DNA of 44,910 nucleotides from contig JAAFKJ010000021.1 of NCBI GenBank assembly GCA_021399395.1, positions 1 to 44,910 on the forward strand, written 5' to 3'. This DNA comes from Candidatus Heimdallarchaeota archaeon (GTDB lineage Archaea; Asgardarchaeota; Heimdallarchaeia; Heimdallarchaeales; Heimdallarchaeaceae). The notes beneath the pieces were generated by a model, which saw only the letters and a program-made list of their open reading frames with translations, did no database searches and was not told the origin of the DNA. Both the position numbers and the translations under genes were made by a program. Shown here one piece after another: positions 1-44,910 of the stretch (positions are counted from its first letter, which is position 1; each line of letters begins with the position of its first letter).

Positions 1-297
1 ACGGTTATCAAATCGAATATTGCTATTAATCTCGAAGAGGAAGTCACTAACCAAGTCACTCTAGAGGAGATAATTGAAGAGTTTAACAAAATCTCTCCGG
101 TCTTAAATGAACATTTATCTTTACTTACACGAGAACAAGAAGAGGAATATATCGATATGTGGAAAGGAAAAATGGAGAGACGTGTTTATATAGTTCGTTT
201 AATCAACCACGAACACAGACATTTAGGACAAATACAGTGGTTACTCAAACGTTCAACTGGTTGGACTGATAAAGAAATTTATGAGGGAAACAACTAG
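1..297 (+). CDS. DinB-like four-helix-bundle protein, C-terminal part
   Basis: An open frame runs in from the left edge with no start and ends at TAG, leaving 98 codons. The last third contains HEHRHLGQIQWLLKR followed by GWTDKEIYEG. This resembles the C-terminal metal-binding helix of DinB/YfiT-like proteins, where a conserved His sits in an H-x3-H-x2-Q/I context before a small C-terminal tail. DinB-like proteins are metal-binding bundles, several of which are thiol-dependent transferases; the substrate here cannot be told. It converges on the isomerase-like gene, with only 7 bases between the two stops. The family call rests on a short motif. Confidence 0.5.
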   Translation, partial: TVIKSNIAINLEEEVTNQVTLEEIIEEFNKISPVLNEHLSLLTREQEEEYIDMWKGKMERRVYIVRLINHEHRHLGQIQWLLKRSTGWTDKEIYEGNN

Positions 298-304
298 TAT
301 TTTT

Positions 305-1063
305 TCACAATATAAATTCTGCAGGATCTGGTTCTACTAACGTTCGAAAATGTTTTTGTCTGTATACATAAGATGCATAGATAGGTATCCCTCTTTTCAC
401 TGTTTTCCATTTATTCTGCGGTTCGCCTAGTCTTAACTGAGGTATTTCTTCATAGTTTTCATTAAAATCCCATTTTCCTTCTTCTTTTCTTCTATAGCAT
501 GTGCCTTTAGTTTTTTCAAATTCTTTTGTTATTTCTTTTGCTTCATCTGCTCTTATCCTTGCAAGAACAGTTCTTTTTTCACTTGGATTTATTATAGAAA
601 TACCATAGACAGGAGGTACGATTATAGCATCAAATTTCTGAACTCTTAACAAAACAGCGTCTTTTACTTGCTCATGTTTTTCTCCTGGTTGTTGCAGTAA
701 AATTTCAGCATACCCATCTACAACCTGATAGATTTCTGGATAATTGTAACCGTTCTCGGCTAAAGACCTGTAATAACCTAGAGTACTTTTGAAGGTTTCA
801 CCCAATATGCCAGGTTGAACAATCACTACATCAAAACGGATATCATCCCATAGTTCTTTATCTTCAATTCGCCTTATTCCCTCATATACTCTGAAGGCTT
901 CCTCATCCTCATCCTTACCTTCCCATTGCTTCTGATTTAGATTTGACTCTATATCCTTTACTTTGTAAATTATTAGGTTTTTCACACTAATCTCGTTATT
1001 ATCATAGATGAGAGCTATTTCGTCACTCTCAACTGACAATCCAAGACTTTCCCTTAAATCCAT
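305..1063 (-). CDS. Cupin-type glucose-6-phosphate isomerase homologue, metal site degenerate
   Basis: The 252-residue protein has the archaeal cupin phosphoglucose isomerase core: PGILGETF, then PEIYQVVDGYAEILLQ (109-124), then IIVPPVYGISIIN (147-159). Active relatives such as Pyrococcus PGI bind a metal through GHxH, a Glu in the (P)E(I/V)Y segment and a His in PPYWAHR. Here GHxH reads GYYR (96-99) and the last His is Ile155; only Glu110 survives. The fold is therefore recognisable, but metal-dependent isomerisation of glucose-6-phosphate to fructose-6-phosphate looks unlikely. About 60 N-terminal residues form an extra acidic segment. A sugar-binding, regulatory or different catalytic role is possible. 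It is downstream of the small unknown gene on the same strand. Confidence 0.6.
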   Translation of the reverse strand: MDLRESLGLSVESDEIALIYDNNEISVKNLIIYKVKDIESNLNQKQWEGKDEDEEAFRVYEGIRRIEDKELWDDIRFDVVIVQPGILGETFKSTLGYYRSLAENGYNYPEIYQVVDGYAEILLQQPGEKHEQVKDAVLLRVQKFDAIIVPPVYGISIINPSEKRTVLARIRADEAKEITKEFEKTKGTCYRRKEEGKWDFNENYEEIPQLRLGEPQNKWKTVKRGIPIYASYVYRQKHFRTLVEPDPAEFIL

Positions 1064-1087
1064 CTATCTCTTCTCATTTGAGTTTAT

Positions 1088-1495
1088 TTAGAGCCTATAG
1101 AAATAATCTTCACCATCGTCGGTTATTTTCCAACTATCTAATGATCCTACTTGGAATTTTCTGAGATATTCCTTATCTGTTAAATCATTCAATATTTCCA
1201 AAATCATTTCAGGCTCTGCTTTTTCACCTTTAGGAGAGTATAAATTATTTATTTGAAATGTTACATCAGAGATGTTTAACCCCCTATTCAAAGATACGAA
1301 AATATCCAATAAATCTACTTCGACCTGTTCCTTAGTTACCATACTAATCAACATAATATCACATAATTCTTCTAAAAATTTTTCTCTGGTTTTCAAAGAA
1401 TAGTAAAAAATCGCATATCCAAAAAGATAATAAGAATTCTTTGTCCTATATCTCAACCATAATCGTCCATCTAGTAGGAGATTTTCGCTTAACAT
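1088..1495 (-). CDS. Hypothetical protein with possible winged-helix C-terminus
   Basis: I do not recognise a family for this 135-residue protein. The last 45 residues (PEMILEILNDLTDKEYLRKF, then SWKITDDGEDYFYRL) have the helix-helix-wing pattern and the terminal 'W.iT..G..y' signature common in PadR/MarR-like winged helices, so a wHTH domain is plausible. The N-terminal half is rich in aromatic and hydrophobic residues. It lies 24 bases upstream of the degenerate isomerase and may form an operon with it. Its start is only 19 bases from the divergent aRF1 start, so one gene's promoter must overlap the other's coding region. Confidence 0.5.
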   Translation of the reverse strand: MLSENLLLDGRLWLRYRTKNSYYLFGYAIFYYSLKTREKFLEELCDIMLISMVTKEQVEVDLLDIFVSLNRGLNISDVTFQINNLYSPKGEKAEPEMILEILNDLTDKEYLRKFQVGSLDSWKITDDGEDYFYRL

Positions 1496-1514
1496 TATCC
1501 ATGAGGAGAAAAAT

Positions 1515-2783
1515 ATGACTCAACAAAAAGAAAAGAAGAGAACATCTGTTGAAAGATATATGTTGAAACACGAAATTGAGAAGCTAGAAGCCAGAAGAAG
1601 TTTCAATATGTCTACAAGTTTAATCTCCTTATACATCCCACCGGGCACAAGAATACCAGATATCACATCGCAACTAAAAAATGAATATGGAACTGCAACA
1701 AATATCAAAGATAAAAGTACAGGCAAAGCTATTCAATCTGCCATCTCATCAATTTTATCTAGGATGAAAAATGTCCAAAAAGCAGGGGAAAATGGTTTAG
1801 TTATTTTCTGTGGAATAACTCAAAGTAACAAAACAGAGTATTTTGCTATTGAACCTCCAGAACCAGTTGCTATCAAGTTATATCGCTGTGATCATATTTT
1901 CCTTGTTGATCACTTAAAGGATATTTTAGAAACCAAACAACGTTATGGAATAGTAATTGTAGCAAGGGGGGGTTCGACAATTGCATCTGTTCAAGGTTCC
2001 AAAGTTGACATTCATTGGGATGAAGATTCGCATGTTCCAGGGAAACATAGAATGGGTGGTCAATCAGCTGCACGTTTTCAAAGAGCTACAGATGAAGCAG
2101 CAAAAGCATGGTATGCTAAAACTGCAATCAAGATGAACGAAATATATTTGGAAAATAATCCGGTTGAAGCTATAATTGTAGGTGGTCCTGCACTGTCTAG
2201 ATCAAGATTTTTGGACAACAAAGAAGTTGACTTTCGTTTACGAGAGAAGGTTATTGGAGTATATGACGTTGGATATGAAGGATTACAAGGCATTAGAGAA
2301 TTATTAGAAAAAGCAGAAGATAAATTAGTAGATTTTGAGATTATAAGCGAAAAGAAACTGATGAAGAGATTTATGGAACATCTGGGAAAAGACTCAGGCT
2401 TAGCTACATATGGAGAAAAATTTGTTAAAGAAGCTTTAGAAAAAGGTGCAGTTGAAATTTTACTTGTTAGTGAAGATGTAGATCGAGTTACACTTGAGAT
2501 CAAATGTGGCAACTGTGAATATGTGAAGGAAGAATCCATCAAAACAAAAGATTACAATGAATTTATTAAAGATCTTTCAGATAGAAAATGTCCAGAATGC
2601 AGTAACTCACGCATGTATATTGAGAGCGAAAATGACTTAATTACTGAATTAAACAATCTTGCAAAAAAAGCAGATACTACACTTGAAGTAATATCAACAG
2701 ACCATGATGATGGATCTATACTCTATAATACATTTGGTGGGATAGCAGCAATTCTACGTTACAAGTTCTATGATAGTTACTAA
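1515..2783 (+). CDS. prf1: Peptide chain release factor aRF1
   Basis: This is class I release factor aRF1, 422 residues, close to the usual archaeal 410-420. It reads all stop codons in the ribosomal A site and triggers peptidyl-tRNA hydrolysis. Domain 1 carries TATNIKD (60-66) and YRCDHIF (123-129, the YxCxxxF decoding motif). Domain 2 carries GGQ at 181-183 in HRMGGQSAARF. Domain 3 has a zinc-ribbon insertion with CGNC and CPEC. The decoding loop is unusual: most archaea and eukaryotes have NIKS, here NIKD. TAA, TAG and TGA all end well-defined genes in this window, so there is no sign of stop reassignment. A GAGG ribosome binding site precedes ATG 1515. The window also encodes an Mtq2-like enzyme that could methylate the GGQ glutamine. 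Confidence 0.95.
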   Translation: MTQQKEKKRTSVERYMLKHEIEKLEARRSFNMSTSLISLYIPPGTRIPDITSQLKNEYGTATNIKDKSTGKAIQSAISSILSRMKNVQKAGENGLVIFCGITQSNKTEYFAIEPPEPVAIKLYRCDHIFLVDHLKDILETKQRYGIVIVARGGSTIASVQGSKVDIHWDEDSHVPGKHRMGGQSAARFQRATDEAAKAWYAKTAIKMNEIYLENNPVEAIIVGGPALSRSRFLDNKEVDFRLREKVIGVYDVGYEGLQGIRELLEKAEDKLVDFEIISEKKLMKRFMEHLGKDSGLATYGEKFVKEALEKGAVEILLVSEDVDRVTLEIKCGNCEYVKEESIKTKDYNEFIKDLSDRKCPECSNSRMYIESENDLITELNNLAKKADTTLEVISTDHDDGSILYNTFGGIAAILRYKFYDSY

Positions 2784-2801
2784 GAAAAGAAAGAAGAGAA
2801 A

Positions 2802-3497
2802 TTAATCAGAAACTAAAGTTCCAACGGTTTCTCCTTTTATTGCTTTGAATATATTAGACGGATCTTGACCGTTTGCAAACACTACTTTTAATCTTGATCT
2901 CTTTATTATCTCACAACCTACTCTATCAAACAGAGCATATTTTCCTGGCTCTTCCTCTTGTTTTGAGATTATTTCTAACAATTCCTCAGGTGTGACTTTA
3001 TCTAATTCTTTAGCATCTGGATACTTATTCGGATCTTTATCGAATACTTTATCCACATTTGTTAAATTGATTAGTAAATCAGCATCCCAGTATTCTGCTA
3101 CCAAGGCAGCAACCGCACTTGTTGATTGTCCTGGTTGCAATCCCCCTGTAACTACTATTTTACCAGAGGAAAGTGCTTTCCCTACTTCTTCAAAAGATCT
3201 TGGTACTAGTAAGTAAGCTTTGTTATGTAATGAAGCTATAATCAACAAAGCATGAATCCTTGTAGATTCAACAGCAAGAATATCTTTGAATGTTGCAGCA
3301 TGACCTAGAACATCACTTGCTTGAATAATCACTCGTGCTAGTTTACCCCCTCCTACAACGACAGCCACCTTATAACCGTCTTCGTGCAGTTGAGTTATAG
3401 TTTCAACTATTTCTTGAATTCTTTCTACATTCAAAATCATGTTTTCTTTGTATAAAACCGATCCGCCAAATTTTATTACAATCTTCTTCATATCCAT
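2802..3497 (-). CDS. pyrH: Archaeal-type uridylate kinase
   Basis: The 231-residue protein matches the archaeal UMP kinase branch of the amino-acid kinase fold, which phosphorylates UMP to UDP with ATP in pyrimidine synthesis. Visible motifs are KFGGSVL near the N-terminus, the glycine loop VVVGGGKLAR, VTGGLQPGQSTSAVAALVAE, LINLTNVDKVFDKDPNK, and the C-terminal FANGQDP..IFKAIKGETVGTLV. The length fits the family (about 225-230). Two in-frame ATGs, at 3497 and 3491, are both possible starts. It converges on aRF1 with 18 bases between stops and is divergent from aspS. Isopentenyl phosphate kinase shares the fold but lacks this TNVD/KDPNK pattern. Confidence 0.9.
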   Translation of the reverse strand: MDMKKIVIKFGGSVLYKENMILNVERIQEIVETITQLHEDGYKVAVVVGGGKLARVIIQASDVLGHAATFKDILAVESTRIHALLIIASLHNKAYLLVPRSFEEVGKALSSGKIVVTGGLQPGQSTSAVAALVAEYWDADLLINLTNVDKVFDKDPNKYPDAKELDKVTPEELLEIISKQEEEPGKYALFDRVGCEIIKRSRLKVVFANGQDPSNIFKAIKGETVGTLVSD

Positions 3498-3548
3498 CGC
3501 TTAAGCCTACTTTGTTGCTATGATAAATAACGTTTTTTCTCTTTAATA

Positions 3549-3568
3549 GTATTTTTTAGAAAAAATAC
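3549..3568. promoter_or_regulatory. Perfect palindrome in pyrH/aspS divergent intergenic region
   Basis: GTATTTTTT and AAAAAATAC form two perfect 9-base arms around a 2-base centre, between the divergent starts of pyrH and aspS. It could be an operator for a dimeric regulator or simply overlapping AT-rich promoter elements. Its AT content makes chance occurrence plausible. Confidence 0.3.
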
Positions 3569-3632
3569 AACAAAAATGAGAACCTTTTTTAAGTAAATTT
3601 CAATGTTGCAAACATATTAATGAGGACTGCAA

Positions 3633-4946
3633 ATGGATATACATAAGAAAACTGAAATCAGCAAAGTGTTTTCAGGAGAACTAGAAGAGGTAACTATCGC
3701 CGGTTGGATTCAACAAGTTAGAGATCTTGGCGGTTTAAAGTTTCTTCAATTACAAGACAGATCTGGTGTTGTTCAGATTGTATTGCCAAAAAAGAAGGTT
3801 TCCCCAGAAATTTTTGAAATTGATTATCAAGAAGGAGACATACTACTGGTTAAAGGTGGGATTGTAGCCAATAACAGCGCACCCAAGGGGTTAGAAATCC
3901 TTCCTCAAGACATAGAAGTTCTAAATAAAAGAGCTCAAGAATATCCCATAGCAGTAACTGAGAAAATAGAAACTAATCCAGATAAAAGGTATGATTATCG
4001 TTTCTTAGATCTCAGAAACAGAAATGTTGCCCAAATATTTGAGATTGAAAGTACTGTTGCTTATGCACTTCAAGAATACTTCAACAAGAACAATTTTCTA
4101 CAATTTTTCTCTGCCAAGATTGTAGGTTCTGCAACTGAAAGTGGGGCAAATGTCTTTGAAATAGGGTATTTTGATAAGAAGGCATACTTAGCTCAATCTC
4201 CGCAGTTTTATAAGCAAATGATGTTAATGGCAGGATTTGAGAAAGTATTTGAAATTGGTCCTGTCTTCCGAGCTGAGAAGCATCATACATCAAGACATCT
4301 ATGTGAGTATACTTCCATTGATTTTGAAATATCATACATTAAAGACCAAGTTGATGTAATGAAGGTTCTTCAAGGCGCAATTTCATATACCATGGATACA
4401 ATAAAGAAAAACAGAGCACCAGTCTTAGAAGAATTAGAAGTTGTAATCGATGATCAACCCAAAGAATGGCCGATAGTCTCTATTCCAAAATGTAATGAAA
4501 TTTTGAGTAGTGAAGGCAAAGAGCTTGGACTGTATGAAGACTTAGATGCGGAAGCAGAGAAAATACTGGGTCAATACGCAAAGGAAAAATGGAAATCAGA
4601 TTTTGTATTCGTTGATCAATATCCTTGGGAAGTAAGACCATTCTATACTATGAAAGATGATGAAGATCCAAACTTAACCAAATCTTTTGATCTCTTGTAT
4701 AAGGGACAAGAACTAACTACTGGAGGACAAAGAGAGCATAGGGTTGACATCTTAACTAAACAAGCAACTGAAAAAGATTTCAAATTGAAGGATGTGGATA
4801 GTTATCTTCAGTTCTTCAGAAATGGAGCTCCACCTCATGGAGGAAGTGGCACTGGAATAGAAAGGTTTGTACAGAAAGTATTGAACCTTCAGAATGTTAG
4901 AGAAGCAAGATTACTTCCAAGAGATCCATCAAGATTACATCCATAA
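3633..4946 (+). CDS. aspS: Aspartyl-tRNA synthetase, archaeal type
   Basis: Class II synthetase that charges tRNA-Asp (and often tRNA-Asn in archaea) with aspartate. At 437 residues it is the compact archaeal/eukaryotic form without the bacterial GAD insertion. The N-terminal OB-fold anticodon-binding domain spans about 1-105 (VTIAGWIQQVRDLGGLKFLQLQDRSG). Class II motif 2 is FRAEKHHTSRHLCEYTSIDFE around 210-230, and motif 3 is GGSGTGIERFVQKVL near the C-terminus. It ends with the typical LLPRDPSRLHP. Whether it is discriminating or also makes Asp-tRNA-Asn cannot be decided; no AsnRS or GatCAB gene lies in this window. Confidence 0.95.
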   Translation: MDIHKKTEISKVFSGELEEVTIAGWIQQVRDLGGLKFLQLQDRSGVVQIVLPKKKVSPEIFEIDYQEGDILLVKGGIVANNSAPKGLEILPQDIEVLNKRAQEYPIAVTEKIETNPDKRYDYRFLDLRNRNVAQIFEIESTVAYALQEYFNKNNFLQFFSAKIVGSATESGANVFEIGYFDKKAYLAQSPQFYKQMMLMAGFEKVFEIGPVFRAEKHHTSRHLCEYTSIDFEISYIKDQVDVMKVLQGAISYTMDTIKKNRAPVLEELEVVIDDQPKEWPIVSIPKCNEILSSEGKELGLYEDLDAEAEKILGQYAKEKWKSDFVFVDQYPWEVRPFYTMKDDEDPNLTKSFDLLYKGQELTTGGQREHRVDILTKQATEKDFKLKDVDSYLQFFRNGAPPHGGSGTGIERFVQKVLNLQNVREARLLPRDPSRLHP

Positions 4947-5025
4947 TTTTTGTTGGATAATTCAATCAACATGAAAAATCTTAAAAAACGAACATGTTTC
5001 ATAATAATAAGCATTTAATTTCAAT

Positions 5026-5154
5026 GCGGGGATAGCCAAGTGGCCAACGGCGGCGGACTTAAGATCTTGGTTCATACCGAAGATAAGGGTTAGAAAAAAA
5101 ATGAGAAATCCGTTCCTTAGTGGTTCGGGAGTTCGAATCTCCCTCCCCGCACCA
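5026..5154 (+). tRNA. tRNA-Leu (anticodon UAA) with intron
   Basis: The 5' arm GCGGGGA pairs with TCCCCGC, followed by discriminator A and an encoded CCA. The anticodon stem GCGGA pairs with TCCGT, and the loop CTTAAG|A gives anticodon TAA at 5060-5062. A long variable arm and the T arm GGGAG-TTCGAAT-CTCCC follow, as expected for class II tRNA-Leu. An intron interrupts the anticodon loop between positions 37 and 38. The exons are nearly identical to the tRNA-Leu at 36985. Confidence 0.95.
5064..5107 (+). other. tRNA-Leu(UAA) intron, 44 nt
   Basis: The canonical 37/38 intron lies after CTTAAG and before A-TCCGT. A bulge-helix-bulge can be drawn: outer helix CGGA/TCCG, 4-bp central helix CTTA/TGAG (one G-T pair), and 3-nt bulges AGA and AAA cut after their second base. 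Inside, ATCTT..AAGAT and GGT..ACC form a hairpin. Confidence 0.85.
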
Positions 5155-5284
5155 TTTTGTTTCACATTAAACTTTACGGTTTAACCCTTTTACTTCTCCT
5201 TTACAAGTGTTTAACCCATCAATTGAAGAATTGTTCTAAATAATTAAAAAAATGATTAAATAAAGCCCTTTCAATTATAGATTA

Positions 5285-6190
5285 GTGATAAATTTGAATA
5301 AACACGAAATACAAATGTATGAAGAACTCTTAGAGCTTCTTGAAAAGAGGTTTGATGATGGCGAGATTGATAAAAGCAATTACGCTGAGTTAAAGACACG
5401 ATATTTGCAAAAACTTGATACAGTTAAACAGAATCAAGAAATGCAAAAGGAAGCATCAAAAATTTACACTTCTGGAGTTAAATCAGTTACAGAAAGATCA
5501 TTAACAGCAGCAGGTTCTACACGAATTTCTGGTGGAGCAGTAAGGAAGGATATTCGTATTGCAGGATCTGGAAAAATTGATGGTGATGTAGAATGTAATA
5601 ACCTGAAGTCAGCTGGATCTTTGAAAAGTTTTGGAAACATCCTTGCTCACGGAGATGTTGGTTGTGCTGGATCTTTCAAATGCGCTGGGTCATTACACGG
5701 AGACAAAGATGCCAAATTCTCAGGATCCGCCAAGATAGAAGGAGAAGTAATAGTTAAAGGAAGAATTTCTGCAGCTGGAAGCTTCTCAAGTGGTAGTCTC
5801 ACTCAAGCAGAAAGAGGAGTCAAATTCTCAGGATCTGCAAAAATCCATGGAAGCCTTTTATCTCAAGGTTTAGTTGATATTGCAGGTAGAGTGGTGGTTG
5901 AAGGAGATTTAGTGGGAGAAGATGTCTTAATTAACAAAGGAAGACATGCTCATGGCCATAGATGGAAAAAACTCAAACCTTCTGTAATTGCAGGGAACAT
6001 TTTTGGAACTGGTGAAGTATATTTAGGCAATACTCGTGCAGAAGGAGATGTCAAAGGATTAAAGGTAGAAATTGGACCCTACTCCAAAGTTGAAGGTGCA
6101 ATCTACTATGTTGAGAGTATCGAAATAAATAACAAAGCTCACATAGAATCCGAGCCTGTTCAAATCAAAAGAGAGGATCTAAAGTTATAA
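5285..6190 (+). CDS. Bactofilin-like protein with N-terminal SHOCT-like segment
   Basis: A 301-residue protein. Residues 12-46 are helical and resemble a short SHOCT-type oligomerisation segment (LLEKRFDDGEIDKSNYAELK). From about 72 on it is a repetitive glycine/serine beta-helix with rungs such as AGSGKIDGDVE, SAGSLKS and FSGSAKI (145-151 and 181-187, 36 residues apart). The C-terminal block GTGEVYLGNTRAEGDVKG..VEIGPYSKVEGAIYYVE resembles the end of Bacillus YhbE/YhbF polymer-forming proteins. Bactofilins polymerise without nucleotide into membrane-associated filaments. A paralogue follows 18 bases downstream, so the pair probably co-assembles. The start is uncertain: GTG 5285, TTG 5294 (behind an AGTGAT ribosome-site-like stretch) or ATG 5315. 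Confidence 0.75.
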   Translation: MINLNKHEIQMYEELLELLEKRFDDGEIDKSNYAELKTRYLQKLDTVKQNQEMQKEASKIYTSGVKSVTERSLTAAGSTRISGGAVRKDIRIAGSGKIDGDVECNNLKSAGSLKSFGNILAHGDVGCAGSFKCAGSLHGDKDAKFSGSAKIEGEVIVKGRISAAGSFSSGSLTQAERGVKFSGSAKIHGSLLSQGLVDIAGRVVVEGDLVGEDVLINKGRHAHGHRWKKLKPSVIAGNIFGTGEVYLGNTRAEGDVKGLKVEIGPYSKVEGAIYYVESIEINNKAHIESEPVQIKREDLKL

Positions 6191-6208
6191 TAATAAGGAG
6201 AGATTAAA

Positions 6209-7105
6209 ATGGAAAACACACAAGAAAAAACAAATGAAAGTTATGAAAGAGCATTAATTAGCTCTGCAGGAAGTTTAAGAGAATCTGATACAGAGGTTAA
6301 AGTTTCTGGAGCCGCAAGTATATCTGGCGGAGAGATTCCAAAACAATTGAAAATATCTGGTTCAGGAAGAATAGAAGGTGATTTAAGGTGTCATGGATTA
6401 AAATCTTCAGGTTCTCTTCAAAGTGCAGGAAGCATTACTTCTCAAGGTTTTGTGAAAAGTTCTGGATCATTTAAGACAGAAGGAAGTCTTCAAGGAAATG
6501 ATGATGCAAAGTTTAGTGGATCAGCAAAAATCGGTCAGAATGCAACTATTGTTGGATCAGTAAAATCTTCAGGTTCTTTCAAGGTTGATGGAGATTTAGA
6601 TTTAGGTAACAATGCAAAGTTTAGTGGATCAGCAAAGATTGGAGGAGAAACATCTATACAAGGTTTTACAAAATCATCTGGATCATTCAAGATAAAGAGA
6701 AATCTACAAGCAGTTGGTGGATTAACCGCCCGTGGATATCTGGGGGTAAATGGTAATGTACTCTCTCAGAGTAATGTCTCAATACTAGGTGCCACTACAA
6801 TAGGTGGAAATTTGGTTGCTGAGAATATAGAAACCGACCCAACACGCTGGTACAACTTTCTGGGTTTTAGACGATTATTATCACGCAAGCACCCATACAA
6901 AGTTAATGGTAGTGTCTATGCGAAAAACAAAGTCAATCTAGGAAGAACAGCTGTAGAAGGAGAGGTTAAAGGTTTTGATGTCAAAATAGGAAGAAAAACA
7001 ATAGTAGGTGGACAAGTCTATTTTGTTAACTCCCTTAAAATTAGTCGTAGTGCAAAACTTTCTAGTGAGCCAATCCAAATTAAACCTGAAGAACTCAAAC
7101 TATAA
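6209..7105 (+). CDS. Bactofilin-like protein, second paralogue
   Basis: 298 residues, clearly paralogous to the upstream gene: both share GSGRIEGDL/GSGKIDGDV, FSGSAKI repeats (here 102-108 and 138-144, again 36 apart) and the same tail (SEPIQIKPEELKL here, SEPVQIKREDLKL there). It lacks the SHOCT-like N-terminus. Residues 209-230 form a non-repetitive loop rich in aromatic and basic residues (W214, Y215, F217, F220, R221, R222), which could contact the membrane; the paralogue has a His/Lys-rich loop in the same place. A GGAG ribosome site precedes ATG 6209. A pyrimidine-rich stretch separates it from SRP54, so termination there is likely. Confidence 0.75.
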   Translation: MENTQEKTNESYERALISSAGSLRESDTEVKVSGAASISGGEIPKQLKISGSGRIEGDLRCHGLKSSGSLQSAGSITSQGFVKSSGSFKTEGSLQGNDDAKFSGSAKIGQNATIVGSVKSSGSFKVDGDLDLGNNAKFSGSAKIGGETSIQGFTKSSGSFKIKRNLQAVGGLTARGYLGVNGNVLSQSNVSILGATTIGGNLVAENIETDPTRWYNFLGFRRLLSRKHPYKVNGSVYAKNKVNLGRTAVEGEVKGFDVKIGRKTIVGGQVYFVNSLKISRSAKLSSEPIQIKPEELKL

Positions 7106-7188
7106 GGAGGCTTTAGCTTCTTCTTTTTCTCTTTTAACTTTAAACAAAATATTCTTTAATCTCTTTGTTTTCTTTCTTTTGATTATTT

Positions 7189-8532
7189 ATGTTAGGGAAA
7201 CTTGGCTCAGCTCTTAATACGGCTATCTCTAAAATACTTAGAGGAGGACCACCAGACAAAGACCAAATTCGTGAACTAAAGAATGCTATGCTTAAAGCCC
7301 TTTTAGAGGCAGATGTTCAATTCGATTTAGCAGCTGAAGTGGTGAATGAAGTTGAAACCAAATCAATGGATAAAAAACTCCCAGAAGGTCTTTCTCGTAA
7401 AAAAAGTGTACTATCAATCATACATGATGAGCTTACAAAATTCTTAGGAACAAAAGCTTACCCTCTAACATTGCATCCAAATAAACCAACAATCATCATG
7501 CTTGTAGGTATTCAAGGTTCAGGAAAAACAACAACAACTGCAAAGCTTGCTAAGCATATTCAAAAACGTGGTAAAAAGGTAGCAGTGGTTACAGTAGATA
7601 ATTTTAGACCGGGTGCATTTGAACAACTTCAACAATTGTGTTCATCTATTAAAGTGCCAGTTTATGGGGAACCTGATAACAAAAACGCCGTAAAAATTGC
7701 GGTAGATGGTGTCAAGAAGTTCTTAGATGAAAAGAATAATGTAATTATCATCGATACAGCTGGGCGTCACAAGGAAGAAAAAGCTCTGCTCAAAGAAATG
7801 AAAGAAATCGGAGATAAAATCAAACCAGATGAAATAATACTGGTGATTGATGGAAACTTAGGACAAGCAGCTAACGAACAAGCCCTCGCATTTTCCAAAT
7901 CCACCCAAATAGGTTCCATTATAGTTACAAAAATGGATGGGTCCGCAAAAGGAGGAGGCAGTCTTTCTGCTGCTGCAGCAACAAATGTTCCCATAAAGTT
8001 CCTAGCAGATGGAGAAAATATAGATGCTTTTGAAGAATTTAATCCTACATCCTTTGTTGGGAGGTTAATCGGTGTAGGTGATCTTGAAGGACTATTGAAG
8101 GAAGTTAGAGAACTCGAAGTACTACCCTCAAAAGAAGAAGCTATGAGTATGCTTAGCGGAAAGATTTCATATAGACAAATGATGGAGTTGTTAGATAATT
8201 TCAGTTCAACTGGTTCTTTGAAGAGAATGATGTCAATGATTCCAGGTCTAGGAATGACTATTGACGATAATATGATGGATCTTTCAAAAGAAAATATGAA
8301 GAAATTCAAAGTTATTATGTCCTCGATGACAAATGATGAGCTAGATGGGAAAATCAAACTAGGGAGTTCAAGAATTCAGCGTGTAGCCAAGGGTAGTGGT
8401 AGAACAATTGCAGAAGTTAAAGAATTGATCAATCAACATAAAATGATGACAAATCTAGTCAAGCGCATGCGTAAAGGACGACGTGGTGGAATGCAAATTC
8501 CTGGAATGCCTCCTGGACTACTAGGAGGATAA
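7189..8532 (+). CDS. srp54: Signal recognition particle GTPase SRP54
   Basis: 447 residues, standard for archaeal SRP54/Ffh. It binds signal sequences and 7S RNA and docks with FtsY to target proteins to the Sec translocon. The N domain is helical (1-90). The G domain has P-loop GIQGSGKT (107-114), DTAGRH and TKMDGSAKGGG. The M domain contains the Met-rich MMSMIPGLGM and the RNA-binding SSRIQRVAKGSGRTIAEV, with a basic glycine-rich tail. No clear ribosome site precedes ATG 7189. TrmY follows 23 bases later. Confidence 0.97.
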   Translation: MLGKLGSALNTAISKILRGGPPDKDQIRELKNAMLKALLEADVQFDLAAEVVNEVETKSMDKKLPEGLSRKKSVLSIIHDELTKFLGTKAYPLTLHPNKPTIIMLVGIQGSGKTTTTAKLAKHIQKRGKKVAVVTVDNFRPGAFEQLQQLCSSIKVPVYGEPDNKNAVKIAVDGVKKFLDEKNNVIIIDTAGRHKEEKALLKEMKEIGDKIKPDEIILVIDGNLGQAANEQALAFSKSTQIGSIIVTKMDGSAKGGGSLSAAAATNVPIKFLADGENIDAFEEFNPTSFVGRLIGVGDLEGLLKEVRELEVLPSKEEAMSMLSGKISYRQMMELLDNFSSTGSLKRMMSMIPGLGMTIDDNMMDLSKENMKKFKVIMSSMTNDELDGKIKLGSSRIQRVAKGSGRTIAEVKELINQHKMMTNLVKRMRKGRRGGMQIPGMPPGLLGG

Positions 8533-8555
8533 GAACCCGTTTGTGTGAAAGCTTC

Positions 8556-9128
8556 ATGTCAAAGATCATATTTGTTATTAATGCCCCACCTCTTTCTTTT
8601 AATAAAACAGATTTATATAACCCTGAATTTGTAGATAATCGATTAAACCCATATATCAAGTCTATTGCTGATTCTTTTTTCCTTTCCAACCACTTCAGAA
8701 AAGACAATACAGTCTATTTTCTCACTGAATTTGAAGGGGATTCTTATCAGATTGTATTTAAGGGGGATGAATTGCGTTTTCTTGGGCCTAGCTTCTTTTC
8801 AGCAGGACACTTACTTCTAAGAGCAAAGAACCATATTATTGATCCTAATTCAAAAAAAGGGAAATTAACTCCGGGCATATCGGTTAATAAAAGAAATATT
8901 AAATGGATTTTCGAGAAATATAAGGAAAGCAAATGGTATCAAATAGAAGATTTCGAGGATTTAGCAAAAGACATAAAACTAGATTTAACATCTGATACAT
9001 GCATATTCCTTTTTGGATTTGAGAATATTGCTGATTTTGGTGGTAAAATTACTAAATTATCTTTGGGATCAATAGACATAGACGAACAAATAATTATAAC
9101 CAATTATATGATTGAGAGTGTGAAATAA
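8556..9128 (+). CDS. trmY: tRNA (pseudouridine54-N1)-methyltransferase TrmY
   Basis: A SPOUT-fold methyltransferase that converts pseudouridine-54 in the tRNA T-loop to N1-methylpseudouridine, the archaeal counterpart of ribothymidine. Family features visible are SIADSFFLSNHFRKDNTVYF, ELRFLGPSFFSAGHLLLRA, KLTPGISVNKRNIKWIF and the SAM-binding C-terminal FLFGFENIADF..KLSLG. I prefer ATG 8556 over TTG 8541 because homology starts at IIFVINAPP. The stop is one base from the start of pus10, whose product makes its substrate, so the two are surely co-transcribed. Confidence 0.88.
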   Translation: MSKIIFVINAPPLSFNKTDLYNPEFVDNRLNPYIKSIADSFFLSNHFRKDNTVYFLTEFEGDSYQIVFKGDELRFLGPSFFSAGHLLLRAKNHIIDPNSKKGKLTPGISVNKRNIKWIFEKYKESKWYQIEDFEDLAKDIKLDLTSDTCIFLFGFENIADFGGKITKLSLGSIDIDEQIIITNYMIESVK

Positions 9129-9129
9129 T

Positions 9130-10455
9130 TTGAATCTACTGGAAAAAGCAACAAAAATACTTCATAACCATTCATTATGTGACTATTGTCTAGGGAGACA
9201 GTTTTCCAATTTGGCTACAGGTACAACCAATAGAAGAAGAGGAATCACAATTAAAGAATTTTTGACCATGAATACCGCTACTCCAGTTGAAAATGAAAAT
9301 TTTTCTTTTTTGCAGATACTATCTAAATCTGGTGGAACTCTAGCGAAAAATACATTGAAGAAGAAAGAAAATATCCCTGAAGAGACTAAAAGTTGCTACA
9401 TCTGTCGTGATACCTTAGAATTTACGGATAATATGGTTGATATCGTAGTCCCAAATCTCAAAGACATTGAGTTTCAAACATTGTTAATAGGTACAATACT
9501 ACCTAAGGAGTTTTTTGAAAGAGAAAAGAAACTAAAAGAAGAATTCGATGTTTTGCAGACAGAATTTCTTAAACAGGAGTTTAACAGGATCATTGGAAAG
9601 AAGATATCAGAAAGGCTTCCAGTTACTACAGATTTTAAATCCCCAGAAATCGTTATTGAAGTTGCCCCCATCTCATCTAAGTTTGAAATGAGAATTAAGT
9701 CATTGTATATCTCTGGAAGATATCTGAAATATTTACGCACAATACCACAAACCAGATGGCCATGCAACAAATGTAAAGGAAGGGGGTGTGATGTGTGTAA
9801 TGGAACAGGCAAAAGGTATCAAGAATCTGTTGAAGAATTAATAGAATTTGAAACAATAAGAACCACCAATAGTACAAAGGGAGTTCTTCATGGAGCAGGT
9901 CGAGAAGATATTGATGCTCTAATGTTAGGAAATGGACGGCCTTTTGTATTTGAAGTTGTATCCCCAAGAATTCGTACAATTGATTTGGATAAACTACAAG
10001 ACGATATAAACAGATATACAAAAGGAAAAATAGAAGTTAAAAATTTCAGATGGTCTTCAATAGATGAATTAAGAGATCTGAAAGGAAGTGCGGAAACCAC
10101 CGTTAAAAAATACAGAGCAAAAGTACTTTTTGACGAAACAATTGATAATGAGACAGTATCTGAAATTGAAAATTACTTTGTGAATAAAGAAATAGACCAA
10201 AGAACCCCTCAACGAGTAGTGCATAGGAGGGCAGATAAAATTAGAAAGAAGACAGTTTTTTCAGTAGAATGTTCACGTCTAAGTGAAAATGAAATTGAAA
10301 CTATCATTACTTGTGATGGTGGGTGTTATGTTAAAGAATTGATATCAGGAGACGAGGATAGAACAATTCCGAACATATCAAAAGTTGCAGGAATCAAAGC
10401 TATCTGTAAGGAACTTGATGTTTTAGAGGTTAGAAAAGACATAGAAGAGAAGTAA
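9130..10455 (+). CDS. pus10: tRNA pseudouridine synthase Pus10
   Basis: Archaeal Pus10 isomerises U54 and U55 of tRNA. The 441-residue protein has the family's N-terminal zinc site (CDYC 17-20 with CYIC 89-92), a THUMP-like region, and CNKCKGRGCDVCNGTGKRYQESVEELI at 212-238. The catalytic motif HGAGREDIDALMLGNGRPF (254-272) places the nucleophile at Asp260. The start is TTG, one base after the trmY stop, with weak purine-rich sequence upstream. TrmY and Pus10 together account for m1-pseudouridine-54. Confidence 0.93.
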   Translation: MNLLEKATKILHNHSLCDYCLGRQFSNLATGTTNRRRGITIKEFLTMNTATPVENENFSFLQILSKSGGTLAKNTLKKKENIPEETKSCYICRDTLEFTDNMVDIVVPNLKDIEFQTLLIGTILPKEFFEREKKLKEEFDVLQTEFLKQEFNRIIGKKISERLPVTTDFKSPEIVIEVAPISSKFEMRIKSLYISGRYLKYLRTIPQTRWPCNKCKGRGCDVCNGTGKRYQESVEELIEFETIRTTNSTKGVLHGAGREDIDALMLGNGRPFVFEVVSPRIRTIDLDKLQDDINRYTKGKIEVKNFRWSSIDELRDLKGSAETTVKKYRAKVLFDETIDNETVSEIENYFVNKEIDQRTPQRVVHRRADKIRKKTVFSVECSRLSENEIETIITCDGGCYVKELISGDEDRTIPNISKVAGIKAICKELDVLEVRKDIEEK

Positions 10456-10496
10456 ATAGAAATTAGTATGACCTATTTTTTTACTGAAACGTAAAA

Positions 10497-10511
10497 CGAA
10501 AAGATTAAAAG
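10497..10511 (+). promoter_or_regulatory. Putative BRE/TATA promoter for the eL21 operon
   Basis: CGAAAAGATTAAAAG resembles a purine-rich BRE followed by an archaeal TATA box. It sits about 55 bases before the eL21 ATG, which would put the transcription start near 10530-10535 and leave a short leader with the AAGGTGT ribosome site at 10551-10557. Confidence 0.4.
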
Positions 10512-10564
10512 TTACACTGAGGGACTTTGCTCACTTAATTAAATAACAAAAAGGTGTACATTAA

Positions 10565-10876
10565 ATGCGCAAATCTAAAGGATATCGTAGTAGAACTAGA
10601 CATTTGTTCAAGAAACACACAAGACAAAAAGGTATTAGACCTTTAGATTACCTATTACGGGATTTCAATGAAGGTGATATAGTAGATATTATCGTTGATT
10701 CCAGTGAACACAAGGGGATGCCTCATAGACGTTATCACGGAAAAACTGGTGAGATAACAAAGAAACAAGGAAAAGCATTCATTGTTGCCATAAAACAAGG
10801 AAGAGCAACAAAGCAGATTATTGCAAAGAAGGAACATTTGCGTCTAAGTCGTTCTGTTATTCAAGCAGGTAATTAG
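10565..10876 (+). CDS. rpl21e: Large ribosomal subunit protein eL21
   Basis: 103 residues, slightly longer than many archaeal eL21 proteins. It has the characteristic MRKSKGYRSRTRHLFKK start, RPLDYLLRDFNEGDIVDI and the KGMPHRRYHGKTGEITKKQGKAFIV core of the SH3-like fold. It binds 23S rRNA near the 5S region. It leads a conserved archaeal cluster eL21-Rpo4-DUF655-KsgA, with Rpo4 beginning 12 bases downstream. Confidence 0.97.
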   Translation: MRKSKGYRSRTRHLFKKHTRQKGIRPLDYLLRDFNEGDIVDIIVDSSEHKGMPHRRYHGKTGEITKKQGKAFIVAIKQGRATKQIIAKKEHLRLSRSVIQAGN

Positions 10877-10888
10877 TGAAGTGATACT

Positions 10889-11242
10889 ATGCCAAGAGAT
10901 GTTCTAGAAAAAAAACCATTAACAATTTCAGAAGCAATGGGAATCTTACAGGGAAGAAGTGAAGAATCCGAACTCTCCTATTGGCAAAGAGTTGCATTTG
11001 AGCATGCCATGCAAAATGCTCGAATAGAGCCAGCAGAATCAAGAAAGATTGTAAAAGAATTAATCAAAAAACACAAGATTTCAGAGCTTTCAGCATTTAC
11101 TATTGCAAACATTTTACCCCCATCTATTGAAGAACTGAAAGATCTGCTTTCAAAGGAACCAAAAATACTAAAAGATGAAGAAATCAAAGAGATTTTTAAC
11201 ATTATAAAGCCATTTGCTGATAAGTACGAGAATCAAAAATAG
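10889..11242 (+). CDS. rpo4: RNA polymerase subunit Rpo4 (RpoF, Rpb4 homologue)
   Basis: 117 residues, the normal Rpo4 length. With Rpo7 it forms the polymerase stalk that binds nascent RNA and helps open complex formation. The family pattern is visible: VLEKKPLTISEAMGIL, ELSYWQRVAFEHAMQNARI, an HRDC-like helical region SAFTIANILPPSIEELKDLL, and the tail EIFNIIKPF. Its place between eL21 and DUF655 is conserved in many archaea. Rpo7 is not in the window. Confidence 0.92.
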   Translation: MPRDVLEKKPLTISEAMGILQGRSEESELSYWQRVAFEHAMQNARIEPAESRKIVKELIKKHKISELSAFTIANILPPSIEELKDLLSKEPKILKDEEIKEIFNIIKPFADKYENQK

Positions 11243-11323
11243 AAAATGGGGTTTCAAAAGTTTCGTTTTAATAGAAAACAAAAACTTTTTTTGTATTAGA
11301 AATTTATGTATGGTGAGAATAAG

Positions 11324-11989
11324 ATGGCAAACAATCAATATCCAAGGACCAACAAACGTCCTGAAAAGCAATCTGAAAGTGATGATTTTATAATTGGAGC
11401 CGTAACCCACGTTAAGTACTTCAAGAAAATTGAATCACGCATTTTGGTACTTGATTATTTGCCAGAAGGTAAAGGATTTGGACAATCTAAACAAAGAGAA
11501 CCAATGGTACAAGGAATTGGTGTAAAATGGTTTAGTTTGTTAGAAGTTACAGTTGAACGAAAAGGAACTTATACAAAACTTGTAGAATTAGATTTACCGC
11601 AAACTAGTGAATCATCTCCTATCAAACAAATTAAACGTCGAATATCTGTAAATGATATGACTAACACGGGCTATGAAACCTTAGAGGAAGCTGTTCTTCT
11701 AATTATAAACAAAAATGAGAAACGATTTGTTTCATTCTTCAATAAAGCGCAACCGATTACAAATAGAATACATTCACTACAGCTGATTCCAGGAATTGGG
11801 CAGAAATTAATGTGGGAGATATTAGCTGCTCGAAAAGGTATGCCTTTTGTTTCTTTCAGCGATATTGAAGAAAGAGTTAAAATATCTGACATTAAAAAAA
11901 TGATTTTTAATCGAATCATACAGGAATTGGAAGGAGAAGAAAAACACAGGTTATTTACTGCTAGTTCTGATTCGGGTCAAAAGAGATAA
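11324..11989 (+). CDS. DUF655 family putative RNA-binding protein
   Basis: About 221 residues from ATG 11324, which has GGTGAG (11312-11317) six bases upstream; the in-frame ATG 11306 overlaps that site and is less likely. It shows the DUF655 pattern: an N-terminal OB-like half (FIIGAVTHVKYFKKIESRILVLDYLPEG), then a helix-hairpin-helix region (SLQLIPGIGQKLMWEILAARKGMPFVSFSDIEERV). DUF655 proteins sit between Rpo4 and KsgA in many archaea and probably bind RNA in ribosome biogenesis, but the function is unproven. Confidence 0.85.
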   Translation: MANNQYPRTNKRPEKQSESDDFIIGAVTHVKYFKKIESRILVLDYLPEGKGFGQSKQREPMVQGIGVKWFSLLEVTVERKGTYTKLVELDLPQTSESSPIKQIKRRISVNDMTNTGYETLEEAVLLIINKNEKRFVSFFNKAQPITNRIHSLQLIPGIGQKLMWEILAARKGMPFVSFSDIEERVKISDIKKMIFNRIIQELEGEEKHRLFTASSDSGQKR

Positions 11990-12001
11990 TATTAATTTTA
12001 A

Positions 12002-12898
12002 ATGGTTAGAGTAATGGACTGTTGGAATTCTTCTTCCGTCATTAAGAAACATGTTTTTGATAGTTTAAGAAAGATGGATATGACCCCTTCAAGGCATAAG
12101 GGGCAAAATTTTCTAGTTGATTATCACATTTTACATTACCAAGTTGAACAAGCAGAAATAAATCAAAAGGATATTGTCCTCGAAATTGGAGGGGGGATCG
12201 GGAACTTATCAAAATGCTTAGCACAAGATGCAAAGAAATTATACATTGTTGAAACTGATAGAAGAATGGTAGGGTTTCTTCAAGAATTTATGAGTAGTTA
12301 TTCCAACACTGAAATACTGCATGGAGATGCCGTTAAAATCGAATTACCTAAATTCACAAAATGCATATCTAACCTTCCCTACCAGATTTCATCCCCCATT
12401 ACATTCAAATTACTTGAACATGATTTTGAACTCGCAATCCTCATGTATCAGAGAGAGTTTGCGCAAAGATTTTTTGCATCACCAGGAACTAGAGACTATT
12501 CTAGAATTTCCGTTATGATGAATCTTAAAGCTAATTGTATATATCTGAAAACAGTAAAACCATCCTCTTTTTTCCCAGCACCTAAAGTGTTTTCTTCGAT
12601 TGTTTCAATCACAAAGAAAGAAGATACACTCAATTTTAATCACGACGATTTTGGTCGCTTCATTACTTTACTCTTTACACAAAAGAAGAAAACAGTTAGA
12701 AGTGTTCTTGTAAACCTGATAAAAAGAAAATCTAAACAGAATGTTCAGATTAAGAAAGAAGTTTTGGAAGAATTGTCTTATCTTGAAAGAAGGATTTTTA
12801 GTCTAACACTTGATGAACTTACAAAAATGTATTCAGATCTTAAAGCTAAGTTAGGTGAGGAACTTTGGTTAAATATGATTTCCCTAAATACCAGATAG
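12002..12898 (+). CDS. ksgA: rRNA adenine N6-dimethyltransferase (KsgA/Dim1)
   Basis: Dimethylates two adjacent adenines in the 3' terminal hairpin of 16S rRNA during small-subunit maturation. 298 residues: SRHKGQNFLVD (30-40), SAM motif LEIGGGIGNLS (60-70), acidic ETDRRM, GDAVKIELP, and catalytic NLPY (124-127), followed by the C-terminal helical domain. An N-terminal extension of about 27 residues precedes the usual start of homology, so a later start is possible. The last 34 bases overlap the next methyltransferase gene in another frame. Confidence 0.95.
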   Translation: MVRVMDCWNSSSVIKKHVFDSLRKMDMTPSRHKGQNFLVDYHILHYQVEQAEINQKDIVLEIGGGIGNLSKCLAQDAKKLYIVETDRRMVGFLQEFMSSYSNTEILHGDAVKIELPKFTKCISNLPYQISSPITFKLLEHDFELAILMYQREFAQRFFASPGTRDYSRISVMMNLKANCIYLKTVKPSSFFPAPKVFSSIVSITKKEDTLNFNHDDFGRFITLLFTQKKKTVRSVLVNLIKRKSKQNVQIKKEVLEELSYLERRIFSLTLDELTKMYSDLKAKLGEELWLNMISLNTR

Positions 12899-13497
12899 TT
12901 CTTGAAATAGAGGAAGATGTTTATTTTCCTGCAGAAGATACTTTTGCTTTGATAGATGCCATTCAGTTAGAAGATAATCACAAGTTTGTAGTAGAGTTAG
13001 GTGGCGGTACAGGTATAATCTCTATTGTTCTTGCCAAAGGCCATCCTACAGTCAGATTCTTGATAACAGATATTTCTTTTAGAGCTGTAAAAACTATTGA
13101 AAACAATATTGTATTGAATGAAATTAAGAATCAAATCGATTTAATCTGCATGGATAAACTTGAAGCAATCGAGCATCTATCCCCAGATATTATTATTTGG
13201 AATCCCCCATATTTACCCATAGATGATGAAACAGATAATCTTAAAGCTCTAGAAAAATTAATGCTTATAGGAGGGAATAAAGGATTTGAGCAAGCCTACA
13301 AACTTATTCAATATCTGAAGTCACAAAACAATCAAGTCATTTTTTATACAATTTTTTCCTCTGTAGGTACAACAGAAAGCACATTTACTCAAATGAGGAA
13401 AGAAGGTACTAATATTGAAATCATTGATGAGGTAAATCTGTTCTTTGAGAAATTGTATTTAGTAAAAGTAAATGTAGGTGAAAAAAATAGGAAATAA
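12865..13497 (+). CDS. HemK/Mtq2-like protein glutamine methyltransferase
   Basis: 210-residue class I SAM methyltransferase. EEDVYFPAEDTFALIDAI (17-34) matches the 'Y.PaEDs.lL' start of Mtq2/HemK2 enzymes; the SAM loop is VELGGGTGIISI (43-54) and the catalytic motif NPPY (113-116). Mtq2 with Trm112 methylates the GGQ glutamine of eRF1/aRF1, and aRF1 is encoded 10 kb away; METTL5-type enzymes share the same partner. The start is TTG at 12865 with GGTGAGG four bases upstream, inside the 3' end of ksgA. Other HemK-family substrates are not excluded. Confidence 0.82.
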   Translation: MVKYDFPKYQIVLEIEEDVYFPAEDTFALIDAIQLEDNHKFVVELGGGTGIISIVLAKGHPTVRFLITDISFRAVKTIENNIVLNEIKNQIDLICMDKLEAIEHLSPDIIIWNPPYLPIDDETDNLKALEKLMLIGGNKGFEQAYKLIQYLKSQNNQVIFYTIFSSVGTTESTFTQMRKEGTNIEIIDEVNLFFEKLYLVKVNVGEKNRK

Positions 13498-14227
13498 ATC
13501 AAAACTACATCTTGACATTATTTTAGTTGAACCTAAAATCGGAGGAAATATTGGAGCGGTAGCGAGACTCTGTCAGAATTTTAATATTAATAAATTAATT
13601 TTAGTTGCACCTCAAATCGATCACAATAATAACGAAGCTAGACAGAGGGCAAAACATTCTCATCAATATCTAGACGAAGCAGAAATATGTGACTCTTTAG
13701 AAAACATACGAGATAATTACGCATTTTTAATTGGTACATCAGCCAAAGCAGGAAGAAACTACAATGTTCGTAGACAACCATCTTATCCATGGGAGTTGGA
13801 AGAAATACTGACTGTGACTGAAGGAAAAATAGGGCTTGTTTTTGGGAGAGAGGATAGAGGGCTGTCTAATGAAGAACTACTTAGTTGTGATTTTCTTGTT
13901 AATATTCCTGTTCCAGCAAAATTTAAGGTAATGAATATCTCGCATGCGGTTGCTGTTGTCCTATATGAAATTTGGAAGCTACTCTTTCAAAAAGAAGCAA
14001 AATTAACTGCAGAAAAAAGTTCAAGTAATCTCGAAAGAGAAATCCTATTTGATACTTTCAAAGAGATTGTTGAAGCACTACCATATGAAGAACATAGGAA
14101 ACCCATAGTAAACCACAGTTTTACAACTATGATTAACCGAAGTTTTTCTACTAGTGAAGAGATTCATTCGTTGATTGGGATATTTAAAACCATTAAAGAC
14201 AACCTATCTAGTGATATTGAGGAATGA
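13478..14227 (+). CDS. SpoU-family (TrmJ-like) tRNA 2'-O-methyltransferase
   Basis: 249 residues, a SPOUT methyltransferase of the TrmJ/SpoU branch. Motif 1 is LDIILVEPKIGGNIGAVARLCQNF, motif 2 is IGLVFGREDRGLSNEELLSCD, and motif 3 is MNISHAVAVVLYEIWK. Archaeal TrmJ methylates the 2'-O of C32 in tRNA. The C-terminal 80 residues are a charged helical extension, typical of TrmJ. The GTG start overlaps the previous gene by 20 bases, and the stop overlaps the next gene's ATG. Confidence 0.85.
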   Translation: MKKIGNKSKLHLDIILVEPKIGGNIGAVARLCQNFNINKLILVAPQIDHNNNEARQRAKHSHQYLDEAEICDSLENIRDNYAFLIGTSAKAGRNYNVRRQPSYPWELEEILTVTEGKIGLVFGREDRGLSNEELLSCDFLVNIPVPAKFKVMNISHAVAVVLYEIWKLLFQKEAKLTAEKSSSNLEREILFDTFKEIVEALPYEEHRKPIVNHSFTTMINRSFSTSEEIHSLIGIFKTIKDNLSSDIEE

Positions 14228-14832
14228 TAGTAATGAAGCAAAAGGATCTTGAAATTTTTTTAACTCAACTGGAGTCATTTAATAGCCCAAAATTACACCT
14301 TGAACAATATCAAACTCCCCCCAGAATAATCGCAATGATTCTGTGGAGGGCGCTTCAGTTAGGAGATTTAGAAAATAAATCAATAGGGGATCTTTGTTGT
14401 GGAACAGGGTTATTTGGAATAGGTGCCAAGATTTTGGGAGCTAAAGATGTTCTTGGTATTGAAATAGATAAGGAAGCTATTGAAATTGCTAAAAGAAACG
14501 CAAAAAAATCAGAAGTTAAAATCGATTTCATTAATAAAGATATTAGGGATGTAGAGAAATCATTCGATACTGTTTTCATGAACTCTCCTTTTGGAATTCA
14601 AGGAACAGTTAAGGATCAAGAGTTTTTGCTATCTGCATTAAAAATGTCTAAGATAATATATTCTATCCATCTATATCAGGAGAAGAATGTTGATTTTTTA
14701 ATCAATTTCGTTGACAGACAAGGGAGAGAAGTTAAAGAAGTAATAAAGGCAGAATTTGAGTTACCAAAATCATATAAATTCCACAAAAGAAAATACCATG
14801 TAATTGAAGTAGCTATTCTACGATGTGTTTAA
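14224..14832 (+). CDS. METTL5-like N6-adenine methyltransferase
   Basis: 202-residue class I methyltransferase with the METTL5 layout: LHLEQYQTPPRIIAMILWRA near the N-terminus, SAM motif IGDLCCGTGLFGIGAKILGA (54-73), GIEIDKEAIEIAKRNA, and the catalytic segment at 120-123. In METTL5 this segment is NPPF; here it is NSPF, followed by the expected GIQ and by YSIHLYQ. METTL5 methylates an adenine of small-subunit rRNA in complex with Trm112. ATG 14224 overlaps the previous stop; ATG 14233 is also possible. It ends the eL21 operon and converges on nop10 with 11 bases between. Confidence 0.85.
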   Translation: MIVMKQKDLEIFLTQLESFNSPKLHLEQYQTPPRIIAMILWRALQLGDLENKSIGDLCCGTGLFGIGAKILGAKDVLGIEIDKEAIEIAKRNAKKSEVKIDFINKDIRDVEKSFDTVFMNSPFGIQGTVKDQEFLLSALKMSKIIYSIHLYQEKNVDFLINFVDRQGREVKEVIKAEFELPKSYKFHKRKYHVIEVAILRCV

Positions 14833-14843
14833 AACAAGTATAG

Positions 14844-15023
14844 TTATTGTGATTGAAGTTGATCTTTGAACAATCTTCGCCTGTATTTGGAATATTTTTT
14901 CTCTTTTTCAAGAGAAAATCTTGCAGGTTGTGGAGAAACAGTTTTTTTACCACAGTGCGGACAGGTCTGCTCATTTAGTGTGTATTCTTTGCACTCAATA
15001 CAACGGTAGATAGATTTAGTCAT
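14844..15023 (-). CDS. nop10: H/ACA RNP protein Nop10
   Basis: A 59-residue protein. It begins MTKSIYRCIECKEYTLNEQ and has a zinc ribbon C8-C11/C21-C24 (CPHCG), followed by SPQPARFSLEKEKKYSKYRRR, the classic Nop10 linker and C-terminal helix. Nop10 bridges Cbf5 and L7Ae in archaeal H/ACA pseudouridylation complexes. Its ATG overlaps the TAA of the aIF2-alpha gene by one base; aIF2-alpha-Nop10 is a conserved archaeal pair. Confidence 0.95.
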   Translation of the reverse strand: MTKSIYRCIECKEYTLNEQTCPHCGKKTVSPQPARFSLEKEKKYSKYRRRLFKDQLQSQ

Positions 15024-15823
15024 TATGATTTCACTTCAACAACTTTCACTGAAGCTTTGTAATCTGTAAGGTAGGTTTCTACAGTTTCGACTACTCTTGA
15101 CATTAATCCTTCTGCAAGCTCATAATCTCTAGCATGAATCTTGAACCTGTACATTGGAGCACCTCTAACAAAAACATCCATGCTCAATTCTGCATCTTCA
15201 GCTTCAATATCAGATCTAGCCTTTTCAGCTTCTTGTAGAGCGTTCTTAATCAAAGTTATTCCATTACTTTCCCAGCAGATAATTTCTAAATCTCTTGTAA
15301 TTTCAACTTTAGGAATTGTAAGATTCTTCTTAGCAATCGAAGTTAGAGTAGAGGCCCATTCTTCAGACACTTCAGCTTCGGTAAAGGCGATTTCACCTCG
15401 GAATAAAGCTTCTTCAAAAGCGTTAAACAAACTTCCATGAAAATCGGTTAGTAAATCTTCTACTTCAGATCTGGCGGTTTCCAAATTAATTTTTCTTCTA
15501 GTTGCTGCCATTTCAAGTAGAGTTAAACCGGTTTTATATTTCTTCCATTCCTCAACTTTTGATCTTTTTAGACCATCGGATACTCGTTTAATACTTATAT
15601 CGATTTGTTCTGCTTTTATACGCATAACCCTTCCTACAACCTTTTTTCCAATTCTCATTACGTTTCGAATATTTCTAACCCAAGTTGAACTAACTTCGGA
15701 AACGTGACAATAAGCTTGGAGGTCTTCGTACTCATCAAGATCAACGTATACTCCATGATCAAAAATCCTCTTTACAGTACCTATTACTAAATCACCAGAT
15801 TCTGGAAGATTCCTTCTACTCAT
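15023..15823 (-). CDS. eif2a: Translation initiation factor aIF2 subunit alpha
   Basis: 266 residues, the standard length. An S1/OB domain fills about 10-85 (GDLVIGTVKRIFDHGVYVDLDEYEDLQAYCHVSEVSSTWVRNIRNV), then a helical domain (MAATRRKINLE) and a C-terminal alpha/beta domain that binds the gamma subunit. aIF2 delivers initiator Met-tRNA to the small subunit. The usual phosphoserine region of eukaryotes is not evident. It is co-transcribed with nop10. Upstream eS27/eL44, often in this operon, are missing here; eS27 lies at 37174. Confidence 0.95.
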   Translation of the reverse strand: MSRRNLPESGDLVIGTVKRIFDHGVYVDLDEYEDLQAYCHVSEVSSTWVRNIRNVMRIGKKVVGRVMRIKAEQIDISIKRVSDGLKRSKVEEWKKYKTGLTLLEMAATRRKINLETARSEVEDLLTDFHGSLFNAFEEALFRGEIAFTEAEVSEEWASTLTSIAKKNLTIPKVEITRDLEIICWESNGITLIKNALQEAEKARSDIEAEDAELSMDVFVRGAPMYRFKIHARDYELAEGLMSRVVETVETYLTDYKASVKVVEVKS

Positions 15824-15921
15824 ATAAACCAGTATCCGTTCTATATTCTTTATTTAAAAAGTTACTTTCCTATCACTTAAATTAGCAAGTTACTTAAGGG
15901 TAGAAGCATTACGGATTACTT

Positions 15922-16506
15922 GTGAAAGAAAATATAAGAACTATTGGGATAGATGATGCAGCTTTTGATAGAGCAAAGTCAACCAAAACTTTTGTTTTCG
16001 GTATAATCGTAAGAGGTTACAATTTGGTTGAAGGGGTTCTTCGAACAGAAATTTCCATAGATGGCATAGAAGCAACAAAAAGAATAACATCTATGATAGT
16101 TAAGAGCAAATACCATGAGCAATTAAGAGCAATTTTCCTAAGAAGTTCTACAATTGCAGCTTTCAATATTATTGACATGAATATGCTTAGCAAAACAACT
16201 TCCATCCCAGTAATAACAGTATTATCTGAAATGCCTGATGAGAATGATGTTAAGAAAGCCCTTTCTAATCTTCCAGATTGGGAAAATCGTTTAGAAATTC
16301 TCAACAGAAACCCACCTATTGAGAAAATCAGATACATAAATAAGGAGGGGAGAGAATGCGAAGTATTGATTCAGCAAGTAGGGTTGTCAAGTAAATCAGA
16401 TATCAAAAATATTCTCCAAATCTCAAGTTATTCAAGTTGCATACCAGAATGTCTTAGATTAGCAGATAAAATAGGGCAAAGTTTCAAAGATTATATAATA
16501 AAATAG
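15922..16506 (+). CDS. DUF99 family protein (endonuclease V-like fold)
   Basis: 194 residues matching DUF99, an archaeal family distantly related to endonuclease V: IRTIGIDDAAFD at the N-terminus, GIIVRGYNLVEGVLRTEISIDGIEATKRI, AFNIIDMNML and IPVITVLSEMPDENDVKKAL. The acidic residues of IDDA and SIDG are the probable metal ligands. A nucleic-acid role is assumed, not shown. The start is GTG 15922. Its TAG stop directly abuts the convergent stop of the next gene. Confidence 0.88.
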   Translation: MKENIRTIGIDDAAFDRAKSTKTFVFGIIVRGYNLVEGVLRTEISIDGIEATKRITSMIVKSKYHEQLRAIFLRSSTIAAFNIIDMNMLSKTTSIPVITVLSEMPDENDVKKALSNLPDWENRLEILNRNPPIEKIRYINKEGRECEVLIQQVGLSSKSDIKNILQISSYSSCIPECLRLADKIGQSFKDYIIK

Positions 16507-16926
16507 TTAGGGCAAAATTCCTAGTTTTTTACAGAAAACATTAATCAATAAAGTGAATGACTCTGCACAAAGCTCTTTTTCTTGACTTTGAAGAAGTTTT
16601 TTGTTTTGGTTTAGGTTTTTTGACAGAATCATAATCATTTCTTTTATCGTGTTTTTATTTCTCAGATAAACATAAGCAACAAAAGCTTCTACCGCATCAC
16701 CAATATCTCCAGCATTCTTTCTAGTTCCCAAATACTCTCGCAATTTAGAATTTCTACAAGCTTGAGCTAAACATGAATCCCAAACCTTCACTCCTCTAGA
16801 ATGTTGAGTTACTTCGAAAACAGCTGCATTATATATAAAATTCACAATTGAATCGCCAAATTTTGAAAAATCTTTATTTGAGAGAATTGCTCTAAGGTCT
16901 GACGCAAAAGGAGTTGGTGTGTCCAA
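16507..16926 (-). CDS. Small RNase III-like domain protein
   Basis: 139 residues with two RNase III signatures: FSKFGDSIVNFIYNA (20-34), like the family's EFLGDaVL, and GDIGDAVEAFVAYVYLR (73-89), like LADafEAliGaiYL. By alignment the catalytic residues Asp25, Asp77 and Glu80 are kept, while the usual Glu four residues before the first Asp is Ser21. No double-stranded RNA-binding domain follows. Start TTG 16926 has GGTTGGGG upstream and lies 14 bases after the rpo11 stop, so the protein belongs to the csl4-rpo11 operon. An RNA processing role near the exosome is plausible. Confidence 0.65.
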   Translation of the reverse strand: MDTPTPFASDLRAILSNKDFSKFGDSIVNFIYNAAVFEVTQHSRGVKVWDSCLAQACRNSKLREYLGTRKNAGDIGDAVEAFVAYVYLRNKNTIKEMIMILSKNLNQNKKLLQSQEKELCAESFTLLINVFCKKLGILP

Positions 16927-16940
16927 AAAGACCCCAACCT

Positions 16941-17225
16941 TTATTCGATTTTAGCTTTACACAAACCAATAAATTCTTGTGTTTTTTCACTTAAACTTCC
17001 CAATGACCTATTAATTGCTGCTACTGGATCGGAGGTCTTCTTCTTCATTTTTACTTGAAACACAACGGATTCATAGAAAGATTCATCTCTCCAATATCCA
17101 GAAAAATCTACTTCATCATCATGCAATAGTTCGTCACGTAAGAGGTTAAACAATGTATGAGGATCTGTCTGCTTAATGTTAAATTTTAAGTATCCTGCTT
17201 CTTGTTTTAAGATATTAATCTGCAT
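16941..17225 (-). CDS. rpo11: RNA polymerase subunit Rpo11 (RpoL)
   Basis: 94 residues, normal for archaeal Rpo11, the alpha-CTD-less partner of Rpo3 in polymerase assembly. The signature NIKQTDPHTLFNLLRDELLHDDEVDFSGYWRD is close to the family's 'dHTL.NlLr..L..d..V.fa.Y', but the following HPL is replaced by ESF. TATA-like GTATATAAATT lies about 30 bases upstream in the 117-base gap from the DUF2067 gene, so it may have its own promoter. Linkage of rpo11 to csl4 is common in archaea. Confidence 0.88.
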   Translation of the reverse strand: MQINILKQEAGYLKFNIKQTDPHTLFNLLRDELLHDDEVDFSGYWRDESFYESVVFQVKMKKKTSDPVAAINRSLGSLSEKTQEFIGLCKAKIE

Positions 17226-17342
17226 TTATAAGCCTCGAATTTCTTTTATTTGTTCAATTTATATACTTTACCAGTCTTGCTATTTTTACGAAAACAAGTG
17301 GTTTGTTGATTTTACTTGTTCATCGAATTCTTCATATTCTGA

Positions 17343-17978
17343 TTATGATGACTCTTTTGATAATAATTCAATTAAGTCTGTAATGCACTTTTTTGGTTCG
17401 TAGTTTATTAAAACGGTATTTTGTTGTGTTTTGAAATATTCTAGTTCCAACCCCTTATCTAGCACAAAACTAGTCGTCAAATCAGTACAGTAACTAATTG
17501 TAGCTAAAACTCGTTTCATAATCTGTGTTCTTACATTCAAAGGAGTTTCTTGTATAAGATCATGTAACTGTTCTAAAATCTGTTGAACTTCTTGCATTGT
17601 TGCAGTTGTTATCAAATCTTGTCCTTCAACCATTGAATAGACTCCAGAATGGATGAGAACTGTACTTATTGTATCTAATGAGATAATCTTCGAACCAATT
17701 TGTTGTATTAGTTTTAGATTGTGTGTGTAATAACCGTGTTTATCCGGTGTAGAAGATTGTATAAACATCTTCCCATAAGATTTTACAGTTATAACAGATT
17801 GATTGACAACTTCTTTTTCTCCATATAACCGAACTTTTACAACCCCTTCTTTGTAAGTTAGTGTGAATTCTACATACTTCAATGCATCAGATACTAACTC
17901 TATGAAAGTTTCAAGAGACTTCCTACCAATAATATTAACATAAATTTCTTTTGTGGTTGTTCTTGCCAAAAAAATCAC
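17343..17978 (-). CDS. DUF2067-like archaeal protein
   Basis: 211 residues between csl4 and rpo11, where many archaea carry a DUF2067 gene. The N-terminal half alternates strands and helices (TTTKEIYVNII, FTLTYKEGVVKVRLYGEKEVV). The C-terminal half contains LEYFKTQQNTVLINYEPKKCITDLIELL. Family assignment relies partly on gene order. GTG 17978 lies inside a GGTGAT ribosome site (17974-17979), so the true start may be TTG 17969, four bases after it. No function is known. Confidence 0.55.
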   Translation of the reverse strand: MIFLARTTTKEIYVNIIGRKSLETFIELVSDALKYVEFTLTYKEGVVKVRLYGEKEVVNQSVITVKSYGKMFIQSSTPDKHGYYTHNLKLIQQIGSKIISLDTISTVLIHSGVYSMVEGQDLITTATMQEVQQILEQLHDLIQETPLNVRTQIMKRVLATISYCTDLTTSFVLDKGLELEYFKTQQNTVLINYEPKKCITDLIELLSKESS

Positions 17979-17998
17979 CTTAGAATTTGGATGAATGG

Positions 17999-18601
17999 TT
18001 ATAGTTTGAACCCTAATTCTCCACTTCCATAATCAATAGTTGTTTTTCGCCTCTGTATATAGGAACAATCAGTGCATTTCAGTTTATCTCTACCAATTTT
18101 TTCTAATTTAGAACCACATTGTGAACAAGGAGCAAGTACAACCCCAAGTTGAGAACCAATAAGAGAGCCCTGTAAAGGTATAGTTTTTGCATCAATTATC
18201 TTAGCACGAACTATATCAGCCAAACAAACAGCATCATCAGCTGTTTCTAAATACTCTTTAGAAAGTTGTGATATATGAATAACCATTGTATAAGATGGAC
18301 GAACTGGTCTATTATTGATATAACTTACAGAAACAGTAGTCATCTGACGCGATACATTTACAACACCCCCAAGTATTATATCGCCTATTTTAGGCACACT
18401 AGCTGATTGTGGTTTTGATAAGACAGAAATCTCATGTCTTCCCAAATCGATAATAACTTTTCCAGTAACTGCAGAATAAACATAATTTTTCTCAGAATAG
18501 GTACCTGAACCGCCAATAAACTCCTCTGTAACAGCTAAACGAGTACCGGGAAGAACCAATTTTCCAGAGTCTTTTGTTCTATCGTAAATTTCTAATGTCA
18601 T
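17999..18601 (-). CDS. csl4: Exosome RNA-binding subunit Csl4
   Basis: 200 residues with the three Csl4 parts: N-terminal domain (VLPGTRLAVTEEFIGGSGTY, the classic 'PGd.la..Ee...G.Gty'), S1 domain (IGDIILGGVVNVSRQMTTVSV..YTMVIHISQLS) and a C-terminal zinc ribbon (CSQCGSKLEKIGRDKLKCTDC). Csl4 caps the archaeal exosome and recruits RNA for 3'-5' degradation or tailing. It begins an operon with the DUF2067 gene, rpo11 and the RNase III-like gene. It is divergent from atpD. Confidence 0.93.
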   Translation of the reverse strand: MTLEIYDRTKDSGKLVLPGTRLAVTEEFIGGSGTYSEKNYVYSAVTGKVIIDLGRHEISVLSKPQSASVPKIGDIILGGVVNVSRQMTTVSVSYINNRPVRPSYTMVIHISQLSKEYLETADDAVCLADIVRAKIIDAKTIPLQGSLIGSQLGVVLAPCSQCGSKLEKIGRDKLKCTDCSYIQRRKTTIDYGSGELGFKL

Positions 18602-18688
18602 TCAATGTCACGTACGCTCTTTTACATTATGAAAAATTATTGAATAAAATACCTTTCCATTAGTAACAAAGAAGGAAAAATCTTACAA

Positions 18689-18710
18689 ATTTGAAACAAT
18701 CATTTCAAAT
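18689..18710. promoter_or_regulatory. Inverted repeat in csl4/atpD intergenic region
   Basis: ATTTGAAA and TTTCAAAT form perfect 8-base arms around six bases, between divergent promoters. A similar TTTGAAA..TTTCAAA repeat occurs at 32887. It may be an operator; AT richness limits confidence. Confidence 0.3.
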
Positions 18711-18751
18711 CTTTATTTTTTCACAATTGAATTTCTTTACTACAAATCAAA

Positions 18752-18762
18752 AAATATTTAAT
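18752..18762 (+). promoter_or_regulatory. Putative TATA box for atpD
   Basis: AAATATTTAAT lies about 27 bases from the atpD ATG, the usual TATA-to-start-site distance. The mRNA would begin at or just before the ATG, suggesting a leaderless transcript; no ribosome binding site is seen before ATG 18785. Confidence 0.4.
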
Positions 18763-18784
18763 CTAACTGTTAATCCCATAGCTG

Positions 18785-19429
18785 ATGGCAACTCCTGAAT
18801 TTGGAACAATTAGTGCAACAAGAATGGAATTACTAAACACTAGAGCCAAAATCCGTTTAGCACAGAAGGGTCATGATCTCTTAAAGGAAAAAATGGATGC
18901 TTTAGTAATTGAACTATACGCCATCAAAGATGAAGTCCGTGAAGCAAGAAAACAAGTTGAAGAAGAATTGAAGATTGCTTATCAATCTCTGGCAAAAGGA
19001 GAAATGGTTATAGGTCCAGATAAGATACGAGATTTAGCACAATATGCACCTTCTGTTTTGGAAATAAATACACAAACAATTAGTATTATGGGAGTTAAAT
19101 CACCCAGATTCATTGTAGAAGAGATTCAAACAGAAGAAGAAATTTTCTATGGTTTGACTAGTTCAAGTGCACAATTAGATCGTGCAATTGTGTATTTTAG
19201 AAAATCGCTAAAGACTCTGATGATAATTGCAGAAAAAATGACACTCCTTGAAAAACTCGCAACAGAGATTAATAAAACCAAAAGAAGGGTCAATGCCCTG
19301 AACTACATATTAATCCCCAAGTTGAGAGCAACAGCTAACTTCATAGCTAGTACTCTTGAAGAACAAGAGCGTGAAACCTTTTCAAGGCTTAAAAGAGTAA
19401 AAGCAATACTTGAAGCTAAGAAACAATAA
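18785..19429 (+). CDS. atpD: A-type ATP synthase subunit D
   Basis: 214 residues, the central rotor stalk subunit that sits in the A3B3 head. The ATRMELLNTRAKIRLAQKGHDLLKEKMDAL start and the C-terminal TKRRVNALNYILIPKLRATANFIASTLEEQERETFSRLKRVK are the two long helices that form the coiled coil. In most archaea it is the last gene of the ATPase operon after A and B; here it is 9 kb from atpA. The proline-rich membrane protein follows after 166 bases. Confidence 0.96.
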   Translation: MATPEFGTISATRMELLNTRAKIRLAQKGHDLLKEKMDALVIELYAIKDEVREARKQVEEELKIAYQSLAKGEMVIGPDKIRDLAQYAPSVLEINTQTISIMGVKSPRFIVEEIQTEEEIFYGLTSSSAQLDRAIVYFRKSLKTLMIIAEKMTLLEKLATEINKTKRRVNALNYILIPKLRATANFIASTLEEQERETFSRLKRVKAILEAKKQ

Positions 19430-19595
19430 ACTATGGTTTTGTCAAACCTACTGTAGAGAAAGAGCATATTCTCAAGATATTATTGTCCTTTTTATTTGGA
19501 CACTTTGATAGAGTTTATTAAGTATAATCTTATAATTCTGTAGACAGAGAAAGAAATTAAAAGATTTCAAGTATATAAAATTCAGAGGCAAGGAT

Positions 19596-20615
19596 ATGTC
19601 GATTATAGATTGGTTTGATAAATTTCCACCATTAAGTATGGAAGATAATGGTTTAAAGCTACTTATTTATCTTCTATTGATTTTTACATTTCTAAGTGCT
19701 CTTGCAGTATTTTTAACTACAAGATATTATAGGAAAAAGGATTCGCCTTCACTTTTGGATCTAGATTTCGAATCGGATATACCAACTCCGTCAGATATTC
19801 CTTCTTCAGAAAGAATAGCAATTCTAAATATTGAGAAAGCAAAGTCAATTGCTGCTCAGCGTGCATTATCTGATGCACATAAGAAGAAGGAAGTTAGTGA
19901 AGCAATTTTTGGCAGATTATCCGTCAGATATGCATCTGATGTTAAAAAGATCGAAGACGAAATTGAAAAAACAACAAGAGAAGCAGAAGTCTCTCAATTA
20001 GAAGAAGAATTGAAGAAGATGCAAGGCGATTACTTAAGCAAAATTAAAGGAGAAGAAAAAATTGAAGTTACTCCTTCAACTCCTTCATCCGCACCACCAG
20101 CACCACCAATGCCTGCTGTAGGATCAGCTCCAGCACCACCAATGCCTGCTGTAGGATCAGCTCCAGCACCACCACCAATGCCCACTCCAACTCCAATAGC
20201 TCCTAAACCTGCTAAACCTCCAAAGCAAAAGAAGGTAAAGAAGAAGAAGAAGGATAAAAAAGGAGTTACTCCACCAACACCTCCAACTCCCGCACCTACA
20301 CCATCAGTGTCTGGAACAGCTGCACCTCCACCTCCACCTGGAGTTACTTCAACACCCCCAGGAACAGCAGTGCCTGCACCACCAATGCCATCACCTTTAC
20401 CAGGAGCACCAGCAAGTACTCCCTCAATACCAGCACCAACAGTGCCAACACCTAAACCACCTGGACTAGGAGCACCAGCACCAGCCGTAGCTCCACCAGC
20501 AGCTGGAGAAGGAGAAGGGGATTTATTTGCAAAAAGTACTTCAATTGCTGCACTTCGAAAAGAAATGCTCAAGGAACTAGATCGTCTCAAGAAATTCATG
20601 AGCGAACAACAGTAA
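19596..20615 (+). CDS. Membrane-anchored proline-rich coiled-coil protein, unknown
   Basis: No family recognised. The 339 residues show clear modules. Residues about 19-42 (GLKLLIYLLLIFTFLSALAVFL) are a single transmembrane helix followed by RYYRKK, placing the C-terminus in the cytoplasm. Residues about 70-155 are a charged coiled coil. Residues about 160-310 are very rich in proline, with PPPPP and PAPPPMP runs, an 11-residue PPMPAVGSAPA tandem repeat and a basic KKKKKDKKG patch. The end (TSIAALRKEMLKELDRLKKFM) is an amphipathic helix. The polyproline tracts resemble profilin- or SH3-binding segments. Asgard archaea have profilins and actins, so a membrane-cytoskeleton link is a testable idea, not a finding. 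Confidence 0.75.
   Translation: MSIIDWFDKFPPLSMEDNGLKLLIYLLLIFTFLSALAVFLTTRYYRKKDSPSLLDLDFESDIPTPSDIPSSERIAILNIEKAKSIAAQRALSDAHKKKEVSEAIFGRLSVRYASDVKKIEDEIEKTTREAEVSQLEEELKKMQGDYLSKIKGEEKIEVTPSTPSSAPPAPPMPAVGSAPAPPMPAVGSAPAPPPMPTPTPIAPKPAKPPKQKKVKKKKKDKKGVTPPTPPTPAPTPSVSGTAAPPPPPGVTSTPPGTAVPAPPMPSPLPGAPASTPSIPAPTVPTPKPPGLGAPAPAVAPPAAGEGEGDLFAKSTSIAALRKEMLKELDRLKKFMSEQQ
20103..20168 (+). repeat. 33-bp perfect tandem duplication in proline-rich gene
   Basis: Two identical 33-base units (20103-20135 and 20136-20168) each encode PPMPAVGSAPA. The perfect identity, with no synonymous differences, suggests a recent slippage expansion of the polyproline region. Confidence 0.9.
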
Positions 20616-20629
20616 AGCTTAATCAACAA

Positions 20630-20675
20630 GGGTTGAAACGATAGGTTGTTTCTACCCAATTTCATTTTTATTTTT
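20630..20675 (+). terminator. Hairpin plus T-rich tract after proline-rich gene
   Basis: GGGTTGAAAC (20630-20639) pairs with GTTTCTACCC (20648-20657), ten positions with one mismatch. A T-rich run to 20675 follows. It begins 15 bases after the stop codon and looks like an intrinsic-type terminator; archaeal termination depends mainly on the T-rich tract. Confidence 0.5.
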
Positions 20676-20717
20676 CATACTTCGTATTTCTTCATTCATA
20701 CTTCGTATTTCTTCATT
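20676..20717. repeat. 21-bp direct tandem repeat upstream of rpiA
   Basis: The 21-base unit CATACTTCGTATTTCTTCATT occurs twice in immediate succession (20676-20696 and 20697-20717), about 55 bases before rpiA. Each copy holds the short inverted repeat ATAC..GTAT. It may be a slippage product or a duplicated regulator site. Confidence 0.85.
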
Positions 20718-20772
20718 CATCATTAGTTTTAAAAAATTCCAATGTAATAATATTATTAGAGTGAGTTTTCAT

Positions 20773-21507
20773 ATGAATCAAAAGGAACAACAATTCCAAA
20801 AGCAAGAAAAAGAGAAACTCTTAGCTGCACAGAAAGCTGCTAAAGAATTCATTTATGACGAATTTGCAGTAGGAGTAGGCACAGGCTCTACTGTTAAGTA
20901 TTTTATTCAAGAGCTTGGGATACTTATTGAAGAGGATGACTTAGAGATCATTACAGTTCCTTCATCTAATGAAACTCACCTTGAATTAATAAAGGCTGGA
21001 CTACCAGTGGGAACTCTGGTAGAATATCCTGAACTTGAAGTCTATGTTGATGGTACAGACATCATAACAGAGGATTTTGTTCTTATCAAAGGCGGTGGAG
21101 GAGCATTTACTAAAGAAAAAATCCTTGCAAGTGCATCTAAAGAGTTCATTGTAATTGCAGATAGTTCGAAATATCCAAAAGATCTCATTAGCCAACCTGT
21201 ACCGGTTGAAATAATCAGCGACGCCGTAAACACCGTTATCCAACCAATCTTTTGTTTGGGGGGTGAGTTAAGAATTAGACATGGAACTGGAAAAGTGGGT
21301 CCTGTGATTTCAGACAATGGTAATATAATAGGGGATATCTATTTTCAGAAATTATATAATCCAGTTGTAATTGAAAAAGAACTAAACAACATACCTGGTA
21401 TTGTTGAAAATGGATTGTTCCCAAAAGGTCCACATAAAATCTTAATTGGACAAGAAGATAAAACAAAAATTATTGTCAGAGAGATTGATACTAAATTAAA
21501 GCACTGA
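20773..21507 (+). CDS. rpiA: Ribose-5-phosphate isomerase A
   Basis: About 244 residues from ATG 20773. GTG 20761 is in frame but lies in a GTGAG ribosome-site-like stretch and is probably not the start. RpiA interconverts ribose-5-phosphate and ribulose-5-phosphate. Motifs are VGVGTGSTVKYFI, TVPSSNET, VDGTDIITEDFVLIKGGGGAFTKEKILA (the catalytic Glu/Lys loop), IVIADSSK and the C-terminal GIVENGLF. It overlaps the convergent PIN-ATPase gene by 17 bases. Confidence 0.95.
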   Translation: MNQKEQQFQKQEKEKLLAAQKAAKEFIYDEFAVGVGTGSTVKYFIQELGILIEEDDLEIITVPSSNETHLELIKAGLPVGTLVEYPELEVYVDGTDIITEDFVLIKGGGGAFTKEKILASASKEFIVIADSSKYPKDLISQPVPVEIISDAVNTVIQPIFCLGGELRIRHGTGKVGPVISDNGNIIGDIYFQKLYNPVVIEKELNNIPGIVENGLFPKGPHKILIGQEDKTKIIVREIDTKLKH

Positions 21508-23302
21508 TTGTAGCGCCCTTGCTATGAGCTTCCATTAGCATTTTCCCTACTTGACTATTTTTTGCTACACTAACTTCACCAGTTTTTCCAACAGTTAATT
21601 GAACTATATGCGCGCCATTTACGGTAACAATAACATCTTTACCAATGCATACATCGGGAAAAACCATGTTTACTTTGTTTTTAATGGGATAAGCATCTAT
21701 AACGAATTCCATTTCTTCCATTTCATCCAGTGATTTTACAGTTATGGAAAGACCAAGCTTTTGCTCAATTTCATCTATAGTTCGACCGTCTCTACCAATT
21801 ACTCGTGGTCTATCCTTATTGGAAACAAAAAGTATTAGAGAATTTGGGGGTTCAAATTCAAAATTGTGATCATAAATTGAATATTGTTTCAATACTTTCT
21901 CTATGTTTGAAGGGGTCACATTTGAAACACGGGTAGTTTTACTTCTTGATTTGCGAGATTTACTTACCGGAGAGACAACAATCTGTTCTCCAAAAGTATA
22001 AATTTCGTACTCATTTTTGTTTGTATAAAAGTCTTTTACCAGAATAACTGGTCTACTCAAGTCTCTTTCTGCCATACCTGTTGGTAAAGCTACAGTTAAT
22101 TCTAAAGTGTAAACTTTGGAAACCTCTCCATTAGAAATAAAAATAATTGTATCTACTATTGATGGTATTACACCTAAATCAACTCTTTTGATAAACCTTT
22201 GAATGCCATCTATTGCTTGAGTTGCATGTACTACGCCAATTAATCCAATTCCAGCTAGACGTAAATCAGAATACGTTTCGAAATCCCTAGTTCTTCTTAG
22301 TTCATCATAAATAACATAGTCAGGTCTCATTAGAAGTACGAGATCAGCTGAAGCAGATATATCACCCCCAAATCCTGACATCTGTGTGATTCTGTTATCA
22401 ACTTGAAGATCTCTTGGATTTTCAAATGTTTTAACTATACGATCCATATCAGCATAATTTTCAGCTAATGCTGTAGCGAAGGTGCTTTTTCCAGCACCTG
22501 GAGGACCAGCAATTAAGATACCGTCTGCCTTTGTCTCAATTCTTTGAAGAAGCTTGGAGTCAATCTCATAATCTTTCAAAGTTAATTTTACAATTGGTCT
22601 TACAGCTGTTATCTCCATAGCATCACTAAAAGGTGGTCTTATGATTACTATCCTTGTTTTCATTAACTGGATAACTGATGTTCCATGCCTATCTGATTCA
22701 ATAAAACCATCCTTTTCTCTAGATGCCCTTTCGATAACATCTTTAGCTAATTCATCCAATAAATCTCTAGTCAGTATTTTTTCATCTTCTATAGGAACTA
22801 ATTTGAAATTACCTGGAAAACCCTTCTTTGCGAGAGGTAAGTTGTTTTCTCTTAGGTGAATAGACATTGTCGTTTCATCAAAATAATCTTCAATCTTCTT
22901 GCCTATACTTCTTGTTTCTTCTTTTATGAAAACTACAGCTAAACCTTCTGCTTTGCCTATTTCAGCCATAACACGATCAGATGTAATGAGAATAGCCTCA
23001 TATTCAGATGCTAAGTCTCTAATTTGGGCATCTAACTCTCCACCTGGAGCACCCTTAATTTGATTAACTGTGGGTCTGTATCCATCTATTACTAATTCCA
23101 CAGCTGTTTTTGCGCAATAATCGCGCATTCTTTGTAATTCTTCTAATGCGGCCATTCCTGTAGTTTTTGCTTGATTAGCCATATTTTCTATTTCAGCAAT
23201 AACAACCCTTGAGAGAACTATAGAATCTACGTCTTCTTGCTTTACCAAGTATTTCAAAAATTGCCCGTTAATTATTGTGGAGGTATCTGGTACGTACTTC
23301 AT
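21491..23302 (-). CDS. PIN domain, VirB11-like ATPase and KH domain protein
   Basis: 603 residues of a conserved archaeal three-domain protein. An N-terminal PIN domain (1-130) has Asp6 in VPDTSTI, Glu37/Glu39, Asp91 and Asp109 as likely metal ligands. A secretion-type ATPase has Walker A GPPGAGKS (266-273) and a DYVIYDELRRTRDFETYSDLRLAG segment. A C-terminal KH domain has its loop RVIGRDGRTIDEIEQKLG around 508-525. The family is probably an RNA nuclease with ATP-driven remodelling, possibly in ribosome maturation; function is inferred. It lies 10 bases downstream of endA. Confidence 0.9.
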   Translation of the reverse strand: MKYVPDTSTIINGQFLKYLVKQEDVDSIVLSRVVIAEIENMANQAKTTGMAALEELQRMRDYCAKTAVELVIDGYRPTVNQIKGAPGGELDAQIRDLASEYEAILITSDRVMAEIGKAEGLAVVFIKEETRSIGKKIEDYFDETTMSIHLRENNLPLAKKGFPGNFKLVPIEDEKILTRDLLDELAKDVIERASREKDGFIESDRHGTSVIQLMKTRIVIIRPPFSDAMEITAVRPIVKLTLKDYEIDSKLLQRIETKADGILIAGPPGAGKSTFATALAENYADMDRIVKTFENPRDLQVDNRITQMSGFGGDISASADLVLLMRPDYVIYDELRRTRDFETYSDLRLAGIGLIGVVHATQAIDGIQRFIKRVDLGVIPSIVDTIIFISNGEVSKVYTLELTVALPTGMAERDLSRPVILVKDFYTNKNEYEIYTFGEQIVVSPVSKSRKSRSKTTRVSNVTPSNIEKVLKQYSIYDHNFEFEPPNSLILFVSNKDRPRVIGRDGRTIDEIEQKLGLSITVKSLDEMEEMEFVIDAYPIKNKVNMVFPDVCIGKDVIVTVNGAHIVQLTVGKTGEVSVAKNSQVGKMLMEAHSKGATISALI

Positions 23303-23312
23303 TTCAAATCAC

Positions 23313-23855
23313 TTATAACTTATTATTTATTTTCTCAAATTCCAGTTCACTTACGCTATAGTAGGATACATCCCCTAAACTGTCAATTACTGCAAATATT
23401 AATTGCTTACTTATTTTCTTTGTTTCAGACACTATTTGATCGATGTCATCAATATCAAATAGAACACCCTCAACCATAGGGATAACTAGAGCTAGATGTT
23501 TTGCTTTGTTTGGTGTTGCACCACGTTCGTATAGCTCAAAATACTGATTGTCAAGAGATTGTTTTTTTACAACATATCCCCTACTTCGCAAATCCTTATA
23601 CAGAAGATAATGAATTAGGAAATCTGGTTCATTATCTGAAAAATAGGCTACCACGTCTTTTAGTTCTACCTGTTGGTTTTGCTCATCCATTACATCTATT
23701 TTCCTTCTTTCAAGTAACAAAACTGTTTCAAATGGATCTAATTTCAGATTATTCCCCTTAGAGAAATATCCAAACCAACCTTGACTATAGATATCGTTTG
23801 CGTTTTTATCTTCAATTAAGGAATATTTTTTGTTGAGCTTTGCAGTACAAACCAT
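23313..23855 (-). CDS. endA: tRNA-splicing endonuclease EndA
   Basis: 180 residues, the single-module EndA length that usually forms a homotetramer. The C-terminal catalytic domain has FLIHYLLYKDLRSRGYVVK, then catalytic Tyr109 in YFELYERG, His120 in KAKHLALVIP and Lys150 in ISKQLIFAVID, followed by GDVSYYSVSELE. It cuts bulge-helix-bulge junctions; both tRNA-Leu genes in this window carry such introns at the canonical 37/38 site. A heteromeric form with a structural partner encoded elsewhere cannot be excluded. Confidence 0.93.
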   Translation of the reverse strand: MVCTAKLNKKYSLIEDKNANDIYSQGWFGYFSKGNNLKLDPFETVLLLERRKIDVMDEQNQQVELKDVVAYFSDNEPDFLIHYLLYKDLRSRGYVVKKQSLDNQYFELYERGATPNKAKHLALVIPMVEGVLFDIDDIDQIVSETKKISKQLIFAVIDSLGDVSYYSVSELEFEKINNKL

Positions 23856-23922
23856 TTTCTTCTATAGAGTATAGGAAGTAGATAATATTAAAAATTGATG
23901 TTAAAAGATATAATTAGTATTA

Positions 23923-24759
23923 ATGAAACTAAAACAGAGATTACAAACCACTTTTCAAGATAAGATGAATTCAAAACAACTTGAAAGATTACCCGCAGGA
24001 TATTCAATTATAGGAGATATAGCCATCTTTCACCATATTGATGAAAGTATTTCTGACTACAAGGAATTATTAGGGGATATAATTCTAGATCTTGATCCAA
24101 AAATTAGTGTGGTTGTTGAACAGCTAAACACCTTAACTTCTTATAGAAAACCAATTATTTCACGTATCGCAGGAGAATTTAGAACCAAGACAATTCATCG
24201 AGAATTCAAAACTGAATTTCATTTAGATGTGGCAGAAATAACATTATCCCCAGGCAATAAAGGTGAAAGAGAAAGTTTGATTCAAAAAGTTGAAAATAAT
24301 GAAATCATTTGTGATATGTTTGCTTGTATTGGAAATCTATCTTTACCGATTCTAGTTAACAACCCATCAATAACCGCTTATGGGGTAGAATGGAATCAAA
24401 TAGCTTATAATTTTCTTGAAACCAATATCAAAGCGAATAAAGTAGAGAAAAGGTATTATCCTATTTTTGGAGATAATAGAAAAAGCACACCAATCAATTT
24501 TGCCACTAGAGTACTAATGGGTTATTTTGGGAGTGATGAAGCACAGTTCAGGTGTGCTCTAGAAGCATTAAAGGGTGAAGGTTGGATTCATTATCACAGC
24601 CTTTCATCTAGAGAGAAGCTGAATGAGCCTGAAAAGTATATCAAAAGATTAAGTAAAACAATTGATTATGATATTGAAATTAAGGAGATCAGAAGAATTA
24701 AGAAATTTTCTCCTAAAAAATATCATCTTTGCACAGATTTGTATGTTAAGAAATACTAG
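23923..24759 (+). CDS. taw2: Trm5/TYW2 family enzyme, probable Taw2
   Basis: 278-residue class I methyltransferase-fold protein with GYSIIGDIAIFHH, TIHREFKTEFHLDVAEITLSPGN..ER and SAM motif DMFACIGNLSLPI. Trm5 (m1G37 methyltransferase) has NLP/NPP at the base-binding position; here the segment is RVLMGYFG followed by GWIHYH. That pattern is typical of Taw2, which transfers the aminocarboxypropyl group of SAM to 4-demethylwyosine-37 of tRNA-Phe. The loop reads FACIG rather than the usual FAGIG. Trm5 remains the alternative. Confidence 0.8.
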   Translation: MKLKQRLQTTFQDKMNSKQLERLPAGYSIIGDIAIFHHIDESISDYKELLGDIILDLDPKISVVVEQLNTLTSYRKPIISRIAGEFRTKTIHREFKTEFHLDVAEITLSPGNKGERESLIQKVENNEIICDMFACIGNLSLPILVNNPSITAYGVEWNQIAYNFLETNIKANKVEKRYYPIFGDNRKSTPINFATRVLMGYFGSDEAQFRCALEALKGEGWIHYHSLSSREKLNEPEKYIKRLSKTIDYDIEIKEIRRIKKFSPKKYHLCTDLYVKKY

Positions 24760-24807
24760 TTATTATTGATAACAATTTTTATTATCTGTTATTACACGTT
24801 CAATTTA

Positions 24808-25305
24808 ATGACAAGATTTGAGAAACCAAATGATTCAGATTTAAAGAAAATACAGAGTATCGCTGATTATCAATTTGGGCAAGGAGCAGGAGAGGCTTTA
24901 TTTTCTGAAAATATAGAGATTGAGCGATCTAGGGGAACAAATAGGATACGTTTCATATATCAGAATAAAGAAAGAATCTGTTCGTTTCGTGTTCGAGATG
25001 GTTTCTTGGTTCCATCCTTAATAGGTGGAGAGATACTACATAAAAGTGATTTTGGCCTAAAAGTGGTGGTAAACGAAGATACTGAACCTTTTGTGAGAGA
25101 TGGAAAAACAGTTTTTGCGAAGCATATTGTGGAAGTTGATCAACAAATTGCAATTAAAGATGAAGTGATTATTATTAATCAGAAAAATGAGTTTCTTGGT
25201 ATTGGAACCGCAAAAATTTCAGGAACTATGATGAAAGAAATGAATATAGGTGTGGCTGTATCCACACGGAAAGGTATGAAAAAAGAGAAAGAAGTTATTA
25301 CTTAG
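24808..25305 (+). CDS. PUA domain RNA-binding protein
   Basis: 165 residues from ATG 24808; the 14 codons upstream are hydrophobic and unlike the family. The pre-PUA segment has DLKKIQSIADYQFGQGAGEALFSENIEI and RIRFIY, the pattern shared by archaeal PUA proteins related to the archaeosine transglycosylase C-terminus. The PUA domain follows: FVRDGKTVFAKHIVEVDQQIAIKDEVIIINQKNEFLGIGTAKISG. Such stand-alone proteins probably act in tRNA or rRNA modification. Its end overlaps the convergent NAC gene by eight bases. Confidence 0.82.
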   Translation: MTRFEKPNDSDLKKIQSIADYQFGQGAGEALFSENIEIERSRGTNRIRFIYQNKERICSFRVRDGFLVPSLIGGEILHKSDFGLKVVVNEDTEPFVRDGKTVFAKHIVEVDQQIAIKDEVIIINQKNEFLGIGTAKISGTMMKEMNIGVAVSTRKGMKKEKEVIT

Positions 25306-25669
25306 TTTTTAGTTTAACAATTGCTCCAGCAAGATCTCCATTCTCTTCTTCAAGAGTTTTTCTAGCATCTTCCTCAGAAGCACCTGTTTGTGCCATAACA
25401 AGCTCCACGTCAGAGTCTGTTACTGTAACACCTGGAGCTGCACCATCTTCACTTCCGCGGGGACGATCTGTTCCTGCTCCAACAATTTGGAAAGTATCAG
25501 ATTCCATCATACCAGGGACAAATGTTTTAACAACAGTGGGGTTATAGACAACAGTTTCTTTATCTGCGAAACGTATTATAACCTCTTCAACTCCATCCAA
25601 TTCAATTTGTTTCATTCTCGCTTGCATTCTTTTTGCTTCACGAGGAGATATAGGCCGTCTACTGCTCAT
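25298..25669 (-). CDS. nac: Nascent polypeptide-associated complex protein (NAC)
   Basis: 123 residues with the archaeal NAC layout: SPREAKRMQARMKQIELDGVEEVIIRFADKETVVYNPTVVKTFVPGMMESDTFQIVG is the dimeric NAC barrel, and the C-terminal UBA domain is VELVMAQTGASEEDARKTLEEENGDLAGAIVKL. The homodimer binds nascent chains at the ribosome exit. A Gly/Pro/Asp-rich linker joins the domains. It sits downstream of the ATPase H and F genes and a small membrane protein on the same strand. Confidence 0.95.
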   Translation of the reverse strand: MSSRRPISPREAKRMQARMKQIELDGVEEVIIRFADKETVVYNPTVVKTFVPGMMESDTFQIVGAGTDRPRGSEDGAAPGVTVTDSDVELVMAQTGASEEDARKTLEEENGDLAGAIVKLKTK

Positions 25670-25684
25670 AATATTATCACATTC

Positions 25685-25957
25685 TCATTCTTTTATTTCA
25701 GAATTTTTGTTTTGGTCTATTTTTGCTTCAAGCATCCCTTCTTTTGGTGCTCTGGTTTTTAGGAAAATCCACCCAATCCATGTCAGAAAAATCAACACAA
25801 TAAAAGCAATAACAAAAAACACTATTGCTAAACCAAGATACGCATCAAATATACGTTCTGGCCATAGAATTGGCATCAAAATAGTCCAATAGAATAGAAA
25901 ACCAAGAATTGATAGTGATCCAACAATCATTACTAAACCAATTATTTTGTCATTCAT
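25685..25957 (-). CDS. Small two-helix membrane protein, unknown
   Basis: 90 residues with two transmembrane segments (about 5-30 and 40-67) around a short loop WPERIFDAYLG, and a charged tail. It resembles many small archaeal membrane proteins of the general 'two TM plus KTRAP' kind, but no family can be named. It lies 55 bases after the ATPase F gene and 15 before NAC. A role with the ATPase is possible only by position. Confidence 0.65.
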   Translation of the reverse strand: MNDKIIGLVMIVGSLSILGFLFYWTILMPILWPERIFDAYLGLAIVFFVIAFIVLIFLTWIGWIFLKTRAPKEGMLEAKIDQNKNSEIKE

Positions 25958-26012
25958 CTACTTGGTCTCCATCAAAAAATAATAAGGGAAGTCTATAAAG
26001 ACTTTTCTTCCA

Positions 26013-26342
26013 TCACATTTCTATGTCAATGCCCAGAGCCATTTTAATCAATGCACGAACCTTATCTTCTGCACTTTCATACTGTGCTTTTTTCCCTGGT
26101 ACTTCAACAATGACAGGATATGGATTGAGTTTTATTCTTCGGATTAAATCTTGGTTTGCTTTAGCAACTTCCTCTGTTATTATCAAAATAGCTAATTCTG
26201 GATCATCTGCTTTTGAACGGAGTAAGGAGGATGCCTTTTCAGGTTCTTCTGTATATACTTCAGAAATACCTGCTAATTTAAAACCCAAAGAAGTCTCTTC
26301 ATCACCAATACTAACAATTTTAGTTCTTTGGGGGGTGCTCAT
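26013..26342 (-). CDS. atpF: A-type ATP synthase subunit F
   Basis: 109 residues from ATG 26342; GTG 26351 is in frame but overlaps the ribosome site AGTGAT. Subunit F is a small Rossmann-like protein that docks on the central stalk: KIVSIGDEETSLGFKLAGISEVY at the N-terminus, LAILIITEEVAKANQDLI in the middle, and PVIVEVPGKKAQYESAEDKVRALIKMALGIDI at the end are all family signatures. It directly follows subunit H. Confidence 0.93.
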   Translation of the reverse strand: MSTPQRTKIVSIGDEETSLGFKLAGISEVYTEEPEKASSLLRSKADDPELAILIITEEVAKANQDLIRRIKLNPYPVIVEVPGKKAQYESAEDKVRALIKMALGIDIEM

Positions 26343-26353
26343 TTTAATCACTA

Positions 26354-26662
26354 CTAGAGTATTTCAGAGAGAATGAATTCGATAGCTTTCTTTTCTTGTT
26401 TCTTTGCTTTCTCATCGAGTTTAATTTTATCTGCTTCAAACTCTTTATCCATCGAAGCAAATTCCTTTTCAACTCTCCCTTGTACTCCTGAAAGGAGTTT
26501 ATTAGCTTCTTCCTTTGCTTGAATTTCCGCATCTCGTATCTTCAAAACACTATCTCTTTCTGCATCCATTATCGCACTATCTTTTGCGGATTCAGCCTTT
26601 TTGATTTTCTCTTCACAGTCTCTCTCGACTTTTCTAATAGTTTTTAGAAATTCAACACTCAT
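26354..26662 (-). CDS. ahaH: A-type ATP synthase subunit H (peripheral stalk)
   Basis: 102 residues, almost entirely charged helix with Ala/Glu/Lys heptads (VERDCEEKIKKAESAKDSAIMDAERDSVLKIRDAEIQAKEEANKLL), as in AhaH/subunit G of archaeal ATPases. It pairs with subunit E in the peripheral stalk, but E is not in this window. The identification is supported by its adjacency to subunit F. It is divergent from the phosphohexomutase gene. Confidence 0.82.
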   Translation of the reverse strand: MSVEFLKTIRKVERDCEEKIKKAESAKDSAIMDAERDSVLKIRDAEIQAKEEANKLLSGVQGRVEKEFASMDKEFEADKIKLDEKAKKQEKKAIEFILSEIL

Positions 26663-26813
26663 TTTTGACCACAGTATTTCCTTTGGTTAAATGATATGCA
26701 ATGATGACGTTTTTAAAAGATTCTGTTTCGCCTCTAAAACGAATCCAAAACACAGGTTAAGTTCTACTTGCGTTGTCGAAAGAGATTTAACCGTTCAAGA
26801 TTTTAAGTGAGTA

Positions 26814-28202
26814 ATGAAAAGGAAGTATTTTGGCACCAACGGGATTAGAGGAGTTGTTGGAGAGCGGATTAATCCTAAATTTGTATCTAGAATGAGTTCA
26901 GCTATTGCTTCCTATATGTTAGATAAGGGGACGATGGCAATAGGGGTTGACTCAAGAATTAGTAGTCCTACACTAAAAAACTCCATTATTGCAAGTTTCT
27001 TAGCGAATGGCATAGAAGTAATAGATGTTGGAATGGTACCAACCCCCCTTCTTCAGTTCGCCGTTCCATTTCTGAAAGCAGATATGGGGATAATGGTAAC
27101 TGCAAGTCACAACCCTCCTGAATTCAATGGAATGAAAATAATTGATTCTGATGGTATTGAAATAGACATTCATAAACAAATACAAATCGAACAGCAATAT
27201 GAAAAGGAAGAATATCAATATGTTAGTTGGAATGAAAACAAAAAGACAGCAAAAATGGATGTTTCAACAGAATATATTGAACAAATAATTAATCTTGTAG
27301 ATTTCGAAAAAATCAGAAAAAAGAATCTTACAGCTGTTGTAGATGGTGGAAATGGTGTAGGGAGCTTAATTACCCCACTTCTTCTACGAAAACTAGGTGT
27401 GAAGGTTGTTAGTTTAAATTGTCAATTGGATGGAAATTTCCCAGGAAGAGGTGTAGAACCTGTACCCGATAAACTTAGCTTAATGAATAGTATAACAACA
27501 GAAATTGGTGCTGACTTCTCAGTTGCACATGATGGAGATGCTGATAGAGCAATTTTCGGAGATAATAAAGGTCATATTCACTTTGGAGACAAGTCAATTG
27601 CACTTTTTGAAAAATGGGTTTTAGGTCAAAGTGACAATAAAAAATTCGTTACACCTATCAGTTCTTCCTCTATTATGGTCGATATAATAAACGAAGAAGG
27701 TGGCGAAATATTCTGGACACCCGTTGGATGTATTTATGTCAGTCGTAAAATGATTGAGAAAAATTGCATCCTTGGTGGTGAAGAAAATGGCGGTTTATTT
27801 TATGGTCCACACCAAAGTGTTAGAGATGGTATGATGGCAGCAGCTTTAATGGCTGAAATTCTTGCAAATTCCGAGAAGAGTTTAAATGAATTATTAAGTG
27901 ATTTTCCCCATTACTACCAAAGAAAGAATAAGTTACAATGCCCTGAAAATATTAAGGAAGATGTTATGCAATATATTATTTTAAATGCTGAAGAAGCTGA
28001 GGAAATCATTACCATTGATGGTGTCAAATTACTCTTCTCTGATGGCTGGACTCTTATTAGACCATCTGGTACTGAACCTATATTCAGAATTTTTGTTGAA
28101 GCAAAAACTGCTGAAAAAGCAGATGTGTTTATGAAAAACGGTTTAGAACTTGTTAGAAATGCAATCGAGAAATCCATAGGTAAACTCCAAAAACCAACAT
28201 AA
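26814..28202 (+). CDS. glmM: Phosphoglucosamine/phosphohexomutase
   Basis: 462 residues of the alpha-D-phosphohexomutase family. Domain order is complete: FGTNGIRG start, phosphoserine loop TASHNPPEFNG with Ser98, metal loop DGDADR (240-245), sugar loop GGEENGG and phosphate loop RPSGTEPIFR. The FGTNGIRG start and GEENGG favour archaeal GlmM-like enzymes (glucosamine-6-P to glucosamine-1-P), but phosphomannomutase activity is common in such proteins. A GTGAGT ribosome site precedes ATG 26814. It separates the ATPase H/F genes from atpA. Confidence 0.9.
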   Translation: MKRKYFGTNGIRGVVGERINPKFVSRMSSAIASYMLDKGTMAIGVDSRISSPTLKNSIIASFLANGIEVIDVGMVPTPLLQFAVPFLKADMGIMVTASHNPPEFNGMKIIDSDGIEIDIHKQIQIEQQYEKEEYQYVSWNENKKTAKMDVSTEYIEQIINLVDFEKIRKKNLTAVVDGGNGVGSLITPLLLRKLGVKVVSLNCQLDGNFPGRGVEPVPDKLSLMNSITTEIGADFSVAHDGDADRAIFGDNKGHIHFGDKSIALFEKWVLGQSDNKKFVTPISSSSIMVDIINEEGGEIFWTPVGCIYVSRKMIEKNCILGGEENGGLFYGPHQSVRDGMMAAALMAEILANSEKSLNELLSDFPHYYQRKNKLQCPENIKEDVMQYIILNAEEAEEIITIDGVKLLFSDGWTLIRPSGTEPIFRIFVEAKTAEKADVFMKNGLELVRNAIEKSIGKLQKPT

Positions 28203-28314
28203 CAACTGATTAACACTTTTCTCAAATTTGTTGCTTTTTATTAAATTTAGATGTATTTAACAAAACTTAAAAAAAGAAATCAATAAGTTGCGTAGTATAT
28301 AGAGTGTAATTAAA

Positions 28315-30105
28315 ATGACCATTGCTAATTCAGAACAGACTGGTTACATTGAGAGAATTTCTGGACCTGTAGTTCAAGCTTCAAAAATGTTAGGAGCCAA
28401 ATTATATGATGTAGCGAGAATTGGTGAGGAGAAATTAGTTGGAGAGATTATCAGACTTACTGGAGATTTAGCTACAATCCAAGTGTATGAAAGTACAGAT
28501 GGGTTAACTCCAGGAGAACCTGTATATCGAACCAATGCTCCTCTTTCAGTAGAACTAGGACCAGGATTAATAAGGCAAATTTTTGATGGAATTCAAAGAC
28601 CATTACCAGTTATTCGTGAGATGTCTGGCGATTTCATAGAAAGAGGAATTGAAATTCCAGGATTAGATCACAAGAAATTGTGGGATTTTGCTCCCAGTGT
28701 AAAAGTTGGTGACAAAGTAATTGGAGGAGACATTCTAGGAGAGATTCCAGAAACACCTACAGTAGATTTCAAACTTATGGTTCCTCCAAACCTAAATGGA
28801 AAAATCGATTTTATTGCACAAAGAGGCGATTATAATATTGATGACACTGCTGCAACCTTGTTAACAGCTGATGGAGATAAAATTGATCTAAAATTCTATC
28901 ACAACTGGCCAGTTAGAAAACCAAGACCATATCACAGTCGATTACCTTCTAATGTTCCTCTAATAACAGGTCAGAGAATCTTTGATACTTTCGCTCCAAT
29001 TGCTAAAGGAGGAACTGGAGCTATTCCAGGAGGTTTTGGAACAGGAAAAACTGTAAGTCAACATCAGCTTGCTAAATGGTCAGATGCCAAGATAGTTGTC
29101 TATGTAGGGTGTGGTGAACGAGGAAATGAAATGACAGACGTTCTTCGTGAATTTCCAAGACTCGTAGATCCTTACACAGGAGGACCACTTATGGATCGTA
29201 CTGTTTTAATTGCAAATACATCAAACATGCCCGTCGCTGCCCGTGAAGCAAGTGTATATACTGGTATTACTCTTGCAGAATTTTTCAGAGATATGGGATA
29301 TGATGTTGCGATGATGGCCGATAGTACATCTCGTTGGGCAGAAGCTATGAGAGAGATATCAGGACGTTTAGAAGAAATGCCTGGCGAAGAATCTTTTCCA
29401 GCTTATCTCTCATCAAGAATTGCTCAATACTATGAAAGAGCAGGTCGTGTTTTAACAATTGGTTCAAAACAAAGAGAGGCCAGTATTACTGTAGTAGGAG
29501 CAGTTAGTCCTCCAGGTGGAGACTTTAGCGAACCAGTTACACAAAATACATTGAGAATTGTCAAAGTATTTTGGGCGCTTTCTAAAGAACTAGCAAGTCG
29601 TAGGCATTTTCCAGCAATTGATTATCTTTTAAGTTATACTCTTTATTGGTCAGCACTTGAAGATTACTACGCACAAAATGTGCATACTGAATTTCCCGAA
29701 TTAAGATCAGATGCTCTAGCACTACTACAAAAAGACAAAGAACTTCAAGATATTGTAGCTCTTGTTGGGCCTGATGCTTTACCTCCAAGTGAAAAAATAA
29801 TCCTTGAAACAGCAAGAATGCTCAAAGAAGATTTCTTACAACAAAATGCTTTCCATGAATCTGATAGTTTTTGCAGTCTAGAAAAACAATATTTGATGCT
29901 CAAAACAATTCTTCGTTTCCATGAAAAAGCTGAGGATCTTTACAGAAGAGGAACAAATGTCGCAGAAATATTTGAGAGTGATTTGGTTGTAAGAATTGCA
30001 CGAATGAAATATATCGAAAGAAGCGATGTTGAAACTAGTTTAAATGAGCTAATGAAAGAAATTGATGGATTAACACCTCAGAACTTCGGGGTGGAGGACA
30101 TTTAA
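28315..30105 (+). CDS. atpA: A-type ATP synthase catalytic subunit A
   Basis: 596 residues. It hydrolyses or makes ATP in the A3B3 head. The barrel, the non-homologous insert (about 115-205), the nucleotide domain ([47 protein letters not shown]) and the C-terminal helical domain are all present. The P-loop at 239-246 is GGFGTGKT. Archaeal A subunits almost always have GPFGSGKT, whose Pro and Ser shape an arched P-loop, so both of these are replaced. atpB follows 13 bases later. The nearest TATA-like element is CTTAAAAAAAG near 28266. Confidence 0.97.
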
Positions 30106-30118
30106 TAGAGGGATAAAA

Positions 30119-31561
30119 ATGACAATACAAGAAAAATATGAAGCAAGAGAATTTCAAACTGTATCAGAAGTTTCTGGACCTTTGATGTTTGTAGATTTAA
30201 AAGAAATGGGAGGAGTATCTTACGGAGAAATGGTTGAAATCACCACCACTACAGGAGAAAAAAGAAGAGGGCAAGTCTTAGATGTGTCCAAAAGTCTAGC
30301 AGTCATTCAGTGTTTTGAAGGTACTTCTGGTCTCGAAACAAAAGATACTACTTGTAGGTTTCTTGGAGAAACAATGAAAATAGGTGTCAGCAAAGACATG
30401 CTTGGTCGTGTTTTCAATGGAAGAGGTGACCCCATAGATGGTGGAGGAGATATAGTTCCAGATAAAATATTGGATGTAGCTGGAACACCAATCAATCCAT
30501 CTGCTCGTCAATATCCAAAAGAATTCATCGAGACTGGAGTTAGTACAATTGATACTCTACTTACTCTGGTTAGAGGGCAAAAGTTACCTCTCTTTAGTGG
30601 AAGTGGGTTACCTCATAATATGCTCGCAGCTCAAATTGCACGTCAAGCTAAAGTACTTGGAGCAGAAGAAGAATTTGCAGTTATCTTTTCAGCTATGGGA
30701 ATCACAGCTGATGAAGCTAGGTTCTTCCGTGATGACTTTGAAGCAACTGGTGCCTTAGATAAAGTTGTTTTATTCTTGAATCTAGCTGATGATCCTGCTA
30801 TTGAACGCCTATTAACCCCCCGGTTAGCTTTGACAGCTGCAGAACATCTTGCTTATGAGCTCGATTATCATGTTTTAGTAATTTTAACAGACATTACATC
30901 ATATGCAGAATCATTACGTGAAGTTGCAGCGGCTAGAAGTGAAGTACCAAGTAGAAGAGGTTACCCTGGATACATGTATTCTGATTTTTCAACAATATAT
31001 GAAAGAGCCGGAAGAATACAGAATAAGAAAGGAACAATTACACAAATACCAATCCTAACTCTACCAAATTACGATATTACTCATCCTGTACCTGATCTTA
31101 CAGGCTATATTACTGAAGGCCAAGTATACGTAGATGTGGCTTTAAATCGTAAGGGTCTTTACCCACCAATAAATCCATTACCTTCACTTTCAAGACTTAT
31201 GAAAGATACAATAGGACAAGGGTCAACTAGAAGCGACCACAAATATGTTGCTGATCAACTTTATGCTCTTTATGCAACTGGAAGAGATTTAAGAGATTTA
31301 GTTGCAGTTGTGGGAGATGAATCACTTTCAGATACTGATAAGAAAGTTCTAGAATTCGCTGATTTATTTGAACAGAAGTTTATCAACCAAGATTATCATG
31401 AAGACAGATCCATATTCGAATCATTAGATATTGGTTGGGAGATGTTATCTATTTTCGATGATCCTTACAGAGTTCTCAAGCGTATTCCTTCAGAAGTAAT
31501 TGATAAGTTCCATATAGACAAAAGAGACGATAAAACAGATTACAATTCAGTTGATACCTGA
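30119..31561 (+). CDS. atpB: A-type ATP synthase regulatory subunit B
   Basis: 480 residues, the non-catalytic partner of subunit A. Typical features are [49 protein letters not shown] (the degenerate P-loop of B subunits), [55 protein letters not shown] and PLPSLSRLM. In most archaea subunit D would follow; here the operon ends and subunit D is upstream at 18785. Confidence 0.97.
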
Positions 31562-31747
31562 TTTTACAATCGTTCTCATTTTTTCATTTTATTAAAGGAT
31601 AATCAATAGTAAGTGTGTTTTTTATTCCAGTTCTACACAGTCTAAATCATTGAAATTCAACCATTTCTTCACTTTCAAAAAATTATTAATCTCATCCATA
31701 CCAATAGAAAATTCAACATCCTACTCATAACCAATTTCTGAATCAAA

Positions 31748-32272
31748 TCATTCGCTTTTCTTGTATTTTCCTCTTACATATGTAAGTAGATTAGGATACT
31801 CATTATCTCTCCATTTCTCATCTAAATGTAAAGCAACTACTTCCCCAATAAACAAATCATGAGAACCTAATTCGACAATTTGATGCAGTTTGCATTCCAT
31901 ACTCACTGGACATTCCGAGATAAATGGTGTAGTTATTTTTACACTTTGTCCCTTTGTGAAATTGCATTCTTTCCATTTATCAAAATCTTTTCCAGACTTT
32001 GTTCCGCAAAACTCAACAGAATCTTTCAAATTTTCTGTAGGAATGTTGACAACAAACTCCTTGGATTGGCAAATTAAATCATAGGAGAACCTTTCCTTTC
32101 TTATAGCTACTGCAACATAAGGTGGATTTGAGCTGCAAGTTCCTCCCCAAGCAAGGGTTATAATGGATTCTTTATCTTCATAAGATGCTGAAACAAGCAT
32201 TACTGGATTTGGATACAGCGCTGATGCGGGTCTTTCTTGTAGAGTCTTCATATTCATCGTATTCGTGGACAC
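31748..32272 (-). CDS. Flavin reductase-like FMN-binding protein
   Basis: 174 residues of the flavin reductase-like split-barrel family: PNPVMLVSASYEDKESIITLAWGGTCSSNPPYVAVAIRKERFSYDLI, then EFVVNIPTENL, GTKSGKDFDKWKECNFT, SMECKLHQIVELGSHDLFIGEVVALHLDEKW. It binds FMN and may reduce free flavin or act as a small oxidoreductase; the electron donor is unknown. It lies 26 bases downstream of the VOC gene on the same strand. Confidence 0.88.
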   Translation of the reverse strand: MSTNTMNMKTLQERPASALYPNPVMLVSASYEDKESIITLAWGGTCSSNPPYVAVAIRKERFSYDLICQSKEFVVNIPTENLKDSVEFCGTKSGKDFDKWKECNFTKGQSVKITTPFISECPVSMECKLHQIVELGSHDLFIGEVVALHLDEKWRDNEYPNLLTYVRGKYKKSE

Positions 32273-32298
32273 AGTTCAGAAGATAAGTTTTTCCCGTA

Positions 32299-32847
32299 TC
32301 ATGCTTCGCCTAGTTTTTCAGTTGATTTCATTAAGGCTCCTACATTTGAAGGTGTAAAGAAGCCATCAAAATCTCCGAAACGTTGTACATATTCGATTAT
32401 ATGGTTAGCAGTTGTTGTAGGTAAAGTGAAAATTTGTTTAATTCCATCCTCTTCACTTCCAATTATATAATCAGTTGTGAACTTAACTCCCCTTTCTTTC
32501 TGGATTTCCACAACTTTCTCTATATCTTTAACTAAGTAAGCAAAATGATGAATTCGACCACCATATTTCTCAACATACTTTTCAACAATAGAATCTTCTG
32601 TTAGCCCTTCGCTAACAACGATAACAGGTAGTGTTTCGTGAAGTTTCAGTGTACTTGTAATTGCATTCATAGATATGACTTTGAAAGTTTTATAGTCCTT
32701 ATAAGGTACCAAGTTGGCAAGCTCTGCCATTGCTTTTTCTCTTTCTCCTTTCTTAACTCTGTATGCTATGTGATCTAATTTGACAATTAAATCTTTTAAA
32801 CCGGCGTCTTCAATTTCACCATAAAGCTCTGATACGTTTTTTAACAT
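32299..32847 (-). CDS. VOC-superfamily (HPPD-like) metalloprotein
   Basis: 182 residues with a vicinal-oxygen-chelate fold. LDHIAYRVKKGEREKAMAEL begins the first module and GGRIHHFAYLVKDIEKVVEIQKERGV the second. The likely metal triad is the His of LDHIAY, the first-turn His of RIHHFAY and the Glu of NHIIEYVQR. The HIIEYVQRFGDFDGFFTPSNVGALMKS tail resembles 4-hydroxyphenylpyruvate dioxygenase ends, but the protein is half that length. The substrate is unknown. It is probably an operon with the flavin reductase-like gene. Confidence 0.75.
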   Translation of the reverse strand: MLKNVSELYGEIEDAGLKDLIVKLDHIAYRVKKGEREKAMAELANLVPYKDYKTFKVISMNAITSTLKLHETLPVIVVSEGLTEDSIVEKYVEKYGGRIHHFAYLVKDIEKVVEIQKERGVKFTTDYIIGSEEDGIKQIFTLPTTTANHIIEYVQRFGDFDGFFTPSNVGALMKSTEKLGEA

Positions 32848-32886
32848 GATTTTTCCACCTTTAATAGTTTATAATTTGAAGTGATA

Positions 32887-32909
32887 TTTGAAAGTTTATT
32901 AATTTCAAA
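32887..32909. promoter_or_regulatory. Inverted repeat between VOC and AlkD-like genes
   Basis: TTTGAAA and TTTCAAA form perfect 7-base arms with nine bases between, in the 94-base divergent gap. It matches the arms of the repeat at 18689 and may be a shared operator. Confidence 0.28.
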
Positions 32910-32941
32910 ATTAAATCGGTGAGAAAAATATTTTATCTAGC

Positions 32942-33652
32942 TTGTCACTATTCAATGTAGATTACATGGATTCCAAAGAAGTTCTATTGAAACTCAAATT
33001 AGCTCAGAACCCTAATAGTATTGAAGGGATGGCAAAATTTGGCATTACTCCTGACAAAACTTTTGGCATAAAAATTCCTGTTTTACGTAAAATGGCAAAG
33101 GAAATAGGTGTTGACCACAATTTAGCTTTAGAATTATGGGGGCTTGGATATAGAGAAACAATGATACTTGCTTCAATGATTGATGACTTAACTCAAGTTA
33201 CGGAACAACAAATGGAATCATGGGTTAACGATTTCAGTTATTGGGAAATATGTGATCAAGCTATAATGAATCTCTTTGAAAAGAAAGAGCAAGCATATGA
33301 TAAGGCTGTTGAATGGAGTTTAAGAGAAGAAGAATTTGTTAAAAGAGCAGGTTTTGTTATGATGGCACGATTAGCTGTGAGTGATAAAAAAGCTCAAGAT
33401 GAACAATTTCAAGAATTTTTCCCTCATATCTTAAGAGGAGCTAAAGATGACAGAAATTTTGTAAAGAAAGCTGTTAATTGGGCTATAAGACAAATAGGAA
33501 AACGTAATTTAAGTCTAAACAAACATACTATTCAACTGTCAAAAGAAATTCAATCGATTGATTCAAAATCTGCTAAATGGATTGCAAATGATGCTCTTAG
33601 AGAATTATTAAGTGATCCTGTACAAAAACGATTAAGTAAAAACTCGAAATAA
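32942..33652 (+). CDS. AlkD-like DNA alkylation repair HEAT-repeat protein
   Basis: 236 residues made of helical HEAT-like repeats, matching the DNA alkylation repair (COG4912) family: FGIKIPVLRKMAKEIGVDHNLALELWGLGYRETMILASMI, WVNDFSYWEICDQAIMNLF, EEEFVKRAGFVMMARLAV, DRNFVKKAVNWAIRQIGKRN. AlkD-type glycosylases remove N3- or N7-alkylpurines; the Trp and Asp of the WEICDQ and NWAIRQIG segments are in the active-site region. The start is TTG 32942; ATG at 32966 is an alternative. Confidence 0.85.
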   Translation: MSLFNVDYMDSKEVLLKLKLAQNPNSIEGMAKFGITPDKTFGIKIPVLRKMAKEIGVDHNLALELWGLGYRETMILASMIDDLTQVTEQQMESWVNDFSYWEICDQAIMNLFEKKEQAYDKAVEWSLREEEFVKRAGFVMMARLAVSDKKAQDEQFQEFFPHILRGAKDDRNFVKKAVNWAIRQIGKRNLSLNKHTIQLSKEIQSIDSKSAKWIANDALRELLSDPVQKRLSKNSK

Positions 33653-33666
33653 AGACATTAAAAGGA

Positions 33667-34281
33667 CTACCTTTCACCCTTCATTATTTTCTTTGTCTTT
33701 TCTGTAATTTCTTCCATTTCACTTATTTTGTCTGTTAAAACCTGTTTCAACTGTTCATTATCAAATGCTTCTAGTCTTCCATTACAATGTTCGCACTCGA
33801 AATTATTATCCATTGCCTCTTGAAAAGTAACACGGGGACATTCAGGATTATTGCAAGTAAAGAACATATTGGATTCTTCGTAATTTAGTCTCTCTTTTAA
33901 TTTTGACATTACTTCTTGTTGCTTTTTCTCTACAAAAATATCGATTCGTTCTGGATGTAATGTCCAGAAATAAACAAACCAGCCAGTTGATTTATCTCTA
34001 ATTCTTCTAAAAGTCGCCAACTGTAAATCATATAGTTTGTACAGAGATTTTCTAACTTGGTTTAGCCTCATATCAAGTTTTTCTGAAATTTCTTCATCTG
34101 TAGTCTCTTTATCGGCATTTAGTAAAACTAATGTTACTTGTTTTACTTCCTCTCCCGCTATGTCATCAACAACCTCAATAAGAGTTTGTCTTTGTCTTTC
34201 AGAGATGTTTATTTTTGATGCCATTTTGGTGGCACCAACATCACTTTCCTCGTCAAAATCACTTACTGCTTCCCTAGACAT
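33667..34281 (-). CDS. tfe: Transcription initiation factor TFE (TFIIE alpha)
   Basis: About 204 residues from ATG 34281; GTG 34293 overlaps a GTGAG ribosome site. The winged helix (VTLVLLNADKETTDEEISEKLDMRLNQVRKSLYKLYDLQLATFRRI, then GWFVYFWTLHPERI) precedes a zinc ribbon (CNNPECPRVTFQEAMDNNFECEHCNGRL) and a charged C-terminal helix. TFE stabilises the open transcription complex. About 20 extra acidic residues precede the winged helix. Confidence 0.92.
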   Translation of the reverse strand: MSREAVSDFDEESDVGATKMASKINISERQRQTLIEVVDDIAGEEVKQVTLVLLNADKETTDEEISEKLDMRLNQVRKSLYKLYDLQLATFRRIRDKSTGWFVYFWTLHPERIDIFVEKKQQEVMSKLKERLNYEESNMFFTCNNPECPRVTFQEAMDNNFECEHCNGRLEAFDNEQLKQVLTDKISEMEEITEKTKKIMKGER

Positions 34282-34451
34282 AGTCAAACTCACACTTGAA
34301 GAATTTTAATAGTAACAACAAAATGTTATTCACTTAATCCTTCTTTAATTTTCTCTTATGGGGGTAAACTGTAAAATGGATGAAATACAAAAGAAATTTG
34401 TGTTAGGGTCGAGGAAAAAAATAAATAAAGCTCTTAAAGATTCATTCTCAA

Positions 34452-35633
34452 ATGAGTATAATTAAGCAGAAAACTGACCAAGCAGTTGGAATTTTAAAGG
34501 AACTAGATATTGATGTTTGGTTAACCTATGTTAGGAAGACATCTGAAATACATGACCCCGCACTATATTTCCTTTTGGAAGATAGTTGGTTAACTTGGCA
34601 ATCTGCTCTGATTATTAGTAAAGATGGGCAAAAAATCGCTATCTGTGGAAGATATGATGCGCAAAATCTAGAAAAATCTGGAATTTATGACAGAGTTGTT
34701 AGTTATGATGAAAGTATAAAAGATCCCTTACTCAATGTTCTAAATGAATTAAATCCTCAGAACATAGCTATAAACTATTCAATAGATAATATTGCAGCTG
34801 ATGGACTAACTCATGGATTGTGGATAAGATTAAACAAGATACTAGAGGGTACTGTTTTTCTAGAAAGATTAATATCTTCAGAGAAGTTGTTGGCAGCATT
34901 AAGAGGAAGAAAGACAGAAGCAGAGATTGAAAGAATAAAAAAAGCAGTAGATATCAGTGAGGAAGGACATAGAAAAGTAACTGAAACAGCTAAACTAGGA
35001 GTATCAGAAGAGGATATAGAAGAAGTTCTTTTGAAATTTACTAAAGACAAAGGACTTACAGTATCATATCCACCCTTAATTCATGTTGGTCCTACAACAA
35101 CCATAGGTCATGGAAAAGCATCCCCAGACATCAAAATCAAAAAAGGAGATCTCATTAATGTAGACTATGGAGTCTTCTATGAAGGATATGCTTCGGATCT
35201 TCAAAGAATGAATTATATCTTAGGAGAAGAAGAAGATATACCTCCAACAGAAGTAATTAGAGCATTTGAAACAGTAGTTAATGCAATTACTGCAAGCGCA
35301 GAAGTATTAAAACCTGGAATTCTAGGATGGGAAGTTGATCAAGTAGCAAGGAAAATTGTCACAGATGCAGGATATAAAGAATTTATGCATGCTCTAGGTC
35401 ATCAAATAGGGCGCAATGTTCACGATGGTGGTTGTCTCTTGGGACCTAGGTGGGAAAAGTATGGTGAATCTCCATTCTATCCCGTTGAAGAAGGTCAAGC
35501 TTTTACCTTAGAACTTCATGTTTATGTAGAAAATCATGGCTATTGTAGTATTGAAGAGGATGTCTTAGTCACCAAAGATGGTTGTGAGTTTCTTTCAAAA
35601 AGACAATTAGAACTACCATTGCTAAAACTATAG
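34452..35633 (+). CDS. M24 family Xaa-Pro aminopeptidase-like protein
   Basis: 393 residues: creatinase-like N-terminal domain (1-150) and an M24 pita-bread domain. The dinuclear metal ligands are visible as Asp238 (INVDYG), Asp249 (GYASDL), His317 (MHALGHQIG), Glu354 (FTLELHVY) and Glu368 (CSIEEDV). Such enzymes cleave N-terminal residues before proline in peptides; no signal peptide is seen, so it acts in the cytoplasm. An exported cysteine peptidase gene follows after 39 bases. TATA-like AAATAAATAAAG lies about 30 bases upstream. Confidence 0.9.
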   Translation: MSIIKQKTDQAVGILKELDIDVWLTYVRKTSEIHDPALYFLLEDSWLTWQSALIISKDGQKIAICGRYDAQNLEKSGIYDRVVSYDESIKDPLLNVLNELNPQNIAINYSIDNIAADGLTHGLWIRLNKILEGTVFLERLISSEKLLAALRGRKTEAEIERIKKAVDISEEGHRKVTETAKLGVSEEDIEEVLLKFTKDKGLTVSYPPLIHVGPTTTIGHGKASPDIKIKKGDLINVDYGVFYEGYASDLQRMNYILGEEEDIPPTEVIRAFETVVNAITASAEVLKPGILGWEVDQVARKIVTDAGYKEFMHALGHQIGRNVHDGGCLLGPRWEKYGESPFYPVEEGQAFTLELHVYVENHGYCSIEEDVLVTKDGCEFLSKRQLELPLLKL

Positions 35634-35672
35634 TTCAGTAAAAATATAAATGTCTAAGCGAGGTGTTAGATA

Positions 35673-36935
35673 ATGAGGAAAAATTCGTTACTACTTATTT
35701 TCATACTTATATCCACTATTTCACTATCTTTTTACTCTACAAATTTGGATGCATTTCCAACTCAGAATAGTGAAAATCCTATTAGAACCTATGCAGTTCT
35801 TTTTGATCAATTCCCGCATGACGTCAATGGAACTACCATGTGTTCTGCAGTAGAGCTTAAAGATGCCCTTCTAAATTTGGGATGGTCTGGAGATAATATC
35901 TCTTTATTTTTGGGTGAAGAGAATTTGACCAAAACCATTTTCTTAGAACAATTGAACTATCTTGAACAAGTAGTCGATGAAAATGATTTGGTTTTCATTT
36001 ATATTATGGCCCATGGACACACCTATTGTCGAGATGTTCTTGAGTTTAATAGTTGGTTTCAAATCGAGTTTTTCCAAATAAACACAAAAAACAAAGTATA
36101 TCTTATGGATTCTTGTTACGCAGGAGAATTCGTTAAAAATTTCTATGATCAGTGTTTTGCACTGGGGAGTGTAGCTGAGCATGAAATTGCAATAGGTTAT
36201 TTTCCAGAAGAAAATGGTACATGGATTCTTAGTGAGCCACCTTTCGCAGGAGGTATTTCTTCGCACTTCTGGGCAAAAGCACTTACAAACATTGAAGCAG
36301 ACACATCATTAGATGGTGTTGTGAGTTTGGAGGAAATGCACACATATTCTTTACCAAACATACGAGCTTGTTATAATGAGACCTTTGAACTTTATCCCGA
36401 TATGGCAGATTATGCAGAAAACATAGCTGGCTATACAGAAAATTACCCATATCCCAAAATAATGAATAATCTTCATTATGAGTTAACTCTAAATGCAACA
36501 GAATTCAGATTAAACAACGAACAATATGTTTGGGAGGATGATATAGAATCTCCAAAAATACGTTCTCAAAATATAATCTATTTTACGGAGGAAGACGATG
36601 TTATAGACATAACCTTTCAGATAAGCGATCAATCTTCTTTTGATTATTATTGTTATGTGGATGGCCAATTGGATCCATTTGCTACTGGAAGTCATGCTGC
36701 AACAGGAGAGGAATATTGGAATTTCACCTATGAATTATCAATTCAATCAAATAATAATTACAATGTCTCGTTAGCAGCTGTAGATGAATGGTCTAATAGA
36801 AACGAAAATTTCACCCTTGTGGTCTACAATGGCGAATCCAACACTGCCAATTATGAGTTTACAGTTTCAATTTTAGTATTTTTAGTATTTCAAATTGTCA
36901 TTTTACGTTTGAAAGCAAGAAAAAGAAAAGATTAA
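35673..36935 (+). CDS. Exported clan CD (legumain/caspase-like) cysteine peptidase
   Basis: 420 residues with an N-terminal signal sequence (1-27, hydrophobic core LLLIFILISTISLSF). The peptidase domain has IRTYAVLFDQFPHD, then catalytic His114 in FIYIMAHGH and Cys148 in VYLMDSCYAGEF, the His-Gly and Asp-x-Cys layout of clan CD peptidases such as legumain (C13). A beta-rich domain follows (about 285-385), then a transmembrane helix (about 394-413) and a basic tail. The enzyme would face outward. Several NxS/T sequons fit a glycosylated surface protein. The ribosome site GAGGTG precedes ATG 35673. Family C13 versus C14 cannot be decided. Confidence 0.8.
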   Translation: MRKNSLLLIFILISTISLSFYSTNLDAFPTQNSENPIRTYAVLFDQFPHDVNGTTMCSAVELKDALLNLGWSGDNISLFLGEENLTKTIFLEQLNYLEQVVDENDLVFIYIMAHGHTYCRDVLEFNSWFQIEFFQINTKNKVYLMDSCYAGEFVKNFYDQCFALGSVAEHEIAIGYFPEENGTWILSEPPFAGGISSHFWAKALTNIEADTSLDGVVSLEEMHTYSLPNIRACYNETFELYPDMADYAENIAGYTENYPYPKIMNNLHYELTLNATEFRLNNEQYVWEDDIESPKIRSQNIIYFTEEDDVIDITFQISDQSSFDYYCYVDGQLDPFATGSHAATGEEYWNFTYELSIQSNNNYNVSLAAVDEWSNRNENFTLVVYNGESNTANYEFTVSILVFLVFQIVILRLKARKRKD

Positions 36936-36984
36936 ATAAGTATTGAAAGACTTCTCAAATATCACTTGACTAAAAACTAATTTT

Positions 36985-37093
36985 GCGGGGATAGCCAAGT
37001 GGCCAAAGGCGGCGGACTCAAGATTAAAAATCTGAGTCAATGAGAAATCCGTTCCTTAGTGGTACGGGAGTTCGAATCTCCCTCCCCGCACCA
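36985..37093 (+). tRNA. tRNA-Leu (anticodon CAA) with intron
   Basis: Same class II fold as the tRNA at 5026: GCGGGGA/TCCCCGC acceptor, GCGGA/TCCGT anticodon stem, loop CTCAAG|A with anticodon CAA at 37019-37021, long variable arm, T arm GGGAG-TTCGAAT-CTCCC, discriminator A and encoded CCA. Outside the anticodon only one D-loop base and one variable-arm base differ from the UAA gene, indicating duplication and anticodon change. Confidence 0.95.
37023..37046 (+). other. tRNA-Leu(CAA) intron, 24 nt
   Basis: A 37/38 intron. The bulge-helix-bulge has outer helix CGGA/TCCG, a fully paired central helix CTCA/TGAG, and 3-nt bulges AGA and AAA cut after their second base. The internal loop is short and weakly paired, so cleavage depends on the outer and central helices. 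Confidence 0.85.
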
Positions 37094-37173
37094 TTTCTAA
37101 CTAATTTATTGAATAAGACGCGAATTTGTTTTGTAACAACATTTTTTTAAAGCATAGTTCTCAAAACTCATTC

Positions 37174-37359
37174 ATGTCAAAGATACCATATCCAACAACT
37201 AAGTTTCTGAAAGTCAAATGTACTAGTTGTAATAATGAGCAAATTGTTTTTGATTCTGCAAAAATAGTAGTCAAATGTGATGTTTGTAGTGAGGATTTGA
37301 CTCAACCTCGTGGAGGAAAGGCTAAAATCCTTGGAGAGATTTTAGAAGTTCTTTCTTAG
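37174..37359 (+). CDS. rps27e: Small ribosomal subunit protein eS27
   Basis: 61 residues from ATG 37174 (MSKIPYPTTKFLKVKC); the in-frame upstream ATG 37126 adds unrelated residues. It has a zinc ribbon with CTSCNNEQIVFDSAKIVVKCDVCSEDL and the conserved PRGGKAKILGEILEVL tail. It binds 16S rRNA. Normally next to eL44 and aIF2-alpha in archaea, here it is separated from them by 21 kb. Confidence 0.95.
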   Translation: MSKIPYPTTKFLKVKCTSCNNEQIVFDSAKIVVKCDVCSEDLTQPRGGKAKILGEILEVLS

Positions 37360-37367
37360 TCTTATAT

Positions 37368-37946
37368 TTAATCGACTAGTTCTATATTTTCTGCAATTTC
37401 CCTTTTCACTAGCCCTCTAGCATTTTCTTTAGGCAATACACTTACATCTTCTTCTTTAAAAGGTCCATATGGATTACCGTCAATTCCTTGAAATCCCTCT
37501 TTAGTGCTTTTGAGAAACCTAACAGCTACTAATTCAATTGCTTCCTCTGCTTCCTCAACACTTTCTTTACCTACAATTGAGTCTATATCTGTGTATACTA
37601 TATCCTTAGGAGAGAAAATATCTTTGCGATAAACATCATATAATATCTTTATTCGATCATAGAAATTTTTCTCTTCTCTTGCTAAAATGACAGTGATTTC
37701 TTCTTTATTCAAAACAGCTTGAAGTATTTTTGTTGTTCGTATCGCCAAAAGATCATCGATCACATAACGCATTCTACCTAATTTCTCTTCAAGAACTTTC
37801 TTTATAATGGGATTAATCTCTTCTTTAGCTCTAACAGTTTTTGTTTTCAGAAAATCTCTCATAGCTCCATAAAATGCCTCATTCATTGGAGTAAGTTGTG
37901 TTTTTTCCCTTTCCTCTTTCCATTTATTCTGAATTCTGTCGAACAA
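37368..37946 (-). CDS. GINS complex subunit (Gins51/Sld5-like)
   Basis: 192 residues with an N-terminal helical A domain and a C-terminal B domain. The B domain signature is FQGIDGNPYGPFKEEDVSVLPKENARGLVKREIAENIEL, typical of archaeal Gins51. GINS bridges MCM and the GAN/Cdc45-like nuclease in the replicative helicase. The gene follows PCNA by 60 bases on the same strand, a linkage seen in many archaea. Confidence 0.87.
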   Translation of the reverse strand: MFDRIQNKWKEEREKTQLTPMNEAFYGAMRDFLKTKTVRAKEEINPIIKKVLEEKLGRMRYVIDDLLAIRTTKILQAVLNKEEITVILAREEKNFYDRIKILYDVYRKDIFSPKDIVYTDIDSIVGKESVEEAEEAIELVAVRFLKSTKEGFQGIDGNPYGPFKEEDVSVLPKENARGLVKREIAENIELVD

Positions 37947-38006
37947 TTTCTTACCTCGTTCTATTGTAATGAAATAAATTACTCCCTCATTCAGTCTTAA
38001 AATTAC

Positions 38007-38792
38007 CTAATCTATTTCTTCGCTTTCTTCAATTCTTGGTGCTACGAAGTAAATCAAATGTCCTTTATCCTCAATTTCGTAAATTAATCTAATAGGTTGT
38101 TCCTGATTAAATGAAATTTTAACATAGTCTGAAGATCGTATACCTTTAAGAAAGTTAGAGAGAAAATCTAATGAATACATGGCTTCAGATTCACCAGTTA
38201 CTTGAAAAGCTGCAGTTTCCATTTCTTCACTTTTTGGTTCTATGAAGGTGTCCATCTCTTTTGTATCGCTTTCAGCTCCAAAGAAAATTCCATCTTCTCT
38301 AGCCTTTATCTTTAGATAATCGCTTACCATCTCTGCGTCTTTTAATACTTGTTGAATAAATGTTGCTTTTACTTCGAAATTGGTGTCAAAATCGATATGA
38401 ATCGAATCTGGGATGTTTCCTTCGTCTGGAATATCAATCAAAGATAAAGCAAATTTCCTTAGTTGGTTCTTACCCTGGAATTCCACTACGAACCGTTTTG
38501 TTGCATCATCCAATGTCATTTTCAAACTTTCGTTTGACTTTGCAGTCTTCAGAATTGTATTGAGTGTTTCCAAACTTAAGCCAACTACAGTTGTTTCTTT
38601 TACTTCATATTTCTGGAATGCTTCTTTTTTCATGAAGAAATCAATCATAGAAATACGAGTAGCATCGAAAGCTTTGATTCTAATACCATCATCTGCTACA
38701 TTTATACTGCTTTCTGCAACTATTGAACTGATTATTGAACTTATGTTGGACATTAATTTTGCGTCCTCTAGTACCATTTCAAAACTCATCAT
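38007..38792 (-). CDS. pcn: DNA sliding clamp PCNA
   Basis: 261 residues, slightly longer than the common 245-250. It is a homotrimeric clamp for polymerases, FEN1 and ligase. FEMVLEDAKLMSNISSIISSIVAESSINVADDGIRIKAFDATRISMIDFFM opens the first domain, and LIDIPDEGNIPDS is the interdomain loop. The C-terminus is IRLIYEIEDKGHLIYFVAPRIEESEE, the usual PCNA ending. The extra length is an acidic tail and a longer ESDTKEMDTFIEPKSEEMET loop. Only one PCNA gene is in the window. Confidence 0.96.
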   Translation of the reverse strand: MMSFEMVLEDAKLMSNISSIISSIVAESSINVADDGIRIKAFDATRISMIDFFMKKEAFQKYEVKETTVVGLSLETLNTILKTAKSNESLKMTLDDATKRFVVEFQGKNQLRKFALSLIDIPDEGNIPDSIHIDFDTNFEVKATFIQQVLKDAEMVSDYLKIKAREDGIFFGAESDTKEMDTFIEPKSEEMETAAFQVTGESEAMYSLDFLSNFLKGIRSSDYVKISFNQEQPIRLIYEIEDKGHLIYFVAPRIEESEEID

Positions 38793-38882
38793 AATACCCC
38801 GATTTTCTTGTTTATTACCTAGAAGTTTCTCATTCTCCTTTTTATTATTTCACTATATAAGGGAATCGCATATTGAAGCTAC

Positions 38883-39230
38883 TTAAGTATTAGCTTTTCT
38901 TAAAGATTGTTCGAGTTGATTGAGTTGTCTGTAGGAATCAAGGTCTATTTCATTGAAATCTTGTATGAATGTTGTTGTCATCTGTTTTTCTGGTTGGATG
39001 TTTACATAACCAAAAGCCCGAATTGTAATACCATCTTCAAGTTTCAAACTGATTTCCTCAGGAATGGTTATAGTTAATTGTCCAAAACCATCATCTATCA
39101 ATATGGAGTTCTCAGTCACATCCACAATCTTACCTACGACACGGTATTTACCTGGTTGTTTGATTTCTGCGATATTAGAATCAACAAAAGGTTTAATTTT
39201 ATACTCTTTTTCATTTATTGAATTGCTCAT
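38883..39230 (-). CDS. Small single OB-fold protein (RPA14/Stn1-like layout)
   Basis: 115 residues: an OB-fold (YRVVGKIVDVTENSILIDDGFGQLTITIPEEISLKLEDGITIRAFGYVNIQPEKQMTTTFIQDFNEI) followed by one helix DLDSYRQLNQLEQSLRK. OB plus C-terminal helix is the layout of RPA32/RPA14 and Stn1/Ten1 subunits, where the helix drives assembly. It lies between TFS and PCNA, so single-stranded DNA binding at the fork is a reasonable inference. No specific family can be proven by eye. Confidence 0.7.
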   Translation of the reverse strand: MSNSINEKEYKIKPFVDSNIAEIKQPGKYRVVGKIVDVTENSILIDDGFGQLTITIPEEISLKLEDGITIRAFGYVNIQPEKQMTTTFIQDFNEIDLDSYRQLNQLEQSLRKANT

Positions 39231-39243
39231 TATTTCTCACCAA

Positions 39244-39588
39244 TTAATCGTATTCTCTCCATGTTTCTCCACACTCTGTGCATCTGAAGAAACGTGTGGG
39301 TGATTCATCAGCACTTCTGGTCTGTACCATCCAGAAACTTACTTTTTGATTTTTTTGACATTCAGAACAATAGATAATATTGGTAGGTAATGTTGAATCA
39401 GCTTGACTTACTTCTACTACTTCCATTATTTCCTCTACTGGATCATGTTCAATTTCTTCAGTGTGACTAAAATCTTCATCCTTTGCTAGTTTTCTTTTAT
39501 ATCCACATTTTGTGCAAATGAGAATACTTTTACCTTTATTGTCTTTGTCTGTATGGAGTAATTTTCCGCAATCTGGGCAAAAATCCAT
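39244..39588 (-). CDS. tfs: Transcript cleavage factor TFS (TFIIS-like)
   Basis: 114 residues from ATG 39588, with GGTG (39595-39598) six bases upstream; GTG 39597 lies inside that site. The N-terminal zinc ribbon is FCPDCGKLLHTD..ILICTKCGYKR. The C-terminal ribbon is CSECQKNQKVSFWMVQTRSADESPTRFFRCTECGETWREY, with the catalytic Asp-Glu of the RSADE tip that enters the polymerase channel. It rescues backtracked RNA polymerase. It heads the TFS-OB-PCNA-GINS gene row. Confidence 0.95.
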   Translation of the reverse strand: MDFCPDCGKLLHTDKDNKGKSILICTKCGYKRKLAKDEDFSHTEEIEHDPVEEIMEVVEVSQADSTLPTNIIYCSECQKNQKVSFWMVQTRSADESPTRFFRCTECGETWREYD

Positions 39589-39699
39589 AATTATCACCTT
39601 TGTTGTATGATATATTAATTTATATCACTTCTTTTTAGTCTTATAGAAAAATGTTTTTGAATTTATCCTTCTTTGTCAAACAAAAATTAACACCAATAG

Positions 39700-40227
39700 G
39701 TGATCAAACTGGCAACATGTGAAATGTGTGGTCGTGAAATATTTGGAAGGCCGATTTCCATAAAAATTGAAGGCGCAGAGTTATCGGTATGCCCTGGATG
39801 CGCTAAACACGGTAAGAAAGTAGTCAAACCTAAACCTAAACCCGCTGCTTCTAGAATGCGAACTCCTACACAAGGTTCTTCTACACCCTCTAGGACATTT
39901 TCATCCCGAAGACCAAGGGTAACAAGAGCGGATAAACAATTGGTTTCAGATTTCAATGAACGTATTAGACTTCAGAGACAAAAGATGAAATTAAGTCAAA
40001 AGGATGTATCGTTTCAAACAAAAATATCAATTTCTGAACTTCAAAGTATAGAAACGGGGAAAATGCGCCCTTCTGATAATCTAATAGAGAGACTTGAAAA
40101 ATTCTTTGAAATTAAAATTACTGAAGAAGTTGTAGCAGTTGGAAAGAAAGACCAGCAAAAAGGTCCTGCTTTTCAAACACTCGGAGATATAGTTGTAATC
40201 AAAAAGAATAATGAAGATGAAGAGTGA
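39700..40227 (+). CDS. mbf1: Multiprotein bridging factor aMBF1
   Basis: 175 residues: an N-terminal zinc ribbon (CEMCGREIFG..LSVCPGCAKHG), a basic Pro/Ser linker and a Cro-type helix-turn-helix (FNERIRLQRQKMKLSQKDVSFQTKISISELQSIETGKMRPSDNLIERLEKFFEIKI). It is an archaeal homologue of the MBF1 coactivator, which in archaea associates with ribosomes. GTG 39700 is part of the GGTGATC ribosome-site-like stretch, so initiation could be at CTG 39709 instead, giving MATCEMCGRE, which matches the usual N-terminus. Confidence 0.93.
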   Translation: MIKLATCEMCGREIFGRPISIKIEGAELSVCPGCAKHGKKVVKPKPKPAASRMRTPTQGSSTPSRTFSSRRPRVTRADKQLVSDFNERIRLQRQKMKLSQKDVSFQTKISISELQSIETGKMRPSDNLIERLEKFFEIKITEEVVAVGKKDQQKGPAFQTLGDIVVIKKNNEDEE

Positions 40228-40249
40228 ACTAATTTTACTTCTCTATTCT

Positions 40250-40459
40250 TTAAAGAGTTACAACATCTAGTTTAGAAGAGAGGTCATTAATAATCGATTC
40301 AGCTTCTTTCATGGGAAGTTTGATAGTATATAATCTCTTCTTTGTTCTGAATTTTATTTTGATATCATCCTTATGACGTTTTGTTCTTACTTCTCCACTT
40401 TGATCAATGGTAAGTTGGATAATCTTTTCCAATTCCTCTTTAGATATTTCTTTGGGCAT
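40250..40459 (-). CDS. rpl38e: Large ribosomal subunit protein eL38
   Basis: 69 residues, the exact eL38 length. MPKEISKEELEKII..SGEVRTKRHKDDIKIKFRTKKRLYTIKLPMKEAESIINDLSSKLDVV aligns along its length with eukaryotic eL38 (MPrkIeeikdFL..V.IKk.kdnvKFKvR..rYLYTLvi.dkekAekl..sLPpgL.V). eL38 occurs in TACK and Asgard archaea and eukaryotes but not in most Euryarchaeota, so it helps place the organism. Confidence 0.85.
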   Translation of the reverse strand: MPKEISKEELEKIIQLTIDQSGEVRTKRHKDDIKIKFRTKKRLYTIKLPMKEAESIINDLSSKLDVVTL

Positions 40460-40569
40460 TTTGCTTCGAGATGCAACAATTGAAATTTTTTAAAAAAGTT
40501 TTGATTTAGAGGTTTTTTAGAATCTTCAACAAAATATAAAAAACAAAACAGGGATTAAGTGATAGAAAC

Positions 40570-41094
40570 ATGTCAAATCTAGGGATACCTTCGAAAGAAA
40601 AATGTAAAAAGATTCTACAGAAATACAATACTCCAGCCAATGTTATCAAGCATTGTTTGCTAGTAACAGAGATATCTGAGGAGTTTTGCAATAAAATTGA
40701 CCAAATCGATAAGGATCTTGTAATTGCTGGAGCTATGTTACATGACATTGGTCGATCAATAGACCATTCTATAAAACACGCCATTGAAGGAGTTAGAATT
40801 TTAGAAAGAGAGAATCTAGACCCAAGAGTTATCTCCATAGTGAAGCGACATATAGGAACAGGAATAACTAAGAATGAAGCAGCCAAATTAGGGCTTCCTG
40901 TAGAAAATTACATCCCCTCTACAAAAGAAGAATTACTGGTTTCTTATTCCGATAATCTCGCTTGCGGAGACAAAAGATGCTCATTTGAGGAAATTCTTGA
41001 ACTGTTCATAAGAAAATTCGGTAATGATTCTCATGTTGTAAAAGAGTTCCATAAACAAAAAGAAATTATTGAAAAAATGTTAAGTTCTAATTAG
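40570..41094 (+). CDS. HD-domain phosphohydrolase
   Basis: 174 residues of the small archaeal HD family. The metal ligands are His28 (VIKHCLLV), His58-Asp59 (AMLHDIGRS), His70 or His94 (IKHAIEG; VKRHIGTG) and an Asp in VSYSDNLACGD. The sequence IPSTKEELLVSYSDNLA is typical of the family annotated as HDIG proteins in archaea. It probably hydrolyses a phosphoester or nucleotide; the substrate is unknown. It converges with the PAN gene. Confidence 0.85.
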   Translation: MSNLGIPSKEKCKKILQKYNTPANVIKHCLLVTEISEEFCNKIDQIDKDLVIAGAMLHDIGRSIDHSIKHAIEGVRILERENLDPRVISIVKRHIGTGITKNEAAKLGLPVENYIPSTKEELLVSYSDNLACGDKRCSFEEILELFIRKFGNDSHVVKEFHKQKEIIEKMLSSN

Positions 41095-41112
41095 GTAAGA
41101 GTTTTAACCTAA

Positions 41113-42315
41113 TTAGATGAAACCAGTAGTTGTTCTAGCTGTAGTTTCTTTATCGCCTACGAGTTTCTTTATTGAATCGACGAAATCACCATTAACCACG
41201 TGATCTCTTTCTGCTCGAATTGCAAACATACCAGCTTCTGTACAAATATTCTTGACGTCTGCGCCACTAGTACCTTCAGTCATGTGAACCAGATAATCTA
41301 AATCAACGTCACCTTTGAGGTTCATTCCTGAAGTGTGAATCTTGAAAATTTTCATCCTGCTTTCTGAATTTGGAATTGGAATTTCAATCATTCTGTCAAA
41401 TCTTCCAGGTCGTAATAATGCTTGGTCAAGGATATCTATCCTATTTGTAGCAGCAATAACTTTTACGTCACCTCTAGTATCGAAACCATCCAATTCTGAC
41501 AGAAGTTGCATCAAAGTTCTTTGTACTTCTCTATCTCCACTTGTTGCTAGATCTATCCTTCGGCTTCCAATAGCATCCAATTCATCTATGAACAGTATAC
41601 TTGGTGCATTTTCTCTAGCAAACTCAAATAACTCTCTTACTAATCGAGCACCATCACCTATGAACTTCTGTACTAACTCGCTACCTATCAAACGAATGAA
41701 AACAGCTTCAGTTTCATGAGCAACTGCTTTTGCTAGCAAGGTTTTCCCAGTTCCAGGAGGGCCATGGAGGAGTATCCCCTTAGGGGGATCAATTCCTATT
41801 TTTTCAAATAATTCTGGTTTAAGTAAGGGTAATTCCACTGTTTCTTTAATCTCCAAAATCTGATCATCAAGACCACCAATACTCGCATATTTTTCAGGAG
41901 GTTTTTCGATCAATTCCATTTTTTGAACCATTGGATCTTGTAGAGTTGGTAGAATATTAACGATAGCAAAAGTTCTCTGATTGAGTGCTACACGTGTATC
42001 AGGTTTAAGATTGTTAACATCAACTTGACGAGAAATAGATACAACGAGATTTGGGCCAGTTGTACTTCGTACTACAGCAGTCTTATTATCGAGGATTTCG
42101 ACAATCGTCCCCATAAACAAGGGAGGAGACCGTAACCTTTCTAGTTCAACTTTGAGATTATTTACTTCTCTTTGAAGCCTTAATCTCTCACTTTCTACCA
42201 TTTGTTTTTCTGTTTCTAATTGTCTAGCTTGTCTCTCAAGATGGTGTGCATAAGAGATTAGATATGCTGGGTCGTTTTGATCAGGTTCAGATCTCTCTTT
42301 TGACAGTTTTAACAC
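41113..42315 (-). CDS. pan: Proteasome-activating nucleotidase PAN
   Basis: 400-residue AAA+ ATPase. It has an N-terminal coiled coil (about 15-65, [36 protein letters not shown]) and an OB domain ([18 protein letters not shown]). The AAA domain includes Walker A GPPGTGKT, Walker [12 protein letters not shown], and [20 protein letters not shown] with its arginine finger. PAN unfolds substrates into the 20S proteasome. PAN and Rpt gates usually end in HbYX (hydrophobic-Tyr-any); here the end is TTTGFI. GTG is the start. No proteasome core gene is in the window. Confidence 0.94.
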
Positions 42316-42345
42316 CCTCGTAGTTTCTCAGTATTTTCTAAAGCA

Positions 42346-42359
42346 GAAATATATAATAA
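42346..42359 (-). promoter_or_regulatory. Putative TATA box for the PAN gene
   Basis: Read on the minus strand this is TTATTATATATTTC, centred about 37 bases upstream of the PAN GTG. It would place the transcript start near 42326 with a very short leader. Confidence 0.4.
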
Positions 42360-42495
42360 CTTTTGTTTTCTGGTCATACCTCTGCCTTACATATTATAAT
42401 AATGAAGAAACCTATCAATGGTAGTAATTGCATTAAAAATATAAAAGAACATCAAAAACAGCAACTTTAAGTGTATATTTTAATCATCATTCTTA

Positions 42496-43020
42496 ATGCT
42501 AGCTGTATTAAGATTATCACATAGGGTTTTTAGAGATAAGAGAATCTCAACACACTTAGCACTTACAGCTAGAGCTTTTGGAGCGGACGAATTCTATTAC
42601 ACTGGAGAACATGATTCACATTTGGAAGAAAGTGTTGAAAGAATGTGCAATGAATGGGGAGGAAACACTAAAGTAGAGCACATAGAAAGTCCTTGGGGCT
42701 TCATTGAGCAGTGGAAGAATTCAGGTGGAACCATAGTTCATCTTACTATGTATGGCATCGATTTAACAGACAAGTTATTTGAATTAAAACAAAAAGAAAA
42801 GTTGTTAATCGTAGTTGGGGGAGTCAAGGTTCCTGGTGCAATCTATGAACTAACAGATTATAATATAGCAATAGGTAATCAACCACACAGTGAAGTAGCA
42901 GCACTTGGTATTTTTTTGGATCAAATCTCTGATAGCAAAGCTAGAAAAAAAAGATTTGAAAATGCTAAGAATGTTATAACTCCTTCTGAAGACGGTAAGA
43001 AAATGGAAAAAATAGAGTGA
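42496..43020 (+). CDS. trm56: tRNA (cytidine56-2'-O)-methyltransferase Trm56
   Basis: 174-residue SPOUT enzyme unique to archaea that methylates C56 in the T-loop. Family motifs are VLRLSHRVFRDKRISTHLALTARAFGADEFYYTGE, VHLTMYGIDLTDK, LLIVVGGVKVPGAIYELTDYNIAIGNQPHSEVAALGIFLDQI. The SAM-binding knot is the last of these. It pairs with TrmY and Pus10 as a third T-loop modification enzyme in the window. It overlaps the next gene's upstream GTG. Confidence 0.95.
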   Translation: MLAVLRLSHRVFRDKRISTHLALTARAFGADEFYYTGEHDSHLEESVERMCNEWGGNTKVEHIESPWGFIEQWKNSGGTIVHLTMYGIDLTDKLFELKQKEKLLIVVGGVKVPGAIYELTDYNIAIGNQPHSEVAALGIFLDQISDSKARKKRFENAKNVITPSEDGKKMEKIE

Positions 43021-43025
43021 TAAAA

Positions 43026-43796
43026 ATGTTGACAGTTGCTGTTTTAGAGAAAACCTACAATGTAGCTAGGCATAGTTCAATCAAAGCTTTTACCTTTATA
43101 CTTGATGAAGAATTGAAAGGTTTGGATGTGGAAGTCAAAGAAATCACCTTCAATAGAGAAAAATATGCGGAAATAACTCTAGAAGGAGAGGATGAAGAAG
43201 TTGCTAAGAATCTTATAATCAAAAACTATGGTACTAATAGAAGTATAGCAGAGGTTAAACTAGGTGATGAAATCTACGGAAGATGCAAAGATGTAGGTGG
43301 TGTGAAGTTTGGTTTCTTCGCTGATGCAGGGATTCTGAGCACAACAAAAAAAATCGATGTCCTCTATCCACTTTTTGAACTAAGAGAACAACTAGCTGGT
43401 GGAAAAAAGATTCCTCTACTTACTATTATGAGAGCCTATGGGTTCACAGAAAATTTACCTCTATTCTTTGAGATTACAAAAAGGCAAATAATAGGTTCAA
43501 AGGTTTGGGTGAAACTTACAGAAAAATCATTAAGTTGGCTGAAAAAGCCATCAGACGAAAGGAAGGATGCTTTGATCGTCTGTGGAGTAACAAGAAGAGC
43601 GATAAAAAATGCACTTATCACCTCCAACCATGCTGAAGATATAGAAGAAGTAGAAAGAATTGGGATTTTGGAATATCGATTGGTTTGCAAAAGAGGAACT
43701 AGAGCAGAGGGATTAATTCCAGAAATAGGCTATCTTCTGGGTAGAGCTAAAATCGGTGCTCAGGTTTATACTAGAGTAAAGGAATTACTTGATTAA
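43026..43796 (+). CDS. DUF2110-like archaeal protein
   Basis: 256 residues from ATG 43026; GTG 43017 lies within an AGAGTGAT ribosome-site-like stretch. The N-terminus (SIKAFTFILDEELKGLDVEVKEITFNREKYAEITLEGEDEEVAKNLIIKNYGT) is followed by an OB/S1-like LGDEIYGRCKDVGGVKFGFFADAGI, and then IPLLTIMRAYGFTENLPLFFEI. This layout matches DUF2110, a family of unknown archaeal proteins probably acting with tRNA or translation. The domain call is by memory of the pattern and needs a profile search. Confidence 0.6.
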   Translation: MLTVAVLEKTYNVARHSSIKAFTFILDEELKGLDVEVKEITFNREKYAEITLEGEDEEVAKNLIIKNYGTNRSIAEVKLGDEIYGRCKDVGGVKFGFFADAGILSTTKKIDVLYPLFELREQLAGGKKIPLLTIMRAYGFTENLPLFFEITKRQIIGSKVWVKLTEKSLSWLKKPSDERKDALIVCGVTRRAIKNALITSNHAEDIEEVERIGILEYRLVCKRGTRAEGLIPEIGYLLGRAKIGAQVYTRVKELLD

Positions 43797-43810
43797 GATT
43801 GGTGATAATC

Positions 43811-44908
43811 GTGGAAATTTCAGTTCCAACAATACTAATTGATAAGGACATAGTACTGAAGAACATAAAAAACATGGCTGAAAAAGCAAGAAGACATAAT
43901 ATTGTTTTCAGACCACACTTCAAGACACATCAATCAGTTGAAGTGGGGGAATGGTTTAGGGATTTTGGAGTTGAATGTATAACAGTTTCGTCAGTAAACA
44001 TGGCAAAATGCTTTGCAGATGCAGGATGGAAAGACATCACAATATCTTTTCCTGTTAATGTTTTGGAAATAGATGAGATCAATACCCTTGCCAAAAGAGT
44101 GAAGTTGAATCTTCTTGTAAATAATAGAGATTCTATTAAGTTTCTACAGAAGCATATTGAAACGCATACAGAAGTCTGGATCAAAGTGGATGTTGGTTAC
44201 CATAGAGCAGGTCTCCCATGGGATAGGTCCGATGAGATAATAAAAATAGCTAAGGAGATTGAGTCTTCAAAGAAATTGAAGTTCGCAGGTATCTTAGTAC
44301 ATTCAGGAAACTCGTATAAATCTAAAAACAACTCTGAAATATTAGAAGTTCATAAGGAAGCATCTGAAAGAATTGCTACTCTTAAAGAACAATTGATCCA
44401 AGAAGGGTTTGACCTAGTCAAAGTCTCCATAGGGGATACACCCACTGCAAGTATTGCAGATGATTTTGAAGGAGCAGATGAATTACGACCGGGTAATTTT
44501 GTTTTCTATGACCTAAAGCAGTTGCAAATTGGTTCATGTACTGAGGAAGATATAGCGATAAGAGTTGCTTGTCCAGTTGTGTCAAAAAATGAAGAGAATT
44601 TAGAATTGATAATTTATGGTGGAGCAATTCATTTCTCAAAAGATATCACTTTAGATGAAAAAGGAAGGTATATTTTTGGATATCTCATAGAAGAAAAAGA
44701 TGGTAAATGGGGATCTATAGTTAAGGAATCTTATGTTTCATCATTAAGCCAAGAACATGGTATTGTAAAAACTGACGGTGAACATTTTGAGAAAATTAAC
44801 GTAGGAGATGTTATATTAATTATACCAGTTCATTCATGTCTAACAGTAAATATCATGAAAAAGTTTAGATTAACAACTGGTGAAGAATTTGATGCACTTT
44901 GTAGTTAA
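43811..44908 (+). CDS. DSD1-type PLP enzyme (D-serine dehydratase / D-threonine aldolase family)
   Basis: 365 residues from GTG 43811, which has GGTGAT (43801-43806) upstream; TTG 43799 lies before it. Fold-type III PLP enzyme: VPTILIDKDIVLKNIKNMAEKA, then RPHFKTHQS with Schiff-base Lys38, VDVGYHRAGL, GILVHSGNSY, and ELRPGNFVFYDLKQLQIGSC. The C-terminal beta domain has SLSQEHGIV and IPVHSCLTVN; His and Cys here are the zinc ligands of the D-serine dehydratase/D-threonine aldolase branch. It acts on D-hydroxy amino acids; the exact substrate is open. The gene ends two bases from the window's edge. Confidence 0.87.
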   Translation: MEISVPTILIDKDIVLKNIKNMAEKARRHNIVFRPHFKTHQSVEVGEWFRDFGVECITVSSVNMAKCFADAGWKDITISFPVNVLEIDEINTLAKRVKLNLLVNNRDSIKFLQKHIETHTEVWIKVDVGYHRAGLPWDRSDEIIKIAKEIESSKKLKFAGILVHSGNSYKSKNNSEILEVHKEASERIATLKEQLIQEGFDLVKVSIGDTPTASIADDFEGADELRPGNFVFYDLKQLQIGSCTEEDIAIRVACPVVSKNEENLELIIYGGAIHFSKDITLDEKGRYIFGYLIEEKDGKWGSIVKESYVSSLSQEHGIVKTDGEHFEKINVGDVILIIPVHSCLTVNIMKKFRLTTGEEFDALCS

Positions 44909-44910
44909 GC

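Follow-up and report, generated by a model that had tools for sequence, protein, structure and literature searches.

What does a membrane-anchored protein with a proline-rich arm do in an Asgard archaeon, and may it tie an actin system to the membrane? This question is raised by a gene located in the window, i.e., the whole stretch of 44,910 nucleotides analyzed here, which belongs to Candidatus Heimdallarchaeota archaeon. The initial annotation, made from the sequence alone, described the gene product as a polyproline protein without known domains, built like recruiters of profilin or SH3 proteins (FH1 or Ena/VASP regions). The features of the gene and its product are as follows:

19596..20615, + strand: gene of the tethered polyproline-arm protein, 339 aa, ATG start; the ORF is intact and has orthologues
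19653..19718, + strand: single TM helix, about residues 20-41, indicated by hydropathy and AlphaFold2; probable N-out/C-in orientation
19803..20051, + strand: helical hairpin, residues 70-152, predicted to be cytoplasmic, indicated by AlphaFold2 and conserved across TM-type members
20067..20528, + strand: disordered proline-rich arm, residues 158-311, 35% Pro, indicated by the sequence and AlphaFold2
20205..20261, + strand: Lys-rich patch, residues 204-222, visible in the sequence and, in the alignment, variable between orthologues
20325..20339, + strand: PPPPP, residues 244-248, the sole run of five Pro codons in the assembly
20514..20612, + strand: C-terminal helix EGDLFAKSTSIAALRKEMLKELDRLKKFMSEQQ, a putative docking element, the most conserved part and found Asgard-wide (profile, AlphaFold2, alignment)

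The lone hydrophobic segment of the protein (residues 22-40, Kyte-Doolittle mean 2.78) is directly followed by RYYRKK, and the positive-inside rule suggests that the N-terminus lies outside and the C-terminus inside the cell. In the AlphaFold2 model, for which 27 homologues were used, the TM helix spans residues 18-47 and is followed by a helical hairpin (70-96/102-152, pLDDT 92-95), a disordered region (153-311) and a C-terminal helix (312-338, pLDDT about 80). The single TM helix with positive residues after it, the polyproline region of about 150 residues with PPPPP, PAPPPMP and a Lys patch, and the terminal amphipathic helix had all been correctly recognized in the initial annotation; its coiled coil is indeed a helical region, although the term helical hairpin describes it better. 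The lack of a known domain was also confirmed, as the searches for relatives of the whole protein in PDB, Pfam and NCBIfam returned only noise. A secreted or wall protein was rejected, because the positive residues after the TM helix place the C-terminus in the cytoplasm by the above rule.

The arm comprises 54 Pro in 154 residues, with few acidic residues, and contains PPPPP, PAPPPMP and PPAPPMPA (within the stretches SAPPAPPMPAVG and AAPPPPPGVT, the latter around PPPPP). The sequence CCNCCNCCNCCNCC occurs only once in the 2.82 Mb host assembly (both strands), and this single occurrence encodes PPPPP of the arm. A run of five Pro was reached in 40% of shuffles of the 35%-Pro tract. It is the proline composition of the arm, not the arrangement of prolines, that is exceptional, and the proline runs, being no longer than composition predicts, were rejected as a sign of function.

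The gene was found in all 23 genomes of the same family (its orthologues include those of Heimdallarchaeota MAGs AB_125 and Ca. Heimdallarchaeum endolithica PR6), without stops and with every module kept. Across these genomes the mean pairwise identity was 77% for the TM helix with the hairpin, 60% for the arm, whose length varied from 85 to 154 residues in this comparison, and almost 100% for the C-terminal helix. Over the last 32 residues, 20 of the 23 genomes encode the same peptide, while most of the codons vary (2-7 kinds per site), which points to a constraint acting on the protein, and above all on the helix. Since the frames are open in all relatives and the codons vary under a nearly fixed peptide, the gene is real, and an artefact or a wrong frame was rejected. 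The main point missed by the initial annotation is that the C-terminal helix is the nearly invariant part of the protein, distributed throughout the Asgard archaea.

This distribution became apparent when a profile built from the C-terminal helix alone was searched in 228 Asgard genomes, 170 of which gave a match, several of the genomes without a match being incomplete. There is mostly one match per genome, in an ORF of about 190-350 aa, and the helix (consensus LRxEMLxELxRLKxxM) is nearly always placed at the C-terminus, after a proline-rich arm. Members of most families were assigned to three architecture classes: (i) TM helix, hairpin, arm and helix, in the Heimdall-class families as well as f9, f12, f17, f19, f20, and f22; (ii) soluble N-terminal helices, arm and helix, in f8, f10, f11, f18, f23, f27, f28, and f29; and (iii) about ten TM helices followed by the arm and helix, in f5, with tandem duplicates in the genomes G049 and G055. 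In the fetched f16 locus (L140), no family member was found. The members of the third class are exemplified by:

L153:3789-7684, + strand: f5 ten-TM-type members with C-terminal arm and helix
L154:706-4474, - strand: f5 ten-TM-type members with C-terminal arm and helix

The profilin of f10 is near-identical to 5zza, the f9 profilin is closest to 7pbh, and those of f8 are close to 5yed/5zzb; judging from sequence, f8, f9, and f10 probably represent the Loki-, Thor- and Odin-type, respectively. As no name for the family was found in our literature searches, we consider it an unnamed family that spans the Asgard archaea, is essentially single-copy and has the C-terminal helix as its defining feature.

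The genomic neighborhood of the gene in the window comprises:

18785..19429, + strand: V-type ATP synthase subunit D, upstream neighbor, conserved within the genus
20761..21507, + strand: ribose 5-phosphate isomerase A (RpiA), downstream neighbor, whose adjacency is kept in many TM-type Asgard lineages

RpiA adjoins the TM-type members of f1, f3, f5, f9, f12, f17, f19, and f20, often together with the same two further genes, and this conserved adjacency indicates that these members are orthologous. The V-type ATP synthase subunit D gene is not thought to be part of the same system. It is also worth mentioning that the window contains two tandem genes of the bactofilin family (PF04519; 5285-6190 and 6209-7105, + strand), i.e., of polymer-forming cytoskeletal proteins. 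Moreover, positions 35673-36935 (+ strand) encode a protein of 420 aa whose N-terminus is signal-like and which has a hydrophobic segment at its C-terminus; it is possibly caspase- or legumain-like, and Pfam gave no match for it.

The helix motif also occurs inside unrelated Asgard proteins, as listed below, which would suit a portable docking helix:

L157:3370-4596, - strand: Ras-like small GTPase of one f23 genome, with the LRDEMLRELDRLR motif, a stretch of polyproline and a tail that contains Cys/His
L199:3365-5041, - strand: Sec23/24-like VWA protein of one Loki genome
L198:4745-6688, + strand: LRR protein
L202:4105-4848, + strand: DUF4140-like protein

The helix itself (a 20-mer of it in the window protein is SIAALRKEMLKELDRLKKFM) carries I317, L320, M324, L328, L331, and M335 in a 3-4-4 spacing and conserved R321, E323, E327, R330, and K332, as in salt-bridged coils, and its only PDB matches, all weak, were GCN4-type and repeat coiled coils. 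Such a hendecad pattern could belong to an oligomerisation element similar to the VASP tetramerisation helix, in which case the protein would be a self-assembling hub with the arm spacing the clusters from the membrane. However, we regard this as quite improbable, given the small length of the helix (about 20 aa), its near-invariance on all faces, which exceeds the need of a generic coiled coil, and its presence inside unrelated proteins, which is more typical of a docking motif.

A candidate partner for the helix is suggested by the gene order in the Lokiarchaeota-like f8. In 19 of the 19 fetched loci, representing 8 genera, an actin paralogue is encoded co-directionally downstream of the family gene, within 6 kb; in four loci the two genes lie within about 200 bp of each other, and elsewhere the cluster is extended by a PIG-L gene and a small helix-turn-helix-like gene:

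L131:8028-11510, + strand: Loki-type cluster of the family gene, PIG-L deacetylase, actin paralogue and small helix-turn-helix-like gene, co-directional, present in many genera

The f8 genomes encode 4-6 actin homologues each, and by our own estimate the chance of an accidental gene-actin linkage arising once in f8 is about 1%. This linkage, seen in the Loki-type homologues, supports an actin link. It should be stressed that the actin of the cluster (L131:9925-11037 in the above locus) is a separate paralogue sharing about 43% identity with canonical Asgard actins. Because clear orthologues of it were restricted to f8 and f23, it is excluded as the universal partner of the family; in f23 it is located about 43-70 kb from the family gene (two cases checked). 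No actin gene was seen near the loci of TM type, the window among them.

The host is a Heimdallarchaeum-type Asgard archaeon, as its orthologues indicate, and it fits the expectation of actin and profilin, since its genome contains three actin-family genes (two eukaryote-like by score and one Arp-like; a Heimdall actin lies at G000:C48:1239-2348) and one profilin gene (G000:C23:4951-5298, locus L077). The host profilin was recognized by the Asgard profilin profile (E 7e-15), with the Odin profilin 5zza as the best PDB match (1e-9), and was missed by the Pfam profilin model PF00235; the Heimdall profilin is divergent, and counts of Asgard profilins based on Pfam alone would be too low. The profilin of Heimdallarchaeota LC3 binds the VASP peptide PPPAPPLPAAQ weakly (Kd of 0.3 mM without its extension and 3.3 mM with it), and the Thor profilin, like that of LC3, binds VASP polyproline; for the profilins of Loki and Odin, polyproline binding was reported to be absent (PMC8410842). 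The family homologues in Loki and Odin carry proline-rich arms.

PPAPPMPA in the arm of the window protein is close to the above VASP peptide, and this site, PPPPP and the host profilin would all be compatible with a bare FH1/VASP-like polyproline tether, i.e., a protein that only recruits profilin and for which the helix is accessory. This explanation is very improbable, as the arm, with its composition-driven proline runs, is the least conserved module. Moreover, the f17 and f19 members (in G066 and G078, respectively) kept the TM helix, hairpin and C-terminal helix but lost the prolines, which constitute only 11% and 6% of their arms, despite the presence of profilin in G066 and in the genus of G078 (g27), so profilin recruitment is not the universal job of the family. 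According to the initial annotation, orthologues deprived of the proline tract would speak against its interpretation; the tract is kept in 23 of 23 same-family genomes but is proline-poor in f17 and f19, so the profilin reading is partly refuted on this ground. The proposed recruiter layout agrees with the VASP-like PPAPPMPA and the host profilin but finds no counterpart in domain content, since Pfam scans revealed neither EVH1 (window protein and 14 relatives) nor FH2 of formins (window protein and relatives), and eight C-terminal helices did not match WH2 at E-values up to 10. The initial interpretation as a whole is therefore partly supported.

The explanation we prefer, still tentatively and as one that falls somewhat short of probable, is a membrane-tethered scaffold of the actin system, with a build like that of arcadin-2 and, in part, of Ena/VASP. 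In the host lineage, the TM helix and the hairpin would anchor the protein at the cytoplasmic side of the membrane, and the arm of about 150 residues would reach into the cytoplasm, ending in the amphipathic helix. This helix may dock on an actin-family protein, as the C-terminal helix of arcadin-2 does in the crenactin groove. In the lineages with proline-rich arms, PPAPPMP and PPPPP could add recruitment of profilin or profilin-actin in the Ena/VASP manner, so that helix docking would come first and profilin recruitment second, in some lineages only. The overall job would presumably be to attach the actin system to the membrane and to regulate it there. Against this scaffold speak the lack of actin genes near the TM-type loci, the restriction of the Loki-cluster actin to f8 and f23, the degenerate arms of f17 and f19, the reported absence of polyproline binding in Loki and Odin profilins, the weak affinities reported for Asgard profilins (0.3-3 mM), and the fact that the folds nearest to the hairpin, though not significantly, are those of ESCRT-I headpieces; comparison of the C-terminal helix with WH2 and other actin-binding families also gave no match. 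That one ancestral gene gave all Asgard lineages a proline-arm coupler whose helix docks on filaments or monomers of the actin family, membrane-anchored in Heimdall, Thor and others, and soluble and co-transcribed with an actin paralogue in Loki, seems doubtful.

The main rival of the actin scaffold, unlikely but serious, is a membrane-trafficking hub, in which the hairpin would be an ESCRT-I headpiece- or CdvA-like element, the arm a spacer, and the helix a dock for a protein of the ESCRT or small-GTPase pathway. Foldseek matched the hairpin to ESCRT-I headpiece chains (6vme, 2f6m, 2f66, and 2p22, probability 0.92-0.99) and to CdvA (9s9g, probability 0.66), but every E-value exceeded 0.3, and helical hairpins are generic, with HIV gp41 matching as well. 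A similarity between steadiness-box and CdvA hairpins has been noted (PMC10936438), and one of 15 members (L121) gave a weak Pfam match to the CdvA coiled-coil domain PF18822 (E 0.0023), which is below the cut-off; Asgard archaea were, however, reported to be without CdvA domains (PMC8970359). An Arf-family GTPase is the next gene in f6, and the helix motif is present in the above-mentioned Ras-like GTPase and Sec23/24-like protein, yet no ESCRT gene was seen adjoining the family gene, and inspection of the helix revealed no MIM1 pattern.

Asgard actin, profilins and gelsolins are known, but no described membrane linker or polyproline ligand was found in our literature searches. The family bears on the way in which actin is attached and controlled at Asgard membranes (in protrusions, shape and division), and in these archaea, the closest to us, it may link the membrane to the cytoskeleton. 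A universal coupler, if it did exist, would be the first known link of this kind between membrane and actin in the Asgard archaea, and possibly a forerunner of, or a parallel to, regulation of the Ena/VASP and WASP types. In any case, the family provides a concrete candidate, Asgard-wide and essentially single-copy, whose short peptide lends itself to direct tests against Heimdall and Loki actins and profilins.

Compared with known systems, the family resembles several; membership in Ena/VASP, WH2, formins and CdvA was rejected on the outcome of the searches for EVH1, WH2, FH2 and CdvA domains. With CdvA and the ESCRT-I steadiness-box hairpins it shares a helical hairpin of similar size beside a flexible region and a presumed role in membrane recruitment, but the hairpin similarity is not significant, and it differs from CdvA in having a TM helix and no N-terminal PRC barrel (no Pfam match); the ESCRT-I steadiness-box/Mod(r) hairpin likewise had no Pfam match, and at the C-terminus the family has a helix in place of an E3B/BWI or MIM2 peptide. 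ZipA-type bacterial division tethers combine, as here, an N-terminal TM helix, a flexible proline-rich linker and a C-terminal docking element, but the family lacks a ZipA domain and its putative docking element is a single helix. In WASP/WH2 proteins, polyproline also precedes an amphipathic helix with LKK, although the helix-to-LKK spacing of WH2 is about three residues longer. Ena/VASP proteins share the proline arm with PPAPPxPA sites, the short C-terminal amphipathic helix after it and the presumed membrane-associated use; the family differs by its own TM helix and hairpin, and no GAB/FAB motifs were identified. The arcadin-2 linker is not described as polyproline, no TM helix was reported for arcadin-2, and this crenactin regulator of Pyrobaculum is likened to the family by layout, not by sequence. 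In arcadin-2, the core is followed by a linker that is unstructured and unconserved and then by a conserved C-terminal helix; the protein is encoded with an actin, and by its last 17 residues it binds the hydrophobic groove of crenactin and depolymerises filaments (PMC5173319). The same order of an unconserved linker and a conserved C-terminal helix, visible in the module identities and the AlphaFold2 model, characterizes the family, and its Loki-type members, though not the TM-type ones, are likewise encoded with an actin homologue.
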